A stretch of DNA of 38,280 bases. Source: Candidatus Woesearchaeota archaeon. GTDB lineage: Archaea; Nanobdellota; Nanobdellia; Woesearchaeales; DSVV01. The translations under genes and the position numbers were made by a program. Within the stretch, counting starts at the first letter, position 1. Each line of letters opens with the position of its first letter. Of the stretch, positions 1 through 38,280 are shown one piece after another. Where the stretch lies: NCBI GenBank assembly GCA_018303075.1, contig JAGVYW010000035.1, forward strand, positions 1 to 38,280, written 5' to 3'. The notes under the pieces are model-generated. The model had not been told where the DNA came from, made no database searches, and saw nothing but the letters and a program-made list of their open reading frames with translations.

Positions 1-957
1 CATAACAATCTGAAATCTTTGAGAAGGAATTCCTGTTCTTGCTCTATAAGTTGGCTCAAAAGCAATTCCATTTAATCCAACACCAACTGATTCGTGAGAA
101 GAAATAATTGCTCCGTTATATTTCTTGTCTATCTGAACTTCTTGTCCATCAACTTTCATAGTAAAATCAGCAACTTCCCAAAAAAACTTGCTGAAACTGC
201 TGTATGGCAGAGCAAGGTTTGCAAATATCTTTTTTAGAGTGCGTAATGTAGTGTAAAAACCCTTTTTTACATGTGGATCAAAATATTCATTTGGCACTTT
301 TACAATCTCAGAGTATTTATCTCTTGCATTAAATAGATTATCAGCTTTAAAGACTAAGCTATCATAACCTTCTGGAGTTCCACCGTAATAAATCCATAAT
401 ACTTTAGTTGTCAATCCAAAACCAATATTAAATGCTTTCAGACTATTTACATCTAAAATTCCCAGTTCTGATGTCTTTAATTGCTCATGTCTTGCATATT
501 TTCTAGCAATGTAAATTGCCATTTTTTCAGCTTTTGTTAAAAGCAATTTATTAAAATATTCAAAATTAACAAAATCTAACGTTTTTCTGACATCTTTTCT
601 TGTTTGGTCAACTAATCCATTAGTCAAATCAAATGGAGTAACCCAATTTACAATAGTACCATTTGGAAAACCAGCTATCATAGAAGGCATTTGCCCAAAA
701 ATCTTATAGAAATTTGTTAATGCAATATGTGCTGCACCATCTCCACCACCAATTCCTAAGATATCAGGAGCATTGCCATTTTGAGAATGAGATTTATAAT
801 CTTCAATTTTAGAAACTAAATCAGCAATAGATTCCGTAAACAATACTTCTGAATTAAGACCATTGTCTGGCATGGATAAAATACGCTCAATATTTGAAGC
901 TTCATCTCTATTAAATCCACCTGCACGCATGTTCATAATAGTAAGCATTGATGTCAT
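1..957 (-). CDS. Diacylglycerol-kinase-like lipid kinase (3' end outside window)
   Basis: Not a complete ORF because the gene runs off the left edge; 319 codons are open on the minus strand from ATG at 957. The N-terminus (residues 5-20, INMRAGGFNRDE-like) resembles the NP-x-G segment, and GIGGGDGAA near residue 79 followed by AGFPNGT near residue 96 resembles the GGDGT and PxGTxN nucleotide-binding loops of the DAGK/YegS/NAD-kinase fold. Later KVDGQEV and a glycine-rich GVGLNG segment match the C-terminal beta-sandwich. Known relatives phosphorylate lipid alcohols; the archaeal substrate is unknown. An alternative start is ATG three codons downstream. The family assignment rests on motifs only. 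Confidence 0.6.
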   Translation of the reverse strand, partial: MTSMLTIMNMRAGGFNRDEASNIERILSMPDNGLNSEVLFTESIADLVSKIEDYKSHSQNGNAPDILGIGGGDGAAHIALTNFYKIFGQMPSMIAGFPNGTIVNWVTPFDLTNGLVDQTRKDVRKTLDFVNFEYFNKLLLTKAEKMAIYIARKYARHEQLKTSELGILDVNSLKAFNIGFGLTTKVLWIYYGGTPEGYDSLVFKADNLFNARDKYSEIVKVPNEYFDPHVKKGFYTTLRTLKKIFANLALPYSSFSKFFWEVADFTMKVDGQEVQIDKKYNGAIISSHESVGVGLNGIAFEPTYRARTGIPSQRFQIVM

Positions 958-1187
958 TTTACTAAAAATCTATGTACTTTCTTAAAAAGATTACGCTTTA
1001 TTGGAAGTAATAAGTATTTTTCTAAGATTGAACTAAGAATCAGTGGAACATTTTCATCAAGTTTAAGGATTTATTGAAATTCGCTGCAATAATTGATTTG
1101 TGTTGGACATAACTGTATTAAGACTAAAGTAATATATAAAGATTTATCTTTAAACATGACGAATTTAATTGAAAAAAATAGAAAACT

Positions 1188-1445
1188 CTATTCAACACTA
1201 ACTTGCTTTGACAATGCTTGTCCTGGCATACCTGTTTCAAAAATAACTCGAACTGCGCCGTTTCTTCCATGAGCTGCAGCAACTTTACCTTTTATTTCTT
1301 TACCTGCTGGTGTCTTGAAAACAACTGATTTGTTAACTAAAGCTGCAGCTTGTTCTTTTGTTGTGGAACCATCAACATGCACAATCATATGACTGCAGGT
1401 TTGCGTGTGCCTTCCCATTCTAAAATTAGATATTACGCCTTTCAT
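1188..1445 (-). CDS. rpl35ae: Large-subunit ribosomal protein eL33 (L35Ae)
   Basis: This 85-residue protein is full length for the archaeal L35Ae family. The characteristic HGRNGAVRVIFE and GMPGQAL segments lie at about residues 59-77, and GVISNFRMG opens the beta-barrel. It is a structural protein of the 50S subunit. The gene stands alone; a TATA box at 1469-1476 is centred 27.5 bp before the ATG, so the mRNA is probably leaderless. Nothing appears missing. Confidence 0.95.
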   Translation of the reverse strand: MKGVISNFRMGRHTQTCSHMIVHVDGSTTKEQAAALVNKSVVFKTPAGKEIKGKVAAAHGRNGAVRVIFETGMPGQALSKQVSVE

Positions 1446-1468
1446 GTATTGCTTAGAAAAAGTGATGA

Positions 1469-1476
1469 TTTATAAA
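1469..1476 (-). promoter_or_regulatory. TATA box of the eL33 gene
   Basis: TTTATAAA on the minus strand is centred 27.5 bp upstream of the ATG at 1445. This is the standard archaeal TATA distance for a transcript that begins at the start codon. Confidence 0.7.
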
Positions 1477-1489
1477 GCTTTCGCAGAGG

Positions 1490-1519
1490 ATTTTACAAAA
1501 ATAGTAATTTTTGTAAAAT
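1490..1519. repeat. Perfect 13-bp hairpin with AGTA/TACT loop
   Basis: Arms 1490-1502 (ATTTTACAAAAAT) and 1507-1519 are exact inverted complements around a 4-base loop. On the minus strand the core AAAAATTACTATTTTT is identical to the core of the hairpin at 26053-26088, so the two belong to one dispersed family. It lies upstream of the eL33 promoter, where it could end transcripts coming from the right; that role is inferred. Confidence 0.65.
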
Positions 1520-1524
1520 AATCT

Positions 1525-1584
1525 ATGCCAAGCAATCCTGGCAGAGCAGGGAGATTTGGACAACGGTTGAGAATTCTGACATAG
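1525..1584 (+). other. Unexplained GC-richer segment with a 19-codon ORF
   Basis: The stretch is visibly richer in G+C than its surroundings and is bounded by CTATG and CATAG, which are inverted complements. It encodes a 19-residue plus-strand ORF containing PGRAGRFGQR; a similar-length ORF exists on the minus strand. The peptide recalls the start of an L37Ae-type ribosomal protein, but the real eL43 gene is elsewhere (33542). It could be a gene fragment, a small RNA or chance. Confidence 0.2.
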
Positions 1585-1674
1585 CAGAGAAATACTAACT
1601 ACCAACTACAGACTTTATGTACGTCAAATAGTTAATTATTTAAATCTTACCTTATTTACAACAACTGAAATAGT

Positions 1675-2463
1675 ATGCAAAAAAAAGAAATAAGAAAAAT
1701 AACAACAGAAACTAAACAGAACACCAAAGATGATGTTAAAGCTTTCTGGAATAGAAATGTTTGTCTAACTAAATTCATCAAGGGGGAAAAAAAAGGAACA
1801 AAAGAATATTTTCAAGAAGGAGAAAAAATCAGATACAAATATCATTATTATCTGCAGCACTTATTTGACAAGATTGCACAAGAATATCCTAATGGAAAAC
1901 TGCTTGAGATAGGCTGCGGAATTGGAACAGATCTGCGGGAATTTGCGCGAAGAGGGATGCAAGTAACAGGTGTTGATCTGACTGAGAATGCAATCAATTA
2001 TACAAAACAACATTTAGAAGCATTTAATTTGAAAGGAAAACTAATTGTTTCAGATGCTGAGAAACTGCCGTTTAAAGATAATACATTTGATGTTGTCTAT
2101 TCTTTCGGAGTACTGCATCATACACCTAATACACAAAAAGCTATCAATGAAGTGCATCGTGTATTAAAAAGTTCAGGAAAAGCTGTGATTATGCTCTATC
2201 ATAAAATATCATTAAATTATGCTGCGCATCGCATATTAGATGTTCCTTTTGACGGCAGCAGAAAAGATCGATGTCCTGTAGAAAGAGCATATACAAAAGA
2301 AGATATCCGCACAATGTTTGAGAGATATAATTCTGTTGATATTAAAATCGATTATTTATTTGGCACTGGCTGGAAATTTGCAAATGCAATAATGCCTAAA
2401 TTCCTGCATAGAGCACTTGGAAAAAAGATAGGCTGGCATATTGTGATCGAAGGGAAGAAATAA
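1675..2463 (+). CDS. Class I SAM-dependent methyltransferase (UbiE/Methyltransf_11 type)
   Basis: The 262-residue protein has a Rossmann methyltransferase core: motif I LLEIGCGIGTD at about 76-86, the acidic residue after strand beta-2 in TGVDLT (D101), SDAEKLPF near 125, and FDVVYSFGVLHHTP near 138. These are the SAM-binding landmarks of small-molecule methyltransferases. The N-terminal 70 residues are lysine-rich and not recognised. The substrate cannot be told from sequence. A TATA box (tatttaaa, 1637-1644) lies 34 bp upstream. It is followed after 8 bases by a membrane protein gene, so the two are probably cotranscribed. Confidence 0.8.
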   Translation: MQKKEIRKITTETKQNTKDDVKAFWNRNVCLTKFIKGEKKGTKEYFQEGEKIRYKYHYYLQHLFDKIAQEYPNGKLLEIGCGIGTDLREFARRGMQVTGVDLTENAINYTKQHLEAFNLKGKLIVSDAEKLPFKDNTFDVVYSFGVLHHTPNTQKAINEVHRVLKSSGKAVIMLYHKISLNYAAHRILDVPFDGSRKDRCPVERAYTKEDIRTMFERYNSVDIKIDYLFGTGWKFANAIMPKFLHRALGKKIGWHIVIEGKK

Positions 2464-2471
2464 GTGTATCT

Positions 2472-3170
2472 ATGGCTGATCTAGAAGAAACATTATGGTA
2501 TACAATTCCAGGATTTATTATCTTGTTTACAATTCTTTTAATATCAAATCCTGAAAACAGTATTGTTTATATTTTTCAGATAAATATCATATTCCAAGCA
2601 ATCTTTTTGATAACTTTTAGCACATTATGGCATATTATCTACCGGCTATTTTATCACTATATATTTTATGGTAAAAGAAGAGAAGTATTATATTTCAAAA
2701 CTACATTAGTAAATCATTATAATTCTAGAAACAATGCAGATAGAAATATAATTAAACAACTAATTCATATCAAAAAGATAACTGATTTAGATAATGTCTT
2801 TGTATTAGAAAAGATTTACAATTTTTTTATTTTTTCCAATAAGAATTTCGAAAGACAGGTACATCATCTTAAACAGAGAAGATTTCATTGGACATCTAGT
2901 TTGATTATTATGTTTAGTTTAGTTATTAGCATCTTATTACTATTATTTCAAATGATTTTGTTTAATTATAATATCTTTCTTATATTATATTTATCCTTAC
3001 TCATAATTTGTTTAATTTTCATTTATTTGTGGTTTAAGATAAATTCAGAGTATGTTTTCCATCATGAAAGTTATATAATATATCATGCATTAGATAGAAG
3101 TTCTGAATATTATATTTTCAAAAAGAAAGAAGATTTAAACAGAGAAAGAAGAAACAATCACAATGGGTAA
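2472..3170 (+). CDS. Membrane protein of unknown function, about four TM segments
   Basis: I do not recognise this 232-residue protein. Two hydrophobic segments lie at about 10-25 and 30-60, then a polar, basic middle of about 80 residues (likely cytosolic), then two more hydrophobic segments at about 142-190. The C-terminus is strongly charged. It begins 8 bases after the methyltransferase stop and overlaps the glycosylase gene by 8 bases, so the three genes form an apparent operon. Aromatic and isoleucine content is high, as is usual for membrane proteins in AT-rich genomes. Confidence 0.6.
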   Translation: MADLEETLWYTIPGFIILFTILLISNPENSIVYIFQINIIFQAIFLITFSTLWHIIYRLFYHYIFYGKRREVLYFKTTLVNHYNSRNNADRNIIKQLIHIKKITDLDNVFVLEKIYNFFIFSNKNFERQVHHLKQRRFHWTSSLIIMFSLVISILLLLFQMILFNYNIFLILYLSLLIICLIFIYLWFKINSEYVFHHESYIIYHALDRSSEYYIFKKKEDLNRERRNNHNG

Positions 3171-3873
3171 TAAAACTATAATTAATAAAATATATCACCA
3201 ATTATTACAAGAGTATCACCCACAAGGCTGGTGGCCAGTAACTTCCGACGACAAATCAACAGCAGGCAAAGCAGAATACCATCCAGCAGATTACAGCTAT
3301 CCAAAAACTGAAAAGCAAAAGCTTGAAATTATTTTTGGGGCAATTCTGACGCAAAATACTTCTTGGAAAAATGTTGAGAAAGCAATATTTAATCTATATC
3401 AAAATAATCTGATAAATATTTCAAATGTTCTTGCGATTGAGAGATCGAAGTTAGCAGAACTTATCAAAAGCTCTGGATATAATAATCAAAAAGCGGAACG
3501 ATTGAAAATAGTGTGTAAATTTTTATTAGAGAAACCTCTTCTTGAACTAGATAAGATTTCAACAGAAAAATTAAGAGATATTTTGCTTTCAATAAAAGGG
3601 ATTGGTCCAGAAACAGCTGATTCTATACTACTGTATGCATTCAATCGTCCTGTGTTTGTAATTGATACATATACAAAACGAATATTTTCTAGGATAGGAT
3701 TGTGCAGTAAAGATGTAAAATATGATGAATTACAGCAGTTGTTTATGGATAATCTAATGGAGGATTATAAAATGTTTCAAGAGTATCATGCATTGATTGT
3801 TGAACATGCAAAGAGATGCTGTACTGCGAAAGGAAGCGAATATAACTGTACACTAATTCACAATAAGCTGTAA
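3163..3873 (+). CDS. HhH-GPD DNA glycosylase related to endonuclease III (MagIII-like)
   Basis: The 236-residue protein carries the GWWPV, IFGAILTQNT and SIKGIGPETADSILLYA segments typical of the COG2231 branch of the EndoIII superfamily, which includes Helicobacter MagIII, an alkyl-base glycosylase. The catalytic aspartate is the D in VIDTYTKR (about residue 168). The position of the EndoIII lyase lysine in the helix-hairpin-helix is Glu here (GPETA), as expected of a monofunctional glycosylase. Only three cysteines remain at the C-terminus (CC and a later C), so a normal 4Fe-4S cluster is doubtful. It would remove damaged bases in excision repair. The 3' end overlaps the convergent antitoxin gene by 21 bases. 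Confidence 0.75.
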   Translation: MGNKTIINKIYHQLLQEYHPQGWWPVTSDDKSTAGKAEYHPADYSYPKTEKQKLEIIFGAILTQNTSWKNVEKAIFNLYQNNLINISNVLAIERSKLAELIKSSGYNNQKAERLKIVCKFLLEKPLLELDKISTEKLRDILLSIKGIGPETADSILLYAFNRPVFVIDTYTKRIFSRIGLCSKDVKYDELQQLFMDNLMEDYKMFQEYHALIVEHAKRCCTAKGSEYNCTLIHNKL

Positions 3874-4194
3874 CTTGTTCTTATCAATTGGTTCAATTAT
3901 TACTTCTTGACCTTTCTTAAGAGAAAGAAATTGAACAAGATTCTTAGGAATTCTCACATCGATAGAATTACCAACTTCAGATACTTTTGTTCTTGCTCGC
4001 AACCCCCATAAACCTTTATTCTTAACTTCTGCTTCAATCTTATCAGATGCTGCTGATTCAAATAATGTTTCACCGCAATGATTACAGACTAAGGCATCAA
4101 ATACACCTATAGTTTCACCTAAAAAAATATAAGGTGTTTTTTTCTGGTTATATTTCCCCATATTACATTGTGTGCATTTCATTTTGTACTCCAT
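3853..4194 (-). CDS. YgiT/MqsA-type zinc-finger plus AbrB-like antitoxin
   Basis: The 113-residue protein has an N-terminal CxxC...CxxC zinc ribbon (CTQC at about 8, CNHC at about 37), followed by a SpoVT/AbrB-like swapped-hairpin DNA-binding domain (SVGNSIDVRIPKNL-type segment at about 74-110). This is the layout of MqsA-like antitoxins, in which the zinc domain binds the toxin and the C-terminal domain the promoter. It starts inside the toxin gene (16-base overlap), so the order is toxin then antitoxin, as in mqsRA. A second in-frame ATG four codons downstream is an alternative start. Confidence 0.8.
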   Translation of the reverse strand: MEYKMKCTQCNMGKYNQKKTPYIFLGETIGVFDALVCNHCGETLFESAASDKIEAEVKNKGLWGLRARTKVSEVGNSIDVRIPKNLVQFLSLKKGQEVIIEPIDKNKLQLIVN

Positions 4195-4415
4195 CTTTTT
4201 GGTCTTCCTAAATGGACAGTTATAATTTTGTATTTATCATTGTCTAATTTTTCATAGACTACTGTAAAATCTCTATATACAGTAATAAAATGATTACCTT
4301 CAACTACACGAGGTCCCCTGCTTATTGCCTCTACAATCTCAACACGTGAGATACCATCATCATTTGCTTCATCTTGAGCATGCTTTGTCATCAGCAAATC
4401 TTCTTTAGTTACCAA
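4179..4415 (-). CDS. DUF4258 family toxin (RelE/MqsR-like fold)
   Basis: The 78-residue protein contains HAQDEANDDGIS, a typical DUF4258 N-terminal helix, and a terminal RDFTVVYE...YKIITVHLG strand set. Such proteins accompany YgiT-type zinc antitoxins and are presumed ribonuclease toxins. The start used is TTG at 4415, preceded by GAGGT at 4425-4429 and by a TATA box at 4457-4464 that gives a leader of about 19 nt. ATG at 4391 is an alternative, but it would remove the first beta strand. Toxin activity is inferred from family and context. Confidence 0.7.
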   Translation of the reverse strand: MVTKEDLLMTKHAQDEANDDGISRVEIVEAISRGPRVVEGNHFITVYRDFTVVYEKLDNDKYKIITVHLGRPKRWSTK

Positions 4416-4453
4416 ATTATAAAACCTCTAATGTATAAACGTGTAATTACTTG

Positions 4454-4544
4454 TTATATTTAAATGTTTCTAAGAAAATAATAAACAAACATTTATTTTT
4501 TTATTTTCCAAGATTTATCTCAAATAAAAAACATTTAAATATAA
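4454..4544. promoter_or_regulatory. Mirror-image divergent promoters (16-bp inverted repeat)
   Basis: The 16-mer at 4454-4469 (ttatatttaaatgttt) and that at 4529-4544 are perfect inverted complements, 59 bp apart. Each contains a TATA box (TTTAAATA), one facing the toxin-antitoxin operon and the other the decarboxylase gene at 4591. The symmetry extends beyond the TATA core into the BRE side, so a shared operator or shared regulator is possible. Confidence 0.65.
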
Positions 4545-4590
4545 GCTCATTCATAAAAATTGTAATTTAATTTTTTGAGACGAATAAAAA

Positions 4591-6036
4591 ATGGATAAAA
4601 CATCTGTTGGGGAAAAAAAGAGGGTTATCTCAAAGAAATATCTGCGGCCAAGATGGAATTTCCTTAGTCAAGATAGAAAAGGAGTTCTTCATATAAATAA
4701 TGTTTCAGTCAATGATTTAGAAAAAAATTATGGAACACCATTGTATATCATGGTTGAAAATGAAATTCGAGATAGATTACGAAGATTTAAAGCTGCATTT
4801 AATACTTATGAAAAATTAAAACCGCAGTATGCATGCAAATGTAATTCTAATCTTGAAATTCTTAAGATTGTCAGAGAAGAAGGTTTTGAATTAGATGTCA
4901 GCAGTGTTGGTGAAATTATTCTTGGTCTGCTTGCAGATTTCTCGCCAGAACAAATTACATTTACTAATTTATATAAAACTGAACAAGATATCTTGTTTGC
5001 AGCAAAAGTCGGGGTAAGAGCAGTTACTGCCGATTCTTTAGAAGAAATCAGAAGAATTGGAACTGTTGCACAAAAATTGCAGACAAAAATCAGGTTGTTT
5101 ATACGCATTAATCCAAATATCAGATATGGAAATAAACTCCAGAAAATCCATGAATTTGGAACTCCATTGCTGGCTGCAAAATACGGAATTCCCATATCTT
5201 ATGCAAAGAAAGCAATCACTTTGGCAAAAAGCTATGATAATATTGAATTGATCGGATTTCATTTTCATGGTGGTTATATACCAAATTATAAAGTATATTT
5301 TCAAGCTGCAAATAAATTATTAAAGCTTGCAAAGTATTGTAAAGATACTTATAGCATAAATATCCTAGACATTGATTTAGGAGGAGGATTTCCTGTACAA
5401 TATAAGGATGAAGCAATCTTTACTCCAGAAGAGATGGGCAAGAAATTCATAAGATATTTTAAGAAATCATTAGTAAAATATGATTTGCAATGGCCAAATC
5501 TTGTGTTTGAGCCAGGAAAGTTTATAGTAGCAAATGCAGGCATTGGATTAGTAAAGATTATCAGTAAAAAACCAACTAAAACAAAAAGAATTCTTGTAAC
5601 AGATGGTTCAACTTATGCAATGCTGCCAGATCCTTTAATCTACAAAACCTATTATGATATTCTTCCTGCAACACAAATGTCATTGCCAAGAGTTAGAAAA
5701 TATGACATTGCTGGCTGCACTTGTGATTGTATAGATATACTTGGATCAAATAGAATACTTCCAATCCTAAAAGAAAATGATATCTTGGCAATCATGGATA
5801 CAGGAGCATACAGCAATGCAATGGCTTCAAATTTCAATAATCTTAAAAGACCGCCAATGGTCATGATCAAAGATACAGGAGCAGTTAAATTAATCAGAAG
5901 AAGAGACAGATATTCTGAAATGTTCGGCCCAGAATTAGATGTATTAAAAGTAGCTGACCCAAAAGAAATGAAAAAGTTCTATAACTTATTCAGAATCAAT
6001 ATTAAGAAAGTCTGGGGAAGCAATGGGAAGAAGTGA
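4591..6036 (+). CDS. PLP-dependent Orn/DAP/Arg decarboxylase family 2 (fold type III)
   Basis: The 481-residue protein shows all fold-III decarboxylase landmarks: PLP lysine in YACKCN (K83), GFHFHGGY (about 222-229), LGGGFP phosphate loop (263-268), EPGKF (307-311), CTCDCID (376-382) and TGAYSNAM (404-411). It would decarboxylate a basic amino acid. DAP decarboxylases usually have CES at the 378-380 motif, whereas Cys-Asp is typical of ornithine/lysine decarboxylases, so I do not call it lysA. A polyamine role is possible. The gene is monocistronic with a TATA box at 4534-4541 and a leader of about 27 nt. Confidence 0.75.
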   Translation: MDKTSVGEKKRVISKKYLRPRWNFLSQDRKGVLHINNVSVNDLEKNYGTPLYIMVENEIRDRLRRFKAAFNTYEKLKPQYACKCNSNLEILKIVREEGFELDVSSVGEIILGLLADFSPEQITFTNLYKTEQDILFAAKVGVRAVTADSLEEIRRIGTVAQKLQTKIRLFIRINPNIRYGNKLQKIHEFGTPLLAAKYGIPISYAKKAITLAKSYDNIELIGFHFHGGYIPNYKVYFQAANKLLKLAKYCKDTYSINILDIDLGGGFPVQYKDEAIFTPEEMGKKFIRYFKKSLVKYDLQWPNLVFEPGKFIVANAGIGLVKIISKKPTKTKRILVTDGSTYAMLPDPLIYKTYYDILPATQMSLPRVRKYDIAGCTCDCIDILGSNRILPILKENDILAIMDTGAYSNAMASNFNNLKRPPMVMIKDTGAVKLIRRRDRYSEMFGPELDVLKVADPKEMKKFYNLFRINIKKVWGSNGKK

Positions 6037-6069
6037 ACATTTATATTCTCCATCTCTTTTTAACAATAT

Positions 6070-6816
6070 ATGCCTGTAAACTATTGGGAATTAGTGTATG
6101 AAGTCATATATAAGTCAGACATTATCTTAGAAATATTAGATGCAAGAATAATCGATGAAACAAGAAATAAAACAATTGAATATAAGATACAACAACTAAA
6201 CAAACCGATTATTTATGTTATCAATAAATGTGATCTTGTAAAAAAAGAACTGCTTGATGCTAAGAAAAAAGAGCTTGAGCATTGCGTGTATGTTTCTTCA
6301 AAAGAAAGAGACGGCACAACAATGTTGAAAAACAAAATTCTATCGCTTGGCAAGAAGGATAAAATTCATGTTGGTGTTGTTGGCTATCCAAATACAGGCA
6401 AAAGTTCTATTATCAATGCTTTAGCTGGAGCAAATAAGGCTTCAACATCTCCTCAATCAGGGCATACAAAAGGGATACAATTAGTAAAAGCAAGCAATAG
6501 AATTTATCTGCTTGATACACCTGGAGTAATTCCATTTAGTAATACTGATTCAACACAACTTGCGATTATATGCAGCAAAAATCCACAGAAAGTAAAAGAT
6601 CCAGATGTTGTTGCAATGATATTAATTGAGAAGTTTGAAGGTGTTGTTGAACATTTTTATGGGATTGAAAAACAAAAAGATTCTGAAAAAGCTCTTGAAT
6701 TGATTGCTATCAAAATGAATAAAAAAATAAAAGGCGGGGAGCTTGATGTTGAAGCAACGGCAAGACAGATTCTATATGATTGGCAAAAGGGGAAAATTAA
6801 TCTGCTAAGTTTGTAG
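6070..6816 (+). CDS. Circularly permuted GTPase (YlqF/RbgA-NOG2 type)
   Basis: In this 248-residue protein the GTPase motifs are permuted: G4 NKCD (52-55) and G5 SS (76-77) precede G1 GYPNTGKSS (105-113), G2-region GHTKG (131-135) and G3 DTPG (149-152). This order defines the YlqF/YawG class, whose bacterial and eukaryotic members act in large-subunit ribosome assembly. The same role here is inferred. A TATA box at 6040-6047 is centred 26.5 bp before the ATG, inside the tail of the intergenic gap, so it has its own leaderless promoter. Confidence 0.85.
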   Translation: MPVNYWELVYEVIYKSDIILEILDARIIDETRNKTIEYKIQQLNKPIIYVINKCDLVKKELLDAKKKELEHCVYVSSKERDGTTMLKNKILSLGKKDKIHVGVVGYPNTGKSSIINALAGANKASTSPQSGHTKGIQLVKASNRIYLLDTPGVIPFSNTDSTQLAIICSKNPQKVKDPDVVAMILIEKFEGVVEHFYGIEKQKDSEKALELIAIKMNKKIKGGELDVEATARQILYDWQKGKINLLSL

Positions 6817-6843
6817 TTTGTTGTAATTGATTATTGTGAATTC

Positions 6844-6868
6844 CTAGAAAAACTGAAGAATTTTCTAG
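6844..6868 (+). terminator. Hairpin after the GTPase gene
   Basis: CTAGAAAA (6844-6851) and TTTTCTAG (6861-6868) form a perfect 8-bp stem with a 9-base loop, followed by T-rich sequence. It lies 28 bases after the GTPase stop and probably helps end that transcript. It is also copy 1 of the repeat described in the next entry. Confidence 0.45.
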
Positions 6869-6984
6869 ATTTATTCTTTTTTCCGAGAGATATTTGCTGA
6901 TTCTTGAATTGATTCTGAAAAACTGAGAAGAATTTCGGAAAAGTCTAGCAAGGGTATAAGAAGAGAGTTTAGTCAGAAAAAAGT

Positions 6985-7413
6985 ATGGGCCAGAAACTCT
7001 ATTATATTGATACTTGCATTTGGTTGAATCTAATCAATAAAGAAGGCGATGAAACTAAAGGTATTCCTTATTGGAAGATTGCTGAGGACTTAATTAATCT
7101 TTGTAGAAAAAATGAGATTATCGGAATTACATCCTCAGTAGTATTAAAAGAATTAAAATATAAATTGAATAAAGACATGAAATGTTATTTCTTAAGAAAA
7201 TATTCTTTTATTAAGATAATTACTGCAAATGAATCTGATTATTTGTTTGCAAGAACAGTAGAAAAAGTTAATGATTATCAGATTGGTTTTGGTGATTGTC
7301 TGCATATAGCAATTAGTAAAAGAATGGGCGCAATCTTAGTAACAAGAGATAACGATTTAATCAGAGTAGGAAGTAAATATATCTTTTTGAAAAGACCAGA
7401 AGAGACATTCTAA
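6985..7413 (+). CDS. PIN-domain ribonuclease (VapC-like toxin) without an adjacent upstream antitoxin
   Basis: The 142-residue protein has the four acidic PIN positions: D in YIDTCIW (residue 9), E in VLKELKY (about 53), D in GFGDCLHIA (about 103) and D in TRDNDL (about 121). PIN proteins are metal-dependent RNases, and VapC toxins commonly cut tRNA or rRNA. A TATA box (GGTATAAG, 6953-6960) is 28 bp upstream. Unusually, no antitoxin gene precedes it; the only small partner nearby is a convergent 44-codon ORF that overlaps its stop codon. Confidence 0.75.
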   Translation: MGQKLYYIDTCIWLNLINKEGDETKGIPYWKIAEDLINLCRKNEIIGITSSVVLKELKYKLNKDMKCYFLRKYSFIKIITANESDYLFARTVEKVNDYQIGFGDCLHIAISKRMGAILVTRDNDLIRVGSKYIFLKRPEETF

Positions 7414-7544
7414 GAGTCTAATAATTTCCGTAGATCTTCGTATGACTTAACATCTTTGTATAGTTCTCTCCTAATCTTCCTCACTTCTTCAACAGAATCA
7501 TAAGATTCTTTTTTTTGTTTTTTGATTAATTGCAGCTTTTGCAT
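7410..7544 (-). CDS. Small charged protein convergent with the PIN gene (possible antitoxin)
   Basis: A 44-residue ORF (ATG 7544, TAG 7410-7412) overlaps the PIN gene stop by 4 bases. The N-terminus is lysine-rich; the rest (VEEVRKIRRELYKDVKS) looks like an amphipathic helix. A TATA-like CTTTATTAA lies about 30 bp upstream. I do not recognise the family. Its position suggests the missing antitoxin, but no known VapB fold is evident; chance remains possible. Confidence 0.4.
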   Translation of the reverse strand: MQKLQLIKKQKKESYDSVEEVRKIRRELYKDVKSYEDLRKLLDS

Positions 7545-7644
7545 AGTATTATTTGTACATTAACTCCTTAATAAAGTTTTGCTAGAAAAAACTGAAGGAT
7601 TCTCGGAAAAGGTTAAGAATAAAAGTATAATAACATAAGTATAA

Positions 7645-8844
7645 TTAAGTAGTTATCTCTAACTGATTGCTTACTTTTGTTGTTAAAATAGAATTACCAA
7701 TGCCTTTGCCAATGAAAAATGCTGTTCTATCGCTTGATGTTCTGAATATATCAAAAAAGCTTTTTGGTTTTTTGTATTCAACAAGTGAAGCTGTGATATT
7801 AAGCTGCTGTTGAATGTAATTTACTGCTTGTTGTTTGCCGCCAAGATCATCAATCAAACCAAGCTTTTGCGCTTCACTGCCTATGTAAACTTGACCTGTT
7901 GCTAATTCTTTGACTTTCAATGGATCAAGCTTTCTATTTGCTGCAACTTCCTCAATAAAATATGCGTGGATATCGTCTAATTCTGACTGAAAGATATCTT
8001 TTTCTTCAATTGTTAGTTTTCTAAATGGTATTCCCATGTCTTTATATTTTCCTGCAGTAAGACGTTCATAACCAATTCCATACTTCTCCATCAATCCTGA
8101 AAATTCTAAGTATGAACCAATTACACCAATACTTCCTACAAAAGACATCCTATGAGCTACAATATGATCAGTTGCAGAAGCAACCCAATATGCTCCTGAA
8201 GCGCCAAGCTCTCTGACCCATGCAACTGTTGTCTTGTTAACTGATTTTATTTTTGCTGCAATCTCATCAGATGCTACTCCAGAACCGCCTGGAGAGTTTA
8301 TCTCAAAAATAATTGCTTTAATTGCTGTGTTTTTCTCTGCTTTTTCAATTTCTGCAATTATTTCAGTTGATGAAACTAATCCTCCATCATCAAAAAATGA
8401 TTCAGCAGCATCGCCAACAATAACACCTTTCAATGGAATAACAGCAACATTGCCTGTGCTATCTATCCCATCTGATGATGACATTGAGATCAAACTTATT
8501 ACTAAAATAACAATCAAAACGAAGAAAAAAAATCCTATGAAAGCAATTGGAGCTAATAAGAAATACCATAATTTGCTTTTCTTTGGCTTTTCTTCATATG
8601 AATGATATGAATGTGAATATTCAGAGTGATTATTTGAATGTTCAGAAAGCTCATTGAAATTTTTATTATTTTTAGTATCTCTTTTAGAATCCACTGCTAC
8701 CGTATACTGCTTTTCTTTTTGTTGTCTTTTTTGCACAGAAGAAAGCGTACTCGTATCTGAATTATCTGCTACTGAGAATTTTTCTGCGTCGATTGACATA
8801 TTTTTTTCTGTAAGATTTTTTTCAAGCTCTTTTTCTTTTGGCAT
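7645..8844 (-). CDS. sppA: Signal peptide peptidase SppA (family S49), membrane-anchored
   Basis: From ATG 8844 the protein has 399 residues. Residues 1-90 are charged with a short His/Ser/Tyr-rich patch (about 67-84), one TM helix lies at about 92-120, and the rest is an S49 protease domain. The Ser/Lys dyad is visible as ELGASGAYW (S216) and TAGKYKDMG (K266), with the oxyanion region INSPGGSG at about 183-190. Archaeal SppA degrades signal peptides left in the membrane. The ORF extends upstream to 8883, but the TATA box lies inside that extension, so those 13 residues are not translated. Confidence 0.9.
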   Translation of the reverse strand: MPKEKELEKNLTEKNMSIDAEKFSVADNSDTSTLSSVQKRQQKEKQYTVAVDSKRDTKNNKNFNELSEHSNNHSEYSHSYHSYEEKPKKSKLWYFLLAPIAFIGFFFFVLIVILVISLISMSSSDGIDSTGNVAVIPLKGVIVGDAAESFFDDGGLVSSTEIIAEIEKAEKNTAIKAIIFEINSPGGSGVASDEIAAKIKSVNKTTVAWVRELGASGAYWVASATDHIVAHRMSFVGSIGVIGSYLEFSGLMEKYGIGYERLTAGKYKDMGIPFRKLTIEEKDIFQSELDDIHAYFIEEVAANRKLDPLKVKELATGQVYIGSEAQKLGLIDDLGGKQQAVNYIQQQLNITASLVEYKKPKSFFDIFRTSSDRTAFFIGKGIGNSILTTKVSNQLEITT

Positions 8845-8866
8845 GGCTATCTGTATAATGAGAAGA

Positions 8867-8874
8867 TTTATAAA
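8867..8874 (-). promoter_or_regulatory. TATA box that fixes the sppA start
   Basis: TTTATAAA is centred 26.5 bp upstream of ATG 8844 and downstream of the longest ORF start (8883). A leaderless transcript would therefore begin at 8844. Confidence 0.75.
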
Positions 8875-8935
8875 TTCTTTCATTTTTATAAAAAATTACT
8901 TATAATTGTGTGAATAGTAATTATTTTTCAAATTA

Positions 8936-9297
8936 ATGCGGGGTAATTTTTTATTAGCAAGAAGAAAGAAGAAGAACAAAGAATTGAGCAAGAACAGCAA
9001 GAGATACGTAGAGTTATACTCCCAAAAGGCAATCAAGTATTTGGTCTGCTTGAACAAAGGCTTGGCGGAAGCAGAAATAGAGTCAGATGTATGGACGGCA
9101 AAACAAGAATCTGTAGAATTCCTGGCAGATTAAAGCGAAAACTCTGGGTTAGAGAAGGAGATTTATTGCTTATTGAACCATGGGAGCATGGCGGAGAAGA
9201 AAAAGCAGATATTATTTTCAAATATAGGCATAATCAAGTTGATTACTTAAAACAAAAAGGTTTCTTAAAAGGATTAGATGATTTAGAGAGCTTTTAA
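8936..9297 (+). CDS. Translation initiation factor aIF1A, apparently needing a -1 frameshift or AUU start
   Basis: The aIF1A sequence is clear: EIRRVILPKGNQVFGLLEQ, NRVRCMDGKTRICRIPGRLK, VREGDLLLIEPWE and a C-terminal YLKQKGFL, an OB-fold that occupies the ribosomal A site during initiation. Its frame has a stop at 8944-8946 and then no ATG, GTG or TTG before 9091, which lies inside the OB-fold. ATG 8936, near a TATA box at 8900-8907, opens another frame that reaches a U-UUU-UUA heptamer (8947-8953) in exact phase; a -1 slip there enters the aIF1A frame, giving about 120 residues. AUU at 8953 with GGGGT 8 nt upstream, or a T-run sequencing error, are the alternatives. Confidence 0.75.
8947..8953 (+). 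other. U-UUU-UUA slippery heptamer in aIF1A
   Basis: T 8947, TTT 8948-8950 and TTA 8951-8953 are in the X-XXY-YYZ phase relative to ATG 8936 and shift -1 into the aIF1A frame. No strong stimulatory stem or pseudoknot is obvious just downstream, which weakens the case for efficient slippage. Confidence 0.45.
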
Positions 9298-9361
9298 CAT
9301 TACTTTTATAAATAATTCACAATTTCTTAACATATTTTGAATATAAATTTTGGTAATAGAA

Positions 9362-9442
9362 ATGACTAATACAACAAGAATATCAAAGAAAAAACAAAAA
9401 ATTAATCAGAAAATGAATTTCTTTATTGTCCGAATTGCCTAA
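9362..9442 (+). CDS. Possible 26-residue basic peptide
   Basis: A short ORF starts at ATG 9362 with GGTAAT 7-12 bases upstream and a TATA box (TTTATAAA, 9305-9312) at a distance that would give a leader of about 27 nt. Its TAA stop lies on the first base of the hairpin at 9442-9479, the same stop-to-hairpin geometry seen after real genes here. The peptide is lysine-rich at its N-terminus. No family is recognised; it may be non-coding. Confidence 0.25.
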   Translation: MTNTTRISKKKQKINQKMNFFIVRIA

Positions 9443-9479
9443 CTTAAGAATTTTGCATTTTTGCAAAGTTCTCTTAAGT
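9442..9479. terminator. Palindromic hairpin of the AGAATTTTGCA family
   Basis: ACTTAAG (9442-9448) pairs with CTTAAGT (9473-9479), and AATTTTGCA pairs with TGCAAAGTT with a 2-base bulge and one G-U pair; the loop is TTTT. The inner part is shared with the hairpins at 21125 and 36462. It lies between aIF1A and lonB. Confidence 0.55.
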
Positions 9480-9566
9480 CTAATTAATTAATAAGAATGC
9501 CATAAACGCAAAACAGTGTTTTTTATTGCAAAAGATATATAAATCCATTCTTATTTTTCCTAGATT

Positions 9567-11441
9567 ATGTATGAAGAGCTTGATTTTGAATCTACAAAAG
9601 ATTTAAAAGTAGAAAAACTGATTATTGATCAGGTAATTGGTCAAGAAGATGCAGTAGAAATCATGAGAAAAGCTGCATTACAGCGAAGGCACGTTTTGTT
9701 GATAGGTGAACCTGGAACTGGTAAGTCTATGTTAGGGTTAGCATTGGCTGAATTGCTTCCAAAAGAGAAACTTGTAGATATTCTTGCATTCCCAAATCCT
9801 AATGATGAAAATAAACCATTAATAAGAACAGTTGCTGCTGGAAAAGGGAGAGATATAACAAATAAAGCAAAGATTGAAAGCGTTGCTGCATTTAAAAACC
9901 AGAATATAATAATGATTATTCTTGCAATTGTTGCAATGATTATACCATGGTGGATACGAGAAAAGTACAAATCAGATGTTATGTTTGCAGCATTTTTTTT
10001 AGGAGGAATGATATTCTTAGCAAGTGTTGTATTGTTTATTAATTTCAGCAAAAAGATGAATGGCGGCAAGGTGCAAGTTCCAAAAATAATTGTAGATAAT
10101 TTTGAGAATGAACAAGTTCCGTTTTATGATGCAACTGGAGCTCATGCAGGAGCTTTGCTTGGAGATGTTATGCACGATCCATTTCAAAGTGGAGGACTAG
10201 GAACTCCTGCAAATGAAAGAGTAGTAGCTGGTATGATCCATAAAGCACATATGGGTGTATTGTTTGTTGATGAGATTGCAACATTACAACCTCATACACA
10301 GCAAGAGCTGTTAACTGCACTGCAAGAAGGTAAGTATGCAATCACTGGACAAAGCGAAAGAAGCGCAGGAGCAATGGTAAGAACAGAAGCTGTGCCATGT
10401 AAATTTATCCTTGTTGCTGCTGGAAACTTTGAAACATTGAAGCATATGCACCCTGCACTGCGTTCAAGAATAAGGGGATATGGATATGAAGTATACATGA
10501 AAGAAACAATCGAGGATACTGCTGAAAATAGAAAGAAAATCGCATTGTTTGTTGCGCAGGAGATAAAGAAAGACGAGAAAATACCCCCTTTTAGCAGAGA
10601 AGCAGTTATTGATATAATCCAAGAAGCACGAAAAAGAGCAAATAGAAAAGGACATCTAACATTACGTTTGCGAGAATTAGGAGGATTAATCAGAGCATCA
10701 GGAGATATTGCACGAGGAGAAAAAGCAGAATTTGTAATGAGCAGACATATATTTGCTGCCAGAAAGATCGCAAGAACATTAGAACAACAAATTGCAGACA
10801 AATATATCGAGAGAAAAAAAGAATATGAAGTGATCATCACAAGAGGAAAAAGGGTTGGAAGAGTCAATGGACTTGCTGTCATGGGAGATGGCTCAAATTT
10901 CTCAGGAATAATCCTGCCAATCGAATCAGAAGTAACACCTGGTGGAAAAGAATCAGAGATCATCGCCACAGGGAAATTAGGAGAGATAGCAAAAGAAGCT
11001 GTAAAGAATGTAACTGCAATAATCAAGCGATATTTTGGCGAAGACATCAAAGAGAAATATGATATCTATGTGCAGTTTATCCAGACTTATGAAGGTGTTG
11101 AAGGAGATTCTGCAAGCATTGCAGTTGCAACATCAGTAATATCTGCACTGAAAAATATACCAATAAAACAAGAATATGCAATGACTGGATCATTGTCTGT
11201 ACGAGGAGGAGTGCTGCCAATAGGAGGAGTTACTGCAAAAGTTGAAGCTGCTATAGAAGCTGGGTTAAAATTTGTAATTGTGCCAAAATCAAATATGCAG
11301 GATATTATTATAGCTGAAGAACAATTGAAGAAAATTACAGTAATTCCTGTTGAAAATATACAAGAAGTTTTGCAGGAAGTACTTGACTGGAAAGGAAATA
11401 AGAAAATTCTTGATAAAATTTTAGAAGTGAATACGGAATAA
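9567..11441 (+). CDS. lonB: Archaeal membrane-bound ATP-dependent protease LonB
   Basis: The 624-residue protein has Walker A GEPGTGKS (47-54), then two TM helices (about 112-128 and 137-160) inserted between Walker A and Walker B, the hallmark of archaeal LonB. Walker B is VLFVDE (231-236). The C-terminal S16 protease domain carries the Ser/Lys dyad in EGDSAS (S515) and [10 protein letters not shown] (K558). It degrades damaged and regulatory proteins at the inner face of the membrane. A TATA box (tatataaa, 9536-9543) is centred 27.5 bp from the ATG. Length and motifs are complete. Confidence 0.95.
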
Positions 11442-11500
11442 TCTGAAAAAAAAAATTATAAAACGAAATATTTATATATTGTTACTTATTAGTTGTCAAT

Positions 11501-11977
11501 ATGTCTCTAAGTAAAATATTATCAGCACTTTGGCGAAAAATAGTTCATAGAAAATATTATTTGCAAGATGTTGCAGAGATTATTAATCCTGAAGAGCAGC
11601 AGCCATCAGCTTGTGAAATGTTTTTGAATGAGTTATTATTTGCACCTGATCAAAAAATAGTTTATTGGAAAAATGGAGAATATTATTCTGAAGTTGATCA
11701 TAAAAAAAGTATGTCATTAGATGCTGCGAAATATTTTAGGTATTATCAACCATTTGTTAAAGTTGGAGAATATCTAGAATTAGTATTAGTAGAAGATATG
11801 GTTAGAACTACTGATGTTATTGTACGCGCTTTTCGATCTGGAAATAATATTTATTATCAAGCAAAGAATGGTTGCCGATATAGAGTAGAATATGTTGGAA
11901 TTGATTTAGAAAAAGTTTTAGAAGAAGGAAAAAATACTTCAAAAGATATAGTTAGACAATTTCCAAAAGCAGCGTGA
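11501..11977 (+). CDS. Uncharacterised 158-residue protein
   Basis: I do not recognise a family. It has a basic N-terminus (about 1-20), a central acidic/aromatic region (KNGEYYSEVDHKK near 58) and a C-terminal part with alternating hydrophobic residues that suggests beta strands (YLELVLVED, IIYY-like, CRYRVEYVGID). No signal peptide or TM segment is visible. The promoter is convincing: TTTATATA at 11471-11478 is centred 26.5 bp from the ATG, which supports a real leaderless gene. Confidence 0.6.
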   Translation: MSLSKILSALWRKIVHRKYYLQDVAEIINPEEQQPSACEMFLNELLFAPDQKIVYWKNGEYYSEVDHKKSMSLDAAKYFRYYQPFVKVGEYLELVLVEDMVRTTDVIVRAFRSGNNIYYQAKNGCRYRVEYVGIDLEKVLEEGKNTSKDIVRQFPKAA

Positions 11978-12149
11978 TTAAAGATACTTTATCTCAGCAC
12001 AATGCTTAAGTAAATCAGACGAACAATTGACTGATATTCATCTACACATATAAATAAATGATATTTCTGTTCATTATAATTAAGATTAACTATCTAAAAG
12101 TGGTTAAAATTCACCATATTTAAATACTAGTTCAATATATAATTTATAT

Positions 12150-12785
12150 ATGAATGATTTAGAACAGATAGTTGAAGAAGACTCGAAAAAAGGTTTTTTG
12201 GAAACTTTAAAAAGAGAATTATTAGCTACAGGTAAACTTTACCTTAATGTGATCAAAAGACCATCTCTCTTAGCTGAAGGGATTTATCATGCAGTTAGAG
12301 ATATCTTGTATGAACTACCTAAATCATTATTTCATAAATCTAGACATAAAGATTTAAAGAAAAGATTGAATGAGAAAGCTTCACAAGCTTTAGTGTTAAG
12401 TGAAGCTATTACTGTCCCTGGAACTTACATAGGTTTTGGATTATTCAAGACATTAGGAGCAGGTGATTATACTGCGTCTGTAATTGGTGGTTCTGTTGGA
12501 AATTATGTCTCAGGTGCACTTTCATATATCATTGCTTATAATCTATTAACAAGAGGTAATGAGAAATATTCTATAAAAGATGCATTCATTTGTAGTTGTA
12601 AAGTTATTAAAGATTGCTTTCTAACTGCTATGATATTATATTTAAGTGAAACTCCAATAATTAGTGGATTATTAGCTGCTGGTTTATCTAGTGACATAGC
12701 AGTTGGTTTGAATCTAGCAGGTGGAATGGTAATCTTCACTGGTGTAGCTAAATATTCCACATCACAAAATATTGAAAAGTACTAA
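12150..12785 (+). CDS. Uncharacterised membrane protein
   Basis: The 211-residue protein has a charged first 75 residues and then roughly four glycine/alanine-rich hydrophobic segments (about 82-100, 108-130, 147-165 and 168-195). Small-residue packing (GGSVGNYVSGALSY, AAGLSSDIAVGLNLAGG) suggests closely packed helices. No family is recognised. A TATA box (tttaaata, 12119-12126) is centred 27.5 bp before the ATG. It converges with kae1, with only 10 bases between the two stops. Confidence 0.6.
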   Translation: MNDLEQIVEEDSKKGFLETLKRELLATGKLYLNVIKRPSLLAEGIYHAVRDILYELPKSLFHKSRHKDLKKRLNEKASQALVLSEAITVPGTYIGFGLFKTLGAGDYTASVIGGSVGNYVSGALSYIIAYNLLTRGNEKYSIKDAFICSCKVIKDCFLTAMILYLSETPIISGLLAAGLSSDIAVGLNLAGGMVIFTGVAKYSTSQNIEKY

Positions 12786-12795
12786 CTATGTAATT

Positions 12796-13857
12796 TTAGC
12801 GATATCTTATCTCAATATCATCTGTTCTTAAATAAGGAGCTATTGTTATTTTCTTTGCATTTTTGACTACGTTGTTTTTTAGTGATATGTAATTGCCTGC
12901 AGAATATTCTAACACACCAAGCCATGCAATCATTGCGCCATTGTCAATTAGATATTGATTATCTGGAATAAAACATTGTGCTCCACGCCCCTTGCACATA
13001 ATTGTGCACATCTCCTGCAAACGCTTGTTGCATGCTACGCCTCCGCCAAGCAAGAGCTCATTTTTATCACAATGCGCTAATGCTCGTTCTGCAACTTCTG
13101 TCATTAATGCAAATATTGTTTCTTGCACAGAAAAACAAAGGTCTTCAATTGTATATTCATCAAAAAATTGTGGTTTTTTAATTAATTGTTTAATATAAGT
13201 TAGTAAACCTCCAAAATTCATATCCATGCCTTTGATTGAATATGGAAGTTCAATGAATCTTTTGCCTTTTTTTGCTAACTCTTGTATTTTTGGACCTCCT
13301 GGAAAACCTAAATTTAGTTCTCTTGCAAGAGTATCAAGAAAATTACCTATTCCTATGTCTAGAGTTTCTCCGATAATACGATATTTTCCTGCTTCATAAG
13401 AAATAATTTGTGTGTTTGCACCAGAAACATATAAGAGAATTGGATCTTTTGCTTTTGTTAACAATCTTCCAATTTCTAAATGTGCAATACAATGATTGAC
13501 TGGTATAACAGGAACATTTAGTTTTAACTTTTTTAATCTTAATGCTAATGAACGCGCGACCATTGCGCCAATTCTTAATGTATGACCTATGCCAGGAGAA
13601 GCTGAATAGGAAATCATATCAATATCTTTCAATCTGAGCTTTGCTTTTTGCATTGCCTGCGTTATGATTTTATCACAAACATCAACATGATGATCTGCAA
13701 CTTGACTTGGAATCATACCCGCTTTTTTTGAGGTAAATGAAGCTTTACAATTTGCAAGGATTGTTGTTTCTGGTCTATGTTTAGAGTTTTTAGTATTATA
13801 AGAGATAATCCCTATCCCAAATGTGTGCGCTGTTGATTCAATTCCTAAGCATATCAT
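12796..13857 (-). CDS. kae1: Kae1/TsaD, catalytic subunit of KEOPS (tRNA t6A synthesis)
   Basis: The 353-residue ASKHA-fold protein transfers threonylcarbamoyl to A37 of ANN-decoding tRNAs. The iron-binding NHCIAH pair (H122, H126), GIESTAHTF at the N-terminus, YVSGANTQII, FPGGP and GGVACNKRLQE are all present. In many archaea Kae1 is fused to the kinase Bud32; here the protein stops after the Kae1 domain, so Bud32 must be separate. The KEOPS dimerisation subunit Pcc1 is encoded about 20 kb away at 34203. It lies 15 bases behind an S4-domain gene and is probably cotranscribed with it. Confidence 0.95.
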   Translation of the reverse strand: MICLGIESTAHTFGIGIISYNTKNSKHRPETTILANCKASFTSKKAGMIPSQVADHHVDVCDKIITQAMQKAKLRLKDIDMISYSASPGIGHTLRIGAMVARSLALRLKKLKLNVPVIPVNHCIAHLEIGRLLTKAKDPILLYVSGANTQIISYEAGKYRIIGETLDIGIGNFLDTLARELNLGFPGGPKIQELAKKGKRFIELPYSIKGMDMNFGGLLTYIKQLIKKPQFFDEYTIEDLCFSVQETIFALMTEVAERALAHCDKNELLLGGGVACNKRLQEMCTIMCKGRGAQCFIPDNQYLIDNGAMIAWLGVLEYSAGNYISLKNNVVKNAKKITIAPYLRTDDIEIRYR

Positions 13858-13872
13858 GTGATAAACCTTTAT

Positions 13873-14085
13873 TTATCCCATCTTTAACATTTCTTGTTCA
13901 ACTAAATATATATTTCCTTGATAAGAAACTTTATCTCCTGCTGATAGTTTCCGCTTATTTCTTGTTTCCTTTTCTCTATTTACTACAACTTCACCTGAAC
14001 GAATTAATATTTTTGCTTGCCCTCCTGTTGAAGCTAAGCCTTTGAGTTTAAGAAATGCGTTGAGTTCAATGTATTTGTTAAGCAT
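13873..14085 (-). CDS. Small S4-domain RNA-binding protein (YaaA/RlbA-like)
   Basis: The 70-residue protein is a single S4 domain: YIELNAFLKLKGLASTGGQAKILIRSGEVVVN is the helix-turn-strand that binds structured RNA, with a trailing KLSAGDKVSYQGNIYLV. It resembles bacterial YaaA-type stand-alone S4 proteins. The RNA target is unknown. It is upstream of kae1 in the same transcript, linking it to tRNA or translation work by context only. Confidence 0.75.
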   Translation of the reverse strand: MLNKYIELNAFLKLKGLASTGGQAKILIRSGEVVVNREKETRNKRKLSAGDKVSYQGNIYLVEQEMLKMG

Positions 14086-14104
14086 ACTTCATCAAAGAAA
14101 ACTG

Positions 14105-14215
14105 TTATTTATATTGATTGCGGATATTTATTGAATCTTCAGATAAATTGAGCAATATGAGTCTTTTTTGCAAGTTTTCAACAGCTTTTATATTTTCATC
14201 TTTCTTATTACGCAA
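14105..14215 (-). CDS. Possible 36-residue ORF behind pepA, or a gene fragment
   Basis: An ORF with a TTG start 17 bases after the pepA stop encodes a peptide with natural-looking helical composition (ENIKAVENLQKRLILLNLSE). The same frame is open a few codons further up without a standard start. It could be a translationally coupled small protein or the tail of a lost gene. No family recognised. Confidence 0.25.
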   Translation of the reverse strand: MRNKKDENIKAVENLQKRLILLNLSEDSINIRNQYK

Positions 14216-14231
14216 GATATCAATAAGAACA

Positions 14232-15773
14232 TCACTTCGCTGACAACTCTATAAGAAACTGCGTCATCAACCTTACACCATAGCCTGTTGCGCCTTTTTG
14301 CGTGTAAGCACTGCCTTTTGTTGTCCAGACTGGACCAGCGATATCAATATGCATCCATTTATAGTCTCCAACAAATTCTGATAGAAATAAACCAGCTGTG
14401 ATTGTGCCTGCTTCTCCTTTGCCAGCGCCAATATTTTTTATATCTGCGATGTCTGATTTAATATCATCTTTGTATTCTTCAATCAATGGAAGCTCCCAAA
14501 CTTTTTCATTTGTCTCTTTGCCTGCTTTTGTTATTGCCTGCTTTAGTGTATCATTGTTTGACATTATTGCACAGCATAAATTGCCCAGTGCTACAATACA
14601 TGCTCCTGTCAATGTTGCTAAGTCGATAATATAATCAGGCTTGTATGTTGCTGCATAGTGCAGTGCATCTGATAAAATTAATCTTCCTTCTGCATCAGTG
14701 TTGCCTATCTCAATTGATTTGCCTGAAGCTCCAACTAATACATCTCCTGGCTTCAATGCACTTCCTGACGGCATGTTTTCAACACAAGGTGCTAATGCTA
14801 CTAATTTGACAGGCAGTTTTAATTCTGCTGCTGTCTTCACAGTTGCAAGAACAATCGCAGCTCCTGACATATCATCTTTCATTGTTTCAAGATATCCAGT
14901 TGGCTTTAGATTAATACCACCTGAATCGTAAGTAACACCCTTGCCGACAATTACAATTGTTTTTGTATATTTAGGAGGAGTGTATTCTGCAATAATTAAC
15001 TTAGGCTCATTCACACTGCCTTGACTAACACCAAGTATGCAGTTCATCTTGTTTTTTTCTAACAACTTTTTGTCAAAAATTGTGATTTTCGTATATGGTT
15101 TGTTGGCAATCTCTTTTTTTGCAGTCTGAGCCATATATTCTGGAGTAACAATGCTAGGAGGGCCATTGATCAAATCTCTTACTAAATTGACATTGTTTAC
15201 TATTGTTGCAACTGCTGCAATTGCCTGCTGAGACTTTTGAAAGTCTGCTTCATTGAAAACTAGCAACTGCATTGCTGCAATCTTCTGCTTTTTCTTTTCT
15301 TTGTCTTCTTTTTCTTTTTTTGTCTTGAACTGATCATAATCGTATGCAGCTAACATAAAACCTTCAGTTAATGCTCTTGCTACTTTTTCTGTTGTTGATT
15401 CATCTGTATCCTTTAGTTTTTTTATTGATATTAGTGGAAGAGCTACTGAACTTATGTTTTTCTCTGCAAAATATGAGAACGATTTCCCTCCTAATTGGCG
15501 TAACTTTTCAAGCGAAAGCTCTTCTTTTTTCCCCAATCCTACAACTGCAATAAGTTTTGCTTTTGTTTTTTTGTTGGTATAAAATAATGTAAATGTGGTA
15601 TCCTCTCTGAGAAATTTGTTTTCATCTAATGTCTGTGAGAGCTGTTTGTTAAGAAGAGCATCATAGTCTTGAAACATGGAATCATCTTTCTCATCAGAAA
15701 ATACAGGAAGAATAACTGCTTCAATATCATGGTTCTTTGTATATCTCTTTGCTATTGCTGTTACTTTTTGCAT
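14232..15773 (-). CDS. pepA: Leucyl aminopeptidase PepA (family M17)
   Basis: From ATG 15773 the protein has 513 residues. The C-terminal catalytic domain has KGVTYDSGGINLKP (about 278-291), DDMSGAA and the family signature NTDAEGRL (358-365), which supply the two-metal site. The N-terminal domain is divergent and has a Lys/Glu-rich insertion at about 150-165. It releases N-terminal amino acids from peptides in the cytosol. An upstream GTG at 15782 would lengthen the protein, but that GTG is part of the Shine-Dalgarno sequence. Confidence 0.92.
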   Translation of the reverse strand: MQKVTAIAKRYTKNHDIEAVILPVFSDEKDDSMFQDYDALLNKQLSQTLDENKFLREDTTFTLFYTNKKTKAKLIAVVGLGKKEELSLEKLRQLGGKSFSYFAEKNISSVALPLISIKKLKDTDESTTEKVARALTEGFMLAAYDYDQFKTKKEKEDKEKKKQKIAAMQLLVFNEADFQKSQQAIAAVATIVNNVNLVRDLINGPPSIVTPEYMAQTAKKEIANKPYTKITIFDKKLLEKNKMNCILGVSQGSVNEPKLIIAEYTPPKYTKTIVIVGKGVTYDSGGINLKPTGYLETMKDDMSGAAIVLATVKTAAELKLPVKLVALAPCVENMPSGSALKPGDVLVGASGKSIEIGNTDAEGRLILSDALHYAATYKPDYIIDLATLTGACIVALGNLCCAIMSNNDTLKQAITKAGKETNEKVWELPLIEEYKDDIKSDIADIKNIGAGKGEAGTITAGLFLSEFVGDYKWMHIDIAGPVWTTKGSAYTQKGATGYGVRLMTQFLIELSAK

Positions 15774-15779
15774 ATGGAA

Positions 15780-15785
15780 CACCTC
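15780..15785 (-). promoter_or_regulatory. Shine-Dalgarno site that decides the pepA start
   Basis: GAGGTG, a perfect match to the archaeal anti-SD region, lies 6 bases before ATG 15773. A TATA-like TTTTTATATACC about 15816-15827 predicts a leader of about 22 nt that includes it. Confidence 0.75.
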
Positions 15786-15846
15786 AATTATGTTTTTAGA
15801 AACTTATGTTATGTTGGTATATAAAAATATGTCGGAATGGAAGTTG

Positions 15847-15942
15847 TTACTTCTCAGCTTTGTTCCACAATTCTTCAAAATACTTCTTGTATGCTGCAAT
15901 CGTCTCTTTGTTTTTGTTGACAATTACTTTGAAATCTGACAA
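15847..15942 (-). pseudogene. C-terminal remnant resembling TrmB/PLD-like regulators
   Basis: A 31-codon ORF, open only from a TTG just after an in-frame stop, encodes a peptide with KVIVNKNKETIAAYKKYFEE followed by LWNKAEK. This pattern (NKNKE-IA-aYkkYFeelW-kA, then stop) is familiar from the extreme C-terminus of archaeal TrmB-like regulators with a PLD-like effector domain. The body of the gene is absent. Interpretation as a remnant is inference from this one motif. Confidence 0.35.
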
Positions 15943-15975
15943 TCTTTATATAGGAGCATTCCCTTATTAATAGGA

Positions 15976-16374
15976 ATGGATATTACAAAGATTAAACAGA
16001 GATTGCTAACACTTGACAAAAAGAAAGCAATCCAGTTCATTGTGCTCTTTGGGAGTGTTGCAACTGGAAGAAACAATAAACTTTCTGATATTGATATCGC
16101 TATATATTATGATGGCAATAAAAAAGAACGATTTGCTTTTCGAATGAAAGCTTTAGGAGAATTTTCTGACAAAATTGATCTGCAGATATTTCAGGATCTT
16201 CCTTTATATATACAAAAAGAAGTTCTGAAAGGAAAAGTAATTTATTACAAAGATTATCTGTTTACATTTGATGAGTTTATGCGAATAATTAAGGAATACG
16301 ATCATTTTGAAAAATATTTGCAAGAATATTATAATGCTGTTGAAAATGACTCAGAGGGTGAAGCAAGTGGATGA
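15976..16374 (+). CDS. Minimal nucleotidyltransferase antitoxin (MntA-like)
   Basis: The 132-residue protein has the pol-beta-type MNT signature FGSVATGRNNKLSDIDIAI: GS at 26-27 and catalytic D38 and D40. In characterised MntA/HepT pairs this enzyme adds AMP residues to the HEPN toxin and silences it. The gene precedes and overlaps the HEPN gene by 8 bases. A TATA box (TTTATATA, 15945-15952) is centred 27.5 bp before the ATG. Confidence 0.85.
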   Translation: MDITKIKQRLLTLDKKKAIQFIVLFGSVATGRNNKLSDIDIAIYYDGNKKERFAFRMKALGEFSDKIDLQIFQDLPLYIQKEVLKGKVIYYKDYLFTFDEFMRIIKEYDHFEKYLQEYYNAVENDSEGEASG

Positions 16375-16789
16375 GAAAAAGAGAATTTTGATGAAATTAG
16401 AAGAAATGAATAAATATTTAATTGAGCTTGAAAATATATTACCAACTGAAGATGAATATATTCATAGTCTTACTGAAAGAAGAGCATCTGAAAAAACAAT
16501 TGAGTTAGCAATTGAAGCAGTTATTGCGATTATTTCTATTATTGTTGCAAAAGAAAGACTTGGATTTCCTGAAGACGAAGATAGTTTGATTAATCTTTTG
16601 GAACAGAAAAAGATTTTTTCTTCAAAACTTTGTCAAACGTTAAGAGGAATGAAAGGATTTCGTAATGTTCTTGTCCATAAATATGGAGAGATTGATGATG
16701 AACTAGCATATGAATTCTTATCCAACCAATTAAGCGATTTTGAAGCATTTGAAAAAGAAGTAAGGAAATATTTACAAAAACAAAGATAA
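16367..16789 (+). CDS. HEPN ribonuclease toxin (HepT, DUF86 family)
   Basis: The 140-residue helical protein carries the RX4HXY motif as RNVLVHKY (R99, H104, Y106), the active site and the tyrosine that MntA adenylylates in studied systems. The start used is GTG 16367: GAGGGTG ends 6 bases upstream. The longer ORF from 16307 lies within the antitoxin gene and has no such signal. Overlap with mntA indicates coupled translation, normal for this type VII module. Confidence 0.85.
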   Translation: MDEKKRILMKLEEMNKYLIELENILPTEDEYIHSLTERRASEKTIELAIEAVIAIISIIVAKERLGFPEDEDSLINLLEQKKIFSSKLCQTLRGMKGFRNVLVHKYGEIDDELAYEFLSNQLSDFEAFEKEVRKYLQKQR

Positions 16790-16805
16790 TAACAACAAAA
16801 TCCAA

Positions 16806-17015
16806 TCAAGGCTCTTCTGGTACAATTATCCATGCGATAATGTATGCAATTATACCTAAACCCATGGAAAGCAAAGTAAATATTGCCCAGATTAAACGAA
16901 CAAGAACTGGATCAATCTCAAAGTAATTTGCTATTCCTGCACATACGCCGCCAAGAACTTTGTCTGATTTGCTGCGGTATAATCTCTTGATTTGCTGATG
17001 TGTTTGTTTGACCAT
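16806..17015 (-). CDS. PspC-domain membrane protein
   Basis: The 69-residue protein has the PspC signature RLYRSKSDKVLGGVCAGIA, then YFEIDPVLVRLIWAIFTL, then a TM helix (about 45-66). Bacterial PspC senses membrane stress; stand-alone PspC domains in archaea are uncharacterised. The start chosen is ATG 17015 because the TATA box TTTATATA (17037-17044) is centred 25.5 bp upstream; ATG 17024 would be only 16 bp away. Confidence 0.8.
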   Translation of the reverse strand: MVKQTHQQIKRLYRSKSDKVLGGVCAGIANYFEIDPVLVRLIWAIFTLLSMGLGIIAYIIAWIIVPEEP

Positions 17016-17061
17016 GAGAATCATTTGTTTTTTGATTATATAAAGTTAATTATTTTTTTAT

Positions 17062-17988
17062 TTAATTAGTAATATCATCATTTCCACTTTGCAATGCTAA
17101 AATGTCTTGTGTTGTCAATTTTTTTCCTGATTTGAATTTCATCTCTGCTTCTTTTTTCTTTTCTTCTAAAGTTCTTTCAATACGTTCTTCTTTTTCTTTT
17201 TTAAATTCTTCACGCCTCTTCTTTATCTCTTCGTGCTGTAAATCTAATTGACCATATAACTTGCTCAATTCAGGAAGCTTTTCTTTTAGTTTTGCATTTA
17301 CTTCACCAAAATGCATCATTGCAACATTATATTTCATATATAAATCATCTTCTTTCTTCTTTAGTTCATCAACTTGTTTGATTAATCCCATCATTTCCTC
17401 ATGCTTTTTCTGAGATTCTTTGGCAATTTGTTGAATTTTTTGATGAATAATATCAGCTTCTTTTCTTAGTCCTGATAATTCTTTTCCAAGAGGATTAATC
17501 TTATCATAGACTTCGTTTAGTTCTTTTGATTGAGAAAGCTCTTTTTCCAGTTCACGAACTTGTTTCATTAACTGCTTTTCCTTATCAAAAGGCATAACTT
17601 CTGTTTCTATTTTGTATTGTATTGCCTTAATCTGCTTTTTAATATCACTAAAACTTTGAGTGATATTATTTTTCTTTCGAATATCATCTGCTTGTTTCTT
17701 AAGAATATTCATTTCTTCTGTTTTCTTCTTAATGATATCAATTAATTGCTGCTTCTTTACTTTAAATTCTTTGACATGTGCTGTTAATTCATCTCTTTTT
17801 GCTTTATTCTCTTTTATAGACACAATTATCTTAGAGATTTCCTGATGTAAAGCTTCCTTTTGAGAATAAAAACTCTCTTTTTGCTCATCAATCTGATTTA
17901 ATTGTGCTTTTATGTCAGAAGTTTCCTTTTTTAATGTCTGTAATTGTTCAGATAATATTTTCTTGTCTGTTTGATCCAAAGATTTCAC
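17062..17988 (-). CDS. Archaeal coiled-coil protein (COG1340 type)
   Basis: The 308-residue protein is almost entirely Lys/Glu/Gln-rich heptads (about 5-280) with a short break around residues 115-150 (FSDIKKQIKAIQYKIETEVM), where the COG1340 family has its conserved TEVMPFDKEK-like segment. It is probably a long cytosolic coiled-coil dimer. The function is unknown; family members occur across archaea and are loosely compared to SMC-like or Rad50-like coils. The C-terminus (TTQDILALQSGND) is a small conserved cap. Confidence 0.75.
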   Translation of the reverse strand: MKSLDQTDKKILSEQLQTLKKETSDIKAQLNQIDEQKESFYSQKEALHQEISKIIVSIKENKAKRDELTAHVKEFKVKKQQLIDIIKKKTEEMNILKKQADDIRKKNNITQSFSDIKKQIKAIQYKIETEVMPFDKEKQLMKQVRELEKELSQSKELNEVYDKINPLGKELSGLRKEADIIHQKIQQIAKESQKKHEEMMGLIKQVDELKKKEDDLYMKYNVAMMHFGEVNAKLKEKLPELSKLYGQLDLQHEEIKKRREEFKKEKEERIERTLEEKKKEAEMKFKSGKKLTTQDILALQSGNDDITN

Positions 17989-18093
17989 CTAAAAAAATTT
18001 CATTTTTAATAAAATGAAATTTTTAACCATTTAAATAAAAAAACAAAAATAATTTTAAAAGATTCAAAATTGTGAAATTAAATTTCCACAATT

Positions 18094-18396
18094 TTATCCG
18101 AATAATGCTCCTAAGCCTGCTGCTGCGTCTTCGTCATCTTTCTTCTCATCTATCTTCTCTGTTTTTTTCTCTTCTTTCTTCTCTTCATGACTTGGCGCTG
18201 CTGCAACTGTTACTTGTGCAACTGCTGCTTTTTGTATTGCTTCATCGATGTTTACTCCATCTAATGCAGCAACTAATGCACGCACACGAGCATCATCAGG
18301 TGCAACACCTGCTGCTTCAAGCACTTTTTTAACATTATTTTCATCTACCTTTTTTCCAGCTTTGTGGATTAACATTGCAGCGTATATATATTCCAT
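18094..18396 (-). CDS. rpl12: Ribosomal stalk protein P1 (aL12)
   Basis: The 100-residue protein begins [16 protein letters not shown] and has the helical dimerisation domain (1-60), an Ala-rich hinge (about 55-70), a Lys/Glu tract and the conserved acidic end [13 protein letters not shown] that recruits translation factors. GGAGG precedes the start by 8 bases. It is the last gene of the L1-L10-L12 operon. Confidence 0.95.
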
Positions 18397-18432
18397 TGTT
18401 CATTCCTCCATCTATCATTGAATTTTAAATAT

Positions 18433-19218
18433 TCACTCTACTTTTATTGTTGATTGTAATCCTTGCGCATTTCTTTGTGCACTCTGGATTAATGTAATGA
18501 TTGTATCTTTTGATGCATAGCCAATTTCAACTGCTAAGTTAATTGAATATCTGCTTGCAAGCGTGATATTATCGATAAATTGTTTTTCATCAACTGCTAA
18601 TACATCTTTCTTGTAAATCAAACCATTTTCGTAAACTGCAGTTACATTCAAACCAATTTCCATTGGCTCAATACCTAATCTTGTTAAAATACTTGCAACA
18701 TTTGCTTTTATCACTTGTCCCTCTTTTACTAAAACTGAATCTTGTTTGATTATAACTTTTCCAGCATCAATTCCAGCTTTGATTCCAACAGCACCTAATT
18801 CTCCAATAATTGGACCTGGAGCAAAGTTTGTTGAACCAGCTTTTACAATAATATCTTTTGGAGCAGTTTGTCCTGCTTTTGCTGGAGCATTTGACTTGCT
18901 TTTCCCTATTTTCTTATATAATGAAAAAGGATTTTCGTTTGTGAACAACAATCCAGGCATCCCTTTTAATTCTGCAATTAATTTCTCAATGCCATGTTTT
19001 GATTGTTTTGATTCTTCTAATGCAATATTGAATAATCTTCTTTTTGTAACTTTAATTGCAACACCATCACGCAAAGAAGCACGCATTAATTGTAATTGCC
19101 TTGTTGGTAAGTTTTCAAGATTTAATGCTGCAATAACCTTGTACTTACTAATAAGGTCTTTTACTTCTCTCACTGCTTCTTGCTTTTCCTTTGCAATTGT
19201 TTTTGCTCGTATTGCCAT
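18433..19218 (-). CDS. rplP0: Ribosomal protein P0 (uL10), lacking the usual acidic tail
   Basis: The 261-residue protein has the rRNA-binding domain (KVIAALNLENLPTRQLQLMR near 28-47 and IKVTKRRLFNIAL near 55-67), the inserted archaeal domain (FAPGPIIGELGAVGIKAGID near 130-150) and the start of the helical spine that carries P1 dimers. Archaeal P0 normally continues into an Ala/Glu hinge ending in GLGALFG-like residues; this protein stops before that. Either the factor-binding tail was lost or the species uses only the P1 tails. It sits between L1 and L12. Confidence 0.93.
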   Translation of the reverse strand: MAIRAKTIAKEKQEAVREVKDLISKYKVIAALNLENLPTRQLQLMRASLRDGVAIKVTKRRLFNIALEESKQSKHGIEKLIAELKGMPGLLFTNENPFSLYKKIGKSKSNAPAKAGQTAPKDIIVKAGSTNFAPGPIIGELGAVGIKAGIDAGKVIIKQDSVLVKEGQVIKANVASILTRLGIEPMEIGLNVTAVYENGLIYKKDVLAVDEKQFIDNITLASRYSINLAVEIGYASKDTIITLIQSAQRNAQGLQSTIKVE

Positions 19219-19260
19219 TGTACATCAATTCTTGTTTATAATTATATTGTAATCCTATAT

Positions 19261-19914
19261 TTATAATATCCTATATGAATGCCCCATTGTTAATTTCATG
19301 AATATTGATTTAATATTGTTTTCATGCAGTGGTAATGCATTCACTAATGTATTGTAAATATTGAAATAATTATCAAGTAATTTATTATCGTCCATATCTT
19401 CTGAACCAATAGGAACTTGTATAATTAATGAAGTCTTTGCTTTAACTCTTATTGTTTTCTGCAGTTTTTCGTAAATTGGCTTTAATTGTGCTTTTGGAGG
19501 AACTACACATCCCGCTTTTGGATTTGGCATCTTTCCTCTTGGACCTAGTACACGTCCAAATGCACTTGCAACTTTTGCCATGATATTTGCTTGAGCTACA
19601 AAGAAATCAAATTCTTCTGAAAGTTTTTTTTGCGCTTTTTTATCAGCTGCGTATTTATCAAATTCATCTGATTCAATTGTTTTATCAAATACCTTCAATG
19701 ATTCATCTTTCAACTCTGGACCAACTAAAGCGCATATTTTATTTAGTCTTCCTTTTCCATTCTGAAGATTGACAAAGAATTCTATCTGATGCTCTGGTTT
19801 TTTCAAATCAAGACTTTGTAAGTTTATAATAAGATCTACTGACTGTTTAAAATTACGTATAGATTGATCCTTTCGAATATCCTTAAGTGCTTGTATAATG
19901 AGTTCTTTTTCCAT
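19261..19914 (-). CDS. rpl1: Ribosomal protein uL1
   Basis: The 217-residue protein has the L1 two-domain layout: SVDLIINLQSLDLKKPEHQI near 25-44, and FGRVLGPRGKMPNPKAGCVV near 118-137, the conserved loop of domain II. It forms the mobile L1 stalk that releases tRNA from the E site and in several archaea represses its own operon by binding the mRNA. It leads the L1-L10-L12 operon; L11, often first, is not in this window. TATA box at 19985-19992, leader about 48 nt. Confidence 0.95.
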   Translation of the reverse strand: MEKELIIQALKDIRKDQSIRNFKQSVDLIINLQSLDLKKPEHQIEFFVNLQNGKGRLNKICALVGPELKDESLKVFDKTIESDEFDKYAADKKAQKKLSEEFDFFVAQANIMAKVASAFGRVLGPRGKMPNPKAGCVVPPKAQLKPIYEKLQKTIRVKAKTSLIIQVPIGSEDMDDNKLLDNYFNIYNTLVNALPLHENNIKSIFMKLTMGHSYRIL

Positions 19915-19920
19915 GTTTCT

Positions 19921-19957
19921 CCCCTACTATACTATGAATAACCATATAGTCTACGGG
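19921..19957 (-). promoter_or_regulatory. Leader hairpin that can hide the L1 Shine-Dalgarno
   Basis: In the leader, CCC (19955-19957) can pair with the GGGG of the SD (19921-19924), ACTAT with ATAGT and ATG with CAT, separated by small asymmetric internal loops. The SD sits in the bottom stem, 6-9 bases before the ATG. Archaeal L1 autoregulates through such mRNA sites in methanogens, so this is a good candidate; binding is inferred. Confidence 0.45.
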
Positions 19958-20086
19958 TAATACTCTATAGAGAAAAAGAGGTTGTTTATAAATTTGATTG
20001 TTAGTTTATTGATGTTCTATAAAAAAATAGATTTATATAGGAATTGTAACAGTAATATCTTGATAATTAAGATTTTGGTGTTTTAA

Positions 20087-20587
20087 ATGGAAAGCCTTTC
20101 AAAGAAAGAAGTAGAAATAATAGCTGACCTTGAATTTAGAAAGAAGTACTATTTTACAACTGAAGATATTAGGCAGCATTTTGAAAATAAGAAACATATT
20201 GTTAATACTATTTATAGACTTAGAAGAAAACAGCGTATCCTTAAACTCAATAAGAATAAATATTATCTTGTGCCAATAAAAGCACGATATGGAAAGTGGA
20301 CAGATAATCCTTTGATAGTTGTTGATGAAATATGTAATGGTAAAGATTATTTTATTGGAGGATGGTATGCTGCTTATTATTGGAAGCTTACAGATCAGAT
20401 TCCAATGCAAGTTGATATTTACACAACAAGAAAGCAGGGAAAGATGAAAGTACTTAACAAAAGGTTTGTATTTCATAGAACATCAGAAAAGAATATGAAA
20501 AAATATGTTGTCCAACAAATAACAGAACACGAATTCAGAATAATAAACCAGAAAGAATCTAAACTATGGATGAAATCAAGAGAATAA
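20087..20587 (+). CDS. AbiEi-like antitoxin, probably C-terminally truncated
   Basis: The 166-residue protein has an N-terminal winged-helix region (FTTEDIRQHF...IYRLRRKQRILKLNKNKYYLVP, about 23-65) and the AbiEi body (YFIGGWYAAYYWKLTDQIP near 87-105, followed by a VDIYTTRKQ strand). AbiEi represses the operon of type IV AbiE toxin-antitoxin systems. The family continues past the EFRI-N-KES segment at about 149-158; here it ends at 166. GGTG lies 6 bases upstream of the ATG. The following DNA holds only the tail of the partner AbiEii, so a deletion probably removed both the end of this gene and the start of the next. Confidence 0.7.
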   Translation: MESLSKKEVEIIADLEFRKKYYFTTEDIRQHFENKKHIVNTIYRLRRKQRILKLNKNKYYLVPIKARYGKWTDNPLIVVDEICNGKDYFIGGWYAAYYWKLTDQIPMQVDIYTTRKQGKMKVLNKRFVFHRTSEKNMKKYVVQQITEHEFRIINQKESKLWMKSRE

Positions 20588-20864
20588 ACCAAGAGATCAT
20601 TTTGATTTATATAAAATAATTGAGAATAATATACCTGTAAATATTGAACTTGTGAAAATAAAATGCAACGAATCTGGTGATGAATTTAGTATTCTGAAAA
20701 TGTTTAACAATGCACAGAAATTACACAAACGATGGAATGAAGATATGATACCATTGCTTTCTGAAGAAGTTTCTTTCAAAGAAGTAATACAAACACTTGC
20801 AAAGCATTTCAATCTCAAAATCGAAAAGGAAAATCAAAAAGAAGAACAAAAAGAAAAAAAGTGA
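20574..20864 (+). pseudogene. AbiEii toxin remnant (C-terminal part only)
   Basis: The frame opens after a stop at 20571-20573 and has no ATG near its beginning. It encodes KPRDHFDLYKIIENNIP, the RD-x-x-D-L motif typical of AbiEii-type nucleotidyltransferases, then a helical tail with KRWNEDMIPLL and a Lys/Glu-rich end. The GS...DxD catalytic domain is missing. A GTG at 20652 could give a 70-residue product, but it would lack any active site. Confidence 0.6.
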
Positions 20865-20869
20865 GATTT

Positions 20870-21124
20870 ATGAACACACAAATACTTGAAGACATTGGTT
20901 TGACGCCTGCTGAGATTAAGATCTATCTAGCTCTGCTAGAACTTGGTGCAACAACAGCCGGCCCTATCCTGCAGAAAACTGGATTGCAGAACTCTGTCGT
21001 GCATATGACATTGAACAAATTGGTCGATAAAGGATTAATCAGTTTTGTTAAAGAAGGAAAGATAAATCATTATCAAGCAGCTAATCCTAAGCATATTATT
21101 GAATTTATTAATGAAAAGAAGTAA
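20870..21124 (+). CDS. TrmB-like winged-helix protein, HTH domain only
   Basis: The 84-residue protein is a complete TrmB N-terminal wHTH (LEDIGLTPAEIKIYLALLEL, GLQNSVVHMTLNKLVDKGLI) ending at FINEKK, where full-length family members continue into a coiled linker and sugar-binding or PLD-like domain. The stop codon immediately abuts the hairpin at 21125. It may be a truncated gene or a natural one-domain regulator. ATG 20870 is used; a GTG at 20861 overlaps the AbiEii remnant. Confidence 0.7.
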   Translation: MNTQILEDIGLTPAEIKIYLALLELGATTAGPILQKTGLQNSVVHMTLNKLVDKGLISFVKEGKINHYQAANPKHIIEFINEKK

Positions 21125-21146
21125 AGAGAATTTTGCAAAGTTCTCT
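21125..21146. terminator. Bidirectional hairpin between TrmB-like and PIN genes
   Basis: AGAGAA (21125-21130) pairs with TTCTCT (21141-21146), extended by T-G, T-A and T-A pairs around a TGCA loop. It fills almost all of the 26-base gap between two convergent stop codons and shares AGAGAATTTTGCA with the copies at 9442 and 36462. Confidence 0.6.
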
Positions 21147-21150
21147 ACAA

Positions 21151-21570
21151 TTAATTATTTTTTTCTAATGTCTCTAGAAAATTCTTAGAGGATATAATTT
21201 GTATTGAATTATATTTGTCTATAACTAATAAATCATTATCACCTGTAATAATGTAATCTGCTTTTGATTCAATTGCACAAATAATAAATTTTATATCATC
21301 TTTATCCCTAATTGCGATTGAACTTTGCTTATTGTAAATAGGATATATTAACTCTGCAACTTCTAACAGAGCAGATATAAATTCTTCAACTTCATCCTCT
21401 TGAAACTCTAGTCTCTGTAGTAATAATATTCGTTTATATTCATCAAGTATTTCAGGTGATAGTACTAATAATAGTTCTTTATTCATTACCTTTTGAAGAA
21501 TATTATATTCATTTCCACTCCACCCAAACGCTGAGATTATAATATTTGTATCAAGAACTATTCTTATCAT
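21151..21570 (-). CDS. PIN-domain toxin (PIN_3/COG1569 type)
   Basis: The 139-residue protein begins MIRIVLDTNIIISAFGW (D7), has LSPEILDEYKRIL (E41 region), RDKDDIKFIICAIES (DD near 88-90) and YIITGDNDLL (D113, D115 region), the acidic set of a PIN nuclease. COG1569 proteins are toxins paired with small DNA-binding antitoxins, and an AbrB-like gene overlaps it upstream by 20 bases, confirming the pairing. RNA target unknown. Confidence 0.85.
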   Translation of the reverse strand: MIRIVLDTNIIISAFGWSGNEYNILQKVMNKELLLVLSPEILDEYKRILLLQRLEFQEDEVEEFISALLEVAELIYPIYNKQSSIAIRDKDDIKFIICAIESKADYIITGDNDLLVIDKYNSIQIISSKNFLETLEKNN

Positions 21571-21829
21571 AACGCACTTCCTTTATTATTTTCTGGATCA
21601 TTTTTTCAGTTATATTTTTTTGTTTAAAGCGCTCACGAGTACGTTCTGCAATCTCTTCAAATAAATCTTTTGGTGATTTCTTTTTCTTAATAAGAATAAG
21701 GCTGTTATTATAAAAAAAATCTAGATTATCCCCTTCTTTCAGTTTTAGTTGTTCACGTATTTCATAAGGCAAGGTTATCTGACATTGTCTTGTAATCTTG
21801 TAAGTTCCTGCTGAGTGCATAATAATCAC
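21551..21829 (-). CDS. AbrB/SpoVT-fold antitoxin of the PIN pair
   Basis: The 92-residue protein has the swapped-hairpin AbrB motif ITRQCQITLPYEIREQLKLK at about 12-31, followed by FFYNNSLILIKKKK and a basic helical C-terminus that would wrap the toxin. The GTG start at 21829 lies 28.5 bp from the TATA box TTTAAATA (21854-21861); ATG 21820 is the alternative. Upstream of the TATA lies the shared motif at 21869-21896. Confidence 0.8.
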   Translation of the reverse strand: MIIMHSAGTYKITRQCQITLPYEIREQLKLKEGDNLDFFYNNSLILIKKKKSPKDLFEEIAERTRERFKQKNITEKMIQKIIKEVRYDKNSS

Positions 21830-21868
21830 AATTACTAGTAATAGGAGTAATAGTATTTAAATGTTTTG

Positions 21869-21896
21869 TTAGTATTTTCGAGTTCACTTCGTTCAC
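21869..21896 (+). promoter_or_regulatory. Shared upstream promoter motif, copy 1
   Basis: TTAGTATTTTCGAGTTCACT continues to TCGTTCAC. It matches 23 of 28 positions of the element before lysS and the core of that before the site-2 protease gene. Relative to the antitoxin gene it reads away from the start, directly upstream of the TATA box. GTATTTTC also pairs with GAAGATAC at 21900-21907. Confidence 0.5.
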
Positions 21897-21950
21897 CCAG
21901 AAGATACGATTGTCGTAACATATATAAATAATAACTTCCAAAATAATCCT

Positions 21951-23009
21951 ATGAAAGAAAAACAGACTCGTTTTGATCAAGATATAAAAGAAAAAGAATA
22001 TTCATTGTATCAATCATTTGTTATGTTCAGAAAAGTAACTATTGTTTTTATTGTTATTCTTATGATATCATTGCTTGTTGCTGGATATTATCTCTATTTA
22101 TTAAATAAGCAAATGCAGCAAAATTATCAAGCATTATCAACAACAATTACAGCAACTGCACAAGATCTTACTATACAATTAACTGATAAAATCAATACAG
22201 TCGATGAAAAGCTTACTACTGAGCTAAATGATACAAAAAAAGAGCAAGAAAAGAAATATTTAGAATTATCTACAGACATCTCAACGTCTCAAAAAGAAAG
22301 CGAAAAGAAGATATTTACATTACAAGGTAAACTACAAGAAGTTCAGAACAAAAGTGATGAAGAAGTAATAAAACTGAAACAAAGTATTTCTAGCATACAA
22401 GTGCAGAATAAAGACTTTTCATCAATTATTGAAGATGTTGTCAAGACAGTTGTATCTTTAAAAACAAATAAAGGAATAGGTTCTGGGGTAATCATCAGTG
22501 AAAAAGGATATCTTGTAACAAATTATCACGTTATTGAAGGGATTTCAGCATTAGGTATATTTACATCTGATGGTAAGATTTACGCTGGAAGATTGATTGG
22601 CAGTAATGAAAACGAAGATATTGCAGTATTGCAGATAGTGACAAATGAAGGAAAAGCATTTGAAAATAAAGAGTTTGATTTCCTCAAGTTTGAAGATTCT
22701 GACGAGATTAAAGTAGGGCAGACTGTAATTGCAGTTGGTAATCCATCAGGATTAGAATTTTCTGTTAGTGAAGGTATAATTTCATCAATTGATAGAAAAG
22801 ATGATAATGGAACACCTTTATTCCAGATAGATGCTGCAATCAATCCAGGAAATTCAGGAGGTCCATTGGTGACAATCAATAAGAAGATTGCTGGGATTAA
22901 TACATTGAAGTTAGGCGGAACAGAAGCATTGGGATTTGCGATAAAAGCAAATGTTGTTGATAAGTTTGCAACTAAAGCAATTAAGGATTATGAAGAAAAG
23001 ATGATGTAA
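21951..23009 (+). CDS. HtrA-like trypsin-fold serine protease (S1C), membrane-anchored, no PDZ
   Basis: The 352-residue protein has a cytosolic start, one TM helix (about 28-50), a heptad-rich coiled coil (about 52-155) and a trypsin-like domain with H193 (TNYHVIEG), D223 (NEDIAVLQ) and S302 (NPGNSGGPL). HtrA proteases handle misfolded envelope proteins; here the domain would be outside the cell. No PDZ domain follows, so regulation must use the coiled coil or oligomerisation. A TATA box (atatataaata, 21919-21929) is about 26 bp before the ATG, giving a leaderless mRNA. Confidence 0.88.
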   Translation: MKEKQTRFDQDIKEKEYSLYQSFVMFRKVTIVFIVILMISLLVAGYYLYLLNKQMQQNYQALSTTITATAQDLTIQLTDKINTVDEKLTTELNDTKKEQEKKYLELSTDISTSQKESEKKIFTLQGKLQEVQNKSDEEVIKLKQSISSIQVQNKDFSSIIEDVVKTVVSLKTNKGIGSGVIISEKGYLVTNYHVIEGISALGIFTSDGKIYAGRLIGSNENEDIAVLQIVTNEGKAFENKEFDFLKFEDSDEIKVGQTVIAVGNPSGLEFSVSEGIISSIDRKDDNGTPLFQIDAAINPGNSGGPLVTINKKIAGINTLKLGGTEALGFAIKANVVDKFATKAIKDYEEKMM

Positions 23010-23042
23010 ATAAAAAATAATTTTAAAAAAAGAATAAAAAAA

Positions 23043-24929
23043 TTAAAAATTCAGCAAAATCTCAACATCTTTGCCGAAGATGCCTTTTAAATTCTCAAAA
23101 ATAGGTTCTTTGATAAAGACCTTGCCTGGAATTTCTACTTTTGTTAATGCTTTTTCTAATTCTTCCATGCTTGATGCTTCTGTTGTGCCTAAGCTGCCAT
23201 CTGGTTTAATTGGAGCTTTTGTTATTTCTTTTTCCTGATGATCAACATCATGAATAATAAATGCAACTGTATCAAGCAAAATAACTTCGCCATATCTGCT
23301 GCCATGCTTTACTCTTATTTTTGCCCTTTCAAGCTCTCTGCCCCGTTTTCGCTGCATGTATTCAACCATAAATTTGATAAATTCTCCAGATGTTTTTCTT
23401 ACACTCTCAACTTCGTTCTTCAATAGTTTATCTGCGTCATAGTCTTTCTTTGCTTTAATTATTTCATTCAATATTCTCAGATATTTTTCAGGTATCAATC
23501 CTTTGTGAATCATCTCACTCTCGAAGATCTGCACAATATCTGTGTCTTTTACTTTTTCAATACCTTCTAATCTTAGAATATCCCTGATAATTGTTACAAT
23601 TGTTTCATAAATATACACAATTGATTCTTTTTCTTTCATTGCTTCAATCTCTGTAAAGAGTTTTTTAATTCTCTTCAAGAATTTCTCTGCATCAGTCAAC
23701 ATCTGATCAAGCTCTTTCCCTGATAATTTATCTAATTCACCATGCTCTAATCTTTTTCTCACTTCTATATTATGCTCTAAAATCTTGACATAACTTTCTT
23801 CAAGCAATTTTTCCTTTTTTACAAAGAGTTCACGCATTAAATGAGCAGTTTCTCTTGGTGCTGGCGGAGGAACTCCATACAACATTAATGCAGCCTGTGA
23901 AGGAGTTAATATTGCATAATAAGTATCCTCCATTCCCATCTCTTTGATCTTGTACTCTACTCGTTTAATCATCTGCTCTCCTGAATTCATGAATAAGTCA
24001 ATTGCTTCAGCAGACGGCTTTATCTTTCCCATTTTCAACAATTGTTTCCAAGGCATGAATATACCACGATCGTAGAATGGAACACCATCCCTCAATAATG
24101 TGAATATAATTGGATTTGCTTCCCGCAAACTGTCCCAGAAATCTGTCAAGATATATACTTGGATATTGATCTTATTTTTAACACCTGTAATCTCTCCTGC
24201 TTCAATACCCATACCAATAATGATTGCACGCAATTTATCTTTTAATTCTGCACGTGTCATCCGCTTGACATCAGTATCATCAATAATAATCATTACATCA
24301 ATGTCTGATTTTTCTGTTGCCTGCCCTCGCACTAATGAACCAGAGAGAACATAGCTGACAATATATTTTTCAAACTTTTTGAGAACCATTGTCTTGTGTA
24401 CTTCAGCAATTTTTACTGCAGCTAACATACCTGTGTCATGGATAGGTGCAGAAACTCTGAATAATTCTAAAAGATCATATTTAGCATCAAAACAACTCTG
24501 CCATAATTCTGAAAGAATAATTGTCTGCGGCGAGAGATTTTTATCAATCTCCTTTGCAATATTTTCTATGATCATCGTTAATTTTGTCTTTAACTCTTCC
24601 TTAGTCATCTTCTGAGAATCTGTATCGTCAACTAATACAAGAACATTGATCTTTTCTGCATCTGCTTTCTTTTCTGCATCTGCTTTTTCTGGAGGAAGAA
24701 GCGCAATAACTGAAATATACTTGTCAAATTTTTCTAATACTTTCTTTTTGAAAACATCCAATTTTTCCCGAATCACGTTTAGTTTTTCCTGCACTTCTTT
24801 TGGAAGCTGCATTTCTTGCGATTGTACAGGTGAAACTGGCGAAACAGATTTTTGTGAATTTTCTGCTGGTTTTTGCTGTGCTAATTGAGCTGAATCTTCT
24901 TTTTTCTCAGTATATTCCTTTTTAGACAT
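23043..24929 (-). CDS. Large nucleotidyltransferase with a degenerate tandem copy
   Basis: From ATG 24929 (GGGGG 8 bases upstream) the protein has 628 residues. Residues 197-220 hold an intact pol-beta signature: GSLVRGQATEKSDIDV then MIIIDDTD. Residues about 70-170 look like an older copy of the same unit: VLVLVDDTDSQKMTKEELK parallels MIIIDDTDVKRMTRAELK, and SELWQSCFDAKYDLLELFR parallels TDFWDSLREANPIIFTLLR, but the GS loop is replaced by an Ala/Lys/Glu stretch, so the first unit is probably inactive. A helical region (about 310-500) may be HEPN-like, and the C-terminus is a mixed domain. Function unknown. Confidence 0.7.
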   Translation of the reverse strand: MSKKEYTEKKEDSAQLAQQKPAENSQKSVSPVSPVQSQEMQLPKEVQEKLNVIREKLDVFKKKVLEKFDKYISVIALLPPEKADAEKKADAEKINVLVLVDDTDSQKMTKEELKTKLTMIIENIAKEIDKNLSPQTIILSELWQSCFDAKYDLLELFRVSAPIHDTGMLAAVKIAEVHKTMVLKKFEKYIVSYVLSGSLVRGQATEKSDIDVMIIIDDTDVKRMTRAELKDKLRAIIIGMGIEAGEITGVKNKINIQVYILTDFWDSLREANPIIFTLLRDGVPFYDRGIFMPWKQLLKMGKIKPSAEAIDLFMNSGEQMIKRVEYKIKEMGMEDTYYAILTPSQAALMLYGVPPPAPRETAHLMRELFVKKEKLLEESYVKILEHNIEVRKRLEHGELDKLSGKELDQMLTDAEKFLKRIKKLFTEIEAMKEKESIVYIYETIVTIIRDILRLEGIEKVKDTDIVQIFESEMIHKGLIPEKYLRILNEIIKAKKDYDADKLLKNEVESVRKTSGEFIKFMVEYMQRKRGRELERAKIRVKHGSRYGEVILLDTVAFIIHDVDHQEKEITKAPIKPDGSLGTTEASSMEELEKALTKVEIPGKVFIKEPIFENLKGIFGKDVEILLNF

Positions 24930-25155
24930 GATTAATACCCCCGTTAATACCTGATAATACCACATTAACTACTTTAATGTGACTAAGTAAGTAGTATTAT
25001 AGCAATTAATAATTTGTTGTATATAAACTATTGTTTAGTTTGGAATATAAATATGGGATAAAAAAGTCATGAGTAATAACTTTAATTCACCTTAAGATTC
25101 TTAAGAAGAATTATCTTATATCATTTCTGCGTAATAGAAAATATTCGGATTTGAT

Positions 25156-25185
25156 AAAAATTTGCGCAAAAAAGCGCAAATTTTT
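25156..25185 (+). promoter_or_regulatory. Hairpin plus T-tract in the leader of the Lrp-type gene
   Basis: AAAAATTTGCGC and GCGCAAATTTTT are a perfect 12-bp stem with an A6 loop, followed by GTTTGATTTTG. It lies 38 bases upstream of the start and after a distant TATA box (25045-25052). It could be an attenuator, an operator palindrome for the regulator itself, or the terminator of an upstream transcript. Confidence 0.5.
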
Positions 25186-25223
25186 GTTTGATTTTGAATA
25201 TTATTCAAATTGAGGTGAACAAA

Positions 25224-25706
25224 ATGTATAAGAAAAAAGATATACTGATATTAGCAGCATTGCGTAATGATGCACGCATATCATTGACAGACATCAGCAA
25301 GAAAACTGAGATACCTATCTCAACAATATATGAAAGAGTACAGTTATTTCAACAGAAATTGATTAGAGGATATACCGCATTGGTTGATTTCTCTTTATTT
25401 GGATTTATGGCAAGAGCAACAATTGCAATAAAAGCAAATCATAGTAAAAAAGAAATGCTGCAGGAATACTTGTTTGTACATCAAAACGTCAACAGCTTAT
25501 ATAGAATTAATAATGGCTATGATTATATGATTGAATGTATTTTCAAAAATGTCAAAGAACTGGAAGAATTTTTGGACGTGCTTGACTATCGCTTTAAAGT
25601 AAAAACTAGAGATGTTTTTTATCTAATTGATGATATTAAAAGAGAATCATTTCTCTCAAATCAGCATTTTATTGATATGGTGATGCCACATGATTATCTT
25701 TATTAG
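25224..25706 (+). CDS. Lrp/AsnC-type transcription regulator
   Basis: The 160-residue protein has an N-terminal HTH (ILILAALRNDARISLTDISK, STIYERVQLFQ; about 7-45) followed by an alpha-beta sandwich region (GYTALVDFSLFG, VNSLYRINNGYDYMIEC) like the effector domain of Lrp family regulators. GAGGTGA lies 6 bases before ATG 25224, so the longer TTG-started ORF from 25188 is rejected. Target genes and ligand are unknown; it has no operon partner. Confidence 0.8.
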   Translation: MYKKKDILILAALRNDARISLTDISKKTEIPISTIYERVQLFQQKLIRGYTALVDFSLFGFMARATIAIKANHSKKEMLQEYLFVHQNVNSLYRINNGYDYMIECIFKNVKELEEFLDVLDYRFKVKTRDVFYLIDDIKRESFLSNQHFIDMVMPHDYLY

Positions 25707-25903
25707 GAAATCAAAACGATTTCAACTAAAAAGAAAAAGCGAATGGTATTTTATTAATTTAACATTATTGCAGCCATTAAGGACAATAGTAAATGCAAAA
25801 CAACAGTATAAAATAAGTTATATCAGAAATTTTGAGACATTCATCATGGAAGTAACAACTGTTGTTTTTAACAATAATATCTATATAATGGAGGTGAATA
25901 AAA

Positions 25904-26050
25904 ATGCAAGCCTACAGTACGCTTATTAATTGTGAACAATGCAACAATAAAATGAAATTTGTTTTGTTTGATAATGGACAGAGATCATTGATTGAAGGCT
26001 ACCATTGCTATTGCTGCGGAATGAATAGATTGAGGGAGAGATGCTTGTAG
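25904..26050 (+). CDS. Small zinc-ribbon protein, 48 residues
   Basis: The ORF is short and easily missed but is preceded by GGAGGTGA, the strongest Shine-Dalgarno in the window, 6 bases before the ATG. The protein has CEQC (10-13) and CYCC (36-39), a treble-clef or zinc-ribbon pair, and a basic C-terminus. No family is recognised; RNA or DNA binding is plausible. Its stop codon abuts the palindromic hairpin at 26053. The 197-base gap before it holds only a small hairpin (25708-25724). Confidence 0.65.
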   Translation: MQAYSTLINCEQCNNKMKFVLFDNGQRSLIEGYHCYCCGMNRLRERCL

Positions 26051-26052
26051 AG

Positions 26053-26088
26053 AGAATTCTGTAAAAATTACTATTTTTACAGAATTCT
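26053..26088. terminator. Perfect 16-bp bidirectional hairpin between Zn-ribbon and glyA
   Basis: AGAATTCTGTAAAAAT (26053-26068) and its exact complement (26073-26088) flank a TACT loop. The zinc-ribbon stop ends 2 bases before it, and the glyA stop overlaps its other end. It shares its core with the hairpin at 1490-1519. Confidence 0.7.
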
Positions 26089-27389
26089 TAGTTGTGATGA
26101 ATTATTGTGGTAATTACAATAAGTTTAGATAATGAAACAGAAAAGAAACTGCGAGAGATTGCTAAACAAAAATAAAAGAATAGCAAATCAGACGGACAGA
26201 AAGCATCAAAATTATTTATAATATTTGCTATGATCTCTCCAACCTGTTTCATCTCATCTTCTTTAAAACCACGCGTTGTTAATGCAGGCGTTCCTAATCT
26301 TATGCCTGATGGATTAAATGGAGAACGTTTGTCAAAAGGAATCATATTTTTATTTGTATACATTCCAACAGTATCTAATGCTGTCTCAACTTCTTTTCCG
26401 CCTTTATTATCTTTTGTACAAAGCTTGGTATTTGAAAGGTTGATCAATACAAGATGATTATCTGTGCCATTGCTGATCAAATCAATACCCTTATTCATCA
26501 ATGTTTGAGCTAATACTTTTGCATTTCTTAAAACTTGCTCTTGATAATGAATAAAATCTTTTTGCAATGCTTCTTTAAATGCAACTGCTTTAGCTGCGAT
26601 AACATGATCTAAAGGACCACCCTGCATTCCTGGAAAGATTGCCTTATCAATTGCTTTTGCATGAATCTCTTTACAAAGAATAAATGCTCCTCGCGGACCT
26701 CGTAATGTTTTATGTGTAGTTGAAGTAATAACATCACAATAAGGTATAGGATCAGGATGTAATTTTGCTGCAATTATCCCAGCTATATGTGCAATGTCTG
26801 CCATTAATAATGCACTGCAACCATCTGCTATCTTCTTAAACTTCTTGAAATCTAATTGTCTTGGATATGCTGAGAATCCAGCTAATAACATCTTTGGCTG
26901 AGTTTTTTGTGCAATCTCCTCTACTTCGTCCATATTAATTAGATGTGTTATAGGATCAATTCCATATGAAGAAAAATGATAATGTTTGCCTGAAAAATTA
27001 ACAGGAGAACCATGCGTCAGATGACCACCATGTGCCATATCCATACCAAGAATTGCATCATTTAGTTTTAGTAATGCAAAGAATGCTGCCATATTTGCCT
27101 GCGAACCTGCATGTGGCTGTACATTTGCGTGTTCTGCACCAAACAATTGTTTGACCCTATCTAATGCAAGCTGTTCTGCAATATCAATAAATTCATTGCC
27201 GGCATAATACCTTTTTTTTGGATAACCCTCTGAATATTTATTTGTTAATACTGTTCCAAGAGCTTCTAAGACTGCAAGTGATACAAAGTTTTCAGAAGCA
27301 ATTAGCTCAATCCCATTTCTTTGGCGCTGTAATTCATTTTTTAATGCAGCATGAAGCTCAAAATCAGCTCTTTTTAGATTGTCTAACAA
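26088..27389 (-). CDS. glyA: Serine hydroxymethyltransferase with an unusual C-terminal tail
   Basis: The 433-residue PLP enzyme interconverts serine and glycine using a pterin C1 carrier. ELIASENF (28-35), [11 protein letters not shown] (91-101), MADIAHIAG (196-204) and the PLP lysine in [11 protein letters not shown] (K227) are present. The TTG start is supported by AGGTGAT 3 bases upstream. Normal homology ends near residue 395; the last 37 or so residues ([15 protein letters not shown] and following) are odd, hydrophobic, and are encoded antisense to a small antitoxin fragment, so the original stop seems to have been lost. The YggS gene lies upstream on the same strand. Confidence 0.92.
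26107..26175 (+). pseudogene. N-terminal fragment of a ribbon-helix-helix (CopG/VapB-like) antitoxin
   Basis: A GTG-started 22-codon ORF encodes [20 protein letters not shown], the exact look of an RHH strand plus first helix, then stops. The second helix is missing, so it cannot fold alone. It lies on the opposite strand inside the 3' end of glyA. Confidence 0.5.
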
Positions 27390-27491
27390 ACTATCACCTA
27401 AATCAAGAAGAATATCTTACTTTAAATGATTTATTAGTGTAAAATATTCATTATAAAATATGGATGTTTTGAGATAGATTTTAAAAAATAC

Positions 27492-28169
27492 TCATTCAAA
27501 CAATCTCCTGCCAATTCTAATCATGTTGCTTCCTTCTTCTAAAGCAATTGTATAGTCATCACTCATACCCATTGATAAGTGTTGCAGCTGCGCGTTGTAG
27601 TCTAAGTTAAGTTTGTTAAATATTTTACTCATAGCTCTAAAACAATTGCGCACTTTTTGTTCGCCAGAGATTTTTATGTCTGGGGCAATGCACATGATTC
27701 CAATTATTTTTATGTTATGCAGGATAGATGTTTGCTCAAAAATATGGTAAACTTTATCAATACATACTCCTCCTTTTTGCTTTTCATTGCTTATGTTAAT
27801 CTGAATCATAATCTGCTGTATCTTTTCTTGTTTTTGCGCTTCTGTATTGATTAATTCTGCCAATCTTAATGAATCAACACTTTGAATGACATCACATAGC
27901 TGCACTGCTTTTTTTATTTTATTTGACTGTAATCTGCCTATAAAATGTTTTTCTACATTCTGAGGAATTGTTGAAAATTTTTCTTGTACTTCTTGAATTT
28001 TGTTCTCTGCGATATGAGTAATACCTTGTAATAGAAGCTGCTGTATCTCATCACTAGTTCTTGTTTTTGTAACTGCTACTAAAGTAATATTTCTGTTTTT
28101 ATATCCATAAATATATTGTTGAATTTGAACAATATTGTGTTTGTTGATATAATTATTCTTCGTAGGCAT
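27492..28169 (-). CDS. YggS/PLPBP-type PLP homeostasis protein
   Basis: The 225-residue single-domain TIM-barrel protein has the PLP lysine in LVAVTKTR (K35), AENKIQE (GENxxQE motif), HFIGRLQSNK, and the terminal SMGMSDD and IRIGRRLF segments. Family members bind PLP without catalysis and balance B6 and amino acid pools. It sits beside glyA, a PLP enzyme, on the same strand. Its start overlaps the tail of a small acidic-protein gene by 17 bases, so translation is probably coupled. Confidence 0.9.
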   Translation of the reverse strand: MPTKNNYINKHNIVQIQQYIYGYKNRNITLVAVTKTRTSDEIQQLLLQGITHIAENKIQEVQEKFSTIPQNVEKHFIGRLQSNKIKKAVQLCDVIQSVDSLRLAELINTEAQKQEKIQQIMIQINISNEKQKGGVCIDKVYHIFEQTSILHNIKIIGIMCIAPDIKISGEQKVRNCFRAMSKIFNKLNLDYNAQLQHLSMGMSDDYTIALEEGSNMIRIGRRLFE

Positions 28170-28296
28170 CTTGTTCTCCTTTCATAAATCCTTCTTCTTC
28201 AGGAGAAAGTTCATCGTTGTCTAACATGTCCTCTGTTTTTTCATCTTTTTCGTTTGGATCAAAGTCCTCTTCTTCATAATCTTCATCTTTTGCCAT
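28153..28296 (-). CDS. Small acidic protein, 47 residues
   Basis: The ORF encodes a protein that is more than one-third Asp/Glu and ends DELSPEEEGFMKGEQ. Similar SPEEEGF-K-Y acidic peptides are, from memory, common in Woesearchaeota-type genomes; function unknown. The promoter supports it: TATA tatttaaa at 28319-28326 is centred 26.5 bp before the ATG, making this the first gene of the operon with YggS. Confidence 0.65.
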   Translation of the reverse strand: MAKDEDYEEEDFDPNEKDEKTEDMLDNDELSPEEEGFMKGEQDAYEE

Positions 28297-28419
28297 AAAA
28301 AATATGCAACCGATGTTATATTTAAAGATTTCTATATAGATTATAAAAAAATAAATTAGTAAGCTTTATATATATGAACCTTAAACTGCTGATCATACCA
28401 TTTTTATAGGTGAATATTT

Positions 28420-28818
28420 ATGGGAGAAGTAAAACAAGTTAGCATTGGAACATTGCAAAAAGGCAGCTATGTTGTTATGGACGGAGCTGCATGCAAAGTA
28501 GTTGATATCCAAATTTCACGGCCAGGAAAACATGGGCATGCAAAGTCAAGGGTTTCTGCAGTAGGTTTACTTGATGACAAAAAAAGAGTCATTGTTGCAC
28601 CATCACATGATAATATTGATACTCCAATTGTAGAAAAAAGAACAGCACAAGTGCTTTCAATTAATGGAAACATGGCAAATGTTATGGATGTTGAAACATT
28701 TGAAACATTTGATCTTAAGATTGAAGATGAACTTAAAGCAGAATGTGTTGAAGGATGCAATGTGCTATTTTGGGTTGTGCTTGACACAAAAGTAATGAAA
28801 CAGATAAAATCAAGCTAA
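28420..28818 (+). CDS. Translation factor aIF5A
   Basis: The 132-residue protein has the hypusine loop SRPGKHGHAKSR (K37 is the modified lysine) in the N-terminal SH3-like domain, and a C-terminal OB-fold from about residue 70. It relieves ribosome stalling at poly-proline and other hard motifs. AGGTGA 8 bases upstream is the SD, and a TATA box lies at about 28363-28370. Followed after 22 bases by eL40, both in translation. Confidence 0.95.
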   Translation: MGEVKQVSIGTLQKGSYVVMDGAACKVVDIQISRPGKHGHAKSRVSAVGLLDDKKRVIVAPSHDNIDTPIVEKRTAQVLSINGNMANVMDVETFETFDLKIEDELKAECVEGCNVLFWVVLDTKVMKQIKSS

Positions 28819-28840
28819 TATGTAAACAAAGGTAGATAAA

Positions 28841-29002
28841 ATGGTTAAATTTCCTGAAGCAAACGCACGATTATTTAAGGATATTTTTGTATGCAGAAAA
28901 TGCAAATCGAAAATGAGAACTAATAATATGAAAGTATTAGCTGGCAATGTACGCTGCAGAAAATGCAAGTATGGTTCTTTGAGACCTAAGAAGAAGAAAT
29001 AA
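28841..29002 (+). CDS. rpl40e: Ribosomal protein eL40
   Basis: The 53-residue ORF encodes a zinc-ribbon protein with CRKCKSKMR and CRKCKYGSLR and a basic lysine end, matching archaeal L40e in length and motifs. AGGTAGAT lies 5-12 bases upstream. It is cotranscribed with aIF5A. The hairpin at 29008 follows its stop by 5 bases. Confidence 0.92.
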   Translation: MVKFPEANARLFKDIFVCRKCKSKMRTNNMKVLAGNVRCRKCKYGSLRPKKKK

Positions 29003-29007
29003 ATTTT

Positions 29008-29036
29008 AATTTTTTCTCACTTTGTTCGAAAAAATT
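29008..29036. terminator. Hairpin after eL40
   Basis: AATTTTTTC (29008-29016) and GAAAAAATT (29028-29036) are a perfect 9-bp stem with an 11-base loop (TCACTTTGTTC). It lies between convergent genes, eL40 and the JAMM protein, and could serve both. Confidence 0.55.
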
Positions 29037-29070
29037 ATGATAATTAATGGATTTGAGATATTCTCTTTGA

Positions 29071-29724
29071 TTATTCTCTATAAAATGTAAATCTGTTTTC
29101 TTCGCACATTAGCGCAACCATTATGTTTGGAGAAGATTGTCTATTTTGTTGATAGGATTTAATGTCTTGTTCTGAAAAGATACAGCTCTTGTATGGGTGT
29201 GTGTGCAGAACAATAATAGTATTACTTGGACATGATTGGAAAGTAACGTGTTCAAATGCTTGATTGATTATTTTGGGATAATATAATTTGTGGATCATAT
29301 AAAGATTATCTGAGAATAAACCAATTAAACAAACACTTACTTCTGTTTTTTGATTAGCAATATAATATTGCTGCAATTCATCAAAACTGTATTGTGTAAA
29401 TCTAATGGTATAATTGCTGCCATTGCTGCCATTGCTGCCATTGCTGCTGCTATAAACTGTTGTTAAATCTGTGAATTGCTGGCTGACAATTCTGCCTTCT
29501 ATTATATTAAATAAATGCTGGCCGAAGATGAAATAAGAGATTATTAAGATAATCATAAATAAAGCAAGAATGAGGATGATATACTTTTTTGTTTTGCTTT
29601 CTTGCTCATGAAAAACATCATGTGGATTTGATTCATGATGAAGATGAGGATTATGATGAATACTGTTATGATTGCAGTTGCTATGATTACTGTTTTCTTT
29701 TTCTGGATATGTTATGTTAGTCAT
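29071..29724 (-). CDS. Membrane-anchored JAMM/MPN metalloprotease-like protein
   Basis: The 217-residue protein has a His-rich cytosolic N-terminus (9 His in residues 14-39), one TM helix (about 48-67), an NGS tripeptide repeat (95-103) and a C-terminal JAB domain with E128, H174-T-H176 and S184-x-x-D187, the JAMM zinc site. JAMM enzymes remove ubiquitin-like or SAMP modifiers or trim tails; with this topology the domain would lie outside the cell, so the substrate is unclear. It is divergent from a site-2 protease gene across a 99-base promoter region. Identification rests on the JAMM pattern. Confidence 0.7.
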   Translation of the reverse strand: MTNITYPEKENSNHSNCNHNSIHHNPHLHHESNPHDVFHEQESKTKKYIILILALFMIILIISYFIFGQHLFNIIEGRIVSQQFTDLTTVYSSSNGSNGSNGSNYTIRFTQYSFDELQQYYIANQKTEVSVCLIGLFSDNLYMIHKLYYPKIINQAFEHVTFQSCPSNTIIVLHTHPYKSCIFSEQDIKSYQQNRQSSPNIMVALMCEENRFTFYRE

Positions 29725-29742
29725 GCTCGAATCCCTAAATGT

Positions 29743-29783
29743 GTATTTTCCTGAATAAGCGAAGCGAATTCGGAAAATACTAA
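29743..29783 (-). promoter_or_regulatory. Shared upstream promoter motif, copy 2, inside a palindrome
   Basis: On the minus strand TTAGTATTTTCCGAATTCGC matches copies at 21869 and 38076. GTATTTTCC (29743-29751) pairs perfectly with GGAAAATAC (29772-29780), with GAAT/ATTC inside. It lies directly upstream of the TATA box (TTTATATA, 29792-29799) of the site-2 protease gene. Confidence 0.5.
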
Positions 29784-29823
29784 TACAAAGATTTATATAA
29801 GACTATTTATTTATGTTTATATT

Positions 29824-31032
29824 ATGATTGATGTTGAAATAATATTAGCTATTATTTTTGTAGTAATTCTAGGAATTGTGTTAATTATCAATAGAAAGAA
29901 ACTTGAAATACAAAAGGTATTGTTTCCAATCATTTATATCATTATGTACAGGACAAAGCTTGGACTAAAACTAATGGATAAGATTGCAAACAAATATCGT
30001 TCATTGGTGCAGTTCTTTGGTTTTATTTCAATAGGTATTGGTTTTGTTGGTATGGCATTTATCTCTATATCAATAATTATGGTAATTATCAAGTTAATAT
30101 TTACACCACATGCTGCATCGAGTGATATGGTGTTAGTATTACCATTTACAAATATTCCAGGTATTGGATACTTGCCATTTACATCATGGCTAATAGCTAT
30201 ATTTGTGCTAGCTGTTGTGCATGAATTTTCTCATGGAGTTGTTGCACGAGCACATAATGTTGAAATTAAATCATCTGGTTTTGCAGTTTTAGGAATACTT
30301 GCACCAATTATTCCAGCTGCATTTGTTGAACCAAATGAAGAAAAGCTGAAAAAAGAAAAAGAGATTGTGCAGTATTCAATATTTGCAGCTGGTCCAGTAT
30401 CAAATATATTCCTTGCATTAGTATTCTTCTTATTGATGATTGCTGTGTTTAATCCAATAGAGGCACGATTAATGGAACCAGTTGGATTTTCTTTTGATAT
30501 TACTAATACATCATTACCTGCAGGAGTAGCAGGATTACAAAGCGGAATGATTGTTAATTCTTTCAATTATAAAAATATAAATGATTCTACTTATTTTTTA
30601 AACCAGATGCAGTATTGTGTAAAACCTGAACAACAAGTTACTTTTGGAACTGCAAATGCAACTTATGCTGCAACAACAATTGCTTCACCAAATGACGCTA
30701 CCAGAGGATTTGTTGGAGTTAATAATATTAAAAATGAAGTCAGAGTTAAACAAAAATATGAAGAAAGTGTTTTTGTGAAAATATTCTTTTGGTTTAAGGA
30801 CTTGTTTAAATGGCTGTTTTTATTGAACTTATTTATAGGACTAGCTAACCTTATGCCATTAGGAATTGTAGACGGCGGAAGAATGCTGCAGCTATTGCTT
30901 AGTTCAACTATGAACGATCAGAAAAAAGCAATGAAAGTCTGGGGATTTATAGGATTGTTGTTCTTAATATTTATTCTGTTTGGATTGATTACAAATTATG
31001 TTGGCAATCCTTTTAGGTATTTGTTTGGGTAA
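29824..31032 (+). CDS. Site-2-type intramembrane metalloprotease (M50) with PDZ-like insert
   Basis: The 402-residue protein has TM segments at about 3-22, 64-95, 120-140, 183-205, 335-350 and 370-392. The zinc motif HEFSH is at 133-137 and the second motif NLMPLGIVDGG at about 342-352. Between them lies a soluble region (about 215-320) with the look of a PDZ domain. Relatives cut TM anchors of regulators after a first protease acts. TATA 28.5 bp upstream. The next gene begins 7 bases after its stop. Confidence 0.9.
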   Translation: MIDVEIILAIIFVVILGIVLIINRKKLEIQKVLFPIIYIIMYRTKLGLKLMDKIANKYRSLVQFFGFISIGIGFVGMAFISISIIMVIIKLIFTPHAASSDMVLVLPFTNIPGIGYLPFTSWLIAIFVLAVVHEFSHGVVARAHNVEIKSSGFAVLGILAPIIPAAFVEPNEEKLKKEKEIVQYSIFAAGPVSNIFLALVFFLLMIAVFNPIEARLMEPVGFSFDITNTSLPAGVAGLQSGMIVNSFNYKNINDSTYFLNQMQYCVKPEQQVTFGTANATYAATTIASPNDATRGFVGVNNIKNEVRVKQKYEESVFVKIFFWFKDLFKWLFLLNLFIGLANLMPLGIVDGGRMLQLLLSSTMNDQKKAMKVWGFIGLLFLIFILFGLITNYVGNPFRYLFG

Positions 31033-31039
31033 AGATAAA

Positions 31040-31786
31040 ATGATCTACATCATCTGTAAAGAAATACAATCTGAAGAGAATCTTGGAAGTATTGCAAGAG
31101 TAATGGCTAATTTTGGTTTTGACAAACTTGTTCTTGTCAATCCAAAATGTAATCCAAGCGATTTTAAAGCTGAGATAATCAGCAAGCATGCAAAGCAAAT
31201 TCTTAAAAAAGCAAAAATTGTTGGTGAATCTTATCTTGAGCAATTTGATTATGTTATTGCAACTACTGCAATTCTTGGGAATGATTATAATATTCCTAGA
31301 AGCCCTTTGACAGCAAAGCAATTGGCTGAGAAAATGCGGGAGATTGGCGGGATTAATGCAGCTGCAGCTGATTCAAAACTGAAGATTGCAATACTTTTTG
31401 GCAATGAAGGCACAGGATTATCAAACCAAGATATTATGAAAGCTGATTTTGTCGTTACAGTTCCTGCAGATAGTGAGTACCCTACGCTGAATATCAGCCA
31501 TGCATGTGCAATCATATTGTATGAGTTGTTTTCTACTGAAAATGATAATGATGATGATAAGAACAGTAAAAATAAGAAAAGCAATAGCCATATTATTTCT
31601 GCTACTCTGAAAGAGAAGGAAGTACTTAGCTTGAAGATAAAACAAGTAATCAATAGCATCAAATGGAGCACTCCTGAAAAGAAAAGAACTCAATATATTA
31701 TCTGGAAAAGAGTCATGAGCAAGGCATTGCTGACAAAAAGGGAGATATTTGCATTGATTGGTTTCTTTAGGAAGCTTAAGAAATAA
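31040..31786 (+). CDS. SPOUT RNA 2'-O-methyltransferase (TrmJ-like)
   Basis: From ATG 31040 the protein has 248 residues. The SPOUT knot motifs are clear: ENLGSIARVMANFGFDKL near 10-27, ILFGNEGTGLSNQDI near 118-132 and YPTLNISHACAIILYELF near 151-168. TrmJ methylates the 2'-O of nucleotide 32 in tRNA; the exact target here is inferred. A charged Asn/Asp/Lys linker (about 172-190) separates a C-terminal helical extension. Directly follows the site-2 protease gene in one operon. Confidence 0.85.
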   Translation: MIYIICKEIQSEENLGSIARVMANFGFDKLVLVNPKCNPSDFKAEIISKHAKQILKKAKIVGESYLEQFDYVIATTAILGNDYNIPRSPLTAKQLAEKMREIGGINAAAADSKLKIAILFGNEGTGLSNQDIMKADFVVTVPADSEYPTLNISHACAIILYELFSTENDNDDDKNSKNKKSNSHIISATLKEKEVLSLKIKQVINSIKWSTPEKKRTQYIIWKRVMSKALLTKREIFALIGFFRKLKK

Positions 31787-32075
31787 TGTTAGATTCATTA
31801 TTCATTTGTTTTTCTTTATTTTCAAAATATTCTTTCACTGCTGTTCCCCATGAATAATTTCCTTGTTCTGTAACAATCTTCTCAACCTTGAATAGATTTA
31901 ATATTGCTCCTTTTTTTAGATGATAATAAACTACTTCATTTGTGCATTTTGGAAAAATCTCATTATAGATTTTATGTAATTCATAACCATAAGCTTTTTT
32001 TTTGAAGTATAAAATCTCTATAAGATTCTGCCTTATCTCTGATTTTATCGGTCTGCCGCGAGGTTTTTTGTCCAC
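31776..32075 (-). CDS. AT-hook plus winged-helix DNA-binding protein
   Basis: From GTG 32075 the protein has 99 residues: KKPRGRPIKSE (AT-hook, about 3-13), then a wHTH with YGYELHKIYNEIFP and CTNEVVYYHLKKG, then KVEKIVTEQGNYSWG. It resembles a conserved archaeal PadR-like regulator with an AT-hook. The ORF extends to ATG 32144, but that part crosses the TATA box; GTG 32075 is about 27 bp from it, so a leaderless start is preferred. Confidence 0.7.
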   Translation of the reverse strand: MDKKPRGRPIKSEIRQNLIEILYFKKKAYGYELHKIYNEIFPKCTNEVVYYHLKKGAILNLFKVEKIVTEQGNYSWGTAVKEYFENKEKQMNNESNIIS

Positions 32076-32097
32076 TATGTGATATAGATTCGTTAAG

Positions 32098-32106
32098 TAT
32101 TTAAAT
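32098..32106. promoter_or_regulatory. Single palindromic TATA box serving two divergent genes
   Basis: ATTTAAAT (32099-32106) is its own complement. ATG 32127 (plus strand) lies 24.5 bp from its centre and GTG 32075 (minus) 27.5 bp, both within the leaderless spacing seen elsewhere in the window. Confidence 0.6.
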
Positions 32107-32126
32107 TTTGGTATTAACTGTTTATT

Positions 32127-33260
32127 ATGCAGTATATTTTTCACATAACAAAAGAGAATAAAAAACTACCTATTCAAGAAGTTCTTTCATTGTATGAGTT
32201 AAAGAAATGCAAAGAACTAAATGAAAGCCATATCTTAGTTGATTTAAATGATGATAGTATTAAACTTTATGAAAAATTAGCTTATACTAATGATGCTTAT
32301 AAAGTACTTTTTTCTTCAGCAGAAAAAAGTATCATTGGTAAGATTAAAAAAATTGATTGGAGTAAAGTTTATAAAAAGAGTTTTGCAGTCAGAATTATAA
32401 CAATAGAGAATACAATTAAGAATAATAAAAGTAATAATGATAATAATAATTGTAATGATAACAGTAGTAGTAATAAATTTCATAATCAGGAACAGAGGCA
32501 GAATAAAGAAAGAGAATTTGCAAAGATTATTTATTATAAATTAAAAGATTCAACTGTTGATATGCAAGCTCCTGAAACATTGATTGTTTTCTTTCGTCTA
32601 AAAAATAAGTATTATTGCTGCATTCGAATCTGGCAAAATGATAAATCGTTTATGCTAAGAAAACCACATCTTAAGCCAGAACTGCATCCTACATCGCTTA
32701 ATCCACGACTGGCAAAAGGATGTATTAATTTGATAATTACTAAAAATGATTATGAAAAATGTTTTGAAGATAATAAAGATGATAAATATAAAAAAGAGAG
32801 TGGCATCTTGTTGTTAGACCCCTTTTGTGGTGTTGGAGGAATTCTAGTTGAAGCAGGTCTGTTAGGGATTAATGTAATTGGCGTTGATAATGAACAAAAG
32901 ATGATTAATGCTTGTTTAGAAAACTTAAACTATTATGGGATTAAGGATTGTAAGCTTTTAATTAATGATGCTACGAAAATCACAACAAAAGAACTTGGAT
33001 TGAAAGCTAAAGAAATAACTGCAATTGTTACTGATGTGCCTTATGGTAAAAATACTAAAAAGATTGAGCATGAAAAGCTGTATAATGCTTTTCTGAAGAA
33101 TGCAGCTATGTTAACTGATAAGATGATTGTGATGTTTCCCGATTTTGTTTATTATAAGAAAATAATTAGAGATTCTGGCAAATGGAAGATTAAAAAAGAA
33201 TTTAGTGTTTATTTACATAAGAGTTTGAGCAAGAAGATAGTAGTATTAGAACGAAAATAA
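32127..33260 (+). CDS. THUMP-type tRNA guanosine-10 N2-methyltransferase (TrmG10)
   Basis: The 377-residue protein has an N-terminal THUMP-like region (about 1-160) interrupted by an Asn-rich low-complexity insert (about 93-125), then a Rossmann methyltransferase with LLLDPFCGVGGILVEAGLLG (SAM loop, about 229), GVDNEQKM and TDVPYG (about 303), the N/DPPY-equivalent catalytic motif of the Trm11/TrmG10 family. It forms m2G or m2,2G at position 10 of tRNA. A tRNA-Pro gene lies directly downstream. The Asn-rich insert is unusual. Confidence 0.85.
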   Translation: MQYIFHITKENKKLPIQEVLSLYELKKCKELNESHILVDLNDDSIKLYEKLAYTNDAYKVLFSSAEKSIIGKIKKIDWSKVYKKSFAVRIITIENTIKNNKSNNDNNNCNDNSSSNKFHNQEQRQNKEREFAKIIYYKLKDSTVDMQAPETLIVFFRLKNKYYCCIRIWQNDKSFMLRKPHLKPELHPTSLNPRLAKGCINLIITKNDYEKCFEDNKDDKYKKESGILLLDPFCGVGGILVEAGLLGINVIGVDNEQKMINACLENLNYYGIKDCKLLINDATKITTKELGLKAKEITAIVTDVPYGKNTKKIEHEKLYNAFLKNAAMLTDKMIVMFPDFVYYKKIIRDSGKWKIKKEFSVYLHKSLSKKIVVLERK

Positions 33261-33363
33261 GGAATAATTATATTTTTCACAGTAAGCTTTATATAACAGT
33301 TCTTAATCTTACTCAATAAAAGGCTTTAAAACCAGCAGAAATAAGGCTTATAAATAGCCAAAA

Positions 33364-33480
33364 GGGGCTGTGGGGTAGTTTGGTCCATCCTTGCTGGTTT
33401 GGGACCAGCGGACCCTGGTTCAAAAAACAATAGTGTGTACAAAAAGTATATATTTTGTTTTGAAAGTCCGGGCAGCCCCA
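33364..33480 (+). tRNA. tRNA-Pro(UGG) with a 42-nt intron in the T-loop
   Basis: Acceptor strands GGGGCTG (33364-33370) and CAGCCCC (33473-33479) pair fully; the discriminator is A 33480; CCA is not encoded. The anticodon arm GCTGG-TTTGGGA-CCAGC (33393-33409) reads UGG. The T-stem CCTGG (33414-33418) and CCGGG (33468-33472) pair with one G-U. Between them are 49 bases instead of 7. Removing 33425-33466 gives the consensus loop TTCAAAT. A TATA-like TTTAAAA near 33325 would give a short 5' leader. Confidence 0.88.
33425..33466 (+). other. Non-canonical tRNA intron with a bulge-helix-bulge
   Basis: Exon bases TTCA (33419-33422) pair with intron bases TGAA (33461-33464), a 4-bp central helix. 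On the 3' side AGT (33465-33467) forms a 3-base bulge before the T-stem; on the 5' side AAA (33423-33425) forms the other bulge before an inner helix ACAA/TTGT. Cutting after the second base of each bulge removes exactly 42 nt at position 59/60. Confidence 0.7.
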
Positions 33481-33541
33481 TTATAATGATAATCTTCATA
33501 GAAATACATTGAGATAAGTGTGTAATGGAAGTGATTGTAAG

Positions 33542-33979
33542 ATGGTTGAAGAACTTAGACTTAATGCAGCAAAACGATTTGGAACTAGATATGGAAGAAC
33601 TGTAAAACAGCGATTTATAGAAGTTGAACAATTACATAGAAAAGCATACAAATGCGAACATTGCACTAAGATAAGAGTAAAAAGAATTGCTGCAGGAATC
33701 TGGCAATGCTCAGCATGCAATTCAAAATTTGCAGGAAAAGCATATACTCCTAGCAGATTAAAACTAGCTCAAATTACTGGTAAAGAGGTAATGGAAGACG
33801 ATCTTTTAACACCTCGAGAAAAAGAAGAAAATTATAATGCTGATCAAAATGAAAATCAGCCACAAATAAAAGAAGAAAGCCAAAAAGAGAAAAAAAGACG
33901 TAAAAAAGAGCTGTTAGAAGAGCAGCAGCAGAAAGAAGATCAAGAGACTCAAGCTCAAGAAGAAAATCAAACAGAATAA
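33542..33979 (+). CDS. rpl37ae: Ribosomal protein eL43 (L37Ae) with a long charged tail
   Basis: From ATG 33542 (GTGAT 6 bases upstream) the protein has 145 residues. The first 80 are a normal L37Ae: AAKRFGTRYGRTVKQR, zinc ribbon CEHC (about 40-43) and CSAC (about 58-61), and FAGKAYTPS. A tail of about 60 Glu/Gln/Lys-rich residues follows, absent from usual archaeal homologues. The tail may be a disordered extension or assembly factor contact. First gene of the eL43-rpoP-pcc1-pfdB cluster. Confidence 0.93.
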   Translation: MVEELRLNAAKRFGTRYGRTVKQRFIEVEQLHRKAYKCEHCTKIRVKRIAAGIWQCSACNSKFAGKAYTPSRLKLAQITGKEVMEDDLLTPREKEENYNADQNENQPQIKEESQKEKKRRKKELLEEQQQKEDQETQAQEENQTE

Positions 33980-34028
33980 ATGAGATTAAATAGATTATAA
34001 TTGAGAATATTAAAAACGGTGCTAAACC

Positions 34029-34166
34029 ATGGTTGAATACAAATGTTTTGAATGTGGAAAGAATGTGTCTCCAGACTATTTACGAAAAAAAGTAAGATGC
34101 CCTTATTGCGGCAGTAAGATACTTTACAAACCAAGAACAATAATCACTAAAATAAAGGCTAGATAG
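34029..34166 (+). CDS. rpoP: RNA polymerase subunit P (Rpb12 homologue)
   Basis: The 45-residue ORF has CFEC (6-9) and VRCPYCGSKILYKPR (about 22-36), the zinc ribbon and basic end of RpoP. It is a small subunit that stabilises the RpoD/RpoN platform of archaeal polymerase. GGTG lies 8 bases upstream. The order eL43, rpoP, pcc1, pfdB is a familiar archaeal arrangement, which supports the call. Confidence 0.92.
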   Translation: MVEYKCFECGKNVSPDYLRKKVRCPYCGSKILYKPRTIITKIKAR

Positions 34167-34202
34167 TAATAATAAATCTATCGGATTACATTAATTATTA
34201 TT

Positions 34203-34475
34203 ATGCATAACTACAAAACAACAATCACTGTAAAACTTGACCTCAATCTCTACACAGCATTATTACCTGAATTAGAGAACAATAAATGGGAAAGAAGCTC
34301 TTATACAATTGAGAAGTCTGAAAAAGAGATGAAAATAACAATAGCTGCAGATGATATTACTGCACTGCGTGCAAGTTTTAACAATATTACTAAACTGATA
34401 GCAGTGCATGATAAGATGCAAAACTTAGAAGAAAAGAGCTTAAAAAAAAGAAGAAACAAAAAAATAAAAAAGTGA
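34203..34475 (+). CDS. pcc1: KEOPS subunit Pcc1
   Basis: The 90-residue protein has the two-strand/helix Pcc1 fold: TITVKLDLNLYTALLPELEN at the start and ITIAADDITALRASFNNITK (about 46-65), which carries the conserved A-D-x-x-A-L-R-A-S-x-N motif. Pcc1 dimerises two Kae1 units in the KEOPS complex that makes t6A in tRNA. Its kae1 partner is at 12796-13857. A lysine-rich tail follows the domain. Confidence 0.88.
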   Translation: MHNYKTTITVKLDLNLYTALLPELENNKWERSSYTIEKSEKEMKITIAADDITALRASFNNITKLIAVHDKMQNLEEKSLKKRRNKKIKK

Positions 34476-34480
34476 AATCT

Positions 34481-34801
34481 ATGGAAGCAGAACAAAAATT
34501 ACAACAAATGCAGATGATTGAACAAAATCTACAGCAGACAATCATGCAAAAGCAGCAATTACAAGCTCAAATGATTGAATTAGAATCAGCATTGACAGAA
34601 TTACAAAAAACAAAAAAATCATATAAGATAGTTGGCAATATAATGATAGCAGCTGAAAAAGAAGAGCTAACTAAAGATTTAACATCCAAAAAAGAGATTG
34701 TTGACATCAGAGTAAAATCTATCGAAAAACAAGAACAAAGATTAAAAGAAAAAGCAGAGACATTGCGTAAAGAGATAATGAAAGAACTGAAAAAGGAATA
34801 G
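34481..34801 (+). CDS. pfdB: Prefoldin beta subunit
   Basis: The 106-residue protein is two long coiled-coil helices (about 1-45 and 66-106) joined by a beta hairpin with YKIVGNIMIAAEKEEL, the prefoldin beta signature. Prefoldin hands unfolded proteins to the thermosome. ATG 34481 is used; the GTG at 34472 overlaps the pcc1 stop. Glutamine content is high in the first helix. Confidence 0.92.
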   Translation: MEAEQKLQQMQMIEQNLQQTIMQKQQLQAQMIELESALTELQKTKKSYKIVGNIMIAAEKEELTKDLTSKKEIVDIRVKSIEKQEQRLKEKAETLRKEIMKELKKE

Positions 34802-34862
34802 AATTGAAAAGAACAGACAAGTACAGATGAAATTAATATATAATTGAATTTAGGCGGTTGTT

Positions 34863-35108
34863 ATGGATGAACGAATAAGAAATATCATTGCTGCTTTAGA
34901 AGAGCTTTCTAATGATCCTGCTGTTCCAAAAAATGTTAAAACCAGGATTGAGAACTCAATCAATTATCTGAAAAATGAAGAAGATCTTTCTATCAGTGTC
35001 AATAAAGCATTGAATGAATTAGATGAGATTGCAGATGATACTAATATGGAATCATTTACAAGAACACAAATCTGGAATATTGTTTCTATGCTTGAAATAA
35101 TTAGATAA
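34863..35108 (+). CDS. UPF0147 family protein
   Basis: The 81-residue all-helical protein matches UPF0147 in length and in the segments LEELSNDPAVPKNVKTRIE (about 12-30) and LDEIADDTNMESFTRTQIW (about 51-69). Its function is unknown; the gene typically follows prefoldin beta in archaea, as here after 61 bases. Confidence 0.85.
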   Translation: MDERIRNIIAALEELSNDPAVPKNVKTRIENSINYLKNEEDLSISVNKALNELDEIADDTNMESFTRTQIWNIVSMLEIIR

Positions 35109-35117
35109 GAAATACAG

Positions 35118-35708
35118 CTACTCTTTTTTGTTTTTATAAAGCACAAGTTTCTTCTGTGTAATGAAAGAATTCGGAATATGAATAATATCTCCTGATTTTG
35201 TTTTTAGTTTTGTTTCAAAAAGATTAAATGAGATTACCTTACCCTCACAAAAATCTATCTCAATTGTTTCATTTACTGTAAACAACTTCTTCCTGTAGAT
35301 CATTATCCCAGCGATAATATTTGGCAGGAAATCTTTTGAAGCAACAAGAAATGACCCTATGATTATTAGCAAGATAATTGCTGAGAAAACATATCCAATG
35401 AAACTAGCTAATCCCAAAACATCTAATGCAAATGCTATACCTATACAAAAAATAATATACTGCACTGTTTTTCCAATAAAACTTTCTAATGGAATATCTA
35501 CTTTAATAAGTTTGTTAATGAACTCATTAAGCTCAATCTCCTGGAGAATCTTTTCAATAACTCTGCCAACAATCTTACCAAGAATAAATCCAATAAACAA
35601 AATAATCACTGAAACAAGAATATTTGAAAAAATTGGCTTTAACTTGAATAGTATATAACCTAATTTATCTGTTGTTGATAATAATGATTGTGATGCGAAA
35701 TCTTCCAT
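35118..35708 (-). CDS. Short MscS-like mechanosensitive channel protein
   Basis: The 196-residue protein has three TM helices (about 28-48, 80-100, 105-125), the last with DFLPNIIAGIMIY like the MscS pore-end segment, followed by the beta domain (FTVNETIEIDFCEGKVISFNLFETKLKTKSGDIIHIPNS in pieces, about 143-181). The large C-terminal alpha-beta domain of bacterial MscS is missing, as in many short family members. It would release solutes under osmotic downshock. It converges with UPF0147. Confidence 0.8.
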   Translation of the reverse strand: MEDFASQSLLSTTDKLGYILFKLKPIFSNILVSVIILFIGFILGKIVGRVIEKILQEIELNEFINKLIKVDIPLESFIGKTVQYIIFCIGIAFALDVLGLASFIGYVFSAIILLIIIGSFLVASKDFLPNIIAGIMIYRKKLFTVNETIEIDFCEGKVISFNLFETKLKTKSGDIIHIPNSFITQKKLVLYKNKKE

Positions 35709-35784
35709 AATAGAGTATCAATGAAACTAAGGTTATATATATTTAACTGCACAACCTGTTAGTACTAATTAAATAATCAATATA

Positions 35785-35792
35785 TTTAAATA
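35785..35792 (+). promoter_or_regulatory. TATA box that fixes the VapB start
   Basis: TTTAAATA is centred 26.5 bp upstream of ATG 35815. The longer ORF from 35794 would start only a few bases from this box, so 35815 is the start. Confidence 0.7.
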
Positions 35793-35814
35793 CATGTTTA
35801 AACATGAACATGAT

Positions 35815-36087
35815 ATGGCATTAAAAACATTAACAATAACAAAAGAAGCATACAATGAAATTAATAGTCTCAAAAAGAATAACGAAAGTTTTAGTGAATT
35901 ATTTAAAAGACTAAAAAAAGAAAGACGAGCAAATAATATAGATCGTTTTTTTGGTGTATTAAAGAATAGTCCTCTAAAAATTGATGATTTGAAGAGAAAA
36001 TTATCTGAATCTAAAAAGGAAAATATGCTCTTAGAAGAAAAAAAGCGAAGTAAGATAAAACAAAAGATGAAAGAGTTGAGGATATAG
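35815..36087 (+). CDS. vapB: VapB antitoxin (DUF217-like)
   Basis: The 90-residue protein starts MALKTLTITKEAYNEINSLK, a ribbon-helix-helix-like DNA-binding start, with SFSELFKRLKKER as the second helix; the basic, helical rest should bind the toxin. Archaeal DUF217/VapB antitoxins look alike. The stop codon shares one base with the toxin GTG start. Leaderless promoter as described. Confidence 0.85.
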   Translation: MALKTLTITKEAYNEINSLKKNNESFSELFKRLKKERRANNIDRFFGVLKNSPLKIDDLKRKLSESKKENMLLEEKKRSKIKQKMKELRI

Positions 36088-36461
36088 TGTATCTCCTTGA
36101 TACATCAGCACTTATAGAATTAAGTTACGGCACAGAATTAGCTTATAAAATAAAAGAATTAATTGGTCAAGAATATACAGTTATTACTACAATATCTATT
36201 GAAGAATTTTTAGTTGGAATTGATGAAACTAAATTTGATATTGCTTTGAGTGTATTTGGAGCATTTCATGTATATGCATTAGATATTGAGTCAGCAATTG
36301 AAAGTGCAAAGATTGAAAGAGAACTTAAGAAAAATGGCAAAATTATTCAACGCTCAAATATTTTTATCGCAGGTATTTGTAAAAGACATAATTTAGAACT
36401 GATTACTTGTGATGAAGATTTTTTACGAATTACATCATTGAGAGTAAGAGTAATTAAATAG
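36087..36461 (+). CDS. vapC: VapC toxin (PIN domain)
   Basis: The 124-residue PIN protein has MYLLDTSALIELS (D5), TTISIEEFLVG (E40 region), FIAGICKRHNLELITCDEDF (D109, D111 region); one central acidic position (near NIFIAG) is Asn rather than Asp, as in some VapCs. GTG start with GAGGAT 4-9 bases upstream, overlapping vapB by one base. It would act as an RNase released from VapB under stress. The stop codon abuts a hairpin of the dispersed family. Confidence 0.85.
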   Translation: MYLLDTSALIELSYGTELAYKIKELIGQEYTVITTISIEEFLVGIDETKFDIALSVFGAFHVYALDIESAIESAKIERELKKNGKIIQRSNIFIAGICKRHNLELITCDEDFLRITSLRVRVIK

Positions 36462-36491
36462 AGAGAATTTTGCATTGTTGTAAAATTCTCT
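36462..36491. terminator. Bidirectional hairpin between vapC and lysS
   Basis: AGAGAATTTT (36462-36471) and AAAATTCTCT (36482-36491) pair perfectly, extended by G-T, C-G and A-T around a TTGT loop. The vapC stop ends at 36461 and the lysS stop lies in the opposite end of the stem (36490-36492). Confidence 0.65.
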
Positions 36492-38040
36492 ATTCCTCAT
36501 GCTTCATCGTCGGAAAGAATATAACATCTCGTATTGAAGGAGAATTAATCATAATCATTGCAACTCTGTCTATTCCAATACCTATTCCCCCTGTCGGAGG
36601 CATACCATATTCCATTGCTTCAATAAATTCATTGTCCATTGGATGCGCTTCTTCGTCAATTACTCTATTTTTTTCCTGCTCTAATAGTCTATTCTTCTGT
36701 TCAATTGGATCATTTAGTTCTGAATATGCATTACCTATTTCCATACCACAGCAGAATATCTCAAACCTTTCAACCAAACCTGGCTTTGAACGATGCACTT
36801 TTGTCAAAGGACTTATTTCAACAGGATGATCTATCACAAAAATTGGCTGGATTAGCTTATCTTCTACTAATTCTTCGAATAAAGCTGAGATAATTACTCC
36901 TCTTGTTAAGTCTCCTTTAATCTGAAGATTATATGCTGTAACCAACTGCTTTATCTCTTCATCATCATATTTGTCTACATCAATATCTGCATATTCTTTA
37001 ATAGCTTCAATCATTGTTATCCTTTTCCATGGCGGCGAGAAATCAATTATTGTTCCTTGATAATCAATCTTTGTTGTGCCAAAAACCTTTTGAGCAACTG
37101 TACTAAGCATTTGCTCAGCATTTTTCATCTGATCATTATAATCTGTGTAAGCTTCGTACCATTCTATTATTGTGAACTCAGGATTATGGTTTCTGTCAAT
37201 CCCTTCATTCCTGAAATCTTTATCAATCTCATAAACTTTCTCAAAGCCGCCAATAATAAGCCTTTTGAGATATAATTCGTCTGAGATTTTGAGATAGAGT
37301 TTCATATTTAATGTATTGTGATGTGTTGTAAATGGTCTTGCTGCTGCTCCGCCATAAATTGTCTGCAATGTAGGGGTTTCTACTTCAAGAAATCCTTTTT
37401 TATCTAAAAAGTGCCTTATCTCCTTAATAATCTGCGAACGCTGGACGAATGTTTTTCTAACATCAGGATTCATAATTAAATCAAGATATCTTTTTCTATA
37501 ACGTATATCTACATCTTTTAATCCATGAAATTTGTCAGGCAATGGACGAAGAGACTTTGTTAATAATGTATAATCCTGCACATGTACAGTTAATTCTCCC
37601 ATCTTTGTACGAAATATTGCACCATGTACTCCAATGAAATCTCCCATATCTAATTTTTTTAAAAAGTCATATTTTTCAGCACCTAATGCATCTTCTGAGA
37701 AATATAATTGTATCTTTCCTGAACCATCAAGAATATGACTAAATGTAATTTTTCCCATTCTTCGCAATGCAACAATTCTTCCTGCAACAGCTGCTTGATC
37801 CTGTGTTCGTTCTTCTTTTGTTAATACTGCATATCTTTGCTGCAATACTGCACAATCATGCTTTTTGTCAAATTTATAAGGATAAGGATTAATGTTTAAT
37901 GCTCTTATTTCCTGCAGTTTTTTTATCCTTTCAAGAACCAATCGATTGATATCTTCTGGAGTTTGTTCAACTGCTTCTTTATGTTGATTGTTTTGCTGGT
38001 TATTATTTGATCTTTCTTTCTTTTGATTATTTTCTGCCAT
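36490..38040 (-). CDS. lysS: Class II lysyl-tRNA synthetase
   Basis: The 516-residue enzyme has an N-terminal OB-fold (about 65-165) for the anticodon and a class II core: motif 2 FRNEGIDRNHNPEFT (about 292-306) and motif 3 GIGIGIDRVAMIM (about 483-495). The first 25 residues are Asn/Gln-rich and probably disordered. Most archaea use class I LysRS; class II versions in archaea suggest ancient transfer from bacteria. TATA (tatttaaa, 38063-38070) is centred 26.5 bp upstream. Confidence 0.95.
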   Translation of the reverse strand: MAENNQKKERSNNNQQNNQHKEAVEQTPEDINRLVLERIKKLQEIRALNINPYPYKFDKKHDCAVLQQRYAVLTKEERTQDQAAVAGRIVALRRMGKITFSHILDGSGKIQLYFSEDALGAEKYDFLKKLDMGDFIGVHGAIFRTKMGELTVHVQDYTLLTKSLRPLPDKFHGLKDVDIRYRKRYLDLIMNPDVRKTFVQRSQIIKEIRHFLDKKGFLEVETPTLQTIYGGAAARPFTTHHNTLNMKLYLKISDELYLKRLIIGGFEKVYEIDKDFRNEGIDRNHNPEFTIIEWYEAYTDYNDQMKNAEQMLSTVAQKVFGTTKIDYQGTIIDFSPPWKRITMIEAIKEYADIDVDKYDDEEIKQLVTAYNLQIKGDLTRGVIISALFEELVEDKLIQPIFVIDHPVEISPLTKVHRSKPGLVERFEIFCCGMEIGNAYSELNDPIEQKNRLLEQEKNRVIDEEAHPMDNEFIEAMEYGMPPTGGIGIGIDRVAMIMINSPSIRDVIFFPTMKHEE

Positions 38041-38075
38041 ATACTATTGTTTTCAGGGATAATATTTAAATGTTA

Positions 38076-38111
38076 TTAGTATTTGCTTGTTCTCCTCGTT
38101 CACATGTGAAC
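38076..38111 (+). promoter_or_regulatory. Shared upstream promoter motif, copy 3, joined to a 14-bp palindrome
   Basis: TTAGTATTTGCTTGTTCTCC continues to TCGTTCAC and matches copy 1 at 23 of 28 positions. It lies immediately upstream of the lysS TATA box. GTTCACATGTGAAC (38098-38111) is a perfect palindrome at its outer end, within the transposase remnant. Confidence 0.5.
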
Positions 38112-38280
38112 TTCTTTATGCCGGTGAGTTTTACTTTTTCCAACACATTCTTGTTGGAATCTGCAATCTTTACATTTATAACATAGCTTTTACTTTTGTT
38201 CCGTCAAGATAAAGTTTGTTAAAATTAACCATATTAAGATCTTTAGCAATCTCTATAGTTTGTAAAAAACTTTGTTTTAT
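38100..38280 (-). pseudogene. Remnant of an IS1182-like DDE transposase
   Basis: Reading in from the right edge, one frame gives IEIAKDLNMVNFNKLYLDGT followed by KVKAM and a stop; the LDGTK-KA motif is typical of IS1182/ISNCY-type transposases. A second frame then gives YKCKDCRFQQECVGKSKTHR, like the cysteine-rich segment much later in the same family, up to TGA 38100-38102. So an internal deletion and frameshift have destroyed the gene. No terminal inverted repeats can be assigned. Confidence 0.55.

Follow-up and report, generated by a model that had tools for sequence, protein, structure and literature searches.

The window analysed here, a 38,280-nt stretch of a Candidatus Woesearchaeota archaeon assembly, carries on its plus strand a coding sequence for the initiation factor aIF1A (8953..9297), which yields a protein of 114 aa if translation starts at the ATT at 8953. 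The gene product is aIF1A beyond doubt: a profile search places it in the OB-fold family PF01176 of Pfam (63.6 bits against a cut-off of 30.2), the NCBIfam IF-1A models also score above cut-off (TIGR00523, 107.4 against 102.9), and the protein aligns with the aIF1A of relatives. The gene is single-copy in the 1.24-Mb, 95% complete assembly, and since Haloferax volcanii needs aIF1A for life (PMC3828320), this one copy is presumably expressed. Its frame opens past a TAA at 8944-8946 and continues TTT TTT ATT AGC AAG AAG AAA GAA; as the initial annotation had recorded, no ATG, GTG or TTG follows that stop until 9091, a position already inside the OB-fold. An ATG at 8936 opens a different frame, listed as an ORF of 65 codons (8936..9133, plus strand), which is probably not translated as such, as it has no upstream Shine-Dalgarno motif and its TATA spacing is off.

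Other genes of the window show features of their own. The SppA-like gene (7645-8883, minus strand) likely starts at its second ATG (about 8844, MPKEKELEK), which has a TTTATA box 30 nt upstream; the other ATG, at 8883, is on the far side of this box. An eL43-like ribosomal protein (33518-33979), from a family with a length of about 91, bears a C-terminal charged extension of about 70 residues rich in Glu, Lys and Gln, and the end of a GlyA-like protein (26088-27389, minus strand), beyond residue 393, is hydrophobic and looks unrelated, with no continuing match seen by eye in the other frames.

To place the start of aIF1A we relied on comparison with loci from members of the family and order and from public genomes (mostly Candidatus Woesearchaeota), of which 103 distinct loci cover the region before the anchor motif FGLLEQ and are thus readable. 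An in-frame ATG precedes the anchor in 102 of these 103 loci, the sole exception being the aIF1A of the window. The commonest start, used in 44 loci, falls 29 codons before FGLLEQ, and the ATT at 8953..8955 (plus strand) sits at exactly that codon. Among the 37 loci with an S-K/R-K type N-terminus, 35 have ATG and one has CAC at this codon, with ATT found only in the window, where the peptide ISKKKEEEQ pairs with the MSKKKEEEQ-type N-termini of relatives. The CAC locus (L093/L011) has an ATG 5 codons upstream of the S-K-K-K motif, its ancestral start having been replaced, and would be a precedent that makes an upstream start possible in principle. The initial annotation, which had proposed either -1 frameshifting or an AUU start for this gene, had named close relatives with an ordinary ATG in the aIF1A frame as evidence that would speak against it; relatives do show such an ATG, with the nearest readable ones at only ~66-73% protein identity. 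The sole congener, G001, breaks inside aIF1A (its contig is public record JACRKF010000047.1) and retains the last 28 codons only, and the upstream part of the gene is absent from all other G001 contigs. A search of 353 genomes of the order for ATH followed by the S-K-K-K-E-E motif gave 53 matches, and among those retrieved as loci the only aIF1A was that of the window itself; a scan of IMG/VR found no relative. Taken with the alignment, the position of the ATT suggests that translation most likely begins at 8953. As a separate observation, the aIF1A of another member of the order, G236 (L172, G236:C195, near 230), carries TAA in place of a conserved Gln codon, its frame being intact elsewhere.

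The leader of the gene points to the same codon. In a 444-kb sample of the genome (375 ORFs, 333 of them with a usable ATG), two modes of initiation can be seen: a TATA box peak at -28 to -32 from the ATG, as in leaderless mRNAs, and a peak of Shine-Dalgarno 4-mers at -8 to -14, these 4-mers preceding 31% of ATG starts against a background of 3.4%. The form of the Shine-Dalgarno motif was assessed from these upstream statistics because the 16S gene is truncated in the assembly to its 5' part, leaving the anti-Shine-Dalgarno tail unreadable. The motif GGGGT stands ahead of 12 of the 333 ATG starts, against 0.17% in the background, and it occurs at 8940..8944 on the plus strand, 8 nt before the ATT at 8953, just as the initial annotation had placed it; at -13/-12 it falls within the -8 to -14 peak. 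On the statistics of this genome, GGGGT is thus a real Shine-Dalgarno form and is well placed for the ATT, and no other candidate start preceded by a Shine-Dalgarno motif exists in the aIF1A frame ahead of the OB-fold. A possible TATA box for the gene is TTTATAAA (8885..8892, plus strand), an 8/8 match with a predicted leader of roughly 35-40 nt; CTTATAAT (8899..8906, plus strand), a 6/8 match, is a weaker alternative that predicts a leader of roughly 20-25 nt. A box about 32 bp upstream of the ATG at 8936, as had been claimed, was not recovered: the nearest is the 6/8 match starting at -37, and perfect TTTATAAA boxes start at -51 and -69.

The relatives are arranged differently. A TATA box lies ~30 nt before the ATG in 90 of 101 of their aIF1A loci (box start at -34 to -29 in 92 of 101), and a Shine-Dalgarno motif precedes only four of the 101, so that aIF1A appears nearly always to be leaderless-like in the order; for this reason a leadered aIF1A would be a departure in the genome of the window, whichever start codon is used. 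In the single-copy state of the gene, the OB-fold protein, the MSKKKEEE-type N-terminus and the start position, our locus matches those of its order-level relatives, but where they have ATG and usually a TATA box about 30 nt upstream, it has ATT and a Shine-Dalgarno-like leader.

We therefore favor an ordinary single-copy aIF1A in which translation would start at 8953, where relatives have ATG, directed there by the putative Shine-Dalgarno form GGGGT on a short leader. Two versions of this reading may be distinguished, and frameshifting would play no part in either. The organism may truly use AUU, its weak initiation being rescued by the Shine-Dalgarno motif, or it may have ATG at this position, and the ATT would then be a one-base flaw in the contig or a variant carried by a minority. 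Initiation at AUU, though rare, does occur in essential initiation-factor genes, as in Escherichia coli infC (PMC5472188), and the AUU route that the initial annotation had offered as its second possibility fits both the homologous start position and the spacing of the Shine-Dalgarno form, the reality of AUU itself hanging on an unproven letter. Within the 444-kb sample, however, ATT follows Shine-Dalgarno motifs in 12 of 178 cases, the level of a non-start codon, against 29% for ATG, and this lack of enrichment speaks against real use of AUU.

Base-level lesions also occur in this genome. We compared it with 1,219 ORFs of two family members (G003 and G004), which gave 148 genes with a full-length relative, and after shadow ORFs and tails had been removed by eye, ~3 of the 148 comparable genes (~2%) looked truly broken. 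In L144 (372 to about 700, minus strand) the frame of an HTH-like gene slips by one base at a run of A; near 7306 in L147 a topoisomerase-like gene switches frame and lacks about 25 residues that its relative has; and in L137 (8871-9278) a stop interrupts the frame of a NUDIX-like gene where its relative encodes Gln. Each of the three may be either an assembly error or a true pseudogene. On a very rough reading of such counts, one lost start codon among about 1,300 genes would be unsurprising. Because ~3 of 148 comparable genes carry an unrelated lesion and the 444-kb sample shows no other use of ATT as a start, we rate a real AUU and a base-level flaw as about equally likely: genuine use of AUU at 8953 by the organism is quite possible, though short of an even chance, and an ATG in the organism behind a flawed or minority base in the contig is a tentative reading of much the same weight. 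The initial annotation had also raised a missing T in the T run as a dull alternative; a base-level flaw is fully alive, but a substitution of the ATG is at least as likely a form of it as a lost T.

A flaw of that kind would also permit a different start. If an assembly error affected the T run or another base nearby (as far as about 8990), or if the living organism differed there by one base, the ATG at 8936 would come into frame, the protein would gain 6-7 residues (MRGNFFISKKK...) and the ATT would be the decayed remnant of the old start. The conserved gene in L144 (near 372-700, minus strand), with its one-base slip at a short run of As, demonstrates that this genome has lesions of the kind, N-termini of this length are tolerated (the loci of seven relatives start 36 codons before the anchor), and L093/L011 combines an upstream ATG with a replaced ancestral start. 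Against this stand the lack of a Shine-Dalgarno motif before the ATG at 8936 and the position of the best nearby TATA-like box, a 6/8 match whose start at -37 misses the interval of -29 to -34 in which the box begins at 92 of 101 aIF1A loci; the reading would moreover need two coincidences, a GGGGT placed as if for the ATT and an ATT one base off ATG at the exact ancestral position, and we regard it as rather unlikely. The alternative put forward in the initial annotation, that aIF1A is made by a programmed -1 frameshift at T-TTT-TTA from the ATG at 8936, relies on a heptamer (8947..8953, plus strand) that is indeed of the X-XXY-YYZ form and in exact slippery phase with that ATG, as had been stated. 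TTTTTTA, though, is at background frequency in this AT-rich genome, where the window contains 60 copies for an expectation of 56.8, and 45 lie in slippery phase within ATG-started ORFs (338 kb of ORFs in the 444-kb sample). GGGGT, only 3 nt before the heptamer, is too close for a dnaX-type -1 stimulator. The 87 nt downstream show no structure (folding z = +0.90, with 165 of 200 shuffles folding at least as well), the ATG lacks a well-spaced promoter or Shine-Dalgarno motif, and the aIF1A genes of relatives stay in a single frame from the ATG onward, none of them having or needing a shift. Cellular -1 frameshifting in archaea is documented in one gene, fucA1 of Saccharolobus solfataricus (PMC8211752), which likewise has a slippery homopolymer heptamer between two frames; a putative stem-loop 5-9 nt beyond the slippery site is common to fucA1 and the other known -1 cases (PMC8211752) but absent after 8947-8953, and whereas fucA1, with its putative stem-loop and rare codons, has been tested experimentally, the aIF1A locus shows none of these elements. 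A -1 route to aIF1A thus finds no backing in downstream structure, heptamer frequency, relatives or TATA spacing; it is very unlikely that a frameshift is needed, and the heptamer is best taken as a coincidence.

If the AUU at 8953 is real, it might also be autocontrolling: free aIF1A, with aIF1, would reject AUU, and the factor would thereby curb its own production, just as IF3 is autocontrolled via the AUU of infC. The ATT stands at the right start position behind a Shine-Dalgarno motif, with the proviso that its last letter may be a base-level flaw, and the logic has support in the literature, Sulfolobus aIF1 favoring discrimination against non-canonical starts and eukaryotic eIF1 autoregulating through a poor start context (PMC6237735). 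That discrimination is, however, aIF1's, whereas autocontrol here would need rejection of AUU by aIF1A itself; a base-level flaw explains the T equally well, ATT is known from one genome only, and the non-AUG start is not conserved, all 102 other readable loci having ATG and the contig of the congener ending before the site. As assembled, the gene resembles bacterial infC in being an initiation-factor gene with AUU behind a Shine-Dalgarno motif. It differs in factor and domain of life, and a non-AUG start of infC is found repeatedly among bacteria (AUU in E. coli, AUC in Streptomyces; PMC5472188), while the ATT of aIF1A is a singleton and its autocontrol putative. The feedback switch envisaged in the initial annotation has no comparative support, since ATG is present in all relatives whose N-terminal region is readable, and a conserved infC-like switch is not supported. 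Lineage-specific control through AUU is possible but unlikely. We consider autocontrol at 8953 decidedly improbable, and give as little credence to the corresponding scenario, in which aIF1A, once leaderless and started at AUG, would in this lineage have come to start at AUU behind a Shine-Dalgarno motif and to be autocontrolled through start-codon fidelity, as an independently arisen archaeal counterpart of infC.

In conclusion, the aIF1A of this genome is an ordinary finding unless the ATT is confirmed. Should the letter be a flaw, which is about equally likely, the locus would illustrate how single-base lesions, seen here in ~2% of comparable genes, can mimic recoding in metagenome-assembled genomes. 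Should AUU prove real, it would represent an archaeal initiation factor started from a non-AUG codon, and would make it possible to test directly if the factors behind start-codon fidelity in archaea are self-controlling, like bacterial IF3 and eukaryotic eIF1.

Follow-up and report, generated by a model that had tools for sequence, protein, structure and literature searches.

An intron at position 59/60 of tRNA-Pro(UGG) in many Woesearchaeota, and a single detected gene for the splicing endonuclease EndA

Introduction

Noncanonical tRNA introns with a bulge-helix-bulge (BHB) splice motif are known from the Crenarchaeota, above all the Thermoproteales, and from the Nanoarchaeota, at positions 20/21, 25/26, 45/46, 53/54, 56/57 and 59/60; the Thermoproteales also have introns at 3/4 (PMC4090602). 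tRNA-Pro(UGG) of Pyrobaculum islandicum is among the tRNAs with noncanonical introns (PMC4090602), and the permuted tRNAs of Thermofilum pendens have their junction at the same T-loop position, 59/60 (PMC3218864). Outside the Thermoproteales, many noncanonical and multiple introns occur in the Asgard Atabeyarchaeia and Freyarchaeia, which are not DPANN and for which the accessible part of the source describes no 59/60 intron in tRNA-Pro (PMC11291895).

The enzymes that cut these introns differ in subunit composition. EndA of the Crenarchaeota and Nanoarchaeota is a heterotetramer, (alpha-beta)2. The epsilon2 enzyme of ARMAN-2, an ultrasmall archaeon with a broad tRNA intron repertoire, is a 390-aa three-unit fusion with an ASL loop (PMC12397907). 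An Arg and a Trp mark the (alpha-beta)2 and epsilon2 types and two Arg mark alpha4 and alpha'2, and relaxed BHBs are processed efficiently only by (alpha-beta)2 and epsilon2 enzymes (PMC6379350, PMC12397907). Relaxed BHB motifs also belong to the wider intron family (PMC6379350).

Here we describe a tRNA-Pro(UGG) gene with an intron at 59/60 in a 38,280-nucleotide stretch of DNA (the window) from a member of the Woesearchaeota, a species-rich DPANN group. These archaea share with the Crenarchaeota and Nanoarchaeota the 59/60 position, the BHB logic, tRNAs with several introns and the extreme introns at 3/4 (PMC4090602). They differ in lineage, many coming from groundwater and sediment, in that one orthologous site is occupied in most sampled members, and in that a single EndA gene was detected. 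Unlike in the T. pendens permuted tRNAs, one gene holds both halves of the tRNA-Pro in the window in their normal order. Our searches of the open literature, as distinct from subscription papers, turned up no description of noncanonical tRNA introns for Woesearchaeota. Introns at 59/60 are already known elsewhere; what is new, as far as the open literature shows, is a large DPANN group that commonly has an intron at an orthologous site together with a single-subunit EndA gene. An earlier reading of the window (the sequence-only reading) had placed introns outside 37/38 mostly in Thermoproteales and a few DPANN, which was too narrow: an entire DPANN group is rich in them, as are the Asgard Atabeyarchaeia and Freyarchaeia (PMC11291895). 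Common tRNA finders (ARAGORN, Rfam) miss such genes, so the genomes seem short of essential tRNAs.

Results

tRNA-Pro(UGG) is interrupted in the T-loop

The window lies on a contig (C24) of a 1.24-Mb archaeal genome, 95% complete in 44 contigs. We found that the plus strand at 33364-33480 contains a tRNA-Pro with anticodon UGG (anticodon loop TTTGGGA), in which all arms are intact apart from 42 extra bases in the T-loop, TTCAAA|42 nt|T (Table 1). The acceptor stem (GGGGCTG, 33364-33370, with CAGCCCC, 33473-33479, followed by discriminator A at 33480) and the T-stem (CCTGG with CCGGG) close around the insertion. ARAGORN called a perfect tRNA-Pro(tgg) once 33425-33466 had been taken out. With the insertion in place, neither ARAGORN nor Rfam recognized a tRNA, and the mature T-loop requires removal of the intron, as the sequence-only reading had held when it made T-arm maturation dependent on splicing. 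Its coordinates for the T-loop BHB intron, the 4-bp helix, the 3-base bulges and the cut sites agree with the sequence and with ARAGORN, and a BHB intron outside 37/38 in a DPANN lineage is confirmed.

Sequence searches of the genome gave a single tRNA-Pro(UGG) match, and no second such gene was found. With an assembly that is 95% complete and split into 44 contigs, a gap could hide an intact copy.

Table 1. Features of the tRNA-Pro(UGG) locus, in window coordinates
Feature	Position	Strand	Basis
tRNA-Pro(UGG) exon 1, positions 1-59, ending TTCAAA	33364..33424	+	Reading; ARAGORN on spliced gene; 61/61 identical in same-genus G001
42-nt BHB intron, position 59/60	33425..33466	+	Sequence and fold; 59 genomes fetched from the order survey have an orthologous intron here
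tRNA-Pro(UGG) exon 2, T60 to discriminator A73	33467..33480	+	Reading; ARAGORN on spliced gene
T-stem 5' strand, BHB outer helix h, partner 33468-33472	33414..33418	+	Reading; constrained fold
TTCA, positions 54-57, 5' strand of BHB central helix H	33419..33422	+	Complementarity in 71/83 distinct introns; covariation at 57
Bulge 1, AA|A; predicted cut after 33424	33423..33425	+	A58 A59 in 82/83 introns
Intron-internal hairpin, inner helix h' one base out of register (relaxed BHB)	33426..33460	+	Folds; comparison of introns
TGAA, i-6 to i-3, 3' strand of central helix H	33461..33464	+	Comparison of 83 introns
Bulge 2, AG|T; predicted cut after 33466	33465..33467	+	T60 in 83/83
rpl37Ae (ribosomal protein L37Ae), downstream neighbour	33542..33979	+	Pfam PF01780, 9e-22; beside tRNA-Pro in ~70 relatives
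TIGR01177-like RNA methyltransferase, upstream neighbour	32127..33260	+	Family match

The insertion has the features of a BHB intron: its removal restores a consensus tRNA, a 4-bp central helix (TTCA with TGAA) lies between the junction bulges AA|A and AG|T, and the genome encodes EndA and RtcB. The T-arm with the intron was more stable than shuffled sequences (z = -4.9), and the BHB-constrained fold (-46.1 kcal/mol) came close to the free MFE (-47.7 kcal/mol) without reaching it. In a strict hBHBh' motif the inner helix is in register and follows a 3-nt bulge 1 immediately, which is not the case in the window gene. The inner helix AACAA/TTGTT can pair only when U33460 stays unpaired or bulge 1 is shortened to 2 nt, and because of this one-base shift the motif is relaxed rather than textbook-strict. 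An alpha-only enzyme may fail to cut here, because the BHB is not the MFE structure and the inner helix is shifted. A fold of a single sequence alone is no proof; the case is carried by comparative evidence.

The 59/60 site is occupied in many Woesearchaeota

With the spliced tRNA-Pro as query, we searched 288 genomes from the order to which this archaeon belongs. Many matches stopped exactly at query base 61-62, which is position 59/60. Among the loci fetched from this survey, those of 59 genomes in 29 family-level groups had a T-loop intron (15-175 nt) at this base. Nearly all of these tRNA-Pro genes lie directly upstream of rpl37Ae, and they are therefore orthologues.

To sample without regard to tRNA introns, we next selected loci by means of rpl37Ae, which gave 80 loci, 62 of them scorable for the T-loop. 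Scoring was by script and by eye; one T-loop call (L216) was rejected and two loci that were misparsed (L175) or unparsed (L208) were accepted. An intron at 59/60 was present in 41 of the 62 scorable Woesearchaeota loci, in a sample skewed to loci resembling the L37Ae of the window's genome.

Pooling the samples gave 83 distinct introns, with a median length of 31 nt (range 15-202). Positions 54-57 and i-6 to i-3, which form the central helix, were fully complementary in 71 of them; in six other registers, full complementarity was found in 0, 0, 0, 4, 0 and 1 of the 83. Bases 57 and i-6 covaried (A-T 55, G-C 16, A-C 3, G-T 3, other 6; Fisher p = 6e-11, uncorrected for shared ancestry). All introns except one (82/83) have A58 A59 ahead of the cut, and T60 follows it in every case. 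On the intron side, 27 homologues were strict, 28 were offset by one base and 28 were neither. About one third of these orthologous introns thus have a strict motif on their intron side as well. The sequence-only reading had stated that introns outside 37/38 need a broad-specificity enzyme, which our results do not support in that form: location at 59/60 alone does not demand one, and the deciding point is how strict or relaxed the BHB is.

Compared with the window gene, the same-genus genome G001 (NC_groundwater_1848) has identical exons (74/74), a diverged intron (36/44 identical) and a 3' flank with 29/45 identities. Within the family, an intron at 37/38 takes its place in G004, G005 and G008, and G006 and G009 lack an intron, so the intron site changes between related genera. 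In the same class outside the order, matches to tRNA-Pro were nearly all uninterrupted, and the fetched exceptions, G296 and G475, have 59/60 introns. From these comparisons, the 59/60 intron appears to be a long-standing, fast-diverging resident of its site in many Woesearchaeota that is absent or replaced by a 37/38 intron in some relatives. The site next to rpl37Ae, with about 80 diverged introns, offers a natural series for the study of intron gain, loss and drift.

Other insertions were seen in tRNA-Pro of relatives. An acceptor-stem intron at 3/4 is present at L061, L076, L092, L103, L117, L125, L127, L170, L173, L185 and L200. Its leader reads GCATG GG|N ... CATG AA|GCTG, with variants, and it often occurs together with the 59/60 intron; L200 adds a 37/38 intron. 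At L140 (G136) and L136 (G138) the insertion is at ~53/54, just 5' of the T-loop, instead of at 59/60. Long 59/60 introns (80-202 nt) are found among L201, L190, L170, L196, L199, L220, L109, L118 and L128. Several of them have blocks such as CAGCTTCTTGCTAAGCTGGCACGCA in common between genomes, and these blocks are perhaps mobile intron sequences.

A single EndA gene with an Arg and Trp pair

We found one copy of EndA in the window's genome (P0001, 187 aa), with both tRNA_int_endo domains (PF02778 and PF01974). A gene for the RtcB ligase is also present. In an alignment of 24 homologues, the catalytic residues Tyr123, His133 and Lys164 of EndA are invariant, as are R157 and W184 (24/24). Comparison with the Methanocaldococcus jannaschii sequence revealed no loop insertion where the crenarchaeal CSL or the ARMAN ASL lies.

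No second EndA or beta gene was found in the window's genome with Pfam at E<=10 and a 24-sequence profile, and the profile search found only one EndA gene in each of 18 other relatives. Nearly every Woesearchaeota genome searched had one EndA gene of ~180 aa and no detectable beta. As a positive control, the identical family search found two EndA genes in genomes of the same class (f94), so the search can detect a beta subunit. A partner candidate downstream of endA (L029, 1938-2768) had no family match and was rejected.

EndA fits no described type cleanly, because it combines one gene, an Arg and Trp pair and no CSL or ASL loop. The single ~180-aa catalytic gene with N- and C-terminal domains is that of an alpha4 enzyme; of the two Arg expected at the bulge-binding site of that type, the second is a Trp. 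The bulge-gripping pair (R157, W184) is that of (alpha-beta)2 enzymes, and neither separate alpha and beta genes nor the Crenarchaea-specific Lys loop, which is not universal in that type, were found. The ARMAN-2 epsilon2 enzyme shares the Arg and Trp pair (PMC12397907); P0001, at 187 aa and with no loop insertion, is not a three-unit fusion of ~390 aa with an ASL loop.

We tentatively suggest, with nearly as much belief as doubt, that EndA of the Woesearchaeota is a broad-specificity homotetramer built from the product of a single alpha-type gene (~180 aa), with the Arg and Trp pair and without beta or CSL/ASL, and that it lets relaxed BHB introns persist at 3/4, in the D-loop, at 37/38, at ~53/54 and at 59/60. 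If so, the single-gene EndA would be an exception to the rule by which efficient processing of relaxed introns is confined to (alpha-beta)2 and epsilon2 enzymes. Textbooks expect two kinds of splicing-enzyme subunit.

Alternatively, EndA might really be a heterotetramer, and an ordinary enzyme, with a beta so divergent that the searches missed it. Its Trp sits where (alpha-beta)2 enzymes have one, and its best PDB match is the alpha subunit of the Nanoarchaeum equitans (alpha-beta)2 enzyme (3IEY, E=3.6e-37), the closest solved alpha homologue, which likewise has a Trp near the C-terminus. N. equitans has a beta gene, and none was detected in the window's genome. However, the N. equitans beta scores E=1e-15 against the alpha of the window's genome. 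The retrieval of two genes in the f94 genomes, yet of one here and in the 18 relatives, also speaks against a missed beta, and we consider this alternative unlikely.

The sequence-only reading had attributed a broad-specificity enzyme to this lineage and had suggested a look at the endonuclease subunit types. EndA, RtcB and the Arg and Trp pair are there; what was not found is any recognized broad type, with a beta (at E<=10), an epsilon fusion or a CSL/ASL, and the subunit found is one ~180-aa alpha-like gene. A broad-specificity enzyme in this lineage is therefore putative. Current classification demands a second subunit or a fusion for relaxed BHBs, and the action of a single-gene EndA with Arg and Trp on them is now testable.

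Alternative explanations of the insertion

Because 33422-33427 is a run of six A, the register of the cuts is ambiguous by eye, and slippage in this run could put them one base off, at 58/59, giving TTCAAGT. However, intronless orthologues read TTCRAAT, the base preceding T60 varies among the introns while A58 A59 and T60 are constant, and the 4-bp central helix with 3-nt bulges is compatible only with 59/60. A shifted register is thus very improbable.

Slightly less probable still is that the gene is a pseudogene, killed by a random insertion of 42 nt. Such a gene would be missed by standard tRNA finders, as this one is, and its BHB is imperfect. Against this reading are the full conservation of the exons in the congener G001, the presence in dozens of genera of an insertion at the identical base with a covarying splice motif, and the finding of no further tRNA-Pro(UGG) in the 95%-complete genome, a point on which the sequence-only reading had asked for a check.

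A self-splicing or mobile group I or II intron, although group I introns are present in Woesearchaeota rRNA genes (PMC6125680), was rejected as having a negligible chance of being correct, because its length of 42 nt is much too small for such an element, the intron region has no Rfam match, and the BHB signature has been conserved.

We conclude that 33364-33480 is very probably a functional tRNA-Pro(UGG) gene, probably the only one, with a 42-nt BHB intron at 59/60, and not a pseudogene.

Proposed splicing of the precursor

As the sequence and the covariation among introns show, the T-stem serves as the outer helix of the precursor, and positions 54-57 (UUCA) form a 4-bp helix with the UGAA that lies close to the intron's 3' end, flanked by the bulges AA|A and AG|U. 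The single EndA would cut after 33424 and after 33466, and RtcB would ligate the exons and restore UUCAAAU. The predicted mature junction, 33424^33467, is ...GGTTCAAA^TCCGGG... Before splicing, the T-loop would be unable to fold, to dock with the D-loop or to be modified. Because 54-57 are base-paired in the precursor, T-loop folding and modification would come after splicing.

Other tRNA genes of the genome

Our searches recovered at least about 26 tRNA genes in the window's genome, about 18 of them interrupted; these are lower bounds, with genes assigned by eye. In pattern searches of the genome, control matches were about as numerous as real matches, and we therefore kept only matches inside a full tRNA. 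Two matches to the T-loop intron pattern (L144, L145) were rejected because they had no surrounding tRNA.

tRNA-Asp(GUC) has a T-loop intron at 59/60 (44 nt, strict BHB). tRNA-Arg(UCG) has three introns (D-loop, 37/38 and 59/60), and tRNA-Ile(UAU) has three in the same places, the one at 59/60 being probable. tRNA-Glu(UUC) has a D-loop intron and tRNA-Gln has two introns; tRNA-Gly(UCC) is interrupted once, in the region of the D-arm. On the spliced genes, ARAGORN called Asp, Arg and Glu correctly and left tRNA-Ile(UAU) untyped; its 37/38 intron needs a one-base adjustment.

Extra tRNA 3' halves lie near an intact gene in several places (L022, 1501-1572, beside L012; L016, minus strand, near 1763; L262). 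The duplicated halves are those of Gly-GCC, Arg-CCU and, in the relative G006, Pro. They are possibly scars of element integration at tRNA 3' ends, or split-tRNA material.

A tRNA-Thr-like gene (L003, G000:C34:16751-16823) has the anticodon loop CTAGTAA, which reads AGU; A34 is unexpected in archaea. On the minus strand of another contig (L267, G000:C39) is a probable tRNA-Trp(CCA) with an intron of ~145 nt at 37/38. ARAGORN did not type a rough splice of this gene as Trp. The intron may contain C/D-box-like motifs, which occur in other archaeal tRNA-Trp introns.
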